Source: Vavraia culicis subsp. floridensis (taxonomy: Eukaryota; Microsporidia; Pleistophoridae). From it: DNA of 64,000 nt. The notes under the pieces were generated by a model. That model was not told where the DNA came from. It saw nothing but the letters and a program-made list of their open reading frames with translations, and did not search any database. The translations under genes were made by a program, and so were the position numbers. The stretch spans positions 1-64,000 of the forward strand of contig NW_007360613.1 of the NCBI RefSeq assembly GCF_000192795.1, read 5' to 3'. Shown here piece by piece: positions 1 to 64,000 of this stretch; position 1 is the first letter of the stretch; each line of letters begins with the position of its first letter.

Positions 1-1922
1 GGTTTTGGTTGTTTACCAAACTATTAGTATCTAGTTTATTATTTTTTTCAATCTTCAGCTTTTCTTGCTCCATTGTCAACTTGTATTTGGAAATCAACTT
101 CTGGAGATTACAGCATTTCTTTTGACTCCTTGATTTCCTTTTTAATTGACATTGTTTTGTCGCCACTATCCATCTTGTCGATCCAAGTCTCCATAATAAA
201 TTTTTGCAGCCTTGTAAACAGTTCAACAAACGGCTTAACAACAGCTTCCTTGATGGAAGAAAATGATATGTCGGATGATGAATATTGGTTTATAGTGAAA
301 AAAAATTGACAACTTACTGTTTTATATTCCACAAACCGTGTCGAAATAGGAAGAAATTATAAGAACTCGAAAAAAATCGAAAAGGGATGAAAGAATTGAT
401 ATTTGTAGAAATAATATTAAACAAGACTTTAATACCGGAAAATATGCGTAGAAATGCAGTGCCTGTTATTTAATTTATAATGAAAAGGTTATTGCGGCAC
501 TTCCGAGGCTTCAATTTTGGCTGCTGATCTTTCCACACATATTGCTATTCGATCCAGTGTCAAAGCACGCATCAGATTTAGACAGAAAAGCATAATGAAT
601 TTCTTTGATATATGATTATTGCAGACAAACATTCCCTATCCCACAGTCTCTTCTGCATGTTCTCTCATTTTTTCGTTCATAATGTTCAATTTGAAGCGTT
701 TTTATTTCAATGTTTTAATTTGATTATAATATGTTCCCAAATAAATATTTTAGAATATCTTCTCATGTTATAAATGAAAGCATACATGCCTTATGTACAT
801 GATTACAAAATATTTAGCACCTCTTTGTCGAAAAAATTAATCAAGTGATAAAAAGTAATTATTTTTGTACATGAGCTTTTAACCAGTAATTATTACCCGT
901 AGTAGTTCTGAAATACCAAGAAAACGTAATTTGTTGCTTTGTGGAGTGTGATGACCTGAGAATAAATAAAGATACACTATTATTGGAACAAGTCGGTAGG
1001 TGGTATTGTTCAAGAGAACTAATAAGACACTTATATGATTTAGGTAAATCACATATATGAAGAAAGGGATTGAGCCTCCACCAGCTTAACGATAAATATA
1101 TCGATATAGATTCAACGAGAAATAAAATGAATAGCAAGATGCATCCAAGGTAAGTGTAAATAAAAAGAAATATATTTAATGCTTATTGACAGGAGTCTGC
1201 AGGAAGTGATCTATAATATGATCAGTGAAATACGCATCTTTCACTCTTGTGATAACTAACATGGTCTGGAAAGCATAATTTAACACATCAACGCTGTATC
1301 GATCAGGCACGGTAAGCGAACATAAAATAGGTGGTCAATTGTCGTTAAGCAAACCTAGAAACATTCTGACCATGAGAGATGTTTCTGGACAAAATACGTA
1401 CTTGATAAGTTATAAACGTTTTTATGTGTAGATGTTTAACGTAAGTCCAGTATAGTCGGATGAAAATTTTGAATTATCAGATTGGTTAAGTGGCATGTTA
1501 CCACATTTATACTGATGTGCTTACCAGTATGAAAAGCGGATATCGAAAATTTGGCTGAGAACATATGACGCCGGAATCTAAAGTGAATAGCGAAGATACT
1601 ATTTATTCTAGATCATGTGTGAACTTTCACCGATAAGGACTCCTAGGAAGTTATGGGCACAGACCATAATTGTATATTAATGTATTGTTGAATGAGCAAG
1701 TACAACAGCTGTTCAGAAAAAATTAATGATCCTGGATGGTCAAGTGGGTGGAACAACATACCCGGAGGGCGCATCTGATCAAATAGATCGTGAAATTATG
1801 TTAATTTTTGTACTACAAAAGATCTAAAAACATTTCAACATATTACAAACAGTGTTAGACAGTACCTTGCCAACGTCTACCGCTTTTTACTTTGTGGATT
1901 TTTTTACCCCTAGTTACTGTCG
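1..1922. other. AT-rich stretch without a supported gene
   Basis: Only short open frames of low-complexity, hydrophobic or lysine/serine-rich composition are present on either strand (for example 859-1137 minus), and none has a recognisable domain or an upstream C/G-run. A GTAAGT-like site occurs near 1150, but joining it to downstream AG sites gives no extended reading frame. The left end of the window may cut a neighbouring gene, but none is visible. Confidence 0.6.
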
Positions 1923-2771
1923 ATGCGTCGAATTTCATCATTCACGGCCACAGAGCTGCTTTATCTTGCTCATAAGACACGCAAAAACATATACACGCCA
2001 TCGCTGTATGAAATGTTGCAGAGAAGGGCATCTGAAAATAACTATACATCGTGTGTGGCTTACGCAGAAGATACCCGTTTTAAGAGACTTATAGAGCTGT
2101 ATAAGAAGAAGAAAATTCTCCAGGAACAGTGTTTTAACCGTTCGATGATTCCTATTGGAAAAGTACGCATAGACCCGGTCAACACTGATAAAAATATCGT
2201 ATCAACGCTGTACACTTACCGTTATACACAAGAAGTTTCGACCAACCGACCTCTAGGAACAATGATGCATTCAAGCAACCTCTTTTCTTTGCACGTGCAG
2301 CCGTCTGTGCAAGCGCAAACACCCATAGCGATACCACTTGATCAGAACAAGCACCATAAACGGTACTATTTGGCTATGACTGAAGAAGAAAAGGAGTTGG
2401 ATGATTTCTTGGACAAGTTAGAAGAGCGGAATTATGGGAAAAGCCGGTGCAAGAATCTTGTGAAAGATAATTTCCCGATTCTTAACAAAGAAAAGGTGAC
2501 CGATGCCTTCAGTTTCATAGTTGACAAAGTAACTACCAGAAAAGGTATCAAAGACAAAAATTTGTGGCCCTCTGAATATCAAATTGTGCTCAAGAAAATC
2601 AAGGACGAGCTAGGATTAGAATTGTCCGTTGGTGAGGATATGCAGCTAGTACAGGCTGTTTTAAAGGTTCTGATGATGCTTCAAAAATGGATATTCGATA
2701 AGAAGGAAATAGTAAAGGCAATTTATTTTAAAAAATTGGTAATAGCCTTCTACGACTTTTATAGAAAGTAA
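1923..2771 (+). CDS. Hypothetical protein, 282 aa
   Basis: An ATG-initiated frame of 282 codons whose composition looks like a real protein (charged, amphipathic, no low complexity). I do not recognise the family. The N-terminal ~80 residues are basic and mixed. The middle (about 90-150) is polar and probably unstructured. The C-terminal half (about 150-282) is rich in Lys, Glu and Leu and is likely helical, beginning with an acidic EEEKELDDFLDKLEE segment. There is no signal peptide, membrane segment or cysteine cluster. A CCCC run lies about 15 nt upstream of the ATG, like the C/G-runs before other genes here, which supports this start. Function unknown. Confidence 0.7.
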   Translation: MRRISSFTATELLYLAHKTRKNIYTPSLYEMLQRRASENNYTSCVAYAEDTRFKRLIELYKKKKILQEQCFNRSMIPIGKVRIDPVNTDKNIVSTLYTYRYTQEVSTNRPLGTMMHSSNLFSLHVQPSVQAQTPIAIPLDQNKHHKRYYLAMTEEEKELDDFLDKLEERNYGKSRCKNLVKDNFPILNKEKVTDAFSFIVDKVTTRKGIKDKNLWPSEYQIVLKKIKDELGLELSVGEDMQLVQAVLKVLMMLQKWIFDKKEIVKAIYFKKLVIAFYDFYRK

Positions 2772-3872
2772 TATTTTCTGTGCATCTATTATCTTTCTTG
2801 TGCAAACCGATAGGTAAATCGGAAGGAACAGCGAATTTATGATAGATATTCCAAAGCGCTCTAGCACTTGGACATTGCCTTATTTTGTCCTGAATTTGCC
2901 TCCTTACGAAAATGTTTTTTTCCTTGCACACAAAAAATCATATAGTTTTGACCAATGTTCTGTTTTGGTGACACGACAAGGCTGTTGTTTAGCATATAGG
3001 TATGCACTGATAGTGCACGAGTTTGCCGTGGAATACTGATTTTGATAACTAAAAGAAGAAAATCAGTAAATAATTCTTCACGTTTGCTCTATACCTAGTT
3101 TTAAAATTTATGACGGTCATCGCACGCTTTCCAGTTAAATAAGTTGTATTACCACAGGACTTACCTTGCCCGTTTGAACGGACAGTTATTTTGATTCACA
3201 TTGAGATAATTCCAATGATGAGAGAGATTAGGCTCACTTCGGCTTTTATCGGTGGTGACAAATGATTGGGCAATGCACTTTTAGCCACACTAGTATTTGT
3301 GATTCTTGCGTGATCACTCAGTCTCGTAGTAAGACGATTTTGCAGCAATACGCGACTTTCCTTTCTAACAAGCCGTCAATAAAATTTGCATCTGTTTACG
3401 GTGCTCTAATCCATACTTGTCCTCAAGGAGCATCGAACGGCGCAGCTAGGCATCTACCAATATAACACCCATGCGATTGATCACATATAAATAATAGATA
3501 TTGTTTTATACCCGCATAATATGCTACAAGAAGGCTATCGAACATTTAGTGCGTGTACATCTCTGTTGCTCTCCAAGCGGGCAGAAAGAGGTGTTTTTTA
3601 AGCATTGTCGATGCGTAAAAATAAATAAATGCCTTTTTGTGAAAATGTCTCCTTTGCACATGCTTTAACTGACAAGTCCGCTCAAATGTTTGAGAAATGA
3701 ATAGCAACTAATTTCAAAGGGCCTGCTTGATATACTACGTTCGATTAATCTTTTAATCCATGTGTGATGTGCAACATCTACACCCATCTTTCAATTCAAG
3801 CTAATCACACAGCAAAAAGTTAATGCTGCTTACAATTATTGACCAATCTGTAAAACACTTAAATAATCAGTT
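2772..3872. other. Intergenic, nothing recognised
   Basis: About 1.1 kb between a plus-strand hypothetical gene and the 3' end of the minus-strand gene beginning at 4343. The short frames here have no recognisable content. Confidence 0.5.
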
Positions 3873-4343
3873 TTATCTCAATAATCCGATGTGACCGTCA
3901 ATCTTATACTTGAATTCGTAATATATCCTGTCTCTATCCACTATCCTAACAACTCCGTCATAAACAGTTGAAAAACCGCTTTCCAACGGTGAAACCAAAA
4001 TTAATAGATCAAAATTACGTGCATACTTGTAGGTAAAGCTATTTGACCGATAAATACACACTCCGGTGCTTACGCTGATACCAAAAAGCATCTGAGCTGT
4101 ATAAAAATCATCAATAATCACGTTGTCAGCAAAAACATACTCTGACTCAAAAATGGTCTCGACTTTCGCTTCTATATGATTATAGTACGCTTTATCTTTA
4201 TAGAATGAGAATAACTCTCGTAAATTCATAAGCTTCAAAAGTCCTTCTATCATAAATGTAGCATTGGCATAGCTATTCTCGACTACCGCAACTTTTTTGT
4301 TGGCAAAAACGTTACTGTCTACGAGTTCAGAAAATTCTTTCAT
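3873..4343 (-). CDS. Possible Elongator RecA-fold subunit (Elp6/Elp5-like), 156 aa
   Basis: I start at the ATG at 4343 (MKEFSEL...), because further upstream the frame has only a TTG and because CCCC lies immediately before this ATG. The N-terminus (a helix, then NKKVAVVENSYANATFMIEGLLKL) resembles the first strand and helix of the degenerate RecA fold of Elongator subunits. Near the C-terminus, DLLILVSPLESGFSTVYDGVVRI resembles the conserved 'PLxSGxSxxVxGxLxI' strand of Elp5/Elp6. Those proteins build the Elp456 ring used in tRNA wobble-uridine modification. At 156 residues it is much shorter than the usual ~270, which would imply heavy reduction. The assignment rests on pattern resemblance only; another small RecA-like protein is possible. 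Confidence 0.4.
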   Translation of the reverse strand: MKEFSELVDSNVFANKKVAVVENSYANATFMIEGLLKLMNLRELFSFYKDKAYYNHIEAKVETIFESEYVFADNVIIDDFYTAQMLFGISVSTGVCIYRSNSFTYKYARNFDLLILVSPLESGFSTVYDGVVRIVDRDRIYYEFKYKIDGHIGLLR

Positions 4344-4347
4344 GGGG
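4344..4347 (-). promoter_or_regulatory. CCCC run abutting the start codon
   Basis: On the minus strand CCCC directly precedes the ATG at 4343. It is one of the C/G-runs that sit just upstream of many starts in this window, and it helps select this ATG over the upstream TTG. Confidence 0.5.
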
Positions 4348-5294
4348 AGAAAAATTAAAACGTGGAAATCTCTGCACACACAGACTTTCTGATATGGAAG
4401 CAAAGCTAAAATTCGGATTTGTTCGCACAAGGTGAGCAGATGCCAGAAAGAGAGCGTTTCTGGTGAGCGCGATTCTCACACTCCCTTGAAACAGGTCTCA
4501 GAAACACCATCATGACATGATACAGAGCACACGTGCTAATATGGTGCAAAGGTTTTTGCAGAAAAAAAGAATTGAGCTTCGCAAACCAAGCCTTTAAATC
4601 TTTGAAGGAAACGGCTTTACGACAAGAAAGATTCATGGATCAAAGGACAGCGATCATGATTAGCTCATGTGTACCAGAAAGGCATATTTGCTTAGCTGAT
4701 GCTGTGTGCGATAGTAGTGAAGTGCGTTTTTGGTAAAAAAGGGAAGGATCTTTGGATGTTTTTTTGGTGCTGTATAGGCAACAGTATCGAGCGCATTTTT
4801 GCCGTTGAATCAACTATGTCGATCCCCCTCTAAAAATGGTGCAAAACTGATTTATCTATAGCAAATGTTTCTAGCTTTAATATGGTAATTTTTTTTTCGA
4901 CTATTTTCTCTCGTTGGTGTATCTTACAATAAGGATAACAAAATTAGAGGTTTGCTGGAAAGTGTGTTTTGTTATACCTGTTGTTCCGTGATGAAGGGCC
5001 GAACATGTCTAAAAAGAAGGACTAACAACGTTTTCTATAGGTATGGAGGATTTTATTCGCTAAGAATAAGCAATACGTTTATAGAACCCGCACACTCACG
5101 TGGCAAAACATTCAAAGGATATAATCGATGTTTTTATGTAAGTTTATTGCCAAAGAGAGCAGAGTTGTGCCATGCTTGGCAAAACAATAATCCAAGTATA
5201 GCATCAACCTGCAGAGGAGAAATAAATCAATCTAGTTACAACATAAGATTCTCTTGAAAGACCTTTAATTAAGTTATTGTAAGTCTATCTATAA
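4348..5294. other. Intergenic, no supported gene
   Basis: A plus-strand open frame of about 100 codons (4952-5257) exists, but it begins at a non-ATG codon, has mixed composition and no domain. I treat it as chance. Confidence 0.5.
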
Positions 5295-7184
5295 TCATTT
5301 ATTACACCCAAGAGTTCTTACGTCCAGAAAAACAACGAATCCGCTCATTATGGCTATAACCATAAAGTTGTCAATTAGAAAAGCATTAACGATGCGAACA
5401 GCACCATCAAAGTCGCTATCAGACTTGTTTTTACAAACAGATAACTCATATTCTTCAGAGCATATGAAGTAGTACTCCTTTCTTCTAATTATCTCAAATA
5501 TTTTTTCTGCACAAACCTTTCTCTTCTTTGTTATTGAATTGGTGGTTACTACACCATCATATGTTCCTGAGATTATCAATTTCTTGACATTTTCCGAGCA
5601 GCATACGAAACTGCTGTCCAGCGAACACATCTTTCTTTTCTGATCGTCCAGATAAATTAGTTTGGTAGTGCCCATGAACGAGTCACAAACAAGCAGGCCG
5701 TCGATATCGCTGAGATAAATTATGTTGGTTATTCCTGCATGTGTTAATATCTCTTGCTCGTTTCTAAAGTTCTTGTCACAATACGTAATCTTTCCATTAG
5801 CGTTCAAAAGATACAATTCCTTATTTGACGTGTTCCGCGCCTCCATAGCTATTATGGGGAACTCGAATTTGGTAGATGTGGCTATGATGTTGGGACCCTC
5901 AAATTTGTAGAGATAAAAACCATCGGTCGCCACAATCCCATCGGTGTTAAAATTACCCAAAATGACAAAATTCGTGATTTTCTCTTGCTGGTATTGTACC
6001 AAAACCTGATCATCTTTGCAATAACGCAGGAACCCATCGTTGAACAAGGCCAAGTAAAAAAAGTATTCCTTTGCATCGACAAACTTGATCTTTCTTACAA
6101 ATCCGTAACTGTGCGTAAATTCCCTTATTTGACTTTTTTTACAAAAAAACGCTATTTTACATTCTTCTCTATAAAATTCAAACATCTTGCTTTCTCTTCT
6201 GCTAAAACCTCTATATGTCACACAAAAATAATCTGTGTGTTTTTCTGCTGCCGTGACTTCACTCTTAAAATTCACACATTTGAAGTTTTTATCCTCAAAA
6301 CTTTCAAAAACATCGTATTTTGCACCTCTATAGTAAATTTTTGATGGTAGCGAATCAATTTGGTCCGAGAAGTCCGTAACAGAAATATCCTCTTCTAGAA
6401 GATTGTTGTATTCTAAAACATTCATATCATTTCTTCTGTGTCTTTTTTTGCGTATATACAGTTCTTTATCCATCGAGAAAGTAAATGTGTAGAACTGGTC
6501 GGGCGAAAAGATCGAATGATGAGTTACGCCTTCAAGATAAAACTTATCGACTATTGCAAACTTTCGGCATAGCAGGCCTCGTATAAGTTCGTAATCAATA
6601 TCTAAGTTCCTATTTCTGCAATAGCTGTCGAATAGCGTAATGAAAGAGTGCAGATAGGTCTGACAATGATATTTGTACGCCATAACTGATTTAAAATGCT
6701 TGCCACATCCTGGAATGCCACAGAAAATTAAATCTGGCTTATCAATGTCATTGATTTTCATCACACCATTCGGATACACAAAACACATAACATCCTTCAG
6801 CAAATCGTTCTCTCGCATCACAATCGACAAGTTAACGCAGTTGTCACTTGCATTAAGCTCCAAATAGTTTATATTTGTTGTCTCGTATGTCTTTTTTATT
6901 CGCACCAGCGTGTCTTTAAGCTGTGCCACCAATCGCGGCGCATGTTCCTTTTCGAAATGACTGTAAAGGAAATCCGTATTATCGAGCTCGCATATCGACA
7001 TATCGCATTTCCTAACGGGACATTTTAACGAGTATCCAGCATTATAGTATAAATTGTGGTCGTAATGAGAAATATGTCGTCTTAACCCGAGCACGCTATC
7101 GTAAAATAAATCACATCTACTGTGCAAACATTTATAAACCAGGTTAATTTTTTTCTTCTTGCAAAAGTTTCTTCGGTTCTTCAT
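5295..7184 (-). CDS. C2H2 zinc-finger protein with probable C-terminal beta-propeller, 629 aa
   Basis: The N-terminus carries three C2H2-like fingers: C19-x4-C24-x12-H37-x5-H43, C55-x4-C60-x15-H76-x4-H81, and a third around residues 155-180 (CGIPGCGKHFKS...YHCQTYLH). A charged linker follows. Residues ~350-629 are made of short hydrophobic strand-like segments with repeated 'Dxxxxx(Y/F)' turns (for example NFVILGNFNTDGIVATDGFYLYKF and ISGTYDGVVTTNS), which suggests a divergent WD40-type propeller. Fingers plus a propeller would suit a DNA-binding scaffold; a TFIIIC-like (Tfc6/GTF3C2) role is conceivable but not shown. The ATG at 7184 has an ACCC upstream. No signal peptide or membrane span. 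I do not assign a specific function. Confidence 0.75.
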   Translation of the reverse strand: MKNRRNFCKKKKINLVYKCLHSRCDLFYDSVLGLRRHISHYDHNLYYNAGYSLKCPVRKCDMSICELDNTDFLYSHFEKEHAPRLVAQLKDTLVRIKKTYETTNINYLELNASDNCVNLSIVMRENDLLKDVMCFVYPNGVMKINDIDKPDLIFCGIPGCGKHFKSVMAYKYHCQTYLHSFITLFDSYCRNRNLDIDYELIRGLLCRKFAIVDKFYLEGVTHHSIFSPDQFYTFTFSMDKELYIRKKRHRRNDMNVLEYNNLLEEDISVTDFSDQIDSLPSKIYYRGAKYDVFESFEDKNFKCVNFKSEVTAAEKHTDYFCVTYRGFSRRESKMFEFYREECKIAFFCKKSQIREFTHSYGFVRKIKFVDAKEYFFYLALFNDGFLRYCKDDQVLVQYQQEKITNFVILGNFNTDGIVATDGFYLYKFEGPNIIATSTKFEFPIIAMEARNTSNKELYLLNANGKITYCDKNFRNEQEILTHAGITNIIYLSDIDGLLVCDSFMGTTKLIYLDDQKRKMCSLDSSFVCCSENVKKLIISGTYDGVVTTNSITKKRKVCAEKIFEIIRRKEYYFICSEEYELSVCKNKSDSDFDGAVRIVNAFLIDNFMVIAIMSGFVVFLDVRTLGCNK

Positions 7185-9447
7185 CTACCGTGCAAAGGGT
7201 CGTGGCAATTTAACAACTCAATTTTTAGTTGTTGTTCATCTTTTTGGCATCTAAGTCAAAAAGATGATTAAAACCCGTGTTTTAGAAAATAATAATTAAA
7301 TAACAATTTAAACAAAATCGGGATGTTTACGAACCGATATTTTATAAATAAAACATGTAAAAATGCCTTCATGTACAATTAATTGAGGGGACAAACTTTC
7401 CTGGATTACAAAACGCCTGTAATCGAACTCAGGGCACAACTTGAACAGCCGCGTCATCTGAAGCTGTGATCAAAGATCAACCTCCGAATCAGATACTAGT
7501 GCATTAAAGCTTTATTATGTAAATTTCTTCGTGGATCATACCAATAAGAAACATACTCATAATAGAAACAGTATGAAATATATGGATCGCTGAATATTTA
7601 CGGCAAAGTTAAGCGTGAAACGACAAAAACAGAGTATTGTTATGGATAAAAGCTGCTTTAAATATAGGTATGTATTGGTTAATATGTAAAATATTGAAGA
7701 AAACATTATACCACGTGCAAAACAGCAAAATTTAAATATGTACATATAAAACAGCAGTTCTAACAAATATCACAGGCAATTGTGTCATTGTGTATGAAAT
7801 GTACTTTAATGATATCTTTGTTTCTTTTATAGGCCTTTTGAAAATGTCTTGGCTTTCAAAAATTTTTTATCAATCTGGCTGACAAGCTTGGTTTCAACGT
7901 GTATTTTGAGTAACTATGCGCTACAGCAACATTAAAGCGACACATCATGGACATTAGTGTTATACAAACATGTATTTTCGCATTTATTCAACAAAATATT
8001 ACCGAAGAAAAAACACCAACAGCATGTGATCCAGTTAATGTACTGCCGAATCGGATGATGACTAACATCGTGGTTCAGTGCCCGAATCGGAGCGACGGAT
8101 AAAAATACAAATCATTGCTATTTGCATAAAATCGTTCAAATGGCTTTAGAATTCATCAACTTGGCGGTAATTATTTTATTCACCACCGTACTTCCAGTGT
8201 GTTTTCAGATGGACGGTACGGAAGTGATATTTCAGTATTCAATGAAAACATCCCATTGCTTTGTGCATTTCAGGCCTAAACATTTACGAAACACAAACGT
8301 TCATGAAAGTTGTTCGGCCTTGCATATAACTACAATTCAGGAATAATCTCTCAAACAAGAGCTATTTGTTGGAATCGAGGTTTTATCCAGATTCAGGCGT
8401 AACTATGTGTCTGAAGAAAATGAACAAAGTAAATGTGATGGCACGATTTTCTGTCGGATTTTGATCGTTTTATAGACAAGAATATGTTCGTGATCGTGGC
8501 GCCGGATCAGGTCGAAGTATGCTGTATCATAATAGCTTCATTTTCGTGCAATCAATGGAGAAACAGTGATATTGTGGCAAAAGCAAATTAAAAACTCTTT
8601 TTGTAAATTTTGTTTTATAGTAGGTGTATAAAAATTTTTCCAGATCTTTACGTTCAGGAAGCGCGCGTTTGAATTGATATCAAGTTCAATGAAGTACACA
8701 GTACTAAGATGTATTTAGAATAGTAAATTGGTGATAGAATTGGTACAAATGACACTAAAATATCATATTTCTATTTTTTGATGATTTTCTGTTAGCTATC
8801 AAACAAAATTCGAAATGCTCGACTGGACCATAACAAGTAATAGGTATATATTGATCATAAATGATGTGTTTGCGCGCCATGAGAGGTAATAGGAACCTTG
8901 TGAAGTTAAGCTATTCATCATTGAATGGAACAATAGTTCGTCGACCTATTTTTGGTACAAAATTCTTTCCACGCAGCAATAATTAAAAAAGTGTCACATA
9001 AACCTATCCTGTCCCAGCGGACTAGCCAAATGCGTTGTTGTATGAGAAGATAAATAAACGCGCTTCAATAAAAGAATATATAAATATATCGGATAACTTT
9101 ATGGAAATAAATTTCGTTTTAGACGAGAATTATACTCGAAAAGGCAGGCTGGTACATTTAAAGCTTTGAATTGAGCTATTTCATTATTTTTTTATCAGAG
9201 ACCTCAGCACGTATAGAACAATTCGTTCAGCGACACTTGATCGAATAATAGTAAAAAATGGCACAAATTTATGAGGTAAACTACCATAAACTTCATCTTC
9301 ACACAAAATTCCAATAGTAAGCTATAAAATATTTTTAGCATATAAACGCGTGTCTGTATAGTAATTTTAGTTAATAAATACTGTGGATGACGGATGGTTC
9401 CGTTGTTGTAGTAGTTCTGTTAAAATATTTTTTTAATTCCGCCCTGC
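7185..9447. other. Intergenic, 2.3 kb without a supported gene
   Basis: AT-rich sequence with only short, low-complexity frames between two divergently transcribed genes (zinc-finger protein and Utp23). I see no RNA gene. One stretch near 7412-7445 resembles a T-arm but lacks the rest of a tRNA. Confidence 0.5.
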
Positions 9448-10092
9448 ATGCGACCCAAGAAATCGAAAAAAGTTAGAAAGGCGCTCCAAAAACTTCAACG
9501 CAGTTTTTCCTTTAGGAAGCCATTTCAGTTATTGTTCGATGATGCGCTTATGGCGCATTTAGACAAAGTGAAGTTTCCAATCACCGTCATAAATAACACT
9601 TTCGACTACCCGAAGTTATTCACAAGCCGCTGTTTGTACAGGAAATACCATTCAATGGATAACAAAAATGCGGTAGAAAAGGAGGAAAACTCCGCAAATG
9701 ATCATCAAACAGATGAGAATGGTGAACATGAATGTGACAGCATGGCTAATAATTCGTCAGACACAGCAGGGACACTAAATATAAATGATGGTGTGACAAG
9801 AGGAAACGCGAATTTAACGAATAATCAAAAACATGCAGCCTCAAAAACGAAAGACAGATTTGTAAAACACATAGAAATCAGAAATTGCTTACATAAAGGC
9901 GATGTTGATCCCACCGAATGTATGAAAAGGTTTGTTAGGAAAAGCAATGCAAAGCATTATTTACTGGGATGTGTATCAAACAGTAGTAAGTACAAAGATT
10001 TAAAGAATGTGCCTTTGGTCATATTTAGGAGAAATGGTACGCTCTTGCTCGATACAGACAATTTTGGCAGAAAAAGCAATAGCGAGGAATAA
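9448..10092 (+). CDS. UTP23: rRNA-processing protein Utp23 (Fcf1-like PIN domain)
   Basis: The N-terminus, MRPKKSKKVRKALQKLQ followed by SFRKPFQLLFDD, matches the Utp23 signature of a basic helix and the first PIN-domain strand with its aspartate. Downstream, HIEIRNCLHKGDVDPTECMKRFV, then a strand (HYLLGCVSN) and LKNVPLVIFRRNGTLLLD, match the later PIN core and the '(V/I)PL(I/V)YxxR' strand of the family. Utp23 is an SSU-processome factor needed for snR30 release during 18S rRNA maturation in the nucleolus. Residues ~70-135 form a polar Asn/Glu/Asp-rich insertion, and the C-terminal tail is short (214 aa in all). The ATG follows CCGCCCTGC, a C-run like those before other starts. Confidence 0.75.
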   Translation: MRPKKSKKVRKALQKLQRSFSFRKPFQLLFDDALMAHLDKVKFPITVINNTFDYPKLFTSRCLYRKYHSMDNKNAVEKEENSANDHQTDENGEHECDSMANNSSDTAGTLNINDGVTRGNANLTNNQKHAASKTKDRFVKHIEIRNCLHKGDVDPTECMKRFVRKSNAKHYLLGCVSNSSKYKDLKNVPLVIFRRNGTLLLDTDNFGRKSNSEE

Positions 10093-11813
10093 GGCGTCCT
10101 CCGTGTGAGATATTACACCAAATGGTTGTCATAATGATAGGTATATAATTTATAGCATTTAACTTCTTAACAAGACAGCTTTATTGTTTTGTAAAATGGC
10201 GGTATTGTTTCACCACTGGAAAAAGTTTAGTATTTTAGAATAGAAAACTCATAAACTTATGATTAGCACACAAACCACGAATCACACACGTTGAGCAGAG
10301 GATCTCTACTTATTAAAATTGATGAAGGGATGTGTTTTTACAGTAACCAGTGTGCAAATACATTTTACGTAATTCTATACTTATTTTCTGTGTATGCAAT
10401 CATTAAACGTTTACTGGCCAGATTATTCTCGTCGAGAAAATAGAGCAAAAACATTCTGCCCCATTTCGTATCCATTGCTGAAAATCGTCACTTTGTTCTA
10501 TTTACGACTACATTCTATTACCGTACATTTTTGGGAGGGCTAAATAATTTATTTTATTGAATCGATCAGCCACCTGTAATCCCTTCCGTCCATGCTTACT
10601 GATTGCTTTGCCGGTGTTCGAGACGAACCTACATAATTAGCCAATGAAATTGCTAGTTTTTATTCTCGTCTTTGTAGAAGGCGCAAACAAGAGTTTTTGC
10701 TTTTGTATGGACATTTCTATTCCTTTTCGTTCACAAAACTGTTCTAGTTCAACATTATGTAACCGAAGCACCGAAATTTGTGATCTTTTCAACTTTTCAC
10801 TCACAGTATCTAGGCCAAAATGTCACAAAATTGAGATGATATGAAGGATGACCGGGTTGGTATCAAACAAAAATTAGCTCCTTTGTTCACGGAAAGATCT
10901 GACCAGAACGGTGTTAGTAAAAAAATTTGTGGAAATATTCAAGACTCAAATTTATAAATAGACGATTCTTGATCAAAAATTCCAAACACGGGCGTTTACC
11001 TCGAATAAACATATCAAAAGAAGATGAGTTCTGGTAATAAGATATGAAACTTGTTGAGGACGAGCGGAAAATGGTTGTTTTCACGGGAAATTTAGAGTTA
11101 TTACTATCATGGATGGATTATGAAATAATTTGCGGAGATTTCAACTATTGGTACGTTTTGATATCTGAAATAGATCCAATGCGCCCAAACACTAATAGTT
11201 ACAATCCGTTCCAGATTAACTATCCTGGAAAGGAGGCATCACGCCAGAATCTGCTAAACAGACAGAAGATAAAAATCGAAAATTGTTCGAATATGACATA
11301 CAGTTGTTTGAAATAGGGATGTGTAAATTGGAGTTTCGCTGTGGTTCGGAATGCAGATACAGATTTATTTTGTCTTGATTGAGAACCGCAGTACTATTGT
11401 AATTATGTGCAATACGCAACATCAACAATGTAACGCTATATAAGTGAATAAAAAATACGTGTTTGATATGCGAGGTCTTGTATAAGTTGTAATACATTCA
11501 CCGTTAGCGCATCATACAGATGATCATAACTCATTTATATGAGAAAGTGACATGCCTATCACATTTTCCACCGGATTTAGAGAACAGTCCCACGAACAGA
11601 TGTTCCAGCCTTGAAGGAATACACACATGCCCATAAGTTGTTAAATATGAACTGACGTACATTCGCAACAGCTTACATTTGTATCATGTACTAATATAGA
11701 AGTTTTACTGTTCTTGTAAATTGTCTTCAATGTGTCATGGTTGATAGCAAGTCCGCCTTATCATGTGCACTGCACAATAAATATCAAAAGGAGAGAAAAT
11801 TGTAGAGGGTCAA
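10093..11813. other. Intergenic, 1.7 kb, no supported gene
   Basis: Two ATG frames of 66 and 90 codons (10644-10844 and 11044-11316, plus strand) have no family resemblance and no upstream C/G-run. Frames of this length are expected by chance in AT-rich DNA of this size. Confidence 0.45.
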
Positions 11814-13259
11814 ATGTCAAAACCAGAATTGTGCACAGAAAAAGAATCATCCAGCCGTAAAGTTGAACCTGATGTTAGCCATGGACTTATTAAGAAGGAT
11901 AAAACAGAAGAAAGTTCTATTAGTGAATATTCTGAAACGGTAAAACTGGATCCAAGTACAAACATTGGGGAAAATGATTTAAGTATCCGTGAGTTGGCTA
12001 GTGAATTTGAAAAAAAGAGCAAGTCAGCTAGTTCGGCGAACAAATTTATTACTAATCTTCTTTTAATCATCATCTACATCATCATATGGTTTTACTTTCT
12101 CAGAAACGTAATATATGACAACGCTACTACCACAGTATTTGATAGTGCGAATAAAACCGCAAGTCAGATATTCTTAGTAACATCAGCATTTATTTTGGTG
12201 TTGGCAGCTTCTTTTCTGCTCATGATCGATTACCGTAAGTTGATGTTTATCATTCATTCCAGGGTGTATTCATACCACTTGATGAGGTTCTCTTACAACC
12301 ATCTAGCATTGCTTTTACGAAACTATGAATTGGTTACAAGGATCAGAAGTATGTTCTCTGAGAATCTCTTGTTCCACATGAGTATGTTACTGTTCACTCC
12401 ATTTATTTTTATCCTTCTATATTTGATATTTCGTAACAGTGCCAAGAGCGTAGCGGTTGTTCTGATACATACCAATTTCTACGGGTTCAGAAGTGTTTTG
12501 TTTCACTGCTTTTTGGATTTATTTGTGTCTGTTATTGACGTAGTTCTAATTTTTTTCGTCATTGAACTCAAGAAAGCGTTCAACATTCTCGATTACGTAT
12601 CGTTATTTCTTTTGGGAATCATTCACTTCGCTTTTGTTAAATTCTACGTCATAATATCAACCGTTGAAGTTTTGAAGCGAAGAAGCAGCAATGCTAACGA
12701 TACTCAGTACAAAAACGTGACAAGCGTTGATAAATCGTCAAGAGAAGCCACAATAAGTGATGTATCGGAAAGTAATGAACCCGGAACTGAGTTATTCGGT
12801 ACCAAAGACCGCAAAAATCTGTTCTGTAGTGTCGTGTCATCAATTGCCTCTAATCTATCTTTCATCACGCTTTCGTGTGTGTTCAGCCTGTTTAGTGTAT
12901 TTAGATTACTGCCATTTGGCATAAACAAGAGAATCAGAAAATCTGTTTGGCAATATTTCTGCTATAACTTAATTTTTACGCTGGTTGTCTCCGTTTATGA
13001 GAAAATAGATTGTTTTGATACCTTTAAGTACAAAAACAAGAAACTTGGCAACCTTTTAAAGGCGTATCAACCATATAAATTCAACATCCCCTTTCTTGTT
13101 TCACTAGCGTTTTCTATGGTGTACATCTATGGCCCAGAATCCACAATAAATAAGAGCATCATCTTTTACTTTCTCCTTAGAACTGGAATCGCTCTTAACG
13201 ACTTTATTTACGCCTATGGATTGTACTTCATTTATTACCATTATAGGAACAGAGAGTAG
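11814..13259 (+). CDS. Multipass membrane protein, unknown, 481 aa
   Basis: After a hydrophilic Ser/Glu/Lys-rich N-terminal tail (about residues 1-75) come several strong hydrophobic helices: ~77-97, ~117-137, ~187-207, ~228-250, ~258-280, then ~340-362 and paired helices in the last 100 residues. A polar loop (about 288-330, rich in Ser/Asn/Asp) separates the two membrane halves. There is no cleavable signal peptide. I do not recognise the family; size and layout suit an integral ER or nuclear-envelope protein or a transporter, but no diagnostic motif is visible. GGG (11807-11809) lies just before the ATG. Confident as a gene, unassigned in function. Confidence 0.8.
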   Translation: MSKPELCTEKESSSRKVEPDVSHGLIKKDKTEESSISEYSETVKLDPSTNIGENDLSIRELASEFEKKSKSASSANKFITNLLLIIIYIIIWFYFLRNVIYDNATTTVFDSANKTASQIFLVTSAFILVLAASFLLMIDYRKLMFIIHSRVYSYHLMRFSYNHLALLLRNYELVTRIRSMFSENLLFHMSMLLFTPFIFILLYLIFRNSAKSVAVVLIHTNFYGFRSVLFHCFLDLFVSVIDVVLIFFVIELKKAFNILDYVSLFLLGIIHFAFVKFYVIISTVEVLKRRSSNANDTQYKNVTSVDKSSREATISDVSESNEPGTELFGTKDRKNLFCSVVSSIASNLSFITLSCVFSLFSVFRLLPFGINKRIRKSVWQYFCYNLIFTLVVSVYEKIDCFDTFKYKNKKLGNLLKAYQPYKFNIPFLVSLAFSMVYIYGPESTINKSIIFYFLLRTGIALNDFIYAYGLYFIYYHYRNRE

Positions 13260-13427
13260 ACGAGATGTGCCGAAACAGGGTCCTTCCATACCAATTAAAA
13301 TAGTTCATTCCAAACAGACTCACTTTTTCATCTAAACTTGCGACAAGATTGACTAATTTAAGCACAAAAATATATGTCGTCACATCCAGACCTGCTGCAC
13401 ATGCCTAATTGATCAAGAAGATTTTAA

Positions 13428-13996
13428 TTAATTAATTAATCTCTTCTTTGGAAAATTGATACGCTTCTCACCGCTATTCTTTCTGTTGGTTGTTCGAGGA
13501 TATGTCAGCGAGTTCTTCTCACCTGCAGCTCCGAAGTACCTGTAAGCCTTCCTCTTCGTTCTATCGCCACACACCAATACAACATTCTTGAGATCACTAG
13601 ACACTTTAAACAACTTATCTAGCGTGTATATCTCACCTCCAAACTTTTTAACCTTCCTTCTGGCCTCTCTCGATGCAGTCAAGGCCACAATCGTCAATTT
13701 AGGCAAAGTGAACACACGTTCACTGTCCAAGACCTTGCCAACGACCACGATAACCTTACCAGCATGTTCTGCTAGCCTTGCTACCTTAACGGGTTGCCTG
13801 TTATTCCTCGACATCGTCAGCCTTTTTGCTATAGCGTGGATATCTTCATTTTTAGTGTTCTCCGATATCTTTTTAAACAAAGAAAAAAGCGCTAAGTGCT
13901 GGGGATTACGACTACGGGGCTTCCTTGCAGCATCAAAGAGTCTGAAGTTCTTCCTGTGGATCGTCTTTATCTCAATTAAAAATCATCACTTACCAT
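13428..13996 (-). CDS. RPL18: 60S ribosomal protein eL18, two exons
   Basis: The frame contains the eL18 core: KRLTMSRNNRQPVKVARL, VVVGKVLDSERVFTLPKLTIVAL, KKFGGEIYTLDKL and a basic C-terminus with YRYFGAAGE. It continues in frame upstream of the first TTG through a basic N-terminal extension (IHRKNFR...ARKPRSRNPQHLALFSLFKKI) that matches the eL18 N-terminus, but it then meets a stop before any ATG. A GTAAGT directly after an ATG at 13994-13996 and an AG at 13971-13972 define a 23-nt intron. Removing it gives ATG plus 13970-13428, 181 residues, the expected length for eL18. The protein binds 25S rRNA in the large subunit. A CCCTCCC run lies just upstream of the ATG. Confidence 0.88.
13971..13993 (-). 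other. 23-nt spliceosomal intron immediately after the ATG of eL18
   Basis: It starts GTAAGT and ends TTGAG, with a T-rich, A-containing segment (TTTTTAATTG) just before the 3' AG that could hold the branch adenosine. Excision restores the frame from ATG to the conserved N-terminus; without it the frame has an in-frame TGA. Microsporidian introns are known to be tiny and to cluster at the 5' end of ribosomal protein genes. Confidence 0.8.
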
Positions 13997-14003
13997 TTTG
14001 CTA

Positions 14004-14010
14004 GGGAGGG
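14004..14010 (-). promoter_or_regulatory. C-run upstream of the eL18 start
   Basis: CCCTCCC on the minus strand, seven bases before the ATG. This is the C/G-run type of motif seen before many starts here. Confidence 0.45.
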
Positions 14011-17000
14011 CTGGCTTTAAAAATTTTTTAAAGAAGATGAGCCACAGTGGGGAGAGCGGTAAGTAATGGATAAGATATGCATTTGTCTTCATAACCAGGG
14101 GGTGAGCGACTATAATCAGTTCTGGCAGACTAGAAAAGTGTGTTTATATAAGTGGTATGGTGTGTAAGTGGATCGATAAACGATTTTTGGTAAAACAGAG
14201 AGCTTTACGCTGAAATATGTGGTTATTGACAGAAATTTGGACATTTAAGCTTTTTTTAGCTGAGTGCATGGTATTATTTGGTAGAGACACATCCACTAAC
14301 ATGTTAATAAATTCAGTTCGATCAAACAGAAAAGCTTCAACAGCACGCGTCATTTATCACGTGTTTTTATTACAAAATAACAGTGCTATTTTTGTTTTAC
14401 AATATAACAAAGCTTGATTATCTGTCAAACAACATCCCTCCTTTAATATGTCATGTTATATTTTCGCTTTCACTTTTTTCGAATGTTTTAACAAAGATAA
14501 AATAATAAATTTTCATTCTGTCATCATGTCCTTTCGATGTTGTTTATAAAAACAGCTGAGAGCGTATCAGAAAAAATGGATTAAACAAGAATTTAAACTC
14601 TTCATTTTGTGTATAGATGAAAAAAATTTTGGCCTTTCTCATGTTGGTTGATCAGTTACCAAGTTGTTTTTTTATTCAATTGAATTGTAATTATGTACTC
14701 TTGCGCATTAGTACCCCTTCGAAATGACCTTCTTTTTTTCACCAAAAATTGTTTATTTATCTCCACATACCAATAACATAATAAATTTCTTAGTTTGAAG
14801 ATCTTACACGAAAGAGCACTTTGATGATTTTTTATGTGTCCTACCTACTGGAAAAGTTCTCTACGTAATAAAAGTCAACAATTTCTGTAAACAATGATAA
14901 TTACTTGGTGTATATTCGCTACTGATATCATTCGTTACTCCTCATTGAGTTATCACTGTTTAACTTGGCTGTTCCACAGTGCATTTTCGTATTTCAAAGT
15001 GTTAATACCAACGCGCGCATCGGGAAAAAATTTACGTATTGATATTTGCCTATATTTGGAAGGAATGCCAACGAATGTTGTTCTAAGCAGTTAGACAAGA
15101 TAAATGTAGGATACAGATAGGTTATTTGTTATAAATATGGAAATATATTGGGTGGATTTAGTCTGGTAGAAATACTAAGCGGTAGAACAGGGAATAAACT
15201 AAAAATATTGAACAGGACGAGCTACTGATTCTGGCTGTGGAACACTTCTTCTTTTAACATTTCTGTGCTCCTTTGTTCTTCAACAACCTTTCATACTCTC
15301 CCAAAGACAGTTTCCTAAAATGGCACAAACAGTTATGAGAGTGTTTAGGCCTTTTTTAGTTGTACCTAGTATCACAGCATCCTTTGATAATTTCCTCAAT
15401 ATTACGCTTTAATCAGCTTTTTGATCCTATGTACTAGAACAATACTCAAACATAGATTTTATTAGTATGTGAAAATTGATTCGGTATAAAATTACGGGAT
15501 GTTGTGCGAACTTTGGTCAACATTAAACACATGGATTATGTAAAGCTATTTCATGTGTCATCGAGAGAATGAATTTCTAAACCAGAAAATGTTATATTTT
15601 TGCTCCACAACATGTCGTAACTTACTCCATACTTGCGCTAGAAACAGCGTAGCACCATAATTCTAGTTTCATCTTGCGGTGTAAACTGCTTAACATGCCA
15701 AAAACTAGACCGATGACCAAAAATTGGAACGTGATATTTATATGGCACGGCTGTGCATTGTTGTTAATAATGTTCGATAACAAGATTTGAAAAAAATTTT
15801 GAGCAAATTACATCAATTATGGCAAGTGTGCTGCTAGCAAACCTGCGTTATTGAAGGATGGCAACTTGGATTGGCCACAAAAACGGTAACCTTCTCTTCA
15901 TGCACACGAATAATATCAAATAGATTATATAATTAAATTTGTGGCATATATCAAGTATTAGAACAATAGGTGGACTACCAATATGCTTTGTTGGTGAGCT
16001 GCAAAGGAAACTATTAAAAAAATAAATAGTACGTCTAAAAATGTTATAAAATGATGATAAATCGTTTATTTAGATAAATGCAGTTTAAAGAAAATACTTT
16101 ATGTATCATACGCTTTATTCATCGCACATTCCTTCTTTATGGACAGCGCCCGCATCGGTGTTAGTGATCAATAATTTTATTACGAGATCGAATTATCATT
16201 AAGAAACTTCGGCTCTTCGGTATTTTTAACTAAGAACGTGTCGAAGCAACAGTGGCACTAAATTTTGTTGGAATGATTCAGAAATAGATTCGACGCTAAC
16301 TTGCGCCATGTTAGTACCTGTTCATCAAAATTCCTGGTAACCAAATGAGTTGTGAACGGTTACCGGCTGTAATTAACGATGAAATTTTGCTTTTTACTTT
16401 TTTTGACACTCTGTAATCGATTGTTTGTTGATAAAAGCCCAGTTTCGTATTCGTTGGATAACAACCGTATGATGAAGTTGCTGTGATAAACCATGGCTAT
16501 TTACGAACCAGAAAATGGCAGAAGCAAATCTATATTTCACAACGACTGTATTCTACGTGATTTTGCGCATTGGAAAGCATACAAAACGCTGGCCGCGAAC
16601 GGCATCATGTCACATCCACCAAAAAACCTCTTCTAATGCTAAGCATCACGTTAAACTCATGTTATGAGTGTGCTTTAGCAATACTGTGTTCTAAATTTTT
16701 TCCGTAAAAAATGATCGATTGTCCAAGTCCATTCAGGTGAAAGATCATAAACAGAAGATCAAGTTTAGTGATTTATAAAAAAGCTGTTGTAACGGCACTA
16801 CTAATACGGCACTTGGTATTCATTTTCGTAGGATTTAGTACAAAATACTCTGCACGCTATGGTTTTACGTGCAATCAAATAAGCACAAAATTTTTAATTT
16901 CTGTCGCAATTTATCAGTAATCTCCCTTTTTTAAAGTCAAAGTTTCTACTGGTGTCAAATTATTCCAAAATTAGTTTGTTATTTTCACTGTTCTCAATAC

Positions 17001-17110
17001 GAAACTAAAGATATTTGGTGATTACTCTGCTGGTAGAATTTAATTTTGTTTATTTGCAATAATAAATTTCTGAAATCAAACTATTTGCATGTTTACCAGT
17101 TGTTTATGAA

Positions 17111-17416
17111 TCATGTCGGTGTATTTATACCAAATATTTTCGTGTTGCTATCCATCTCTGGCTGAATGACAGTTAATGATAGATTAAAAGACTTGTATCT
17201 AAAATCGTACTCTTTCCTAATAAGGTCTAAGTTATCCTTTGTAGTTACTCCTGGATATTCTTGGATGAATATGGCTAATCTTGCTAAATTACCTCTTAGG
17301 CATTCTCTTGGTGACACCGGCAGGTAACAACACAACACCATTCGGATGAAGGATGCAAATTTTGGTGTACTTTCTGAGTGATATGCATGTTCGAACCTTT
17401 TATATTTATCTATCAT
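17111..17416 (-). CDS. Doubtful small ORF, 101 aa
   Basis: An ATG frame with balanced, charged composition (LPVSPRECLRGNLARLAIF, KDNLDLIRKEYDF) unlike the low-complexity frames around it. No family is recognised. In 7 kb of AT-rich DNA a frame of this length can arise by chance, and there is no clear C/G-run at the start. With the ORF at 17710-17940 it could be part of a decayed gene. Confidence 0.2.
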   Translation of the reverse strand: MIDKYKRFEHAYHSESTPKFASFIRMVLCCYLPVSPRECLRGNLARLAIFIQEYPGVTTKDNLDLIRKEYDFRYKSFNLSLTVIQPEMDSNTKIFGINTPT

Positions 17417-17709
17417 CGATGATAAATAAGTAATTTGTTCGGTCTACATCAGCAGTAAGAGTGCTACTCATTCCCGTTTCATCAATAGCTCGACTTGAGC
17501 ATAACCTTTTCATTATGTATGAAATTGATGCCGATTAGTTCCAATTTCTCTATCTCCCGAGTAACTTACACGTCACAAAACAAAACATTCGTTAAGAGCA
17601 CTCCACAGCGTGGACAAATTACCGAGTGACACGCTGGCAATTATCACGGTCCACCATAACCATACCTTCAAAGTTCCTTTAATTATATGCCTACAGAATA
17701 CACACATGC

Positions 17710-17940
17710 TCATCGAAAAAATCTGTTATAAACATCTATTGATACGTGCTTTACTCCCTTTTTGAGCAAGCTAAGTGCGACCACACAGTCCATTTCATTT
17801 CGACCCAGCGGATGGTCGTTCCTCACTACATTTTTGTTCCCATGTCTCTGATACATGTGGTATTTTTTTCTCTCACCGTGTTTATTTCTTGAATTTTCAC
17901 CCGGACAGATTTCGTGTTTCCCCAAATAAATGAATGACAT
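17710..17940 (-). CDS. Doubtful small ORF, 76 aa
   Basis: An ATG frame, Gly/Lys/Arg/His-rich, with the segment NEMDCVVALSLLKKGVKHVSI. GTGGG lies about 10 nt before the ATG. Immediately downstream another minus-strand frame continues with protein-like sequence (TVIIASVSLGNLSTLWSAL), so this may be the remnant of a longer, frame-broken gene. No family recognised. Confidence 0.2.
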   Translation of the reverse strand: MSFIYLGKHEICPGENSRNKHGERKKYHMYQRHGNKNVVRNDHPLGRNEMDCVVALSLLKKGVKHVSIDVYNRFFR

Positions 17941-20900
17941 TGCGTACCCACTTTCTGCTCCTTTATATAGATAAAAAGGATTAATAAGATATCTAAAATG
18001 TCAATAAGTGATTAGAAAATCAGAATTTGCACCAGGTTGATTACATTTTCTTTTATTGATTTATTAGCGAAAATTGGAATGATAAATTTGAGGTCTCATT
18101 TTTGTTTTAATTACATTGAAGCCGAACAATGCGTAAAACCCTGCTGCGTATTAGGCATTTTAATACCTAGCTTCATTCCGAACACTTGTTACTCATCCAG
18201 AACTTGATCAATGGCCAAGTTTTCTCGCTAATTCGCTTTCCACCAAGTATTATAAATCCATTTCAGAGTATCAATAATTTTTTTGCCAGGTTCCACCTTT
18301 TGATTCTGCTGGTGTTGTTTTTTAAAATTGAACACTATCAAACATAATTGGCGTAAAAATTGATTAAACTGTGTTTTCCTACGGTGTAATGTTTCTTGTG
18401 CTGGTGTTTATCGCTAAATCTCGGAAAAATGTGTCAAACATTTTTTTGTGTAAATTTAAACATATATTGACAGTTGATATATCTTTCGTTTTACGAGACT
18501 TGTTTGTACAATGTTTCCTCCACGCAATACAAACTTTCATATCATACATTAGACTTTTCCCAATTTGTCTGACTCAACAGAATATATTTAGCGTTATTCG
18601 CTAAACATTAAATAAAAATGATAAAACATGTGCAGTTACATCAACATTTTTGCACTTAGAGGTGTTAATTACAGTTCTAATGATGATTAAGCACTTAGTA
18701 ATATATGATTGTACATTTAAGGAAATAAATTGCTTTCGACACGTTAAAATTTGTTGATCACGGTGATCTTTGTTTTTAATCAGCATTTAGACACATAAGT
18801 ACTTTCGATACCGGAAATGCTAATCAATCCACAGGTGACAGAATATATCATAATGTCGCAGACAATGTAAAGCAAATTACTGATTATGGGTAAAAAAGAG
18901 CCACAAGATGCTAATCACAAAAATAAAGCATTGTAATAGATAGCAAAAGCACTATGAGACATATTTATCTTGTATACAAGAACAATTGTGTAAACATATC
19001 TATCAAACACATTAATATTCTTATTCAAGAACAGGTATATCAATTTATACCTGTATGGTATTCACCGGTCTATGCACCGGATAAATGTTTGAGTATTCCA
19101 GGTGATATACGAAAATCCTGATTAATCATGAGATGAGCTTTTTAGGCGCGAAATTGCCACACTAGCTATTATTTGTAGATCAGCCCTATTTCTTCACCTT
19201 TTACGTTCTAGCACTTAAAATTACCATCCTTAGGGTACGGAAATGATGCTTAACATATTGGAAATTAACTAAAAAACGAAGCAGGGAAAAGCAATCAAAA
19301 TATGAGCAAAAAGTTATCTGTTAAAAAATGAAATATGGCGTTTCTCATAGGTAAATAGACAGGGTGTAATCAATTATTAATAGTTATATTCCACTAGTGC
19401 TTCACATTCACTCAAAACTTATAAAATTGTTATAGACATACCAATGTTCATGTTGCCTTCGCTTCATATTGAGGAGATGTTTGAGATCCACCAACTTGTC
19501 CACCAGAAAAGTGCGTTTGTTTAAGCGATATGATATATGAGATGCAGAATAAACGACTTTTAGTATAAATACTGATAAACTACTATTTACAGTTTACTCG
19601 ATATCTAAATATCGATCTTTTACCTCCTCAGTGCTAACGACAAAGATACTAGATTTTCTTTCTGGTCCGCTGAAGGTGTCTGTCATAAACAACGGCTTTT
19701 AGCTCCCTGAATTGTGTGTTATCCTAAAATTTTTTGACTCTTATAAAAATTGTCTGAATACCTGATAAATACATTTTCGTCCAGTTAAAGGCACCTGGAT
19801 GTCATTTAGTTGACATAACATTTACTAAATTGGCAAGAAAATACAATTCCTTTGTCATAACAAGTCAATCGATAGTCCATCATTGTAAAAGAAAAACCTG
19901 TCTGTTCCATTAGACGAAAACCGCAAAGCTCAATGATGATACGATTCTATGCTAAAAATCCAACAATATCATCGATAACACGAGTTGCAATCTACTTGGT
20001 ACGTTTTTGATAGATGAATGTAAAGAAGTTGTTGTTTTAATTCACACTAGAAAATAAAGGATGGTCAATTATCAGTAAATTTTGACTAATTAGGTAATGA
20101 ATCAGTTACGCGAAATTAATGTCCTAATAATTATAATCGGATAATAGACTAATAGTGGCATATTTCTCATTCTAAGGATATATAATTTGTATTAGTTCTG
20201 TTCATTAGGATACATTTCTGCCGTTGTTAATACTGAAGAGAAATGCTTACCTACACATGCTTTGTGAAGGATATTTCGATATAAAAGACATCCAAAGGAA
20301 CATAATTTGGAGCAAGAAATTGATTATATGCGCTATGAGGCCTTTTTAATTTAATATTAATGAAATACTCGATCGAGATGCATTCGTACCAGGATTCTAT
20401 TATGTCCTTTTAGGGAATTACAAAAAATGCTATGAATACCAAACACGTGTTCAAGCATTCAGAGAATATTTATAGGTCTTGTATTGTTATACAATGGCCA
20501 TTATATACAAGTTAGTCACATTCATCAGTGCATTTCTGCATATATACTGTAGAAACCGCCATCTTCCACATAAGATGATGAGCCAATAGTAACAAAAGAT
20601 AAGTTTGAGCAGTTTTCATCCACGATGTCTCGCCAGATCAACGTGCAGGAAAGGAACAGCTGCCAATTTAATTGAACTGGGTGAGCTGACTGCGAATAGC
20701 TCAACTCAATGCTTGAGAATTGCGAATGGCACTATTTAAAATGTCTGGTCTATATTTTGGCCTTTCTAACAGGTATAAAAGAAGTGCATGAAACTTTCTT
20801 TCGTACATTACGCACAGATTTGTTATTTATAGAGCGTAGAATACTCTTTCAATTTTTCACTCTTCTTAACTATTCTTTAGGTAGAAACATTATGGATATC

Positions 20901-21044
20901 AACCAAATGCTGTTGTGCCATCTCTTATGATATTACCAGATGATGATCATAGTAGCATCCAATTAAGGCTTGATACTAGATAATTGCTTTGTCTGTCGAT
21001 CATAGTCCATCTTGTACAGTATTCTTTTAGAACTAGAGGAAATC

Positions 21045-21051
21045 GGGCCCC
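21045..21051 (+). promoter_or_regulatory. GGGCCCC run upstream of DIM1
   Basis: A G/C-run nine bases before the DIM1 ATG, matching the motif type before other starts in this window. Confidence 0.45.
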
Positions 21052-21060
21052 TAATTCGAA

Positions 21061-21861
21061 ATGTCAATCCGGTACAAGAAAGATTTGGGTCAGCATATTT
21101 TGAAAAATCCGGGTATCATAGACACCATTATAGAACGAGCGAATATTCTGGAGACCGATACAGTGCTTGAAATAGGCAGCGGCACGGGCAATCTCACGAT
21201 AAAATTGCTTGCCAAAGCCAAAAGAGTAATATGCTACGAGAAGGATGAAAGAATGGCTGCTGAGCTCGTTAAAAGAGTTAAAAGCTTAAATCTGTGCCAT
21301 AAAATGAAGCTCTTTGTGGGTGATTGTATGAAGAGCGACTTTCCACATTTTGATCTATGTGTGTCAAACATTCCATACCAAATCAGCAGTGTTTTGATAT
21401 TCAAACTGTTTGGTTATAATTTTAGAGCAGCTGTCCTTATGTTGCAACATGAATTTGCGCTGAGATTAGTTGCGAACCCAGGAAATCCGGACTATTCCAG
21501 ATTAAGTGTCTCTGCACAGCTTTTCTCAAAGGTCGAGTACATGTTTAAAGTTTCAAGAAAAAATTTTAATCCGATGCCGAAGGTGGAGAGTGCCGTGGTA
21601 AGAATACGAAAGAGACTTGAACAACCAAGCATTAACATTGAGGAGTTCGCGAATTTCCTGAGAATTTGTTTCAAACGGAAGAACAAGACGCTCAGCGGTG
21701 TTTTTGGAGACAAGTCGGTGATTAAAACGGTGAAGAAGGAAAAAAGAGAAATTGCTGAGATACTAAGCGTATACGGTACTAAACGAGCTAATAAGTTGCA
21801 AGTTGAGGATTTTCTGCAAGTGTTTTTGAATTTTAAGCTAAGACAAACTGTTTTTGTGTGA
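21061..21861 (+). CDS. DIM1: 18S rRNA dimethyladenosine transferase (Dim1/KsgA)
   Basis: This S-adenosylmethionine-dependent enzyme dimethylates two adjacent adenosines in the 3' helix of small-subunit rRNA. The family signature DLGQHILKNPGIIDTI opens the protein (residues 8-24). Motif I is LEIGSGTGNLT (36-46), the acidic residue of the SAM pocket lies in CYEKDERMA (58-66), motif III is GDCMKSDFP (87-95), and the catalytic motif IV is NIPYQISS (103-110), a mild variant of NLPYxISS. The C-terminal helical domain with PMPKVESAVVRI (around 177-190) is present. At 266 aa it is slightly shorter than yeast Dim1 (318) but complete. The ATG follows a GGGCCCC run. It stands alone, with a desert on its left. 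Confidence 0.93.
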   Translation: MSIRYKKDLGQHILKNPGIIDTIIERANILETDTVLEIGSGTGNLTIKLLAKAKRVICYEKDERMAAELVKRVKSLNLCHKMKLFVGDCMKSDFPHFDLCVSNIPYQISSVLIFKLFGYNFRAAVLMLQHEFALRLVANPGNPDYSRLSVSAQLFSKVEYMFKVSRKNFNPMPKVESAVVRIRKRLEQPSINIEEFANFLRICFKRKNKTLSGVFGDKSVIKTVKKEKREIAEILSVYGTKRANKLQVEDFLQVFLNFKLRQTVFV

Positions 21862-22051
21862 TAGTCTTATAAAAAGACCCGAATGATTGTTGCACCGGCG
21901 TTATGATTGATTTTTACAATACATTAATTAAATTGAGCATTGATCCATTCTAAACAACAAACATATGAATACATATCGCATCTCGGCGGAATTGCTGTTA
22001 CTATTACATTCCGTTGTATCAAAGACTCCGTTGTGTTGCTGTATAAAAGGC

Positions 22052-22124
22052 TGCTATTGCTCGGGTTCGAACCGAGGACCTTATCCGTGTAAAGGATACG
22101 TGATAACCACTACACTACAACAGC
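22052..22124 (-). tRNA. tRNA-Val (anticodon UAC)
   Basis: Read on the minus strand it folds as a full cloverleaf. The acceptor stem GCTGTTG pairs with CAATAGC with one G-U, discriminator A. The D-arm contains AGTGGTTA, the anticodon stem TATCC/GGATA encloses the loop TTTACAC (anticodon TAC), and the T-arm CTCGG-TTCGAAC-CCGAG is perfect. There is no intron and the CCA is not encoded. Confidence 0.92.
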
Positions 22125-22369
22125 TGCTGCACTCAACGAGTGATACTAAATATTATATTATTGCTATGTGGTTCAGTGCGTATGGATCACTTTTCTGGGT
22201 AGTTCTATACGGAGTAAACTTGCTATGCGGATTCTGTTGGAACATACATACATAGCTTAGTTTTCAAGCAATTATCGAAAGTAAATCTACTACCGAAAGA
22301 AATATGGATAAATATCTTCACGATTATGATGAAATTGTCGTGGTCCTCCATTGATGAAAAATACGGTTA

Positions 22370-22579
22370 ATGATCTCCGAAACTAGAAAAACAGCTGTGA
22401 CAAGAAAAATGCGATCAAACTTGTACGATACTAGAGCCTCATCCAGTACCCGATATATAATCGGAAGTCATGAACCGTTTCAAAAAGAATACCAACGTAG
22501 AGCCAACAAACTAGTTTTTAAAAAGGATTTCAGTAGAAATGTTATTGACAAGTATCTTAGAGATAATGATCAGCGCTGA
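22370..22579 (+). CDS. Possible small basic protein, 69 aa
   Basis: An ATG frame of highly charged composition (FQKEYQRRANKLVFKKDFSRNVIDKYLRDNDQR) next to tRNA-Val. No domain, signal peptide or membrane segment, and no C/G-run before the ATG. It could be a real small helical protein or a chance frame. Confidence 0.28.
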   Translation: MISETRKTAVTRKMRSNLYDTRASSSTRYIIGSHEPFQKEYQRRANKLVFKKDFSRNVIDKYLRDNDQR

Positions 22580-23112
22580 GAGCCACTGCAGTATATTTGC
22601 TTGATCAGCATTTGTTTAATGTTACATTAATGTCTGCTTAGGTTTCATGAATCGTTTTGGGCAATACCAATGCAAGTATTCATCCATTTGTTAGCATTAA
22701 ATATTCGTGTGCCTGCGCAGTACTTGTCTACGTATTACTTGGTACCTATACATTTTCATGCCATCCTACTTTTGATCATATTGTAAGACCATAACACCAT
22801 ATTCTGCAACTCACTGCTCATGGCGTATTTATTAACTATCATATTATCCAAATAAACACACTATTTTGAACCAAACCAGTAGTTTAAACACAAAGTATTC
22901 GCTGCTTATTCTCTGGGTAGTACGCCTGGATTAAATTTTTACTAAATACAATTCCTTACACGAAACCTATTAATACGTCATTTTGCATCTTTAATAACGC
23001 CATGTTTGTATTTTTCAGCAATAATTAGGTTTGATCTAGTTAAACGACGATCTATAACCAGCCAAGTAATCAAACAAGATTTAATCCGCAACATCCTTTA
23101 TTTAAATAACAA
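22580..23112. other. Intergenic, nothing recognised
   Basis: About 530 bp of AT-rich sequence between a doubtful small ORF and the 3' end of a minus-strand secreted protein gene. Confidence 0.5.
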
Positions 23113-24294
23113 TTAATGACAACGATAAGTGCCCGTTAACTTATCATATTCACATGTTTCGGCACGACTACTACGCTTAACAACGGTTTCTTTAGTGTTT
23201 GAATGCACAAGCTTATCAAGATTGTCGCCTATCGATTCCTGGAAGCCTCGGGTGCCCCTCATAAATTCTTCATCCTCTTTTTCGAATGTCGATGTTCGCT
23301 TGCTCGTAGTCTCGTGTGTGTTTGCTGGTCGAATCGCCTTAACGGGTGTCTTTGTTTTAATAATTGCTGTATCCTGCTCGGCCTCTACCACTTTCGGGGC
23401 ATTAACTATCTCTGTGGTCTTGACAGGATTTACAAGTGTGACATCCGGTTCTTTTTCCACAACTAACCTCTTTGTTGCCGCTGGTTCCTGCTCCATAATG
23501 ATTTTCTTTGTCTTAGCGATCGGTTTTTCTTTAATTACAAGACTGCTGGGTTCGGGTTTTTTCACCACCACCTCCTTTTCCACAACAGGCGACGCGATAA
23601 CCTTCCTTACTACCGGTGTGGCGTGCTTAACTATTTTCTGTTCCTCAACAACTTGCACGTCAGGCTTTACCACCTCAGGCTCAACCTCAACACTCCTGAC
23701 AATCTCTCTGGGATTGTGCGCAACCACAACTTCGTTTCCAGTGAGAATCTCTTTGGCTGGTTTCACAGCATTCCTTCTTTCCAATGTGAGTACTTTCATC
23801 TTCGGTGATTCAACTTCTCTGGTCATCTCCGTTTTTACGGTAGGTACATCCAAAATCTCGCCTTCGGTGTTATTGAACTGTATCCTGAGCACATCAGGAC
23901 TATCACAGTCTTTAAGCGTCAATTCACTCTCTTGATTCACCCTCTCGATCGTGTTTGTAGGTGCTATACATTTCTCATTCTGGCGAACCAAATATGAAAG
24001 TCCCGTTTTGACGAGTTCCCACGTGCTTCTCATCTTTTGTCGCCTACACACCTTCACTCTCTGTTTTGTGTTATCATAGCACAGTCTGCTCCTTCCGAAT
24101 CGAAGAACGTAGCTGTCATTTTCACGAAACAGTCGGACATTGTGAACATTGCTCGATCTCAATTTGGTCTTGTCCATCAATTTCATGTAACCATGAGAGT
24201 TGGCTACAACTTTTGCGGGATCGTTCTCCCAAGCCATATATGTGATCGAACCACCAAGTGCGAACAGGAATTCCGATATGAGTAGAATCAGCAT
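23113..24294 (-). CDS. Secreted protein with N-terminal beta-trefoil-like domain and long charged tail, 393 aa
   Basis: It starts with a signal peptide (MLILLISEFLFALGG). A domain of about 140 residues follows, with LCYDNTKQRVKVC, a Trp-containing strand (STWELV), then EKCIAPT and LTLKDC. The spacing of the two C...C pairs and the Trp matches the neighbour at 25765, and the strand-turn pattern resembles ricin-B-type trefoils. Residues ~160-360 form a disordered tail of loosely repeated Val/Glu/Lys/Pro segments (EVVVKKPEP, VEKEPDVTLVNPVKTTEI). The end, CEYDKLTGTYRCH, carries two Cys. The domain plus signal suggests export to the spore wall, polar tube or host. No enzymatic motif. The lectin-like label is inferred from pattern, not shown. 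Confidence 0.75.
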   Translation of the reverse strand: MLILLISEFLFALGGSITYMAWENDPAKVVANSHGYMKLMDKTKLRSSNVHNVRLFRENDSYVLRFGRSRLCYDNTKQRVKVCRRQKMRSTWELVKTGLSYLVRQNEKCIAPTNTIERVNQESELTLKDCDSPDVLRIQFNNTEGEILDVPTVKTEMTREVESPKMKVLTLERRNAVKPAKEILTGNEVVVAHNPREIVRSVEVEPEVVKPDVQVVEEQKIVKHATPVVRKVIASPVVEKEVVVKKPEPSSLVIKEKPIAKTKKIIMEQEPAATKRLVVEKEPDVTLVNPVKTTEIVNAPKVVEAEQDTAIIKTKTPVKAIRPANTHETTSKRTSTFEKEDEEFMRGTRGFQESIGDNLDKLVHSNTKETVVKRSSRAETCEYDKLTGTYRCH

Positions 24295-25764
24295 TCGCTT
24301 TAGATAAGACCACTGTTTTATACAAAAATATGAAACAAATAAGCTTCATGTTGACGTACAAATGCGCGTGATTCGCAATCATACATTTTTAAAGGATTGT
24401 GGGTGGCTGTTCCATCACACAAATATTTCATGCTTTGCACCTCTTTACCTGCAACACCTTCCGAAACATTTGTCTGACAGAAGTACCGAGATGACGTGCT
24501 AGCGGTGGTTTGAGTATACTGTTAACGTGATTCAGGATTTTTACTCTTAATTTTACGACGTTATCAAAGAGAATATTTCGTTTGGCTATGGCAGTAAAAT
24601 GAATGATGTGGCATTCACACATGGATCAATATACGTGATTGCCTCATAAATAACACGAGGTAACGGCGTTGCTTAAGTAGCTAAGAAACTTAGTACACCT
24701 GTTAGTTGAATGTATAGCAGCATCTGCTAAAAACGACAGCACATTCCATATTTGGCATTAAAAAATATATCGATTAATTCGTCCGCTTGGTTCCTGAACT
24801 TTCTGATCATACGTTGTCCAATAGCTGTATATTTGGAATAACAGTACGATTCTTGTGTTAGGTACATGATACTCCCGTGTTAAAACACAAAATGTTTCAT
24901 TCACTTCACTGATAGGTTCATAATTGGAATCACATCAGTACGGGTAAAGCGATCTGTTTTTAATACATGAAATGTTTGTAATTACCATTTTATAATTGAA
25001 TATTAAACTGTAAAACTTTCTTGACCACTATTTTCCATACAATAGCTATAATACGTCTTTATTGTAGTATTCCTGTCATCGCAACACATGGCGCAAGTCT
25101 AACCAACCATCTTGTTAGAATTATTACCTGATATACCAACACATTAAATAAAGCGTTCACTTGGAACAACAATTTTAACCATGTTCCTCTCAGAACAAAC
25201 TCGTTTTTTACAATCCGTTGTTAGGAAAACGCTCAATCATCAAAGAAGTAACAGTGAATGAATGCTCAACTCACAATGGATCGTGCATCAGATATTAATT
25301 CATAGTTGAATGGCAATACACCATTAGATTCTAATCCGATAGTTGCTAAGTGCATCGTAGGAAGATACGGTTAAATTAATACTGTGTGTGGCGGCAGAAT
25401 TAGCTGCAATTACTGGTAAATACGTCCTCTGGCAATGAAAATTGGTGTAACACCATGTTCATTACGAATTAGAGCATTTTATTACTTTCAGCATCTATAC
25501 ATGGAAATAAAATGGTGGTACAGCTCATAAAAATCGCCCGATCGTATGCCGAGATATTTATATTACCGGGTCATACACCCAGATGCACTTGCTGTAGAAA
25601 CCTTAGAATGCAAGCATCATAGATACATTTATTTTATCGAGATCTTTTTATTTATACGAGATGAGGAGAAAGCCAATTTCGGTCCTAAGATACGTTCTGG
25701 GTGGCTAAGCTATCACCTGTCAAAAACTACTGTCATAAACTCTTGGAAAGGCAGATACTAACAC
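24295..25764. other. Intergenic between the two secreted-protein genes
   Basis: About 1.5 kb of AT-rich DNA with only short frames. No RNA gene or repeat is visible. Confidence 0.5.
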
Positions 25765-27486
25765 TCAACAAAACTCTATGTCATGAATCTTTGGGTGATT
25801 CTCGCGATCAAGTCCGCAGACATACATTGGTATACTACCGATCCGTGCAATCTTATCGTCATAGCTTCCAGATAAAATACCTGATATGTCAATGTCTTCA
25901 TCGTCGATTTCATCACAAAACAAACCTTTACATGTTGTGAACTCGTTTTTCCAATTTTCTTTGAATTTGTCACTTTGCTTTGCCACTATATTTGCATCAA
26001 TAGTGTATTTATCGTTATCACTGCCATTCATAAATAAAACATCGTTCTTCCTAATGAACTGTTCAAGGTTTTTCACATCCGATTTGTTAGCGTTCGTTCT
26101 TGTGTTTGAAGAATCAGCAAGTTTTTGTCTTGACGTTGATGTATCATCAAGCCATTCCTCAACCTGATCTATAAAGCTGTCGGACTCATCCCCGTAATGG
26201 TCTTTGTGTTCCTTATTTGTGCTTGTTTTGCCATTTTCGGTGTTTGAAAGCATGCTTGCATGTTTCGATTTATCTTTATCTGTAGTGTTAGGTATTACAT
26301 TCTCCTTTGACTGCTGAACTGCTCTTTCCTTTTGCTTTGTGAGGTCTTTTGTCGTAATATCTGCTTCGCCGTGCTTAATTACAACGTATTTTTTTGGTCG
26401 GTCGCCATGCACCCAGGCCTCATCCTTGGTCGCCGCGTTGTTCGATGCTGTTTCACCTTCCACGTTATCGGTACTGTCAACAGCTGACGCATCATCTATC
26501 TTTTTATTATAGGTGGGTTGTTTTACCACTACTAAACTATTTAACATTTTCTTATCCGCTGGCACTACTTCACTTCTTTGACGGAGATATCGGTCATTTT
26601 TAGGTGTATCAATAATGGTTAGTATTTCATCCGGATCTTCTGTGACAGATTTATCCAAGGTAACTTCCGTGCTATCCGGTTCCTCAACAATGGATGAGAA
26701 AATATTGCTGGTTTCGTGTAACGATGGTTCATCTATATGGTAACTCTCAACTGCATGATATGGATCTACCGATGTTGTTTCAATTGTCTTCGGTTTCAAT
26801 TCCACCTCCTCATCATATCCCTCATCGTCCTTATCTGTCTCATCTCCGTCTAATCCTGTTGTTGAGTGCTCGTTATTTTTATCGAGACCTTCATTCTCAT
26901 CATGACTCCTCGTTTTCTTGTTTGTAGGACCTGTAAGCTCCTCACTCGTCTCCTCGTTCACCGGTGACTCTGCGTATCCGGCTCTCACTGGCTGTATCAG
27001 TTCATCCGGATGACGATGCTCTATTCTCGGCATATAAAAGCGGTCGGAATGAACTCTAGCGTCGTTTACACCCACGATATCCCAGTGGTACAAAAAATTA
27101 TCCAAACACTTTCTTACAACAACATTATAACCACTTCCATCCATTCTAGACATTTTCAGACATCCATAGCCGTTTGTTATGTAATTTTTGTCGTTATAGC
27201 TATACGTCTTCCATCCCACCGCGTTCTCATCCGTGCACAGGTAGACATCACCGAACCGACTTTTGATGCACAGGAACTTGTCTCCAACCATGATTTTGAA
27301 CTTATCGTCTTCTTTTATGAATCTGAACGGCTCAACCTCTTTGGCTTTGATATCCTCAACTTTTATGGTGCCATTTTCCTCCATTAAATGCAGATTGTTA
27401 TCGTATCGGTGCAGCTTAATCCATCCAAGAGATCCAATTGGCTCTGCATCGATCAAAATCCCAAAAAACGGAACGAGAAGCAACAT
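25765..27486 (-). CDS. Secreted protein with N-terminal beta-trefoil-like domain and acidic tail, 573 aa
   Basis: I start at the ATG at 27486, giving the signal peptide MLLLVPFFGILIDAEP; upstream in frame there is only a GTG. The mature N-terminal ~140 residues (FRFIKEDDKFKIMVGDKFLC, VYLC, GWKTYSYNDKNYITNGYGCLKM, VVVRKC, YHWDIV) follow the same order of Cys and Trp as the protein at 23113-24294. A very acidic, Ser/Thr/Asp/Glu-rich region then runs to about residue 500. The last ~70 residues hold four Cys (TTCKGLFCDE, YVCGLD and a C-terminal Cys), perhaps a small disulfide module. The layout of signal peptide, folded head, disordered stalk and Cys-rich end fits a surface or polar-tube type protein. 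Function inferred only. Confidence 0.78.
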   Translation of the reverse strand: MLLLVPFFGILIDAEPIGSLGWIKLHRYDNNLHLMEENGTIKVEDIKAKEVEPFRFIKEDDKFKIMVGDKFLCIKSRFGDVYLCTDENAVGWKTYSYNDKNYITNGYGCLKMSRMDGSGYNVVVRKCLDNFLYHWDIVGVNDARVHSDRFYMPRIEHRHPDELIQPVRAGYAESPVNEETSEELTGPTNKKTRSHDENEGLDKNNEHSTTGLDGDETDKDDEGYDEEVELKPKTIETTSVDPYHAVESYHIDEPSLHETSNIFSSIVEEPDSTEVTLDKSVTEDPDEILTIIDTPKNDRYLRQRSEVVPADKKMLNSLVVVKQPTYNKKIDDASAVDSTDNVEGETASNNAATKDEAWVHGDRPKKYVVIKHGEADITTKDLTKQKERAVQQSKENVIPNTTDKDKSKHASMLSNTENGKTSTNKEHKDHYGDESDSFIDQVEEWLDDTSTSRQKLADSSNTRTNANKSDVKNLEQFIRKNDVLFMNGSDNDKYTIDANIVAKQSDKFKENWKNEFTTCKGLFCDEIDDEDIDISGILSGSYDDKIARIGSIPMYVCGLDRENHPKIHDIEFC

Positions 27487-28549
27487 TTTAAGAGTCACTC
27501 ACCATGGCTAAAATAAACAACTCTCAAACACAGTGTAAGAAAATGTATCTTGTTTCATAATTATTGATGTTATTAATTAATATACCACAGAAATACCGTG
27601 CAATTACTTGCTTGCGCACTAAATTATTATCTATGGTTTACCTTGCTCACAAACGATAACAAGCCTGCCAACTCAACACAGCATATCACATTTATACTCT
27701 CTGCTTCCATGGCGCCAAATTTTGTATATCGATTTGCTTGACAAGCCTTTTACCGAACAAGGAGATCTTTATAGTAAATACCGAGATTTATTCACTCCCT
27801 ATCGTAGAAATTAGCTGTATAACTTATGATCACTCTAGTTTTCCGTAAAAACCGACATATTCTTGTACTACTGCCAAATACTACTTCGTTGCATTTATTC
27901 CTCAACTTGATACGCGTCTTTTCGTTATACTAAGGCAAGTAATGTTCAAATTTCGCATTCTTGCTGCTGCACACTAGCACACCTATAGTACGGTATTAAA
28001 AACTTTTCTCACGATCAATATTTAGTTTTGCACCATTGCACCAGCTTTTACGCATCATAAAGTGCCAGTGTACTTTATTTTGAGCACTGCCAAGCGTGTT
28101 CATTCATTTGATTGATATCTTTCAATGCCGCAGATTGATGACAAAATAGCAAACTGAACAGGATAATTTAGTACTGAGCCTCTACCAATGCTATACGATG
28201 TACTAATCATGTTCGATACAGCACGCTAATACTTTGTGTTTAGCCCGTACCAAGCAACCGTTGCTTCAATCATGTTTTAATATTGTTACATCCGAGTTAC
28301 TGAGTAGATGAAACGATTATTTCCACTTAATACATGATTAATCAAAACTGTGAGTCACATAGAACGACATGTATCACAACAATACAGTTTTACTCATGAT
28401 AAGACACTGTGGTGTGTTAAAGTAATCATCGTCTTAACCTGTGTGTTAAAATCCGTCATGTATCAAGCAAATAAAATGGTACATTAAAGAACATCTTTAG
28501 TGCGGGTTCCGACAAACAAATTAAAGAACGTCTTGTACGGCCCGCACGA
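27487..28549. other. Intergenic, nothing recognised
   Basis: About 1.1 kb upstream of the secreted protein gene and before tRNA-Gly. AT-rich, no supported gene. Confidence 0.5.
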
Positions 28550-28620
28550 GCATCACTGGTCTAATGGTAGAATTGCTGCTTGCCATGCAGTAGGTCCGAG
28601 TTCGATTCTCGGGTGATGCA
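28550..28620 (+). tRNA. tRNA-Gly (anticodon GCC)
   Basis: A complete 71-nt cloverleaf: acceptor GCATCAC/GTGATGC with discriminator A, D-loop TCTAATGGTAG, anticodon loop TTGCCAT (GCC), and T-arm with GTTCGATTC. It is identical over its whole length to the copy at 58222-58292. Confidence 0.95.
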
Positions 28621-28717
28621 TTTCTTTTGTATGCATCTGTGCAGCTCATCACATCATGCACAAACTTGAAATTGACACAGCAAACATGAACCGAACACAG
28701 GTAGGAGAATCAATAAT

Positions 28718-29185
28718 TTATTTATATTTCTGCACATCGCTGTAAAACTGCCTCATTTTCTCCTTGGTTTCGCTTCTCTCCTCTCTTTGCAGTTGCACAC
28801 TTTTTTTCGCTCTTTCCACAGCTTTGCGTTTTATCCTCCTGTCCGTCTTGTCAACTATCCTGTTCTTCTCCACTCTTCTGGTTTTCTTGATCAAGCCTTC
28901 ATCGTGTGTTTTCATGTGTACGAACCGCTTGACATACTCTTCTAGGAGTGCATTGTCTTTCGTTTGCAGATATTTGTACATTTCTACGGTGAAGACAGGG
29001 TGCGCTGATCGTATGTACGCTTTGATAAACCGAATCATGCTGTCCGCTTCTATACCGTCGTATGGACCCTTTGTAAGCCATATGGCTACTTTCTGTGAGC
29101 TTTCGCTGGTCATTTTTTGAAGATGAGGCTCAATAGCGAGCAAGTTCTTGTGGCTCAGTTTTTTTGTTCTGATAATTTTGTCCAT
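28718..29185 (-). CDS. Hypothetical basic helical protein, 155 aa
   Basis: An ATG frame preceded by ACCCT directly before the start, which supports the call. The first ~90 residues look globular and helical (KNLLAIEPHLQKMTSESSQKVAIWL, then VFTVEMYKYLQTKDNALLEEYVKRF). Residues ~100-155 are extremely Lys/Arg/Glu-rich and probably one long helix, as in many nucleolar or RNA-binding proteins. No signal peptide, membrane segment or Cys motif. I do not recognise the family; a ribosome-assembly role would be a guess from charge alone. Confidence 0.7.
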   Translation of the reverse strand: MDKIIRTKKLSHKNLLAIEPHLQKMTSESSQKVAIWLTKGPYDGIEADSMIRFIKAYIRSAHPVFTVEMYKYLQTKDNALLEEYVKRFVHMKTHDEGLIKKTRRVEKNRIVDKTDRRIKRKAVERAKKSVQLQREERSETKEKMRQFYSDVQKYK

Positions 29186-29767
29186 AGGGTGATAATTTCG
29201 TGCAGCGTTACATAAGTCAAATTTTCGAGATTGATATGAACGGTTTGTTGATGTCTACAGCAACGTATATTATCACACAGCATCCTATCAAACGAGCCTG
29301 CAATGTTCGGTTCAATAGCTCGGTAATGTTTGTGTGAGAACGTGCAAAAACTGCCTTAACTGCCGGACTTGTTTAGGATCTGTGTGTGGCATGATAACGC
29401 TTAAATACAGCATTTTATACGCATTTGCAGATTCGCAGACAGAAATACATCGCGGTTACACCAAAAACAAAGGCTTGTAAAACTGTAACTCGTTTACAGC
29501 CGTTTTTTCAAACGTAGAGGGATCGATTTTGGACCAACAACTGCGACTTCGTGTATAATTCTTGATTCTTTCGGTCAAGAGCACATTGCACGGATCAACT
29601 GAGCGATTTGCCATGTGAGGCTTGTTAAGAATGGTTTGTGCATCTTCTTCTCGATGTTGCTGCACTGCTGAAATACAACACCTTGCTACTTTCCACCAAT
29701 AATGGTGATTTGTTCGTGTACTATCTGCTAAAAGCGAACACACATTCCTACACGGCATTGTCACGTT
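29186..29767. other. Intergenic; one weak antisense-prone frame
   Basis: A minus-strand frame (29456-29757 from its first ATG) starts just beyond the stop of the transporter gene, but it has no recognisable content and an opposite-strand frame overlaps it. I do not accept it as a gene. Confidence 0.4.
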
Positions 29768-31060
29768 TTATCTACGCTGCTGCACGGCGTATCCATCAGG
29801 TATTTCTTTGGTTATCATTTCATAGTACCATGGGTATTCGTACATGAAGTCTCCCCTATAAATGGTGTAGAGGAAGAAAACAACACGTGCTAAGTACCTG
29901 TGGAAAGCGCTGTACAGCACAGAGCAACCTATTATAAAAACCAATGGGAAGCAATGGTACTCACCCGTGAGTCCCGCCTTGATAAGAACATTGGCACCGA
30001 ACATAACGTGGTAAAAACTAACATACGCACATAAATACGATGTCATGTGGAGAACGAACAGCTGTGTGGTGGTTCCATCAATTTTTAGGAATGTTTTTTC
30101 GTTTGGGGTGATCACAGTTTTCAGCTGAGCACACGTTAGCGCAAATGATTTCCCTGATATGGCCAAGTAAATTACAAACCAGTCGTATCGGCATCGATTG
30201 TGTATGATAAAGGAGTAGCCCGGTATTCCTTGCACGTATACAACATCAGGTCTATCAAGGTCGGACGGTATATTCATAAGCTTTAGAAATACACGCGGGA
30301 ATTCACTGAGCAAAAGTGAACCAAAGCAATAAAACATGTTTTTGACCGAAATCACGATTTTACCACGAAAGGAAATGTTGTGGTACACGATATGGCAGTA
30401 CAGCAACGAGCTCATGAATATGCCGATAATGTCATGGCATACTACTAATTTGGTCAGTAAAATCGCCACAGCAAGGATAGGAAATAACTTGCGCAGGACC
30501 GAGCTCTTGTCCGACAGAATGAAATAATTCTCAACCGCAAAGAACACGATCAGTTGTGCATAACACAGTAACAGCACAATAATAATAGGCAAATAGAACG
30601 TTACAATCATCTTCATGCCTATTCGTGTCAGCAGTCCCACAAAAAGCTTGTCCGAGGTGTTTAAAACGAAATAGAGCGCCACGAACACTGCGATCATGGC
30701 GAATAGGTACAACATAAACGGAACAATACCGAGACGAAATATGTATATCATGTTTAAGAAAGGGAGAATGCTCAGAAATAGCAGCACTTTGCCATGTGAT
30801 ACCAAAAGGAGCATCATCAGGTGAATCGTAAAATAAACTATCGGAAATAATAGGCTGTAGATTACAACACTCGTTGGTACATACTCATCCAAACACGTGC
30901 AAGGTTCGTGTTTTGCTCTTAAAAGCATCGTCAAATAATAAAACATGACCAGAGCTAAATAGATAAAAATACACCTTTTATCGTTGTACCTCCTTTTGAT
31001 TGGCCGTAGAAAGCTGTTCATGAGCAGAGAGATGGGGAAACAATATCGTGCTTTTAACAT
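29768..31060 (-). CDS. Choline-transporter-like (CTL/SLC44/Pns1) membrane protein, 430 aa
   Basis: A multipass protein with about ten hydrophobic helices and a C-terminal cytosolic tail. Two regions resemble the CTL core. The first is VKNMFYCFGSLLLSEFPRVFLKL, like the family's 'SxGSixxgSLixxxxR' segment. The second is RYDWFVIYLAISGKSFALTCAQ, like 'NxxAYxxiaixGxsFxxSA', followed by the last helices (FIIGCSVLYSAFHRYLA) and an aromatic tail. The family includes proteins linked to choline uptake; substrates are uncertain for many members. Microsporidia depend on host-derived nutrients and lipid precursors, so such a carrier would fit. It is shorter than animal CTLs (~650 aa), mainly through loss of the extracellular loop. 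ATG at 31060; a second ATG lies 13 codons in, at 31021. Confidence 0.65.
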   Translation of the reverse strand: MLKARYCFPISLLMNSFLRPIKRRYNDKRCIFIYLALVMFYYLTMLLRAKHEPCTCLDEYVPTSVVIYSLLFPIVYFTIHLMMLLLVSHGKVLLFLSILPFLNMIYIFRLGIVPFMLYLFAMIAVFVALYFVLNTSDKLFVGLLTRIGMKMIVTFYLPIIIVLLLCYAQLIVFFAVENYFILSDKSSVLRKLFPILAVAILLTKLVVCHDIIGIFMSSLLYCHIVYHNISFRGKIVISVKNMFYCFGSLLLSEFPRVFLKLMNIPSDLDRPDVVYVQGIPGYSFIIHNRCRYDWFVIYLAISGKSFALTCAQLKTVITPNEKTFLKIDGTTTQLFVLHMTSYLCAYVSFYHVMFGANVLIKAGLTGEYHCFPLVFIIGCSVLYSAFHRYLARVVFFLYTIYRGDFMYEYPWYYEMITKEIPDGYAVQQRR

Positions 31061-32707
31061 TTGAAAAGAGAAAATTGAAGGGAAAGCCTAAATCGGATGC
31101 CTATAGGATCATAACACGCGCCAACATATCTAAAGAGGTTGTTGAATGAGAGATTCAACAAATTAATGAATCAACACGGATAGTAAAAGGATAAACTACA
31201 AATTTAATGGCAGCCTGTTAAATAACACCATGAATTATGGTTCGTAGTTTCGTATCGATCAAGTGCCTGCCATGGCACCATCAACTGCGGTGGTGATTAC
31301 AAATGTTTTGTACTGATGAACGCATGACTAGATCAGGTAAGATGAGAGTATGTCATGAATATTATAAAGGATGAATAGACTGCATCCAGCAGTATACACC
31401 ATGAACTGGTGTTATAAACGGGATAAGAGCGCATTTAAGTGCTCCATCATAGAATTTTATCCATATCGCTTATTATTACGGTGCAAGCAGCTTCAGTTCA
31501 CGCAAAGTTGTGCTGAAGGTATGTTCTTCACGGTTGAGGTCATGTATTATCCTAATACCTACCTTTAATCATTTTTTTAGTCTTTTTGCCCAATTTATTC
31601 TTTTCCTCTGATATGAAAGTCTTTGGTACCAATGTCATAATTGACATGCAGCAATATGAAAGATGATAGTAGTGACCTACCACAAAGCGGGGAGACCGCT
31701 TCCCACATAATATTATAATAGATAAATATACTTTTACATCAATAAGAAACAAGCTATTCGCCAGAGTTAAGCTAAAAGCAGTGATAAGATTGCCATAGCT
31801 ATTTATCAATAAAGACCAAATTAATAATTAGAAGTTAACAAATTGCGAAACTGTTACGACAGGAGAAGTGTGGTCGAACTGCAGAACACCTAAGCCGCAT
31901 TTGATGCTTGGCATAATCACAGGCCTTGAACAACACCGAGGAACAATATTGATTTAGGTCTAACAAGCCGGTCACCCAAAATAACTTTAATATAGGTGCA
32001 TTGTCACATTCCATCACTCAATCAATTTCAGTTCATACTACTTTCAAAGAATTAAAATCACAGGACCATTTCACAATAACATACCTAAAATATTTGCTAT
32101 CAGGTAATAAAACTGGTAAATATTCGGTTAACAGTCATGGTATTTGTAACATATTATGATGCCGGCAACGATACCAAGAATAAGTTGGAAACCGACACAT
32201 ACACTAATACCTGTCCTATACCAACGATTCAGCATGGAATATTCATAATACTACCGCTCAGGCAATATTTTTGTTGCACGAACAACTCCAGCTTGTGTTG
32301 GAGCGTGCTATAGTTTGGCTCTGTTTCTTCGTCTAGGAACAAGTAAAAGGACGAAAGCGTTGTTTCAGCACCAATAAAAGGTATCAATCATCGGATAGCA
32401 CCGCCATTAATTGCACAAATAGAGCAGTGAACATGAAATGAGGATATCATGGCGATACCGGATTAAAGGAGCTGGGCAGAAAAAGGCATCGGTTCATCAA
32501 ATATGGAGTTAAACATTGATGCATTACAGTGGCAGGTAGAAGAACGCCAGAGAACCTTTGGCATTGCCCTTGGTATTCCTGAACCGTGAAGACCCTTAAT
32601 TATTATGTGAACAACACTGCATCGGTGCTGCAAAGAATCGAAGTTGACGGCAACGCTTTCACAGGAACAATCCAAGTTTTCATAAAAAATGTGCACGCCC
32701 CTCGAGC
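31061..32707. other. Intergenic, 1.6 kb, no supported gene
   Basis: It lies between divergent genes (CTL-like to the left, TOP2 to the right) and should contain both promoters. Only short AT-rich frames are present. The last ~250 bp carry minus-strand frames that are shadows of the TOP2 start. Confidence 0.5.
32698..32701 (+). promoter_or_regulatory. CCCC run upstream of TOP2
   Basis: C-run six bases before the TOP2 ATG, one of the start-proximal C/G-runs in this window. Confidence 0.45.
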
Positions 32708-35700
32708 ATGGAAAAAAAAACAATCGAGCAGCTTTACCAGAAGAAGACACCGATAGAGCACATTCTTTTGCGACCCGAGACGTATATCGGATCGGTTGAT
32801 CATCACACACAACCGATGTACGTCCTGGAGAACGGCAAGATTGTATCAAAATCGATTACATACGTGCCCGGCCTGTACAAAATTTTTGATGAAATTCTCG
32901 TGAATGCTGCCGACAACAAAATAAGGGACCCGTCTATGAGCAAGCTGTGCGTAGATGTGGTGGACGACAGAATTTCTGTGTGGAACAACGGAAAGGGCGT
33001 GCCCATACAGATGCATAAGAAAGAGAAGGTGTACGTTCCCGAGCTGATATTCGGCCAGCTGCTCACATCATCGAACTACGATGACAAGGAGAAGAAGGTT
33101 ACCGGTGGCAGGAACGGATATGGTGCTAAGCTGTGCAACATCTTTTCCTCTGAGTTTATCATCGAAACGGCGGACTCGAAAGAAAATATGACCTACTACC
33201 AGCGGTACACGGACAATATGTCTAAGAGGGAGGAGCCTGTAATTACGAAGCAGAGGGTGAGAGAGTCGTTCACCAAGATTACGTTTGTGCCTGATTTGAA
33301 GCGATTCAAGATGGAACATCTGGACGAGGACATCGTGTCGCTGCTGAAGAAGCGTGTATATGACATGTGTGCTACGATTAAGAAGGTAAAAGTGTTTCTC
33401 AACGGCGAGCAAATACCGATCGTGTCATTTAAGCAGTACGTGTCTTTGTACCTGGCCGATGATGTGAAGGTCGTGCATGAAGTCGTAAATGAGCGCTGGG
33501 AGGTAGCCGTTGTTCTGAGTGACGAGCAGTTTCAGCAGGTGTCGTTCGTGAACTCGATTTGCACGATCAAGGGAGGTACGCACGTCAACCATGTGCTTGA
33601 TCAGCTCGTTGATCCAGTGATCGAGAGGGTGCAGAAAAAGGATAAGAGCTTGGTGATTAAGCCGTTTTTCGTGAGAAACAGCGTTTTTGTTTTCGTGAAC
33701 GCCTTGATAGAAAACGCTGCCTTTGACTCGCAGACGAAGGAGACACTTACGCTGCGTGTAAGCAGTTTTGGCAGCCGATGCACCTTGAGCGATGATTTTG
33801 TGAAGCAAACGGTCGCAATCCTCTCGGATAGAGTGCTTTCGCAAGCACTTGCCAAGATGAGCAAGCAACTCAAGAAAACAGACGGGTCTAAGAGTAGCAA
33901 AATAACTGGCGTGGAAAAGCTGAGCGATGCCAATCTTGCTGGCACCAAAAACTCGCACAAGTGCTCGCTTATTCTCACAGAGGGGGACTCTGCCAAAACG
34001 CTTGCCATAAGTGGCCTGTCGGTGGTGGGAAGGGACCACTACGGCGTGTTTCCTCTGCGTGGTAAGTTGTTGAACGTGCGCGAGGCCAATCACAAACAGA
34101 TCATGGAGAACGAAGAGCTGAACAATCTGAAAAAAATACTGGCGCTGCAGCATCACAAGGAGTACACGTCGACGGAGAGTCTGAGGTACGGCCACGTCAT
34201 AATAATGACCGATCAGGATCATGACGGCTCGCATATCAAGGGCCTGATAATCAACTTTTTCGATCATTTCTTTCCGTCTCTCCTCAGGATCGAAGGTTTT
34301 CTCAAGGAGTTTATCACACCTATTGTGAGGGTGACAAAGAAAAAGCGATCGCGCACACAGAACGACAATCCGGAGGACGATTCGGATGTGCAAGAAGTGC
34401 CAAGGAACAGCACCAGGACAGATCACTCTGTGGGAACGGTTATTGATTTCTTCACCATTCCAGAATATGAGGACTGGAAAAACAGCACTCCAGACGTAAA
34501 AAATTGGTCGGTCAAGTACTACAAGGGATTGGGTACGAGCACTTCAAAGGATGCAAAGCAATACTTCAGCAATCTGGACAAGCATATAAAGTCGTTTACC
34601 CTGCTCACGACAGAGGACAAATCGCTGATAGACCTGGCATTTAACAAGAAGAAGGCTGATGATAGAAAGTTATGGCTCAAAAACTGCGTGCCAGGCACTT
34701 TTCTTGATCACAGCGTGCATAAAATACCAATCAAGGACTTCATTAACAAAGAGCTCATTTTGTTCTCTATGGCAGATAATGTGCGTAGCATACCTTCCAT
34801 GGTGGATGGTTTTAAGCCTGGACAGCGAAAAGTGATGTACTGTTGCTTTAAGAGGAATCTTAAATCCGAGATTAAGGTTGCCCAGCTCGTGGGTTATGTT
34901 GCCGAGCACTCGGCATATCACCACGGCGAGATGAGTTTGCAGCAGACGATTATCAAGCTTGCACATGATTTTGTTGGGAGCAACAATGTCAACCTGCTTG
35001 AACCAGCCGGTCAATTCGGCACGCGCCTGCAAGGTGGCAAAGATGCGGCTTCCGCACGTTACATTTTTACAAATCTGGCGAATATTACCCGAAAGATATT
35101 CGTAGAGAGCGATGATGCTCTTCTGAATTATATCATAGAGGATAACCTGAAAATAGAACCTGCATTTTACGTTCCTATCGTGCCAATGGTGCTTGTGAAC
35201 GGTGCTGATGGTATTGGTACGGGGTGGTTGACCAAGATACCGAACTATGACCTGCTTGAACTCATCGATAACATAAAGTTGTTGCTCGATGGACAGGAAA
35301 TGAGAACGATGGTACCATTTTACAGAGGCTTTAAGGGCGAAATAGAGGATTTGGGCGGCAAGAAATACCGGATAAGCGGTATTTACGGCGTTGAGGAAGA
35401 AAGTCTAACGATCACCGAGCTGCCAGTGAAGATATGGACACAGACGTACAAAGAGTTTCTGGAGAAAAAGATTGAAAAAGGTGAGGTCAAGGAGTTCAGG
35501 GAATACCACACTGAGAGGAACGTACACTTTGAGGTATCAGTGACAGTTAGTGGCGAGTTGGAGAAGAAATTCGGTCTGAGCACGATAAGCATCTTCAACA
35601 ATTTCGTGTGTTTTGATCGGCACGGCAAGATAAAGAAGTATGACAGTGCTGAAGAAATTTTGAAAGAGTTTTACAGCATACGGTTGGAGTTCTACAATCT

Positions 35701-36382
35701 ACGAAAAGAGTACCTGCTCAAAACACTTGAAGAAGAGCTCAGAAAATTGGAGAATAAGGTACGGTTTATTAGAGAAGTTGTGAATGGCACACTGGTGGTG
35801 TCCAAGCGGAAGAAGGCAGATATAATTGCAGAACTGGAACAGAAAGAGTACCACAAGATTGACGATACGTATGATTACCTGCTTAACATGTCCATACTTT
35901 CTCTTACACTGGAGAAGATTGATAGATTGAACGAGGACTGGCAAAGTACACAGAGGGAGTATGACGAGCTGTTGGGCAAGAGCGTGAAGCAGTTATGGAT
36001 CTATGACTTGGAGGCTTTACGAACAGAGTATTTGAAGTTGTTGGAGGATGACGAACGGGCCCAGGCGGAGCATACGGTTAGAACAGGAGATGGTGGGCCG
36101 AGTAGAAGAAGGGTTAGGAGAGCGAGAAATGCGCCCAAGGACACTGATGGCACCAAGAAAATGAGGAGAACCCTCAAAGATACAGGTGCCGTGAAGACAA
36201 CCAAAAGGACAGCCAAAGAACAGAAAACGAAAAAAATATCGGCAGCTAAGAACGCTTCGGACACGGGTAACGTTAAAAAGCGGAAAACATCTGTGAAGAA
36301 GAAGGTTAATGTGATAAACACATCCACAGAATCATCTGGTGCAGATGAACTGTGGAAAAAATACGAGAACAGTGGTGAATAA
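32708..36382 (+). CDS. TOP2: DNA topoisomerase II
   Basis: A type IIA topoisomerase that passes one duplex through another using ATP; nuclear, essential for chromosome segregation. Domains in order: GHKL ATPase with FDEILVNAADN and TGGRNGYGAKLCN (residues ~57-155); transducer with the GGTHVNHV segment; TOPRIM with LTEGDSAKT (catalytic Glu425) and metal-binding DQDHDG (502-507); YKGLGTSTSKDA; winged-helix domain with GGKDAASARYIFT, where Tyr785 is the DNA-linking tyrosine (equivalent to yeast Tyr782); tower and C-gate; and a basic Lys/Arg/Thr-rich C-terminal tail (~1110-1200) for DNA and nuclear targeting. At 1224 aa it is complete but shorter than yeast (1428), mainly in the tail. The stop codon overlaps an AATAAA. 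The start follows a CCCC run. Confidence 0.97.
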   Translation: MEKKTIEQLYQKKTPIEHILLRPETYIGSVDHHTQPMYVLENGKIVSKSITYVPGLYKIFDEILVNAADNKIRDPSMSKLCVDVVDDRISVWNNGKGVPIQMHKKEKVYVPELIFGQLLTSSNYDDKEKKVTGGRNGYGAKLCNIFSSEFIIETADSKENMTYYQRYTDNMSKREEPVITKQRVRESFTKITFVPDLKRFKMEHLDEDIVSLLKKRVYDMCATIKKVKVFLNGEQIPIVSFKQYVSLYLADDVKVVHEVVNERWEVAVVLSDEQFQQVSFVNSICTIKGGTHVNHVLDQLVDPVIERVQKKDKSLVIKPFFVRNSVFVFVNALIENAAFDSQTKETLTLRVSSFGSRCTLSDDFVKQTVAILSDRVLSQALAKMSKQLKKTDGSKSSKITGVEKLSDANLAGTKNSHKCSLILTEGDSAKTLAISGLSVVGRDHYGVFPLRGKLLNVREANHKQIMENEELNNLKKILALQHHKEYTSTESLRYGHVIIMTDQDHDGSHIKGLIINFFDHFFPSLLRIEGFLKEFITPIVRVTKKKRSRTQNDNPEDDSDVQEVPRNSTRTDHSVGTVIDFFTIPEYEDWKNSTPDVKNWSVKYYKGLGTSTSKDAKQYFSNLDKHIKSFTLLTTEDKSLIDLAFNKKKADDRKLWLKNCVPGTFLDHSVHKIPIKDFINKELILFSMADNVRSIPSMVDGFKPGQRKVMYCCFKRNLKSEIKVAQLVGYVAEHSAYHHGEMSLQQTIIKLAHDFVGSNNVNLLEPAGQFGTRLQGGKDAASARYIFTNLANITRKIFVESDDALLNYIIEDNLKIEPAFYVPIVPMVLVNGADGIGTGWLTKIPNYDLLELIDNIKLLLDGQEMRTMVPFYRGFKGEIEDLGGKKYRISGIYGVEEESLTITELPVKIWTQTYKEFLEKKIEKGEVKEFREYHTERNVHFEVSVTVSGELEKKFGLSTISIFNNFVCFDRHGKIKKYDSAEEILKEFYSIRLEFYNLRKEYLLKTLEEELRKLENKVRFIREVVNGTLVVSKRKKADIIAELEQKEYHKIDDTYDYLLNMSILSLTLEKIDRLNEDWQSTQREYDELLGKSVKQLWIYDLEALRTEYLKLLEDDERAQAEHTVRTGDGGPSRRRVRRARNAPKDTDGTKKMRRTLKDTGAVKTTKRTAKEQKTKKISAAKNASDTGNVKKRKTSVKKKVNVINTSTESSGADELWKKYENSGE

Positions 36383-36900
36383 ATTTATATTTTTATTTAT
36401 TGGAAATGGCGGTGCTGTTTAGTCTTTCACACCAGGATTATCGAAACGATTGATTAAAGTCTTTGACCATGGCGTGCATTAGTAATGCGGAGTTTTTACA
36501 ATTTTGAGCGTTCTAAAATTGTTATAAGGCGCAATCCACGATTTCTTACGAACAAATTAGCATCACAGTGCGTAGCCAAGCAGTGTAATTAGATATTCAC
36601 TGATATCAAAGTGTTAATTGGTGTGAAAGGAATGATCATATCGTAAAAATTTTAACTGTGTGTAATTGAGTGAGTTCGGCATTTATTTACCGCTTTTATG
36701 ATTGCATGGAACGCTAAATATTTATTTCTATGTTGAGCGCACTTTGCTGGTAACGTGGCATTTCAGCTGTAAATAACAGCAATACTATTAAATATGAATG
36801 ATCACCCAGATGACCAACATGTTCTACTTATGGGTAGGTATATTTTAATATTCCACAATGTCCAGCCAATTCCATTTCAGGTATCTCCTCCAGCACAAAA
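36383..36900. other. Convergent intergenic region
   Basis: About 520 bp between the 3' ends of TOP2 (plus) and the SLC41-like gene (minus). AT-rich, with an AATAAA at the TOP2 stop. No gene seen. Confidence 0.55.
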
Positions 36901-38097
36901 TTATTTGTTTACGAATGACATGAGCAGCACTATTGCCACAAGAAAAAAGGAACCGAAAAAATCTGCCGTGCTCGTAATCAGCGGCAGGGCAACAACACCT
37001 GCCATTTCTACGCTTCGTTGAAATCGGCTCAGGATGCAATCTACCAGCTCGATAAGCAAAAGAACATCAACAAGAAAACAGATAATGAACAGGAACGAAA
37101 ACATGTTGGGTAGCTTTTCAAACAGCGTGTTCGATATGATTATGTAGGTGAGAGACATTGCCAACGAAATGATCAGGAGGGAAAACAGCGATGCCTTTTT
37201 GTTGTGCGGTTGCTTTGTGTACAGCGATGTAAGCTTTCTATTCAGATAAATAAATGAGGTTGAGCCTGTCAGACCGCAGAACACGGGTGCAGAGGAGGCT
37301 AGGAACGGGTACATTATCGAGAAGTACTCTATCAACATGCCGCTGATGCTCGATAGAACGAACGTAATTATGAGGAGAGTGAGTGATTGTATGGGCAGGA
37401 TGGCTGGTGATCTCCGTGATACCTGTATTATGAAGGGCACCACAAACAGGATTAGAAATATGGTCGTGGCGCATATCGTGACCGACTGCATTTGGTGAAA
37501 CAGTTTGAAAAAGAATATGAGTGATAGAACCGTGAAGTAGTCGGAAAATGCTGCTATCGATGGCAGAACAACATTGTCGGGGTTGATCTGAAGATTCTGG
37601 AACAGCAACACGGCAGCAAGCAGAATGAGCAGCACGACCAACGTGCTAACAAGACAGCTTACCAGGCAGGAGCACAGCGTTATTACAGCGTAGCGAAAGG
37701 CGTTTTCAAATCTGATTATGACCACGGACATGCCCACCAGACCAACGCTCAGTCCAATGATTATCGACTGGACAACTACCATGCACGCGTTATCGATCGC
37801 AAACCTTGCGTATTCTATGACCGGGCTGTAAACATTGCTGATAGAAGATAGGTGCATGGCAAAAATGAGCTCAATGTTTCCCTTGAAGCTTAGGATGCAC
37901 GTGGCAACTAAAAGCAGCGGGTACACAAGGAACAGCTTCGTTCCGTTGGCCTCCTCCAGGTATATCCCAGCAATCGTGAATCCTATCAAAGAAATGAGCA
38001 ATGACGGTATGGACTGAGATAGGATAGACTTTGAGTACATCGGGCGGTCGTGCTCATCGTGCACGAGTATTTCGTTGTAGTTGATCTGTTCCGTCAT
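36901..38097 (-). CDS. SLC41/MgtE-type divalent cation transporter, 398 aa
   Basis: It has two MgtE-like membrane repeats. Repeat one carries LSFKGNIELIFAMHLSSISN, matching 'xKGNLExxLAxRLST', and later NPDNVVLPSIAAFSDYFTVLSL, matching 'DPDNxxxPxxxxxxDxxTxxxL'. Repeat two carries LTLLIITFVLSSISGMLIEYFSIMY, a degenerate GNxxxxxxSR-type segment (FCGLTGSTSFIYLNRKL), and ends with GVVALPLITSTADFFGSFFL. These segments form the Mg2+ pore in SLC41 and MgtE. There is no N-terminal cytosolic regulatory domain, as in eukaryotic SLC41. The conserved Asp residues of the first repeat (NPDN, FSD) are kept. It likely moves Mg2+ or a similar ion across the plasma or an internal membrane. It is convergent with TOP2. 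Confidence 0.82.
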   Translation of the reverse strand: MTEQINYNEILVHDEHDRPMYSKSILSQSIPSLLISLIGFTIAGIYLEEANGTKLFLVYPLLLVATCILSFKGNIELIFAMHLSSISNVYSPVIEYARFAIDNACMVVVQSIIIGLSVGLVGMSVVIIRFENAFRYAVITLCSCLVSCLVSTLVVLLILLAAVLLFQNLQINPDNVVLPSIAAFSDYFTVLSLIFFFKLFHQMQSVTICATTIFLILFVVPFIIQVSRRSPAILPIQSLTLLIITFVLSSISGMLIEYFSIMYPFLASSAPVFCGLTGSTSFIYLNRKLTSLYTKQPHNKKASLFSLLIISLAMSLTYIIISNTLFEKLPNMFSFLFIICFLVDVLLLIELVDCILSRFQRSVEMAGVVALPLITSTADFFGSFFLVAIVLLMSFVNK

Positions 38098-39627
38098 ATA
38101 TTGTACGTGTCAAGTGCATTTTTTTGGTTTTGTTTTTGTTTCTAAACGTGTAACAAGTGTATGTGATATTTGCAATTATGATAGATTTCAACATCTTAGC
38201 AATCACGGACCTTTCGCTTGGTGCGTAGTTTCTGAGATAAATGTGGCACGTTGCGCCGATATTGCCGTCTATCCAGGCAGTTGTTCGTGTTACCGGCCTT
38301 GATTAGTGGTGGTTTTTTCAAATGATGTTCAGCTCAGTGTTCGGGATGCCAGGCCCGATCTTCTTGTATTACGTCAACAAAAGCCTTCTCACTGAGTGTA
38401 CACGGGTTTAAATGACCAAACCGAGTACTACATCGTTTATAAATCAGAACGCCTGTAATCAGACATAGAATCGAACATTTTTATTTGTTTTCATTAAAAT
38501 GAAACATTCTTGATGAGATGATGCTTTGCTGCTATGAATGCTTTTGCTCATCACGTATACGTAGCCAAAACAAAGCGATAGCAAAAAATTGGAGGGTACA
38601 AGCAGCTGCTCACCGCAAGAGCGATGTGAGTTCTGTTCTATTTTAGCGGAGAAGGCCTTTTCTCTCCATATGAAGCGTAAAGCGCGTATTATCACGGGCT
38701 GGGCACTGCTGGAAAGCACTCCATTCAGTGCTGACATGATAAGATGGCAATTATAACAAAGCATACGTTTAGATTGTCCATAGCCACCAGCTAGTTGTGT
38801 AAATAGGGTGATCATGATCTAGGAGAAGTAGTGTATGCTATCGCTTTCTTACAGCCTGCCATGATGCTCTGAAAGGTACAAATAAATCGTAAAATAAAAT
38901 TGAATGTAATAAACTACAAAATATTAAATTCATACGTACGGAGAACGAAAAGTAAATGGTAAGCGTATTTAACTAACTCATACCAATTAATGATGGTGAT
39001 GTTTGCTTGCAGACAACCGCTTAACAGCAATTAAAGAATGTTTGGGTGGTATTTCAAAATTACCACCAAAAAATGACCGTAAGGAACCGTGCGGTTGTCT
39101 TTTGAGAGTCTCCTTGTTTACCGCCCTACATCTCACAACAACAAGCTCTCCTGATGGCCAAGCGCTCTGAATAGCCTTAATGGTCTTCATTCAAGAAAGA
39201 ACCGTAATTACCGTCTAAACCGCCGCTATCAAATAAAATGCTCTCTTCGTGCAACATGTGCCAACACAAACGATTGGTCTAAACGCGTGAGCACCGTATG
39301 TGGTGAATCAGCATTTTTTATTCTCACCAAATGCACGTTTATCATTTCACACGGCAGCACCACAGCATTTTTTGGTGTGGCCGTACCTTTCAGGCTAAAT
39401 TAATTTTTCATTACGAACACGCAACAGCGAAAAGAACAAAAAAATGAAGCAAAGCTAAATTTGTGGCACTCACACCAAAATTAACGAACAAAGAGTGCAG
39501 TAAATGCAAATTTGGTGCTAAACGTTAATTAAGCGTGTTCCTCGTAAGAAATGAGTGCCACAGAATTAAACAGGAACAATGGCACGTCTACTTCCTACTA
39601 TACGATTTATTTATTCTATTTCTGCCG
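38098..39627. other. Intergenic, 1.5 kb, no supported gene
   Basis: It holds an odd minus-strand ATG frame (38987-39190, 67 codons, basic, ending in four His) with no recognised family. On the plus strand a GTAAGC...TAACTAAC...CAG string (about 38951-39014) looks intron-like, but splicing leads straight to a stop. Nothing is firmly supported. Confidence 0.4.
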
Positions 39628-40410
39628 TTACTTTTCATCATTTGCTATCAAAGCCTTCTCCAGCAATACGTTGGTGTACGTCGTGTAACCGGCTATGAAC
39701 AGTGCGTGGGACAGTGTGGTGAACAGGATGCAGTACATCATTGGCTGGATGAACTGCTTGAATGATTCGAATGAGGCGTAGAAGAGCACGGTGTAGAGCA
39801 CGGTCAGCGCAAGGTACAGTACAAGCACGATGAGTGCAATTATGAAATTCGTGGATATGTATGAGCTGTCGAGGACAAGCGCGCTGAAGCTGTTTATCTT
39901 GTTGATACGTCTCATTTCCATGCTCTCCACGATGTATGTACTCATGATGTACAGCGCAGCATTGAGGAACACCGTGATTATGAAGAGAACGTTGATGTGG
40001 AACACCGTGTCCTGCACCGTTGTGCTCTTCTTTGTCATGAAGAACAACACGTTTCCCGGGTTCTTGGAAAAGGTGATTATCGTGTACATGAGGAAGGAGA
40101 AGAGCAGAAGGCTCGTGCAGATGGAGAACAGATAGAAAAACGAAGACACAAAATGCGTTTTCCTCAGAGAGCGTCTCGATTCGTGGATGTACCTGCAGAA
40201 TGTTCGTATGATAAGCGCAGATATGAAGATAGGCGTGATGAGGACCACAAACGCAAGAATGAGCGGGAAAAACTCGGCCGATATCTTGTACTGCAGCAGC
40301 TGATACAGGTTATTCGTTAAGTTGGGGAGCGTTGGCGTGATGTACTGTAATCCTACCGCGATGAGCGTTATGAGCGTTAAAACTAGAGACGGCCACAGTA
40401 AGCTTTGCAT
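39628..40410 (-). CDS. Membrane protein with six predicted helices, unknown, 260 aa
   Basis: An ATG frame composed almost wholly of hydrophobic segments: ~5-25, ~46-68 (with the pattern LILAFVVLITPIFISALII), ~90-112, ~138-160, ~190-212 and ~225-245, joined by short charged loops (IHESRRSLRK, ESMEMRRINK). There is no signal peptide apart from the first helix and no diagnostic pore or catalytic motif that I recognise. It is on the same strand as the SLC41-like gene but 1.5 kb upstream, so no operon-like link is implied. Its lower A+T relative to the spacers on either side supports coding. Confidence 0.75.
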   Translation of the reverse strand: MQSLLWPSLVLTLITLIAVGLQYITPTLPNLTNNLYQLLQYKISAEFFPLILAFVVLITPIFISALIIRTFCRYIHESRRSLRKTHFVSSFFYLFSICTSLLLFSFLMYTIITFSKNPGNVLFFMTKKSTTVQDTVFHINVLFIITVFLNAALYIMSTYIVESMEMRRINKINSFSALVLDSSYISTNFIIALIVLVLYLALTVLYTVLFYASFESFKQFIQPMMYCILFTTLSHALFIAGYTTYTNVLLEKALIANDEK

Positions 40411-42073
40411 AATTAAACAAAAATGCGCTTTTTTATTTGTTTTCTTTAAATTAAAAGGCTGATTAATTTATCTTTTTAGGCGATCTCTATTTGGAGGCAT
40501 TTGTTCAAATGAATTATTATCGGGAAGTATTGCTCCGATATAAATGAACCAATAATTTTGCATTAGGCCTTTATTGTAAGATAAATTTGCGTGCACCGGT
40601 TTTACGTGTAATAGATTTGATCGAATACGTGATCGAACAAAACAGATCGTTAATGATACGAGCATGTTTATTACCATAAAGGAACATCTTTTGGCCGTGA
40701 TATGGTCGTTTAAAAGTGCATCCGTGGTATCATAGCACAACATGCCGTGATATCAGCTCTTGTACGTGCTGATTTGCAAAACATCATTTCTTGCTGTTCT
40801 TGTGCGCAGCAAGGAACTGAAGTAATAGCTACAATTAATTTTACAAAATTTAGTTTTACGTGCTTGGTGTTGCCGGTGATAATGTACAGTGCATGTTTTA
40901 CTTTCCATTTTTAAATTCGTGAGCCTCTTCACATTGCTCCGCTTTCGTGGTGTTTACGTCACGATCACTCGTTCTTAAACTGGTGAGAGCCACTTCTTTT
41001 GAATCATCCCATATCATTGATGTAAATGTACGTAAATTACATTATCAAGGCTTATAAGGATATACCAACAAATAAAGAAATAAAATGATGTAATAAACAT
41101 GTAACCAGGTTTATGTACGTTATGAGTAGCTTTTGGTCATAGCTGTAATATTTTGATTTTCGTGTCCGTTAAATTTAACTTTAGTTACCTGTAATCCGTG
41201 TAAGCACTGCCAAGTCTTACTTCTCGTTTAGTAGGGAATACGCGGCATCGATGTTAAAAACTTTTTTGTTTGGTGCTGTGGTATATGGCACGGTGATTTG
41301 TTTCAAGGCTTAGATCGTATGGAGCACGCAAGGTTACCATTTCGAAGCCTAGATCGTATGGAGCACGCAAGGTTACCATTTCAAAGCCTAGATCGTATGA
41401 AGCACGTAAAGTTACCATTTCAAAGCCTAGATTATGACAAATCGCAAAACAGTAATAAATACATGGCTCAACGAAAACAATGCGAATAATTGCCATAAAG
41501 ACTCTGTCATGGTATTAAATTGAGCATTATATTTTAAAATGGTTACGCTCACGTAGCAATATTAGTTAATGTTACAGCATTCTACGATTCATTAGGTTCA
41601 TTCTCATCGGCAGCACTTCTCATTCGGTACTATACCACTGATTATTTATTTTGGTACCGGATAAAGGTTTATTACAAGAGTAGTTGGACTTAAAGAATGA
41701 ATTGCGTTTCCTAGTCCAACTGGTATTACCAGTAACAGATTTGTATTTGTTTGAATACGGATTTTTGACTGGCTTTAAACGATCATATGAGTTAGCAGCT
41801 TAGTTAAAGTACTGTCGTAAATTTGTATTTTAATGGTAATAAAGCATTTCTTCCTGTGGTGATGGTCAGCTTGTGCGATGAGATAATTAAATAAAGTCTA
41901 TTTGAAATCTTTTTAACGGTAGTTATGGAAATATCCATAAAAGAAAGATGATTCATTCCTATTTATATTATGTTTCGTATTGTTCATTCAACCTATAGCA
42001 GCAATTCTAACAGTAACCAAATGAGAAATGTTTTCAACAAAATATTATTTACTCGACCAGCTTGATTGGATCA
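40411..42073. other. Intergenic with a tandem repeat
   Basis: About 1.7 kb without a convincing gene. It contains the 39-bp tandem repeat at 41303-41437, described separately. Confidence 0.5.
41303..41437. repeat. 39-bp tandem repeat, about 3.4 copies
   Basis: GATCGTATGG recurs at 41313, 41352 and 41391, and a decayed copy starts at 41430, so the period is exactly 39. The first two full units are nearly identical and the third differs at several positions. Because 39 is a multiple of three, frames on both strands stay open: plus strand (41298-41489) repeating LDRMEHARLPF, minus strand (41254-41496) repeating YDLGFEMVTLRAP. Neither frame has other recognisable sequence, so I classify it as a repeat rather than a gene. 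Confidence 0.85.
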
Positions 42074-42457
42074 ATGAAGAATACGGATTTAGAGTACCTA
42101 TCAACATATTTTGTAACAGATATTACCGGTACTGCGCATGTTCATACGTCAAACTGGTTTCATAGTTCAAAGTCGCATGTTTTAATTATTGGCGCTAACC
42201 CTGGTCAACCAACTCTACTCACACCAATGACAGATGGAAATGAGCCCGATCACAGGACAATTTATGACCTAATACTAAAAGAATACGCTTTTGATAAAGC
42301 ATTTAGGAAGTTATACGAATCTAACCACCTGTGCTGTGGCTATAAACACAAAGAATTTGCGGGAAATATCGTGTCCAATATCAAATGCTTCAAGTGCGGG
42401 AAATATGCACCTTCAAAGCGGTTTACGTCACACATGGATAGATGTATGAAAAAGTAA
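42074..42457 (+). CDS. Sgf11-like zinc-finger protein (SAGA deubiquitinase module), 127 aa
   Basis: The C-terminus carries CFKCGKYAPSKRFTSHMDRC, a C-x2-C-x11-H-x3-C finger whose spacing and the 'RFxxHxxxC' core match the Sgf11 finger. Yeast Sgf11 is also small (99 aa) with the finger near its end; it links Ubp8 to SAGA and guides H2B deubiquitination on nucleosomes. The N-terminal ~95 residues are not obviously related to the Sgf11 helix, and another HxC-type finger protein cannot be excluded. The start is the ATG at 42074; four codons upstream there is only a TTG. No C/G-run is evident. Confidence 0.55.
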   Translation: MKNTDLEYLSTYFVTDITGTAHVHTSNWFHSSKSHVLIIGANPGQPTLLTPMTDGNEPDHRTIYDLILKEYAFDKAFRKLYESNHLCCGYKHKEFAGNIVSNIKCFKCGKYAPSKRFTSHMDRCMKK

Positions 42458-43850
42458 GTTGTGATGTGCGGGCTCTTACTTTCCTGGTTGCGGACTAATT
42501 TTGTGGTTTTTACTTTTGCCTTCTCCTTTTACAGAAACTATAATGGATTGTAAATAAAGAAAAGCCTTGATTGATGAGTACTTTTTGCTGAAGGTTCCTT
42601 GTTTATTACCCCGCATAGCCAGCAGCTTGGATCGGTGAGGCGTTCTGGTACGTATTATAGCAAATAATTGCCTTTTAAACACCAGCACTTTTCAGAATAT
42701 TACATCCTGGTTGTTTCAATAAATTTGAACACAACAATACCGCAACCATCATCTGCCAAGCATAACCATGGACAGTACACCATTTTTTGGTCCTGTAGCA
42801 CAAGCGTAGTTATACGATCACTTTGCAGTCGCATTTTACTGAAAAGTGCGTGAGTATAACTGTGAAATGAGGTGAATGCCGGGTTGGTAGACGAGCAAAA
42901 CTTAGTTAACCATTTTAAAAATAATTTATTTACCATCTCAGACTCACCATCAACTAAACGAACACAGCTTTTGGTTTGTTAGGACAAATCACGGTCACTA
43001 ATCCTTTGGTTCATGATGTGCCGGTCAAATATTTCCAAAAAGTACGTAAAATTGTTATTTGTTAGGCGATGTGTATGACCGCAGTACAATGGCAAACCGA
43101 AAAGTGATGCAAATGCGGTATTGTTGCTCAAGAAGAATATTTTATCAATGTTGGTACGAGAGGTAAACTAACAATAGCACTTTGTTATCGTTCGTGTGTA
43201 CCTTCTTAAACACTCTCATGGTTGTTAAGTTGAACATACCTCATTACTAGGTATTTACGTCCTCAGGATTGGTTCTATCATGCTGTTTTTACACTGTTCT
43301 ATTCAACCTGCCGAGCGATCCGCTTGGAACACTTCTAATACATCAGAATAAGGCACTTAAATCTGCACTGTACTACGCTCGTAATAAACCTCTACATTCG
43401 TTGCTGAGCTTGAATGTGATCTAAACCATATCATCAACCAAACAGTTTTATTAAATAGCACCGTATAAACACAAAAATTGGCAGCTCGCTTCTGAAAGAC
43501 GTATTATACGTGCTAAGCACACGACTTTTCTCAAAGCTTTGTTCCAACCTAAAGTCTCATATTCGTGTTTAACAGCAATTGGATACGAAGAACGAGAGAA
43601 GGCTGTCTTGTAGGGGTGGTAGGAGAGATAAGAACGCGTATCATTTTACACCGGTGGTTTGTACGAAGAATAGTGTTGGTAGGGATGTTGGGATTACCAG
43701 CACTACTTCTCTGATCCGCAAGCTGTAATTGTACAAATTGAGAATGTCTTTGTTGAAACATCATGTGACATTTTTTGAAACGTATTTCCGTTTTATGAGC
43801 CGTACCAGGACCGCAAAGCAGATAATACAAAAATTTAGAGGGTGGGGTGA
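42458..43850. other. Intergenic, 1.4 kb, no supported gene
   Basis: Short frames only. A basic minus-strand frame at 42476-42688 and another at 43549-43830 show no recognisable family. Confidence 0.45.
43840..43847 (+). promoter_or_regulatory. GGGTGGGG run upstream of the phosphatase start
   Basis: G-run three bases before the ATG at 43851, the G version of the start-proximal motif. Confidence 0.45.
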
Positions 43851-44756
43851 ATGACAGAAAAGGGCAAGAAAGACGAATTAGCTGCGCTTACGCAAGAAAT
43901 GATCAAAAATGCAGAGGGCAGGAGCAAAGCCGATCTGAACACACATAAAGCAACTATAAGTAATGATAAGGTCTCTGAGTACACAGGAAAACCAAAATAT
44001 TTTGATATATTTGGTCGTCTTCTTCATTACTTGGCAGAGGAAAACTACGATGCCATCATAACCGAACTTACAAACCTTTATTTTGATGATTTGTTGCCGA
44101 TGACAGATTATGATATGTATTGCACCACGCCATACTCCGATGAGGTATCGCGGACCTATGGTTTGCCATACAGAATAAATGCCTCATTTATCAGAACAAA
44201 GTTTCTTACGTACATAGCGTGCCAGAAACCGAAGGAAAAGTATTGCCAGCATTTTATTAGGTTTGCCAATGATGCGAGTGATATTATCGTGTGTTTGTGC
44301 AATCGCCAAGATGACTATTTTACGAGTAGTGCTTCGTCGAGCACAACAGCAGATATTTTGAGGAATAATCCGGGCTTAGCAACCAAGGATGGCCACCAAG
44401 ATGCAGACAAAGATGGAAGTGTGTACGTAATAGAAGATATGAACAACACGAGAAGAATAAAGTTTCTTAAATGGGAGGACTTTGATGTACCGCACAGAAA
44501 AGATTTCACTCGTTTCTATGACGCGTATCTATCGATGAATAAGTCCGACAAACCGGTGATTGTGCATTGTAAAGCGGGAGTGGGACGTACGGGTACATTC
44601 ATTCTTTATGATACGCTAGCGCGGATGGAAAATGTGACGAATGAGATTTTTATCGATGAGCTTTGCAAAATGAGGGAGCAGAGGAACTTCATGGTGTTTA
44701 ATGGAAAACAGTTGAAATGGTTAGCAGATATTTTCTTGGAGAAAACCGATAAGTAA
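43851..44756 (+). CDS. Classical-type protein tyrosine phosphatase, 301 aa
   Basis: The active-site P-loop is VHCKAGVGRTG, with nucleophile Cys240 and phosphate-binding Arg246. Upstream, YRINASFI and YIACQKPKEKYCQHFIRF match the 'YINAxxI...YIAxQxP...FW' core of classical PTPs. The general-acid loop reads KWEDFDVPHRKDF; Asp210 is kept, but the usual Pro of WPD is Glu. A Q-loop-like segment (MREQRNFMVFNGKQLKWL) follows at 275-290. The first ~45 residues are a polar tail. There is no signal peptide or membrane segment, so it is probably cytosolic and dephosphorylates phosphotyrosine on proteins. Size fits one catalytic domain. Confidence 0.88.
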   Translation: MTEKGKKDELAALTQEMIKNAEGRSKADLNTHKATISNDKVSEYTGKPKYFDIFGRLLHYLAEENYDAIITELTNLYFDDLLPMTDYDMYCTTPYSDEVSRTYGLPYRINASFIRTKFLTYIACQKPKEKYCQHFIRFANDASDIIVCLCNRQDDYFTSSASSSTTADILRNNPGLATKDGHQDADKDGSVYVIEDMNNTRRIKFLKWEDFDVPHRKDFTRFYDAYLSMNKSDKPVIVHCKAGVGRTGTFILYDTLARMENVTNEIFIDELCKMREQRNFMVFNGKQLKWLADIFLEKTDK

Positions 44757-45080
44757 AGGTGTAGTAGGTCTATATTATATTGTAGTGTACCGTTTTCTGT
44801 GTGAAATATCGTATCTTTCGCTTTAATACGTTTTCTTTGGTATTATTGCAAAAAAAAAGATTATTAAACACTCTGATCATTTGCAACAAGCTATCACACT
44901 GCAAACGGCAATATCATCAGTCGTTGTATTCTTTATGTGTAGTATTGAGTTTTTTGGCATTCTCGTAACGTTTTAGCGCGATTCATGATAAAGGAGGTAC
45001 CACTGCCGTGAACCAAGCCAAATGCTATCGGACAGGGCAGGCTCGTATTTTTTGCCAATAAATGAGATAAACGAACCGCT
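44757..45080. other. Intergenic, nothing recognised
   Basis: Short AT-rich spacer with an A9 tract near 44850, between the phosphatase and a small protein gene. Confidence 0.5.
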
Positions 45081-45084
45081 CCCC
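45081..45084 (+). promoter_or_regulatory. CCCC run before a small ORF
   Basis: C-run nine bases upstream of the ATG at 45094, favouring that start over the in-frame ATG at 45022. Confidence 0.35.
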
Positions 45085-45093
45085 TTGTTACGG

Positions 45094-45246
45094 ATGAGCA
45101 CAGGGAACAAACAAAGAATTTCGCTAACAAGTGCGCAATTGGAGGAAGACATAGAAACGTACCTCAAAAATTATAAGTTTGAAGAAATACATGAAATTGA
45201 GCAGTTTATTGAACAGGTGGAAAAGAACAAACTGAGTAAATCCTAG
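45094..45246 (+). CDS. Small acidic/helical protein, 50 aa (or 74 aa from 45022)
   Basis: From the ATG at 45094 the product is short and strongly charged, with SLTSAQLEEDIETYLKNYKFEEIHEIEQFIEQVEKNKL. This vaguely resembles the acidic C-terminal 'LDxDLxxYxxx' helix of mRNA-export adaptors of the Yra1/ALY or FoP type, but there is no RRM. An earlier in-frame ATG at 45022 would add 24 residues. The CCCC run sits before the later ATG. It could be a genuine small gene or the end of a decayed one. Confidence 0.4.
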   Translation: MSTGNKQRISLTSAQLEEDIETYLKNYKFEEIHEIEQFIEQVEKNKLSKS

Positions 45247-45341
45247 CGATTTGTATACAAGTCTTCTTTTTTGTCCCGTTTTTTCATGTTATAAACATTT
45301 CGTCATGATAACCCTTTAAAGCCTCCTTTTCTTCAGTAGCG

Positions 45342-45974
45342 ATGCAATCTTTGCCACTAGAGCCAAAAATAGAAACGCCTTCAAAATTTATCGTACGTCT
45401 ATACGCTGCCATAGATGATCCCAACGTAAAAAGTATAATATGGAGCCGCCATGAAGCATCGTTCCTTATCCTCGACAAGGAAGATTTTCAACAAAATGTT
45501 CTTCCCATGATTTCAAAAACGAGCGAGTTCAGCGGTTTTATCAGGCAGCTGAACGCATACGGCTTTAAGAAAAGGAACAACATCGATGTGAATGTCAGGG
45601 AATATGCACATCCGAATTTTATAAGGAACCGTTTCGATCTGCTCACGAAGCTGTCGCGCAGGAGCACAGGGATAATAAAATCTGAGAGTGCAAGTTTGCA
45701 GAATAACATAAAATTCCTCAACGAGAGCAATTTCCGACTGACATCAGAAGTGCTAACACTGAAGAACAAGGTAGAGGAGCAGGACAAGAAGATTAAAACG
45801 CTAATGGAGATGTTCCAGCAGATGTTCAACATGCAGGCTGATAAGGGCGACGGGTTGGGCACCGGAAAGTTTTCGGAGAGACAACTCGATTACAAAGAGA
45901 AGAAGAGGAAGAGTCCGAAGTACCTGAGAGACGGCGGGGCAAACCAGCACGATGACTACAACGATTTTTTTTGA
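45342..45974 (+). CDS. Heat shock transcription factor-type DNA-binding protein, 210 aa
   Basis: Residues ~13-100 are an HSF DNA-binding domain: KFIVRLYAAIDDP, IIWSRHEASFLILDKEDFQQNVLPM, then the recognition helix region SGFIRQLNAYGFKKRN and YAHPNFIRNRFDLL, matching 'FxxxxLPxxFKHxNFxSFVRQLNxYGFxKV...FxHxxFxRGxxxLL'. Residues ~115-160 form a coiled coil (LNESNFRLTSEVLTLKNKVEEQDKKIKTL) for oligomerisation. The tail is short and charged, ending DDYNDFF. It is small because it has little activation domain. It probably controls stress or development genes in the nucleus. ACCCTTT lies upstream of the ATG. Confidence 0.92.
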   Translation: MQSLPLEPKIETPSKFIVRLYAAIDDPNVKSIIWSRHEASFLILDKEDFQQNVLPMISKTSEFSGFIRQLNAYGFKKRNNIDVNVREYAHPNFIRNRFDLLTKLSRRSTGIIKSESASLQNNIKFLNESNFRLTSEVLTLKNKVEEQDKKIKTLMEMFQQMFNMQADKGDGLGTGKFSERQLDYKEKKRKSPKYLRDGGANQHDDYNDFF

Positions 45975-46577
45975 AGGCTGGCTGTAAAAAACACAACTCA
46001 TTAAATTACTTATTTTACACGCTAAGCATGCTGATTGTATTTTTAATGGACAAATTACGAATGTTTATGGTAAATTTGATATTTGGAGACGTATACTATG
46101 CGTGTTTTACGCATACCACGTGCTTAGTATGCGTGGTCAGCCCATATCTGCACGGGCCATCATTTATTGCACTTTGCGGATGATCGACAGCAATCTTTCA
46201 GTACAAATGTATGGACCAACATTTTTTAGTGCAAATCGTTCATCTGTCTCCTCAAATAGCAGCAACACTTAGACAAGTGCATGGTACCAAAAATGCCAAA
46301 ATATTTTCCAAAAATGTCAATAACTCCGCACGTTACCCTCAAATCATGAAAAATGGTTTAAAACACAACCATGCCACTGCCAAGCACACAATTTAAACCA
46401 AAAAAATTAAGGCTGCCCGCTTCTCTTTAGCCCGATATGTACACATTTGATCGCTGTGAAAAGCAACATCTCGTTCAACAGGGGAACGCTCATTTGTTTA
46501 TCATGGCTGCGCGAACACATATCTTATGATTTGTCAGTCACGGCAATTCTCGGTTTCAATTGATTTTTTTGTTTAAG
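45975..46577. other. Intergenic, nothing recognised
   Basis: About 600 bp with short frames only. Confidence 0.5.
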
Positions 46578-46582
46578 CCCCC
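46578..46582 (+). promoter_or_regulatory. CCCCC run upstream of VMA21
   Basis: C-run seven bases before the ATG at 46590. It supports that ATG over the in-frame TTG at 46560. Confidence 0.5.
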
Positions 46583-46589
46583 GTTGAAA

Positions 46590-46805
46590 ATGGCTAATAA
46601 CACGTGCATTCTGATCACGCTTATGGTTCTACTGTTCTCAGCACCTGTGATAATGATGAGCATACTCACTAAGCTCTTCCCTGAGCACGAAAGCATAATG
46701 GGTGCACTTTCTGTGGTACTGTTGTTTGTTATTTTGGGATTGATATGCCTTTTTGTGCACCGTATTGAGACCGAAGAAGACGAAAAGAAGGTGAAGGAGG
46801 ATTGA
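46590..46805 (+). CDS. VMA21: V-ATPase assembly protein Vma21-like, 71 aa
   Basis: A 71-residue protein with two membrane helices (~5-28 and ~38-59) separated by a short loop, and a charged tail HRIETEEDEKKVKED. Order, size and tail resemble yeast Vma21 (77 aa, also ending Lys/Glu/Asp with a di-lysine-type ER retrieval signal). Vma21 escorts the V0 sector of the proton pump out of the ER. The resemblance is in layout and the acidic/basic tail more than in a strict motif, so other two-helix proteins remain possible. Confidence 0.6.
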   Translation: MANNTCILITLMVLLFSAPVIMMSILTKLFPEHESIMGALSVVLLFVILGLICLFVHRIETEEDEKKVKED

Positions 46806-47089
46806 TTAAAGATCTGTAACTCAATTGTGTGTGTAAATCTAGCTTAATTAAAATTTTGATGTTTTTAATTCCAGCAAAAATTTTAAATTGCAATTCCGCA
46901 AATTCGTGCATTATACCGCCTGTAAACTGCAACAAATATTTTATGATGATACCCGATACAGCCAAAATATCAGAAAAAATAAACAGCACTCAGTAACGTT
47001 CAACCAATGGTAAAACCTTTGCAAACATGATACCGAGGCGCCTCCTTGATGAAACTGTTTCTGATCAAATGTTGCACAAAAACCTCTAA
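46806..47089. other. Spacer before the carboxylase locus
   Basis: AT-rich, no gene seen; it should hold the promoter of the following gene. Confidence 0.4.
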
Positions 47090-50000
47090 ATGATTAATGC
47101 CACCCCCTACTGGGAAATGTCACACTCAACAACCAAAATTCTCATCGCTAATAATTCGTTGGCGGCAATGAAATTCATAATATCGCTTAGCTCGCGCGAT
47201 GTTACGTTCCTGGGCATGGTGACCAGCCATGATCTGCGCTCCAATCAGCTGTACGTTAATTACCTAAATCGTTATTTAGTCGTTGAAAATTACGGTGTTG
47301 ACGAAATTCTGAGGGCTGCCACATATTTCAAACCTGATCTTGTGTGGCCGGGATGGGGACATTCATCAGAGAATTACCTGCTGCCGAAAGCATTGAAGGA
47401 AAGCGGTTATCGATTTATGGGACCGGACGAAAATGCTATGAGAATGCTGGGCGATAAAATCATGAGCAACAGGTTTGCAGAGAGGAACGGCATACCATGC
47501 ATTCCATACACCACGGATATCGGTGCTTTTATGGCGTTCTTTCAGTCCTATGGAACTGCTATGATCAAAAGCAGTGATTCGGGTGGCGGGAAAGGCATTG
47601 AAATCGTTGAAACTCAGGAACAGCTGTCAAATTTCCTAGAGCAGTATGCGAAGCGTGTCGGCACATCCCAACAGTCCGAAATAGTGGTATCCAATGATAC
47701 GGAGTGCGAACACAACCAGGAATTGAACGGCATATCGCCAGAACAGCTATGCATAGCGGATGGAGATGAGCTGGCATATTCTCTGGCAACAACTCCGCTG
47801 GGCATTTCCTCGGAGACAACGGGGCAGAGGAGTGCAGGACAAGGAGAGCAGAACGTTTTTATGACCAAGATAATAAAAAATGCACGACATGTCGAGCTGC
47901 AGGTGGTAAGAGACAACTTTGGCAACGCTGTGCTCCTTGGCACCCGAGATTGCACCATACAACGCAGGCATCAGAAGATAATTGAGGAAGGCCCAGCCAT
48001 ACTGACGGAACAGTTTTATGAGCACATGAAAAGATGTGCCAAGACACTTCTGATAGCTTCCAACTACGTAGGTGTTGCAACCGTTGAGTTCCTCGTGACA
48101 GAACAGCATTTCTACTTCCTGGAGGTCAACACGCGTATCCAGGTCGAACATCCTGTCACAGAGCTAAATGCGCAGGTTAACATTCCCGAGCTGCAGCTGG
48201 ACGTGGCAATGAACAGGAATTTGTGCTTCATGGACGATAAGCAAAGTACGAACCATGTGGTTGCTGCAAGAATCACAGCGGAGGACAACAATTTCAATCC
48301 GCAGACGGGACATGTGAGCGTTTCCTTTCTGCCGTCCAAAAACACGCTGCTGTATTTTTCGGTGCTGAACGGCCAAATCACCGAGCAGAACGACAGCCAA
48401 TTCGGACATGTGTTCGCGTATGGACGGAACAGAAGAGAGGCAACCACAAATTTGATAACGGCACTGATGAATGTCAAAATTACCGGCATAGACTCGCCTA
48501 TACCGCGTGTGCTCGGCATCCTCAAGAGCCGTTTCTTTGCAGAAAACGATTTTTACACGGATACGTTGGAAAGGTTCAGATTTGAAAAGATGAGTGAGGA
48601 GGACATCGCATTCTTTAGCGCGGCGTATTTCCTGATGAGCTCAAACTCGCACGTAAGCTTTGCATACAACGATGATTGCTTCTTTACACGGTGCCATGTC
48701 GTGAGCAGCCATGAAATGCTTGTGGAGCTGAATGGCACGTTCTACAAGATTCGGAGCGTGGAGAGTTGCACATCACGCGTGGACAACAAACAGCCTCGTG
48801 AACAGAGGACCTTTTTCAGCACCTTCACCTTCAATGACAGCCTGGTAACGTTCTCAACCGTATCGCAAAATACCTACAGGATGCTCAATCAAGGATCTAA
48901 CACGTTTACTCTGCTCACACAGAACATAACAGCACCGTTCAACGGTCGAATTGTGGAAATTAACGATGGATACGTTGAGAGAGATGGCGTGCTGTTTGTG
49001 ATAGAAGCGATGAAGACGCGCACACACATCCGGTCCAAAGACAATTTGCTGTACACCAAGCTTAAGACCGAGGGATCGATCGTTAGCGTAGGAGATAACA
49101 TCCTCAAAATAGAAAGCAACAAAATTACGTGCAATACGGCTGCTCGGTTTACCAGGAATTACGATGAGAACGATCTTATGAGATGGACAAGACATTTGCA
49201 TGCATTACCGTCCGTTCTGTACACTTTTCCTGCGGATGAGCGGATATTTGATCTTGTACGGGTGCACTGCATACATGCTATGGGAGTGATTGAGCACTTG
49301 GAGATTGATGAGGAGCAGTGCGTGAGGATTAGAGGCGAATTAGAAAGTGTTTTGGTGAAGAGTGCGGTTGATAAAGACGTGTTGAGGTTTTATTACAGGG
49401 TTGTGAGGATGTGCACTGCTATGGGCATGCACAGAAGCGCTAGTGGCACGTTGGGAGCAGATACAGACATGGAGCAGCAACGAATGGGCATGAATGCCGT
49501 GGATGGTCACGTTGATCACACGGAAAGTGCACCGTTGGACGATGCCAAGTACATGCTGAGCGAGAAAAGTGCACCATTGGACGATGTTGAGTACATGCTG
49601 AGCGAGAAAAGTGCACCATTGGACGATGCCAAGTACACGCGGAGCGAGAAAAGCGCGATATTGCGAAAAAATGAGAGAAAACCGTGTTCAATGAAACTGA
49701 GCGCCTTTCAATCGGTAGATGACCCTGTTGTTGAGCATTTTACCGCACATTCATTCACACACGAGCAGTTCAACAGCAAATTCTGTGCATGTCCACGAAT
49801 AGAGTGCCGCTGCACCGGCCAATACGGCAAATCAATCATAATACGTGCACGAGATGTGACAAACGAACTTATCGTGTTTGTTAAGGTGTTTACCGGCTGG
49901 TCATACGCTCTTTACACGGAGAATAGCACAAACGTTGAAAAGATCAGGCACATGTTCACGAAGATCGTGTGTAACGGGACGGTGTACCTCAGTACGCGCG

Positions 50001-50815
50001 GATATGCTGAAATATTCGTGTATGAAAAGAAAAGAGTACGCGAGTACTACCTTGATGGCTTGAAAGTGAACATTCCTGATGGTATAGACCTTAAGGTACG
50101 GTATGAAGGCTTCTTGTACTTGATGTACATTTATTTGTGCACGATAAATGCTCCGATGTGCTACAAGGAGCTGTTCCTGACCGTTTTTGATGATTGCAGT
50201 AAAACGGTGCCGAGGCGGGTGAATGACCCGGTCAATTCGTGCAAAACCTCGAATTCGGGTGCAAAGCACGGCAACGATCTGGCCGGACAATCGCACTGCA
50301 CAACGAGTACAAACACCAAACACAGCATGCACGGCAACCAAGCATTTCCTAGCGAAGCGGACCTAAACCGGTGCAACGACCGGAAGTACGCACTGTCATA
50401 CGATCGTAAGATCAAAATTGGTGTGTTAGCGTACGTGTTCCACATAAATGGTGAAAACACCGTGTTCGTGATCAACGATTGGAAATTTAAATGCGGTTCG
50501 TTTTCGTATAAGGAGCTGATTTTCTTTCATTTCGTGAATTTGTTGTGCACAACGAGGGAAATGGCACGCATTCATTTCAGCAACAATTCTGGTGCACGGA
50601 TCGGTATCGACGAGGAAGTGATGAGTAAGCTGATTGTGAAGGAGCAACGGGGTGGGTTGGAGCTGTATATGAGGCAGGAAGATCGAGACGGGCTCAGTGG
50701 CAGTTGCACAGGCGGGAAGAGGAGCGGTTCAAGCACAGAAAGAATGGAACACATGCACATGTCCATAAATAGCGAAACTACGGAGGGGAACCGTTCAAAC
50801 GGTGCACGGGATTAA
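47090..50815 (+). CDS. ACC1: Acetyl-CoA carboxylase, N-terminal and central part (frame-broken before its carboxyltransferase core)
   Basis: A biotin carboxylase domain fills residues ~9-560. It has the WPGWGHSSENYLLPKAL and GPDENAMRMLGDK segments, the ATP-loop KSSDSGGGKGIE (160-171), GTRDCTIQRRHQKIIEEGP, and EVNTRIQVEHPVTE (345-358). A biotinyl domain follows with the lysine site EAMKT (Lys642); eukaryotic ACCs usually read EVMKM. The central domain is much reduced and includes a 14-residue repeat in three copies (~812-854). Near the end, HFSNNSGARIGIDEEV (~1162-1177) is the start of the carboxyltransferase domain. The rest of that domain continues in two other frames up to 52058. Full ACC is ~2200 aa; this locus totals ~1650. 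It would make malonyl-CoA. Other biotin enzymes are excluded by the ACC-type carboxyltransferase. Confidence 0.88.
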   Translation: MINATPYWEMSHSTTKILIANNSLAAMKFIISLSSRDVTFLGMVTSHDLRSNQLYVNYLNRYLVVENYGVDEILRAATYFKPDLVWPGWGHSSENYLLPKALKESGYRFMGPDENAMRMLGDKIMSNRFAERNGIPCIPYTTDIGAFMAFFQSYGTAMIKSSDSGGGKGIEIVETQEQLSNFLEQYAKRVGTSQQSEIVVSNDTECEHNQELNGISPEQLCIADGDELAYSLATTPLGISSETTGQRSAGQGEQNVFMTKIIKNARHVELQVVRDNFGNAVLLGTRDCTIQRRHQKIIEEGPAILTEQFYEHMKRCAKTLLIASNYVGVATVEFLVTEQHFYFLEVNTRIQVEHPVTELNAQVNIPELQLDVAMNRNLCFMDDKQSTNHVVAARITAEDNNFNPQTGHVSVSFLPSKNTLLYFSVLNGQITEQNDSQFGHVFAYGRNRREATTNLITALMNVKITGIDSPIPRVLGILKSRFFAENDFYTDTLERFRFEKMSEEDIAFFSAAYFLMSSNSHVSFAYNDDCFFTRCHVVSSHEMLVELNGTFYKIRSVESCTSRVDNKQPREQRTFFSTFTFNDSLVTFSTVSQNTYRMLNQGSNTFTLLTQNITAPFNGRIVEINDGYVERDGVLFVIEAMKTRTHIRSKDNLLYTKLKTEGSIVSVGDNILKIESNKITCNTAARFTRNYDENDLMRWTRHLHALPSVLYTFPADERIFDLVRVHCIHAMGVIEHLEIDEEQCVRIRGELESVLVKSAVDKDVLRFYYRVVRMCTAMGMHRSASGTLGADTDMEQQRMGMNAVDGHVDHTESAPLDDAKYMLSEKSAPLDDVEYMLSEKSAPLDDAKYTRSEKSAILRKNERKPCSMKLSAFQSVDDPVVEHFTAHSFTHEQFNSKFCACPRIECRCTGQYGKSIIIRARDVTNELIVFVKVFTGWSYALYTENSTNVEKIRHMFTKIVCNGTVYLSTRGYAEIFVYEKKRVREYYLDGLKVNIPDGIDLKVRYEGFLYLMYIYLCTINAPMCYKELFLTVFDDCSKTVPRRVNDPVNSCKTSNSGAKHGNDLAGQSHCTTSTNTKHSMHGNQAFPSEADLNRCNDRKYALSYDRKIKIGVLAYVFHINGENTVFVINDWKFKCGSFSYKELIFFHFVNLLCTTREMARIHFSNNSGARIGIDEEVMSKLIVKEQRGGLELYMRQEDRDGLSGSCTGGKRSGSSTERMEHMHMSINSETTEGNRSNGARD
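49526..49651 (+). repeat. 42-bp tandem repeat, 3 copies, coding
   Basis: Three contiguous 42-bp units (49526, 49568, 49610) encode SAPLDDAKYMLSEK three times with a few changes. They lie in the reduced central domain of the carboxylase and keep the frame. Confidence 0.9.
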
Positions 50816-51243
50816 AACACCTAAAATACATCACAACAAACGATGACAGCGGCCCAGAGAACCTGTCATACTCATCACAATCATCTATAAGCACCATCGA
50901 AGCATACAACCGTACCTTCACCCTATCATTCGTAACAAACCACTCGGTAGGCATAGGTGCTTATCTCGCAGTGCTGGGCAAGCGCGTCATAATGAAGAGA
51001 AGCAGCGTTATGCTGCTTACAGGGTACAAGGCGCTGAACAAGCTCAATCAAACGGAGATATACAGCAGTAATGAGCAGCTGGGAGGTGTGGGCATTATGT
51101 GTGGTAATAATGTGTGCCAGAGAGACGTGCTCAACGAGTACGAGGGGCTGTGTGAGATTTTCAGGTGGTTGATGTTTTGGATTGAGGGCAAGAAATCCGT
51201 GCCCGTTCCTCGCGAGCACGCGTGGGGACCAACACATCGGTGA
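50773..51243 (+). CDS. Acetyl-CoA carboxylase, carboxyltransferase segment 1 (second frame)
   Basis: Directly after a stop at 50770 in this frame, the sequence reads KHLKYITTNDDSGPENL, then FTLSFVTNHSVGIGAYLAVLGKRVIM, LLTGYKALNKL and IYSSNEQLGGVGIM. These match the ACC carboxyltransferase core (KYLYL..., SLVTxRxVGIGAYLxRLGQRxIQ, LTGxxALNKxLGxxVYTSNxQLGGxxIM). It carries no credible start of its own. It continues the preceding 1241-codon frame after a shift that must fall between 50773 and 50815. It ends at a stop at 51241, with protein quality fading after ~51185. Confidence 0.75.
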   Translation, partial: RNYGGEPFKRCTGLKHLKYITTNDDSGPENLSYSSQSSISTIEAYNRTFTLSFVTNHSVGIGAYLAVLGKRVIMKRSSVMLLTGYKALNKLNQTEIYSSNEQLGGVGIMCGNNVCQRDVLNEYEGLCEIFRWLMFWIEGKKSVPVPREHAWGPTHR

Positions 51244-52058
51244 ACAGTGGCGCATGTCCAACAACTCGCGGGCAAAGTGATCGTGGACATTCCCTGAAAG
51301 CGATAGACGGGCACAGCACCGGAACAAAGGATGTGTCTAAGCGTGAAGACAGCAAGTACGATGATGAATGCGCAGCACCTGCGCTTTCGTTGAATTGCCG
51401 AGAGGTAATCGAAGTAATCGCACACAACATCACGGAATACTCCTGCGCATACTCCTCAAACATAAAAACGGTACGCTGCTTCATCAAGGACATGCCGGTC
51501 GGTGTAATATACGCATACGAGAACGGCACGTGCGTATTGGATGCACCATCAAGCGAGAAGTTCAGCACCTTCATAGATCAAATCAACAAAGAGAACCTCA
51601 ATCTGGTGATAATGGCCAATTTCAAGGGATTTAGTGGCGGTGACACAGACATGAAGCAGGGCATTCTCAAACAGGGGAGTAAAATCATAGAAAATCTGAA
51701 AACTTTTAGGAACAAGATATTCGTGTACATTGGGTGCGGCTGGCAGGTGCGTGGCGGTACATTCGTAATACTCGACAAGTTTATCAACGAAAGGATACGC
51801 GTGTTTGTGAGCAGGGATAGCCGGATCGGCATCATGCAGCCTAGTGGGCTCTCAGAGGTGAAGTTTAAGGAGAAGGAACGGATCAGAATTTTGGAGAAGA
51901 ACGGCCTGGCGGTGGACGAGCGAAACATAAATGAGCTGGCAATAAAATTCTGTGAGCTCCACGACCATCCTGAGCGCATGGTGTGCAAGGGCCGGGTGGA
52001 TGGCATGCTAGAGATTGGAGAGTTGGAGAGCAAAATATACGAGTATTTCTGCGGATGA
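51186..52058 (+). CDS. Acetyl-CoA carboxylase, carboxyltransferase segment 2 (third frame)
   Basis: It continues the carboxyltransferase domain: DMPVGVIYAYENGTC (GIPVGVIAVExRT), NLNLVIMANFKGFSGGDTDMKQGILKQGSKIIENL (PLxxxANWRGFSGGxxDMxxxVLKxGxxIVxxL), IFVYIGCGWQVRGGTFVILDKFIN (VxVYIPPxxELRGGxWVVxDxxIN), then RIGIMQPSGLSEVKF and a C-terminal FCELHDHPERMVCKGRVD (FADLHDTPGRMxxKGVI). The frame begins after a TGA at 51183. There is no plausible ATG before MPVGVI, so this is not an independent gene. The shift from the second frame falls between 51186 and 51243. The catalytic core motifs are well kept, so any decay would be recent. Confidence 0.78.
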   Translation, partial: GQEIRARSSRARVGTNTSVNSGACPTTRGQSDRGHSLKAIDGHSTGTKDVSKREDSKYDDECAAPALSLNCREVIEVIAHNITEYSCAYSSNIKTVRCFIKDMPVGVIYAYENGTCVLDAPSSEKFSTFIDQINKENLNLVIMANFKGFSGGDTDMKQGILKQGSKIIENLKTFRNKIFVYIGCGWQVRGGTFVILDKFINERIRVFVSRDSRIGIMQPSGLSEVKFKEKERIRILEKNGLAVDERNINELAIKFCELHDHPERMVCKGRVDGMLEIGELESKIYEYFCG

Positions 52059-53382
52059 TGAGTAAATTGTTTTGGACATGTCTCTTCGTCAAGCATTGTC
52101 AGTTTTCTAGATGACTACCTTATCCAGCATCATCCACGTATCTACTCCATGTATTTGTTCCTTATGGCCCGCTCAACATTGATCTAAGGTTTCTTTTCCG
52201 GCAGCATTGCAGGGATGCTGCTGCGTTAAGAAGGCACAAAAATGATAAAAAGCAAATACAACAATGTTTTAGTTACACGGCATTTTCAGAGCAACTATGA
52301 CACTTGGCATTGATTTTCAATGAACATGCTTGAGTTATCATCACGAAATGCAGGGGTGTTCTTTCTAAAAATTTTTATAGCAAAACATTTTTAGTGAAAA
52401 AAAAAAAGAAAAGGAAGCTGTGGCATTAAAAACAGTAAAAAGAAACAGAACATGCAAATGCTTGAAAGGATACTTCTAACGGCACTTGAATTGTTACCGT
52501 ACAAAAGAGAGAAAAATGTTGGGTGCTTTTAACGTTACTTTCATTTTGTTAGAACCGTGCTGCCTAACTCGTTCGTTGCTGTCTACTTTTGAGCTGAAAA
52601 AGCAGTACCTTGGTCCAATGCCGTACGTTTCACACCTACACCTTAAGATAACTTAATTTTAAAATAGCGCACTACCAAGCATGAGCAGAAATAATGCGTT
52701 AAAAACGCTACAACACTTTAATCGACTGGATCACCTCCCTTATGCTGTAAATTTGCTGTTCATATTCATGCACTAAGGGTGTTTATGCAATTATCTATCC
52801 TATGCTAAATTACTATGCGGAAAGATGAGGTCTAACAAAGAAAATAAAATTTACTAACCGTACCTTGCGATACAACGGTGTGCATCACACAAAATGTAGA
52901 AAATACTGAAGGAATGACTTCAATTTTTTATTAAAGCACGTTTATCCATCAATCTACGACTAGCTGCGCTATTTCCGTTTAAAAAACAGAAAAAATGCAC
53001 TATCCATTAAATGATGATTTTAAAATATCGTTTACTCTTACCAGGTAAATGCGTAGTTCATAAACACAGTACACGTACTGTCCTGTTATATTATCGTTTA
53101 CTATAAAGAACGATTCGGCTGGTGTTGCAACGAAATGATATTTGGTGCTTGAGTCGGTTATGAAGAGTGAACTGCTGTGCTTTATCAGATGTTTTGAAAA
53201 TGGCAAGATTTTTCTGTTTTACGAACTATATCTGGTATTTAAGGCAATGCTTCTCTTGAGTGTTGGCATGAGGGCGTGATAATTTTGACATGAACCGTTA
53301 TTTTGTTTTAATGTTTATTTAAGAAATATTACTCTTATCTATTTATGCACGAAACTATATAAAGAGACGATTTGCTTTCAAA
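52059..53382. other. Intergenic, 1.3 kb, no supported gene
   Basis: AT-rich with an A11 tract near 52398. A short minus-strand frame at 53000-53206 has no recognised content. The last 30 bp carry a TATA-like element. Confidence 0.5.
53356..53363 (+). promoter_or_regulatory. TATA-like element upstream of the P1B ATPase
   Basis: TATATAAA ends 19 nt before the ATG. This gene lacks the C/G-run seen elsewhere, so a TATA-like promoter is a reasonable alternative, though AT-rich DNA produces such strings by chance. Confidence 0.35.
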
Positions 53383-55440
53383 ATGCATAGAACATTCTAC
53401 ACGCTGAGGATAGCAAACATAACATGCGGCTCATGTGTTCCTAAAATACAAAAGTGCTTGAAAAACTTTGAATATGTGAACAATGTAAAGATCAACATCT
53501 TTACGAAAGAGGTTCAGTTAGAGATGCACACCGTGGCTGATAGCACAAAGATTGAGCACATAAAACGTGTCTTGAGCGAAAACGGATTCACGATCTCGGA
53601 TGATCAGAAATATTGGAGAAACATGTTCTACGCTCTCATACTTCTTTACATAATACAAATCGTGATGCACAGAACAATGAACATATTCTGGATGGATCTG
53701 GTGCTCTCTACCGTTATACAGGTTTTATGTTCCCGCAGGATCTTTAGAGGATCGATGGCATTTACCGACACAATCATTCTTGGTTCTCATGCATCATTCA
53801 TTCTTGGCTGCCTCTACGATGCGCAGAGTCTGCAAATTTCCTCTTTAATTCTCGTGATGGTGGTATTGGGCAAGTTTATCCTGGAAATCATAGGTAATAA
53901 GGCCAGTGAATTCCTTAGAACTGGTTTAACGGAATACTACGTATATAACAATGAAAACATAAATTATGAGGAGATAAAAGATGGATACATGATTGTGATA
54001 GAACAAGAAAAGCATATTCTGTTTGACGGAATTGTCGTGGAGGGGTCATCATACGTCGATGAAAGTAACCTGACAGGTGAGATGAAACTGAAAGAGAAGA
54101 AGAAAAACGATTTCATATACTCAGGTACGTACAACAAGGCCGGGTGTGTAACGGTACTGGTTCATAAAGTGGGAAAAGAGACATATTTAGGAAGGATACT
54201 CAGACAGATCGATCATTCTCCTGCTGACCACACCAGTGATATAAGAAGTCTCTTTTATTTCATTATTTTCATCACTATTTGCTCATTTTTGATGTGTTTG
54301 ATCAATTCATCACTCACACAAGCAGTCAAAACAAGTCTTTCACTGCTTATAATAGCGTGTCCGTGTGCTCTTAACATATCAGAACCACTCACAGTTCTTG
54401 TAGGCACCAAGAAACTGTTCGATAACAGTGTTGTTATAAGGGACTTAACTGTTTTTGATAGTTTGGGTGACCTTAATGTCCTATTCATCGACAAGACAGG
54501 AACACTAACGGATGGTACCTTCCGTGTGAAAGATTTTATACCTATCCTATCGCTTGATATAGGCGTCATAAAAGCGCTCATTCATACATTGGAAAAAATG
54601 AGCTACCATCCTGTCGCTAGTGCCCTGGTAGAGTATTGTACATCACCTGTCATTGGAGAGGTGTTAAACTACGAAGTTGTTAGAAGTGGTGTTAGGGGAC
54701 GGGTACTGTACAAAAATGCCCAATACGATGTGCAAATAGGAAATGATGGAATGTTGACGGAGAACAATAGGAATAACCTGCACTTCGTGGCCAATATATC
54801 GATAGAGAATAGCGATAACACCAGCAATACGTTCAAATATTACATCGCAAACGATGATGTAATCGATATTTATGTGGTTATCAATGGTGAGCTGGCATGC
54901 ATCTTTTATTTAGAGGATAAAATAATCAACGGTGCAAAGAGTGCCTTAAAACTGTTGAACGAGCAAAACATCACCACCATAATGCTGACCGGTGATTCAT
55001 ACACGAATGCCAAGAGAGTGGCACACCGACTAAACATAAACAAAGTGTATGCCAGCAAAACAGCAGTACAAAAATCTAAGATCATACAAAATTATAGAAA
55101 GGGACACGTGGTCGGCATGATAGGTGATGGTATAAACGATTACTGTGCTATTGCACAATCCAACATAGGAATTAGCATAGGAAACGTCTTCTCTGAGATC
55201 GGACATGTTTCACTTCTGTGTAAAGATTTACACCTGCTTTACATACTATTGGTGATCGGAAAACGTATAAGAAGAAGGATTATTATCAACTTTACGCTTT
55301 CTATCGTTTACAACGCAGCTGCACTGTTTGTGGGTGTGTTTGGCAGTTATTATGGTTTGTTCATAACACCGAGTATTTCTTGCATGTGCATGTTCTTGTC
55401 CTCACTAACAGTTATAATATCAGCACTTATGTTCAGATGA
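53383..55440 (+). CDS. Copper-type P1B heavy-metal ATPase, 685 aa
   Basis: The N-terminus is a single heavy-metal-associated domain with the metal-binding ITCGSCVPKI (Cys15, Cys18). Membrane helices follow, then the actuator domain with DESNLTGEMKLKEKKKNDFIYSGT, where the usual TGE is present. The transmembrane metal site is CPC (326-328) in IIACPCALNISEP, phosphorylation Asp370 is in DKTGTLT, the HP motif is YHPVASALVEY, and the hinge is GDGIND (581-586). Together these define a P1B-type pump, Cu+ class by CPC, exporting metal from the cytosol into an internal compartment or out of the cell. It is shorter than Ccc2 (~1000 aa), with one metal-binding domain. The sequence after CPC departs from the usual CPCALGLATP. 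Confidence 0.93.
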   Translation: MHRTFYTLRIANITCGSCVPKIQKCLKNFEYVNNVKINIFTKEVQLEMHTVADSTKIEHIKRVLSENGFTISDDQKYWRNMFYALILLYIIQIVMHRTMNIFWMDLVLSTVIQVLCSRRIFRGSMAFTDTIILGSHASFILGCLYDAQSLQISSLILVMVVLGKFILEIIGNKASEFLRTGLTEYYVYNNENINYEEIKDGYMIVIEQEKHILFDGIVVEGSSYVDESNLTGEMKLKEKKKNDFIYSGTYNKAGCVTVLVHKVGKETYLGRILRQIDHSPADHTSDIRSLFYFIIFITICSFLMCLINSSLTQAVKTSLSLLIIACPCALNISEPLTVLVGTKKLFDNSVVIRDLTVFDSLGDLNVLFIDKTGTLTDGTFRVKDFIPILSLDIGVIKALIHTLEKMSYHPVASALVEYCTSPVIGEVLNYEVVRSGVRGRVLYKNAQYDVQIGNDGMLTENNRNNLHFVANISIENSDNTSNTFKYYIANDDVIDIYVVINGELACIFYLEDKIINGAKSALKLLNEQNITTIMLTGDSYTNAKRVAHRLNINKVYASKTAVQKSKIIQNYRKGHVVGMIGDGINDYCAIAQSNIGISIGNVFSEIGHVSLLCKDLHLLYILLVIGKRIRRRIIINFTLSIVYNAAALFVGVFGSYYGLFITPSISCMCMFLSSLTVIISALMFR

Positions 55441-56193
55441 TTGGTTCAAGGATAGACATAGCAGAGCTTTTGTCCTCCTATCACGAAGAAGATGAGGTAG
55501 AAGAGTAGTTATAGCTTATTTTAGTTTTGTGCATTCAAGAACTGCTGAAAATAGAGCAGCATTGGTAGCTACGTTATGTTGTGACAGTATGCATATTTAT
55601 TTTTCTTCTCACTGGATGTTCAGCGATCTTTGCACCGTTTACGGTGTACGTTCTGAATAACACATCGTGGTGGTATGATGTATCTAAGTACGTTGATCAG
55701 GTTGGTTATTCATGGTAGTATTACATCAAACGTGTTAGTTTGATGTTAGGACTTTTTCGGTATATGAGCAATGAAACCTTAGTACTACTATATTTGGTGT
55801 ATATCAGGGATTACGATGTGGTAGTTGTCTTATACTTGTTATTGTCTCACTGTCTCTTCTCACATTTGTAGCAATGCGGACCGGTATTATTGTTGTGATT
55901 TCTTTGATGATTAGGTTTGGTGTCGATAGGTAATTGCGCTATAAAATGTGCTGTTTCTATCTGCATTTCGACTTTCTTACCGTGGAAAGACGACTTTGTC
56001 CTTTCAATATTTTCAGCAATTAAACTTTTCTACCTTCGAACAACGCCTTGTGCTAAACCGCTGTCTATTCCAATAGTCATCAATTACAGCACATTCTAAG
56101 GCATGACACTTGCTAAATGTTGTTTACGTGCCGTTGTATGAGGAGATAACGTGCCTTTAGTGAAACACCACTTTTAAACAACAATTCCTTTAA
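55441..56193. other. Intergenic, nothing recognised
   Basis: About 750 bp with short frames only. Confidence 0.5.
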
Positions 56194-56197
56194 CCCC
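56194..56197 (+). promoter_or_regulatory. CCCC run abutting a small ORF start
   Basis: CCCC immediately before the ATG at 56198. It supports the small gene as real. Confidence 0.45.
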
Positions 56198-56419
56198 ATG
56201 GATGATGACCGGTTCAGCGAGATGGAACAAAACCTACAGAATGTACTATTCTCGCTCGTAGAAGCACTTGAAGCAGTAAAGAAGCCACAAGGTGGTACAA
56301 ATGAAATTAGAAATGCCGTTGAATCGTTAAAAAAGATACAGGATGGTCTAATGGGTGTGTATGAGAGTAATAATGAGGATAACAAGGAGATGAAAATGGT
56401 GGATAGTTATGGCAAATGA
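56198..56419 (+). CDS. Small helical protein, unknown, 73 aa
   Basis: An acidic, helix-prone protein (RFSEMEQNLQNVLFSLVEALEAVKK...EIRNAVESLKKIQDGLMGVYES) with heptad-like spacing of hydrophobics, so probably a short coiled coil or helical bundle subunit. No signal peptide or membrane span. The size suits a small subunit of a complex such as Mediator or a tethering complex, but nothing diagnostic is visible. CCCC abutting the ATG and even codon-like composition make it a likely gene. Confidence 0.6.
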   Translation: MDDDRFSEMEQNLQNVLFSLVEALEAVKKPQGGTNEIRNAVESLKKIQDGLMGVYESNNEDNKEMKMVDSYGK

Positions 56420-57343
56420 GCGGGCTATTCGGTAAGTGGTGCAAATTAGTGTATGGAATGGGTAGAGTTAAAGAGTGTGTGGATATGTAGTACTTGGTGG
56501 AGGGATGTTTTCTTTGTTGGAATAGCACCGTTTTTGGTAACAAATTAGTCTATGGTGTGCGAAAAGTGGTTCAGAAGGTGAAGTAGCAGGCGGTATCTGG
56601 TGCGATGGATGAGAATGGTCGAGATACCGTAGAATGGAACGGATATGATGAGCAATTCAGGCATGCATAGCATGTTTTATGGATATAATTAGTGCATATG
56701 ATGTTTTTGGTAGTGCAGGAGGGTACTTTGTTTGTATTAGTACGAGGATGCTCATCAACCAGGCTTGTTAGTGGACAGACTGGGAGACCNNNNNNNNNNN
56801 NNNNNNNNNCTGATGTGTTAAAGTGCAGGCTATGGATGCAATGGACAAGCAAACACTAAATAAAGCAAAGGTACTAGGATTACGAATAATTATAAAATAC
56901 TTTGCGGTAATGAATGGACAAGAGATGCGGTCTAGAAACTTAAATAAAAATAATCGTGACATCTAGGCAGTGTGCCAGCATCATCTGTTACCATTTGTGC
57001 TGTTAATATGGCGTACTAATCATGGTATATGTACCATGATTATAAATAAAATTACCAAATCATCTACACCGCAAATAATTATGTATTTGGATATTTTACC
57101 GGTACTTTCACTCTTAGGATGGTTGTGTGGTGTAGCTTTTTCGATTAGTGTATCATTTCTAGGGATGAATATGTTTCTTGTTCAAGCGTGTGCATTGCTC
57201 CGTTTTATATTTTTTTCTAATTTTCAAGTCTCTGTCTTGTGCGCAGAACGAAGCGCCACGATTTAAAGCCTCATTTTCACCACGTCTCTCCTTGTTTTAT
57301 CACCTTATCAGTAAAAAAGAAGAACTTCCAAAAAAAACAAACA
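56420..57343. other. Intergenic, includes an assembly gap
   Basis: About 900 bp with short frames and one run of 20 N at 56790-56809. No gene is supported; frames that cross the N run are artefacts. Confidence 0.5.
56790..56809. other. Assembly gap (20 N)
   Basis: Twenty unknown bases, a typical fixed-length scaffold join. The true distance between the flanks is unknown. Confidence 0.97.
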
Positions 57344-57348
57344 CCCCC
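57344..57348 (+). promoter_or_regulatory. CCCCC run abutting the myosin light chain start
   Basis: CCCCC immediately before the ATG at 57349. It fixes this start, because the frame is open for about 170 nt upstream with unrelated sequence. Confidence 0.5.
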
Positions 57349-57837
57349 ATGAGACAACGCATAAACAGACGCCGTCAACCAAGTAATGTGTTCTCAATGC
57401 TCACACAGACACAAATATCATCCCTTAAAGAGGTGTTCAACATGATCGACAACCCACCGGACGATAAGATCGACACCAGCGATCTCAACAACTTCCTGCC
57501 TACCATTGTAAACCATGAACAGTTGCACGAGTTCCAGAACCTGGAGAAGGATATCGGGTTTTATGCGTTACTGGCCGCTATGTCGGACAAGTTTATCGGC
57601 ATGAGCTCGAAAGAGTGCATCAGAAAATTGCTTTTGAGTTTTAGTGATGATAATGTAACGGTCAGAAAGAGCGAGTTGATGAAGTATTTGAGATGCGAGC
57701 AGCTGACCGGTACAGACCTGGAGTACGTGTTTAGTGTGTTTGGGGATGAGGAGGTACTTGAAATTGAGAAGGTGGTCAATTTGATAAGGCATGGGGAGAT
57801 TGAGCCTAATGCGGAGAAGAAGAGGATTGCTGTTTGA
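57349..57837 (+). CDS. Myosin regulatory light chain (EF-hand family), 162 aa
   Basis: The start RINRRRQPSNVFSMLTQTQISSLKEVFNMID matches the regulatory light chain N-terminus ('RAxSNVFxMFxQxQIxEFKEAFxMID'), including the basic stretch and the serine that myosin kinases phosphorylate; the neighbouring Thr is Pro here. EF-hand 1 (DNPPDDKIDTSDL) is altered from the DxNxDGxI consensus, so Ca2+/Mg2+ binding is uncertain. Later EF-hands are degenerate, as is usual. Length (162 aa) fits the family (~170). It would bind the neck of a class II-like myosin and regulate contraction or cytokinesis. The chosen ATG follows CCCCC; the open frame upstream lacks homology. Confidence 0.82.
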   Translation: MRQRINRRRQPSNVFSMLTQTQISSLKEVFNMIDNPPDDKIDTSDLNNFLPTIVNHEQLHEFQNLEKDIGFYALLAAMSDKFIGMSSKECIRKLLLSFSDDNVTVRKSELMKYLRCEQLTGTDLEYVFSVFGDEEVLEIEKVVNLIRHGEIEPNAEKKRIAV

Positions 57838-58221
57838 TGGGCGGATGCAGCTGATTAAAGCGGTTATTCGATGTATTTTGTTCGTAGTGGCGTGCATCAA
57901 TTACTGTATTGTGACCTTAGGTGCAGATGCGGTACGCCTTGTGTTGTATCGCTTTTCTGTAATTTTACCCGTGTGCGTTTGAGGATGGGATTTACCGAAG
58001 CATATCCACCAGGTATTGTGAATTTGAATACGTTGTATGTGATCATTCTAGGTTAATGGATTACATGCAAGGGTTGTTGATGGCAGGAACACTCGGGGTA
58101 TCTCTTCTGTGCGATTCTTAATGCCGTGCCGGTAGTACCAGGAGCAGACCTAGTAATGTACGCTGTTCATCCTGATGAAAAGAAATAACTGTAGAATGGG
58201 ATTGTCAGTTCAAAAAGCAGA
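57838..58221. other. Spacer before tRNA-Gly
   Basis: Short frames only; nothing recognised. Confidence 0.5.
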
Positions 58222-58292
58222 TGCATCACCCGAGAATCGAACTCGGACCTACTGCATGGCAAGCAGCAATTCTACCATTAGACCAGTGATGC
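58222..58292 (-). tRNA. tRNA-Gly (anticodon GCC)
   Basis: Read on the minus strand, the same 71-nt cloverleaf as at 28550-28620, identical at every position. The flanks differ. Confidence 0.95.
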
Positions 58293-58609
58293 TTGGCATG
58301 GCAGGTATTGCTGTTACATAAATTTGAATAATCGTGCTGCAAACATTCAAAAATGTTAACGGGGACACAAAGGTATTCGATAGCATGATGCAACCTCCTT
58401 AAAAAGCATCCATGAACAAGCGTTGGACAAATTGCTTTCTCATAACAACAAAATATTTGCAGTCTTGAAGGTACAAACGAATTGATTAATGACGGGAACA
58501 GCAGCAAATACGCATCTGCTGCTTATTTGATAGGTTGTTGTTCCATACTTGTGCATTGGTTCATTCCAAAACCGTTTCATAGACCGTGTTAATCCAACTT
58601 ATCAAGCCG
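58293..58609. other. Intergenic, nothing recognised
   Basis: About 320 bp; it should hold the promoter of the downstream plus-strand gene. Confidence 0.45.
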
Positions 58610-60601
58610 ATGTTCACAGGAAATATGAGCGATATGTTCACGACGAGTGAAATCATAAAATATGACAACAAGTGCACGAACAGCGATTTCTTGGCTTTGA
58701 TAGCAGATAAGAACAGCACGCAGCTGAGAGAGCTTTGTTTCAAAATAATGGAAATTAAGGATCCGTTTCATTCACTCAGTCTTTTACTACGGATATATAC
58801 GAACAAACCGTTCATAAATAGCTTGTTTATGGAACGACTGTCGTCCTTAGTACGCGAAGTCAAAGGAGAGAAGTACTTAAGGATAAAAAACCTGGACGAA
58901 CGAGTTTACTGGCTGATGATGCGGCACGCAGAGGAGAACGATGTGCAGGCGATGATACATTGTGCCTCCATCATCAAAATAAACGGTACCAAGCTGGAAG
59001 AACTCAAGAGATATTTTAGTTACAGCTTGGTGTACCAGTACTACAAGAGCATCTGCAAGAACATATTTAAAGAAAAGTACAGAAGACAGGAAATTGCACT
59101 GGTCATACGATTGATGGACAGCGCTTCGCTGTGCTTCAAGAATTTGTACCCGGTTATAAAAAAGATATCGAAATGTGCAAGGCAGAAATCAATTGATAAG
59201 AGTGTCATTGAATGTGCAAAGCTATTGGGATGTGTTATAAAGTATGAACCAAGAGCGGTGCACGACCATCAAGATTATGTTACGTCTGTGTTGTCGTTTT
59301 TGTGCGGTGTTCTGACCGACATAAAAAATTACGTGTTCCTTGGGTTGGAGGATCTTAACGAAATTGTGATAGCTGTGGGACGGATATGCGAGTATGAAAA
59401 AGACAACTTTGGTCTTTCCAAACTTTTAACCGGTTTATACGCCAATTCGTATGATATAATATACAAGTACAACAAGATACGTGCACATCTGGAAGAGGAT
59501 CTTGTCTGTTTGACAGTCAATTTGCAGCTTGTACGTATCCTGTACCGTGTGACATATCATCAGGGACTGAGAGCGTTTAACTACAATCAGTTCTACAATG
59601 ACATTGTCAACTTGAAGTATGGAAAGCCGGTCAATCTGTCGATGCGAAAATACAGGCGTGTACTCAGCACGTTCTATGCGAGTAAGTACCGGCTGTTGGA
59701 CATGGTTTATGACGATCAGTGCTTTAACACAGACATGCTTATTGCAGACATTTCTATGTGTTCCGACTTCTATGGTGTACTTAAAAATTTGAAACGATTG
59801 TTGATGAAGCTGGAGCTGGACAAGCTGATTCGTATTGGTGTAACTGCTGTAAACACATGCGGAGATGTGCACTGCAAATCAGGGAATGGCGACTTATCTA
59901 ATAGGGCGAGTGAGCAGAGAAACGTGGATAAACAGCAAGAAGAGAACACGGATGAACGGAGGGTTGCAGATGGTAGTGTATCGAAATGTAAAAGAGACGA
60001 AAATGCGGAGCGAAATTTGCAACAAGCGATGAGCGGAGAGAAGAACGGTGAGACAATGGGTTGTACCGTGAAAATGAATGGCTCAAAATCGAAGAATAAT
60101 GAGACAATGGGTTGTACCGTGAAAATGAATGGCTCAAAATCGAAGAACAATGAGACAATGGGTTATACCGTGAAAATGAATGGCTCAAAGTCGAAGAACG
60201 GATCAGATGCAACAGCAGTGAAGAATGATCCATCCTTTGACGAAAAAAATTACGTGTTTTTGATAAAATTTGCCTTGAAGCGCTGTTTTCTGGATCAAAA
60301 TGACTTTAAAGCAAATGTGGAACTTTACAAAAAGTTTTTGGTGGATAAAGGACCTTCATTGGTCCTGCTGGCAACGAGTGCATTTGCCAGGAACATGGAA
60401 GATCTGAAATACACGGATGCTCATCTCGATCTACTGTCATTTATGTTTGTGCTACATCTCAATGATAGAAATAACAGAATTGTACGCAAGAAGGAGAAAG
60501 TTGTAATTGCTGCCTACGATGCACTGGCCAACGGCGAAAAGATCATATTCATGAAAAAACGTGTTCACGAATCTCGAAAATCTGAAGTACTACGAATTTA
60601 A
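58610..60601 (+). CDS. Large alpha-helical protein, first part (unknown; frame-broken)
   Basis: From the ATG at 58610 the frame runs 663 codons. The sequence is mostly leucine-rich amphipathic helices with Lys/Asp and little beta or low complexity, the look of a HEAT/ARM-type scaffold. Residues ~420-530 are a polar linker holding a 17-residue tandem repeat (NETMGCTVKMNGSKSKN, three copies). The frame then resumes helices and ends abruptly at 60601. The same style of sequence continues at once in another frame (60555-61106), so this is probably one gene of about 830 codons with a single-base indel near an A6 run at 60554-60559. I do not recognise the family; nucleolar or transport scaffolds are possibilities only. 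Confidence 0.75.
   Translation: MFTGNMSDMFTTSEIIKYDNKCTNSDFLALIADKNSTQLRELCFKIMEIKDPFHSLSLLLRIYTNKPFINSLFMERLSSLVREVKGEKYLRIKNLDERVYWLMMRHAEENDVQAMIHCASIIKINGTKLEELKRYFSYSLVYQYYKSICKNIFKEKYRRQEIALVIRLMDSASLCFKNLYPVIKKISKCARQKSIDKSVIECAKLLGCVIKYEPRAVHDHQDYVTSVLSFLCGVLTDIKNYVFLGLEDLNEIVIAVGRICEYEKDNFGLSKLLTGLYANSYDIIYKYNKIRAHLEEDLVCLTVNLQLVRILYRVTYHQGLRAFNYNQFYNDIVNLKYGKPVNLSMRKYRRVLSTFYASKYRLLDMVYDDQCFNTDMLIADISMCSDFYGVLKNLKRLLMKLELDKLIRIGVTAVNTCGDVHCKSGNGDLSNRASEQRNVDKQQEENTDERRVADGSVSKCKRDENAERNLQQAMSGEKNGETMGCTVKMNGSKSKNNETMGCTVKMNGSKSKNNETMGYTVKMNGSKSKNGSDATAVKNDPSFDEKNYVFLIKFALKRCFLDQNDFKANVELYKKFLVDKGPSLVLLATSAFARNMEDLKYTDAHLDLLSFMFVLHLNDRNNRIVRKKEKVVIAAYDALANGEKIIFMKKRVHESRKSEVLRI
60050..60202 (+). 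repeat. 51-bp tandem repeat, 3 copies, coding
   Basis: Units start at 60050, 60101 and 60152, nearly identical, encoding a 17-residue repeat in the polar linker of the helical protein. Confidence 0.9.
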
Positions 60602-61106
60602 TCCGTTCCTTGTCTCATTCGTTCTTACGTTCGACAAGGAAGTAGAAAAGACGGAAAACGTCTTCATCAAGTACTTCTTGAACGCACTGGAATGGAACAA
60701 AGATAAAGAGGAGAGGGCATGCGAAGCAGACCAATCAGATAAAGATGGTGATCAAGTGGTTATGGACACATATTCGAGAATATACGTTTCACTTGTGTGC
60801 TATGTCTGTATGAAATATAGGTTGCGAACCGCTGTCCATCTGACGAGTTATTACGGTGTGATCGTGATGCTGATAAATTGTATAGAACAGCCGTGTAACG
60901 ACGATTACGTGAACGCAATGAAGACGAACATCCTTGGAATCGTTTTTGATTTGGATGAAAAACGGAGGGATGATGTAAAGGCACTTTACTCCACCTTTTT
61001 AAAAGATAAAGAAAGTGAAAACATGTCTGATTACCTGCGTTTTTACAGAAAGTTTTCGAAAAAGATGGAAAAAAAAATGAAAAGAAGCGTAGATAGGAAA
61101 AGATGA
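60555..61106 (+). CDS. Large alpha-helical protein, C-terminal part (second frame)
   Basis: This frame opens after a TGA at 60552 and reads KNVFTNLENLKYYEFNPFLVSFVLTFDKEVEKTENVFIKYFLNALEW..., then SRIYVSLVCYVCMKYRLRTAVHLTSYYGVIVMLINCIEQ, and ends in a basic KKMEKKMKRSVDRKR tail. There is no ATG before residue ~60, and the only early initiator is GTG. It joins smoothly to the preceding frame if one A of an A6 run is removed. The basic end could be a nuclear or nucleolar signal. Confidence 0.65.
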   Translation, partial: KNVFTNLENLKYYEFNPFLVSFVLTFDKEVEKTENVFIKYFLNALEWNKDKEERACEADQSDKDGDQVVMDTYSRIYVSLVCYVCMKYRLRTAVHLTSYYGVIVMLINCIEQPCNDDYVNAMKTNILGIVFDLDEKRRDDVKALYSTFLKDKESENMSDYLRFYRKFSKKMEKKMKRSVDRKR

Positions 61107-63695
61107 TCATTGTAAAGTTCTTCGATGTGCGGTACCAACCAAACTGTAGCCAAAATTCGTACACCGGCATTAATATGAACCGTTATTGTGATATGACCTT
61201 TACACGTTTAGGAAGATGTTTTGCGTGTTAAGAGTGCATCTATCCACGTTAATAAATGTTATTTAACTGCAATTAGCTTGTATCACGATTTAAGTAATTG
61301 TTATACCGGAACAGAGCACTACTATCTCAGTAAACACAGTACCGAATTGGCACTGTTTGGAATAACACAATGACATTCAATACAATAAATGCGTTTTGAA
61401 AGTTGGCCGGCAAATCGGTATTTTTGAAACGATAAAAACATCAATAGTTCTTTTCTATCATCCGTGTACAATTCGTTACGTGGGATAAAAAGAATCAATT
61501 GCAGTGTAATGTTAAACAATTAGTGTGGAATCTACCACCATGTTCTTCTACAGAAACCGTGGCGTGAACGGCGCTAAGAAAGCCCATCAATTTTATTTTT
61601 ACCTGCAAAACAATAACACGTATTTATTCATCTCGTTCCATCATTTAAATAGCTTATATCTAAATAGAAAGGCTTTCAGTCTTTCATCGTGCCTCAGATT
61701 GACTGGTCGCATGGCCACAGAGGTAACGATATTTTCGGGCATTTCAACCCATGTATGATAATCATACCGATTATTAGCAAGGAACTGTTCAACATCCTTG
61801 AGTTCGTGCTCGTCTGCCTAATTAAATATTTTAACTTACCATTAGTACCACGGTGGTCATATTCTCCAAATCACTGGTGTAGCCTACCGTATCAGGATGA
61901 TCTTTGAACTTGAACAGCGCAGCTGTACTGCTATGTATTCCTTGTACTATCAACTGTCCACGATTGTACTGCTTTAGATCGTTGCGTACAAAAACATACT
62001 GAGTTAACATTCAGGGTGGCGGTGAAAATTACGATCTTTACGATGGACGAGCGCGTAAAATCGCAGGATATTCCACAATAATTTAATAAATACTGTTATT
62101 ATGTAAGTGAACTACAAAATGTTTTTGAGTGGTCAAGCAGCCGTATTCCTACTTGAACCAGGATGTGCATCTGTTTCTTCATTCTAGCAATGAAAGTCTG
62201 AATTAGGTAGGCTTATCAAACTCTTCTTAGTCATACTGTGAACACGAATTATTTCACTACTAATCACTAAACTACTATAATAGTCCCGTAGCTACCAAAG
62301 ATACGTGCAATATAGTTTTCATAGTATTATGATAACATAGGAACACAGTGGTATAAACCTGCTAGATATCATGAATACACCATATGATATTCTCATATCC
62401 AATTCTCAGTGCCCTCTGAGTCAGTCATGTTTCACTTTTTTGCCACTTTTACGATTTGCCCACATTCTATAAACGACCATGCTTAAGATAGCTCATATCG
62501 CGTACAATGATGTGTTTAGAAATCAATAACTCACAAATATACCTTACTCGTACTCGGTACGCCTTGTAATTCTCTTGATTGTATACTATCGGTTCGTAAT
62601 TCATTATATTACATTAAGTTCCTATGTCATAATTTACACTGGCATAAGGCAATGTCTGTTCATCCTCATCTATTCCCTGGTCTAGGCAGAAGAACAAACC
62701 TAAGGATCACAGCACGGAAAAGGCATTGCAGTAGAAAAGGGAAAGAATGACAATTTTACTAGAAATGTAAATAAGAATGGAGTAATTCCCTCAGCGAACC
62801 AGAACGTGTATTGTTTAAGTGCTGCTGTATGAGGAGAAAAATAAACATAATTTTTACGAAACGGAATGGAGTGATCTAAATAAGTTGTAAAGATTTGAAT
62901 GACAAACCGTGCCATAATCCAGGTTTAATCACACAAATAGTTTAAGTGCCAGCGGTAAAGTCGCTCATCGTTTAACTTTTCCAGTAAATCGTTGTGTTAT
63001 CGTCCTTGTCGCCAAAAATGTGCTCTCTTCTGCAGCGGCATCATGGCAGATTAATCGTTCCGTGGATTCACAATTGAACAGGATTTCCAGCGAATGTCTG
63101 TACGCTAAGCAACTCGTTCAACAAAAAGGAGGAAATATCCTTTTACCGCATCTTATGATCTAAGGAAAATTTCTCAATATTCCACAACACATGCTAAAGA
63201 ACATAACAAAAAGATTCTCATCGTGCTTTCATCTTAATCACGTTACATACCTCTCCTTTAACTTATTGATATGCTGCTCTTCATCCTATCATTTAGCAGG
63301 TAACTTTCATAAATCGTAGTAAAATTACATGTTTTGATCAATTTGATCGCTATGATTGAAAGCACCATATGAATAAAGCAAAGATGAGCGCACGAATCCT
63401 TTTTACTGCTCACATCACCAAAGCGCTCAATAGCAGTGTACAACTATTTGCTGACCGATGATAAACAAGTTCAGTGATAAGCCGTGCAGGAGATTATTGG
63501 TGCTTTATTTCCGGTAAAAAATATAAAAGTACATAAATCAGGAGTGTTTGGCCAGATAAAAACGCTTTTATACTCAGTCTGGTCCGAAGATTCTATGCCG
63601 GTGTACACCTATCATTGTACGGCTTTGCTCCTGAAACACAATGTTTCAGAATATGGATAGTGCTGTATGTTAAGAACAGGACATAAACAGAGAAA
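61107..63695. other. Intergenic, 2.6 kb, no supported gene
   Basis: AT-rich DNA with short frames only, upstream of the aminopeptidase gene. Confidence 0.5.
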
Positions 63696-64000
63696 ATGAA
63701 TCTCCTGAATGCGTTGCTAACCCAGCTAGCACTCAATAATCTTGATGCGTACATCTTGAACCACACAGACGAGCACCTCAACGAATTCATATCGGATGCT
63801 GACATGCGCGTTAAAAGATTGACGGGATTTACGGGAAGTAACGGAACGGCCGTCATTACCAAGACAGAATGTGTTCTGTACACAGATAGTCGGTACTACC
63901 TGCAGGCCAAGAAGGAGCTTGTAGAGCCGTTCAAAATGATGAGAATAGATGAGGACAAGTCAGTGTTAGAATTTTTGAAAGACACAATTGGGGAGGGTCG
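63696..64000 (+). CDS. Xaa-Pro aminopeptidase (aminopeptidase P), N-terminal part, cut by window end
   Basis: The ATG at 63696 opens a frame that is still open at the window edge (101 codons visible). LDAYILNHTDEHLNEFISDADMRVKRLTGFTGSNGTAVITKTECVLYTDSRYYLQAKKEL matches the first creatinase-like domain of eukaryotic cytosolic aminopeptidase P ('LxAYIVPxxDxHxxEYIxxxDxRRxxISGFTGSxGTAVVTxxxAxLWTDGRYFxQAxxxL'). The enzyme removes N-terminal residues before proline. Its metal-binding catalytic domain would lie beyond 64000. The start is close to the homology, with no C/G-run. Confidence 0.88.
   Translation, partial: MNLLNALLTQLALNNLDAYILNHTDEHLNEFISDADMRVKRLTGFTGSNGTAVITKTECVLYTDSRYYLQAKKELVEPFKMMRIDEDKSVLEFLKDTIGEG

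What the first reader, a model, noticed from the sequence alone, without database searches (positions are those of the whole stretch)
50773..51243. Acetyl-CoA carboxylase broken by two shifts in the same direction
A 1241-codon frame with intact biotin carboxylase and biotinyl motifs is followed by the carboxyltransferase core in a second and then a third frame. Both changes are the same kind (-1 or +2), about 400 bp apart, and the motifs on each side are well kept. Options: sequence error, very recent pseudogenisation, or programmed -1 frameshifting. I see no classic slippery heptamer and no GTAAGT intron in the two shift windows (50773-50815 and 51186-51243).
Basis: partly seen in the sequence, partly recalled or inferred. 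Interest (0 to 1): 0.75.

Follow-up and report, generated by a model that had tools for sequence, protein, structure and literature searches.

The report
Frameshifted carboxylase, probably assembly errors
A fat-metabolism enzyme gene of a mosquito-infecting microsporidian reads in three pieces in this draft genome, but a close relative carries it in one piece and the draft was made with a method prone to single-base errors, so the breaks are most likely errors in the draft.

Summary
One acetyl-CoA carboxylase (ACC) gene (window 47117-52058, +) lies in three frames, with changes of the same sense (-1 or +2) near 50800-50815 and 51186-51205. The genome is microsporidian; both published Vavraia culicis beta-tubulin primers match it exactly, and that species' assembly was made from 454 reads with Newbler (passages). 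A close relative, P0001, encodes all three pieces in one frame of 1624 residues, so the frame changes are not conserved. At columns shared by at least 6 of 8 other ACCs, 240 of 240 residues agree between window and relative, 97 of them after join 1. Biotin ligase and elongase domains are open in one frame in the same genome. Other genes of this assembly are broken by frame changes too: one 6.5 kb downstream, of opposite sense, and a kinase on another contig. Best reading: two uncorrected indel errors in a 454 draft of a working ACC gene (about 0.72). A real, very recent lesion is the main rival (about 0.22); programmed frameshifting is unlikely. No reads were seen; Illumina RNA reads exist for this species and should settle it.

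The parts
47117..50815 (+). ACC piece 1: biotin carboxylase, biotinyl motif and first part of the carboxyltransferase; the open frame begins at 47090, the relative's start aligns at 47117
47129..47440 (+). Biotin_carb_N (PF00289) match
   Evidence: residues 14-117 of window:47090-50812
47822..48223 (+). ATP-grasp part of biotin carboxylase (PF02786) match
   Evidence: residues 245-378
48266..48571 (+). Biotin_carb_C (PF02785) match
   Evidence: residues 393-494
49004..49018 (+). biotinyl motif E-A-M-K-T
   Evidence: read; that this motif is the biotin site is recalled knowledge
50800..50815 (+). join 1: the relative's frame passes from the first to the second window frame here (-1 or +2), at the end of a linker insert
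50773..51243 (+). ACC piece 2: carboxyltransferase core in the second frame
51186..51205 (+). join 2: second to third frame, same sense, at the start of a second linker insert
51186..52058 (+). ACC piece 3: carboxyltransferase C-terminal part in the third frame
58610..61106 (+). second frameshifted gene (frames 58583-60601 and 60555-61106), unknown function, shift of the other sense; points to a wider indel problem in the assembly
56790..56809 (.). 20-base assembly gap (N) between the two broken genes

Best explanation
The gene is a single-copy eukaryote-type acetyl-CoA carboxylase of the microsporidian Vavraia culicis, most likely working. It would make malonyl-CoA, most likely for the fatty-acid elongase, since no ketoacyl-synthase domain was found in the held genome. 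The two frame changes are uncorrected single-base indel errors in a 454/Newbler draft, both next to linker inserts of the carboxyltransferase. Shown: three frames here, one frame in the relative, strong protein conservation through both joins, other frame-broken genes in the same assembly. Inferred: that the errors arose in sequencing or assembly; that the enzyme is made; its role in elongation.
For: Relative P0001 is open over all three pieces: 1131 of 1236 (35 gap positions), 128 of 129 and 276 of 290 positions identical. At columns shared by at least 6 of 8 other ACCs, 240 of 240 residues agree between window and relative, 97 of them after join 1. Both V. culicis beta-tubulin primers match exactly, 104 bp end to end; window GC 39.0% against 39.7% printed, HMM coding share 30385 of 64000 bases against 47% printed. 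That assembly is 454 Titanium with Newbler at 31x on average. Frame breaks elsewhere: gene 58610-61106 and a split kinase on C6. In another 454 microsporidian draft, N. ceranae, the authors joined 58 ORF cases by hypothesising single-base assembly errors (passages). Biotin ligase and ELO domains lie in open frames.
Against: No reads were seen. Homopolymer runs in the two overlaps are only 3-4 bases, while in one 454 study about 60% of errors sat at runs of 5 or more and most run-associated errors were insertions; 47.5% of random coding 12-mers hold a run of 3 or more anyway. At the background rates estimated here (one shift per 23-56 kb of coding sequence), two shifts in this one gene have P of 0.004-0.02. 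No stop lies inside 27 of 27 Helicase_C, 20 of 20 scored AAA, 8 of 8 CCT or 6 of 6 class I synthetase matches, so breaks are not common. A kinase on C31 with an in-frame TGA suggests that real pseudogenes also occur. The held genome (5.63 Mb, 80 contigs) differs from the printed one (6.1 Mb, 379 scaffolds).
Confidence: 0.72

Rival explanations
1. The two shifts are real and very recent: V. culicis floridensis (or the sequenced stock) has just lost ACC, as other microsporidia lack it.
For: E. cuniculi lacks ACC while S. lophii, T. hominis and N. parisii have it (passages), so loss is a known outcome; a kinase gene with an in-frame stop exists in the same genome; short runs at the joins are not typical 454 error sites; two shifts in one gene are rarer than the background rate predicts for a gene named beforehand.
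Against: No column of the conserved set has changed (240 of 240); nothing but the two frame changes interrupts the match to the relative; the biotin ligase domain is open; a second gene in the window and a kinase elsewhere carry frame breaks as well.
Confidence: 0.22
2. Programmed ribosomal frameshifting or transcriptional slippage, twice, yields one protein from three frames.
For: Both shifts have the same sense and protein-level conservation continues after each.
Against: The 92-99% identical relative has one frame; no X XXY YYZ heptamer at either join, against four in the zero frame over 3650 bases of the rest of piece 1; the joins lie next to variable linkers.
Confidence: 0.02
3. Short introns or split genes: spliced pieces, or separate polypeptides, from the three frames.
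For: V. culicis is reported to have 27 spliced genes (table).
Against: No donor or branch motif of the kinds scanned lies near the joins; the relative's protein runs through without interruption; the frames cut the carboxyltransferase domain in the middle.
Confidence: 0.02

Closest known systems
Single-chain acetyl-CoA carboxylases of microsporidia (Nematocida, Astathelohania, Binucleata, Conglomerata; Spraguea lophii and T. hominis reported in PMC3749934)
   Same: Biotin carboxylase and carboxyltransferase domains in one chain, no PF08326 among the precomputed domains of the named microsporidian rows listed, conserved carboxyltransferase columns
   Different: In this assembly the carboxyltransferase is spread over three frames; longer linker inserts than in the eight ACCs aligned
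Single-base frameshift errors in a 454 draft of a microsporidian (Nosema ceranae: 58 cases of adjacent ORFs; 2,614 predicted genes; passages of PMC2685015)
   Same: 454 reads; adjacent ORFs matching parts of one protein
   Different: Here two joins in one gene, at short runs; not checked against reads
Programmed -1 frameshift genes (recalled as a class, no call)
   Same: Overlapping frames and conservation on both sides
   Different: No slippery heptamer at the joins and a close relative in one frame

Membership tests
Eukaryote-type acetyl-CoA carboxylase | Biotin carboxylase domains (PF00289, PF02786, PF02785) | tested here: met
Eukaryote-type acetyl-CoA carboxylase | Carboxyl_trans domain PF01039 | tested here: met
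   met in pieces 2 and 3, which lie in different frames
Eukaryote-type acetyl-CoA carboxylase | Biotinyl lysine motif | tested here: met
   EAMKT at 49004-49018 by reading; the biotinyl domain model PF00364 was not reported for piece 1
Eukaryote-type acetyl-CoA carboxylase | One open frame in this assembly | tested here: not met
454 assembly indel artefact | Close relative in one frame | tested here: met
454 assembly indel artefact | Assembly made from 454 reads | tested here: met
   Method from passages; that G000 is this assembly is inferred, and its size and contig number differ from print
454 assembly indel artefact | Frame breaks in unrelated genes of the assembly | tested here: met
454 assembly indel artefact | Breaks at long homopolymers | tested here: not met
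   runs of 3-4 in the ACC overlaps; a run of 6 in the second gene's overlap
454 assembly indel artefact | Raw reads disagree with the consensus | not testable with these tools
   no reads held
Programmed -1 frameshifting | Slippery heptamer in the zero frame | tested here: not met
Programmed -1 frameshifting | Frame change conserved in close relatives | tested here: not met
   one relative seen
Pseudogene | Relaxed constraint or further lesions | tested here: not met
   protein level only, the relative's DNA is not held

The most novel reading that the evidence does not exclude
The shifts are real in V. culicis and the enzyme is still made, through two site-specific frame changes (ribosomal or transcriptional slippage) at short runs beside two linkers: a recoding found in this species only, while its close relative reads straight through.
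Probability: 0.03. Interest if true: 0.75.

Novelty: not a real feature. Interest (0 to 1): 0.12.

Why it matters
If these are errors, gene models in this draft can be cut short at such joins: the database protein of the second broken gene ends at the frame change (P0241, 663 residues), and counts of which microsporidia keep ACC could go wrong. If the lesion were real, it would catch a parasite in the act of losing its malonyl-CoA supply.

Tried and rejected
Programmed frameshifting: no heptamer at the joins, relative in one frame. Intron: no donor or branch motif of the kinds scanned. A second copy in the genome: a search with P0001 finds only this locus, 4 matches, all on C10. Old pseudogene: rejected on conservation. 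Alternative genetic code: not tested, because the joins are frame changes, not stops within one frame.

Homopolymer association was looked at and is weak: short runs in the ACC overlaps, with 47.5% of random coding 12-mers holding a run of 3 or more. No structure prediction was run, because sequence matches already say what the protein is. dN/dS was not computed, because the relative's DNA is not held.

The frameshift detector is blunt. At its default penalty it found join 2 and the second gene but not join 1; at a laxer penalty it found both joins. It recovered 67 of 144 test shifts at the default. Outside the window (five stretches of 40 kb) it called two shifts at the default: one in a low-complexity gene on C3, one in a short, dubious gene on C1. 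Laxer penalties added a window candidate near 13979, one on C4 and, at the laxest, further calls that I did not follow.

Full report
What is there. The window is the first 64 kb of contig C10 of a 5.63-Mb genome in 80 contigs. Its genes include an 'aberrant zinc-finger' protein (PF17017; its restriction to microsporidia is recalled), topoisomerase II, an HSF-type protein and a tyrosine phosphatase. ACC lies at 47117-52058 on the + strand in three frames.

Which organism. The two beta-tubulin qPCR primers that Desjardins et al. 2015 give for Vavraia culicis (PMC4435813; passages and the tables section seen) match the genome exactly, once each, facing each other over 104 bp of C9. The window's GC of 39.0% and HMM coding share (30385 of 64000 bases) fit the printed 39.7% and 47%. 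The printed assembly is 6.1 Mb in 379 scaffolds; the held one is smaller and in fewer pieces, perhaps because short scaffolds are left out. T. hominis THOM_1825 is only 56% identical to another window protein, so this is not T. hominis. I take it as V. culicis, probably subspecies floridensis; the primers alone would not exclude a very close sister. The paper says the genome was sequenced with 454 GS FLX Titanium and assembled with Newbler, mean depth 31x.

The relative. A database search with piece 1 gave P0001, 1624 residues, longest contig 29,850 bases, no name; the best topoisomerase II hit, 98% identical, is listed with a contig of the same length, so probably the same contig. P0001 matches piece 1 at 1131 of 1236 positions, 35 of them gaps, piece 2 at 128 of 129 and piece 3 at 276 of 290, in one frame throughout. 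Its cluster holds 3 sequences; I saw only the representative. By my reading the relative also has four more residues beside join 1, so that linker changes length between the two.

Constraint. I aligned P0001 with eight other ACCs out of the 14 listed next after it (six from named microsporidia, two unnamed). Where at least 6 of 8 share P0001's residue, the window agrees in 240 of 240 columns: 143 in piece 1, 43 in piece 2, 54 in piece 3. Other aligned columns agree in 1063 of 1127, and insert columns in 232 of 250. So the gene has been under selection for most of the time since the two lineages split, including the parts after both joins. The set was chosen on the relative's own residues, and this is protein-level evidence only. 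Both joins fall at the edges of inserts; insert columns make up 254 of 1624.

Background of frame breaks. Gene 58610-61106 in the same window is also in two frames: P0242 matches both pieces in order (38% each), and T. hominis P0243, labelled partial, matches both (56% and 58%). This shift has the opposite sense (+1 or -2); its overlap holds a run of six A, with an AAAAAAC heptamer that is not in the zero frame. Among 34 kinase-domain matches, two on C6 overlap in different open frames, a split kinase; one on C31 holds an in-frame TGA, covers only profile positions 128-263 and looks like a decayed copy. Against this, no stop lies inside 27 of 27 Helicase_C matches, 20 of 20 scored AAA matches (of 40 candidates), 8 of 8 CCT matches (6 of them cover at least 487 of 490 positions, two end at 394 and 410) and 6 of 6 class I synthetase matches. 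With the kinases that is 55,515 matched bases with one clear shift, or two if C31 counts. A coding-HMM scan of 97,940 coding bases outside the window called two shifts, one of them dubious, with a detector that recovers 67 of 144 test shifts. Together this suggests one shift per 23-56 kb of coding sequence. Two in ACC then have P between 0.004 and 0.02 for a gene named beforehand. By my own arithmetic (no call), some 540 stretches of this length make up the coding part of the genome, so a few such cases are expected by chance. The gene was picked because it is broken, and errors may cluster where read depth is low; a 20-base gap lies at 56790-56809, between the two broken genes.

Literature. 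In the 454 draft of Nosema ceranae (PMC2685015, passages) 58 cases of adjacent ORFs were joined by hypothesising single-base assembly errors. In a 454 GS 20 study of plastid genomes (PMC1564139, abstract and passages) over 97% of errors were tied to homopolymers, about 60% at runs of five or more, and insertions outnumbered deletions; this fits the second gene better than the ACC joins, where runs are of 3-4 bases. S. lophii, T. hominis and N. parisii have ACC and its biotin ligase, while E. cuniculi lacks it (PMC3749934, passages). A review (PMC11426481, passages) says microsporidia have lost fatty acid synthase. A search for 'Vavraia' with 'acetyl-CoA carboxylase' returned only PMC3749934; I did not find V. 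culicis ACC discussed.

Function. The same genome has a biotin ligase domain (C41, E 3.2e-9) and one ELO elongase match (C46, E 8e-47), both in open frames, and no ketoacyl-synthase match. So ACC most likely feeds malonyl-CoA to elongation. This is inference from known pathways.

Verdict. Two uncorrected indel errors in a draft genome are the best explanation (0.72). A real, very recent lesion is the main rival (0.22). Recoding and introns are each about 0.02.

Noticed in passing
window 58583-61106 (+): A gene of unknown function, with relatives in T. hominis (P0243) and an unnamed source (P0242), is split over two frames; the database protein P0241 stops at the frame change.
   Followed up: yes
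L026 21-1501 (-) (G000:C6:157900-159400): A protein kinase gene split between two overlapping frames within the kinase domain, one more frame break in this assembly.
   Followed up: partly
L027 259-774 (-) (G000:C31:2700-4400): A kinase-like stretch with an in-frame TGA and only the C-terminal half of the domain matched; looks like a decayed copy.
   Followed up: partly
window about 49520-49655: Near-repeats of SAPLDDAKYMLSEK occur three times in a row in an ACC linker here but once in the relative P0001.
   Followed up: no
hits: The named microsporidian ACCs in the listing lack the central domain PF08326 that many other eukaryote ACCs in the listing carry (precomputed Pfam column).
   Followed up: no
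P0002: A protein named as from the plant Tanacetum cinerariifolium ranks second to this microsporidian query (372 bits); possible chimera or contamination.
   Followed up: no
window 28550-28620 (+) and 58222-58292 (-): Two tRNA-Gly (GCC) genes with the same Rfam score in one 64-kb window.
   Followed up: no
G000:C3:51916-56504 (-): A long, low-complexity gene with a probable frame change near 55437; no homologue tested.
   Followed up: no
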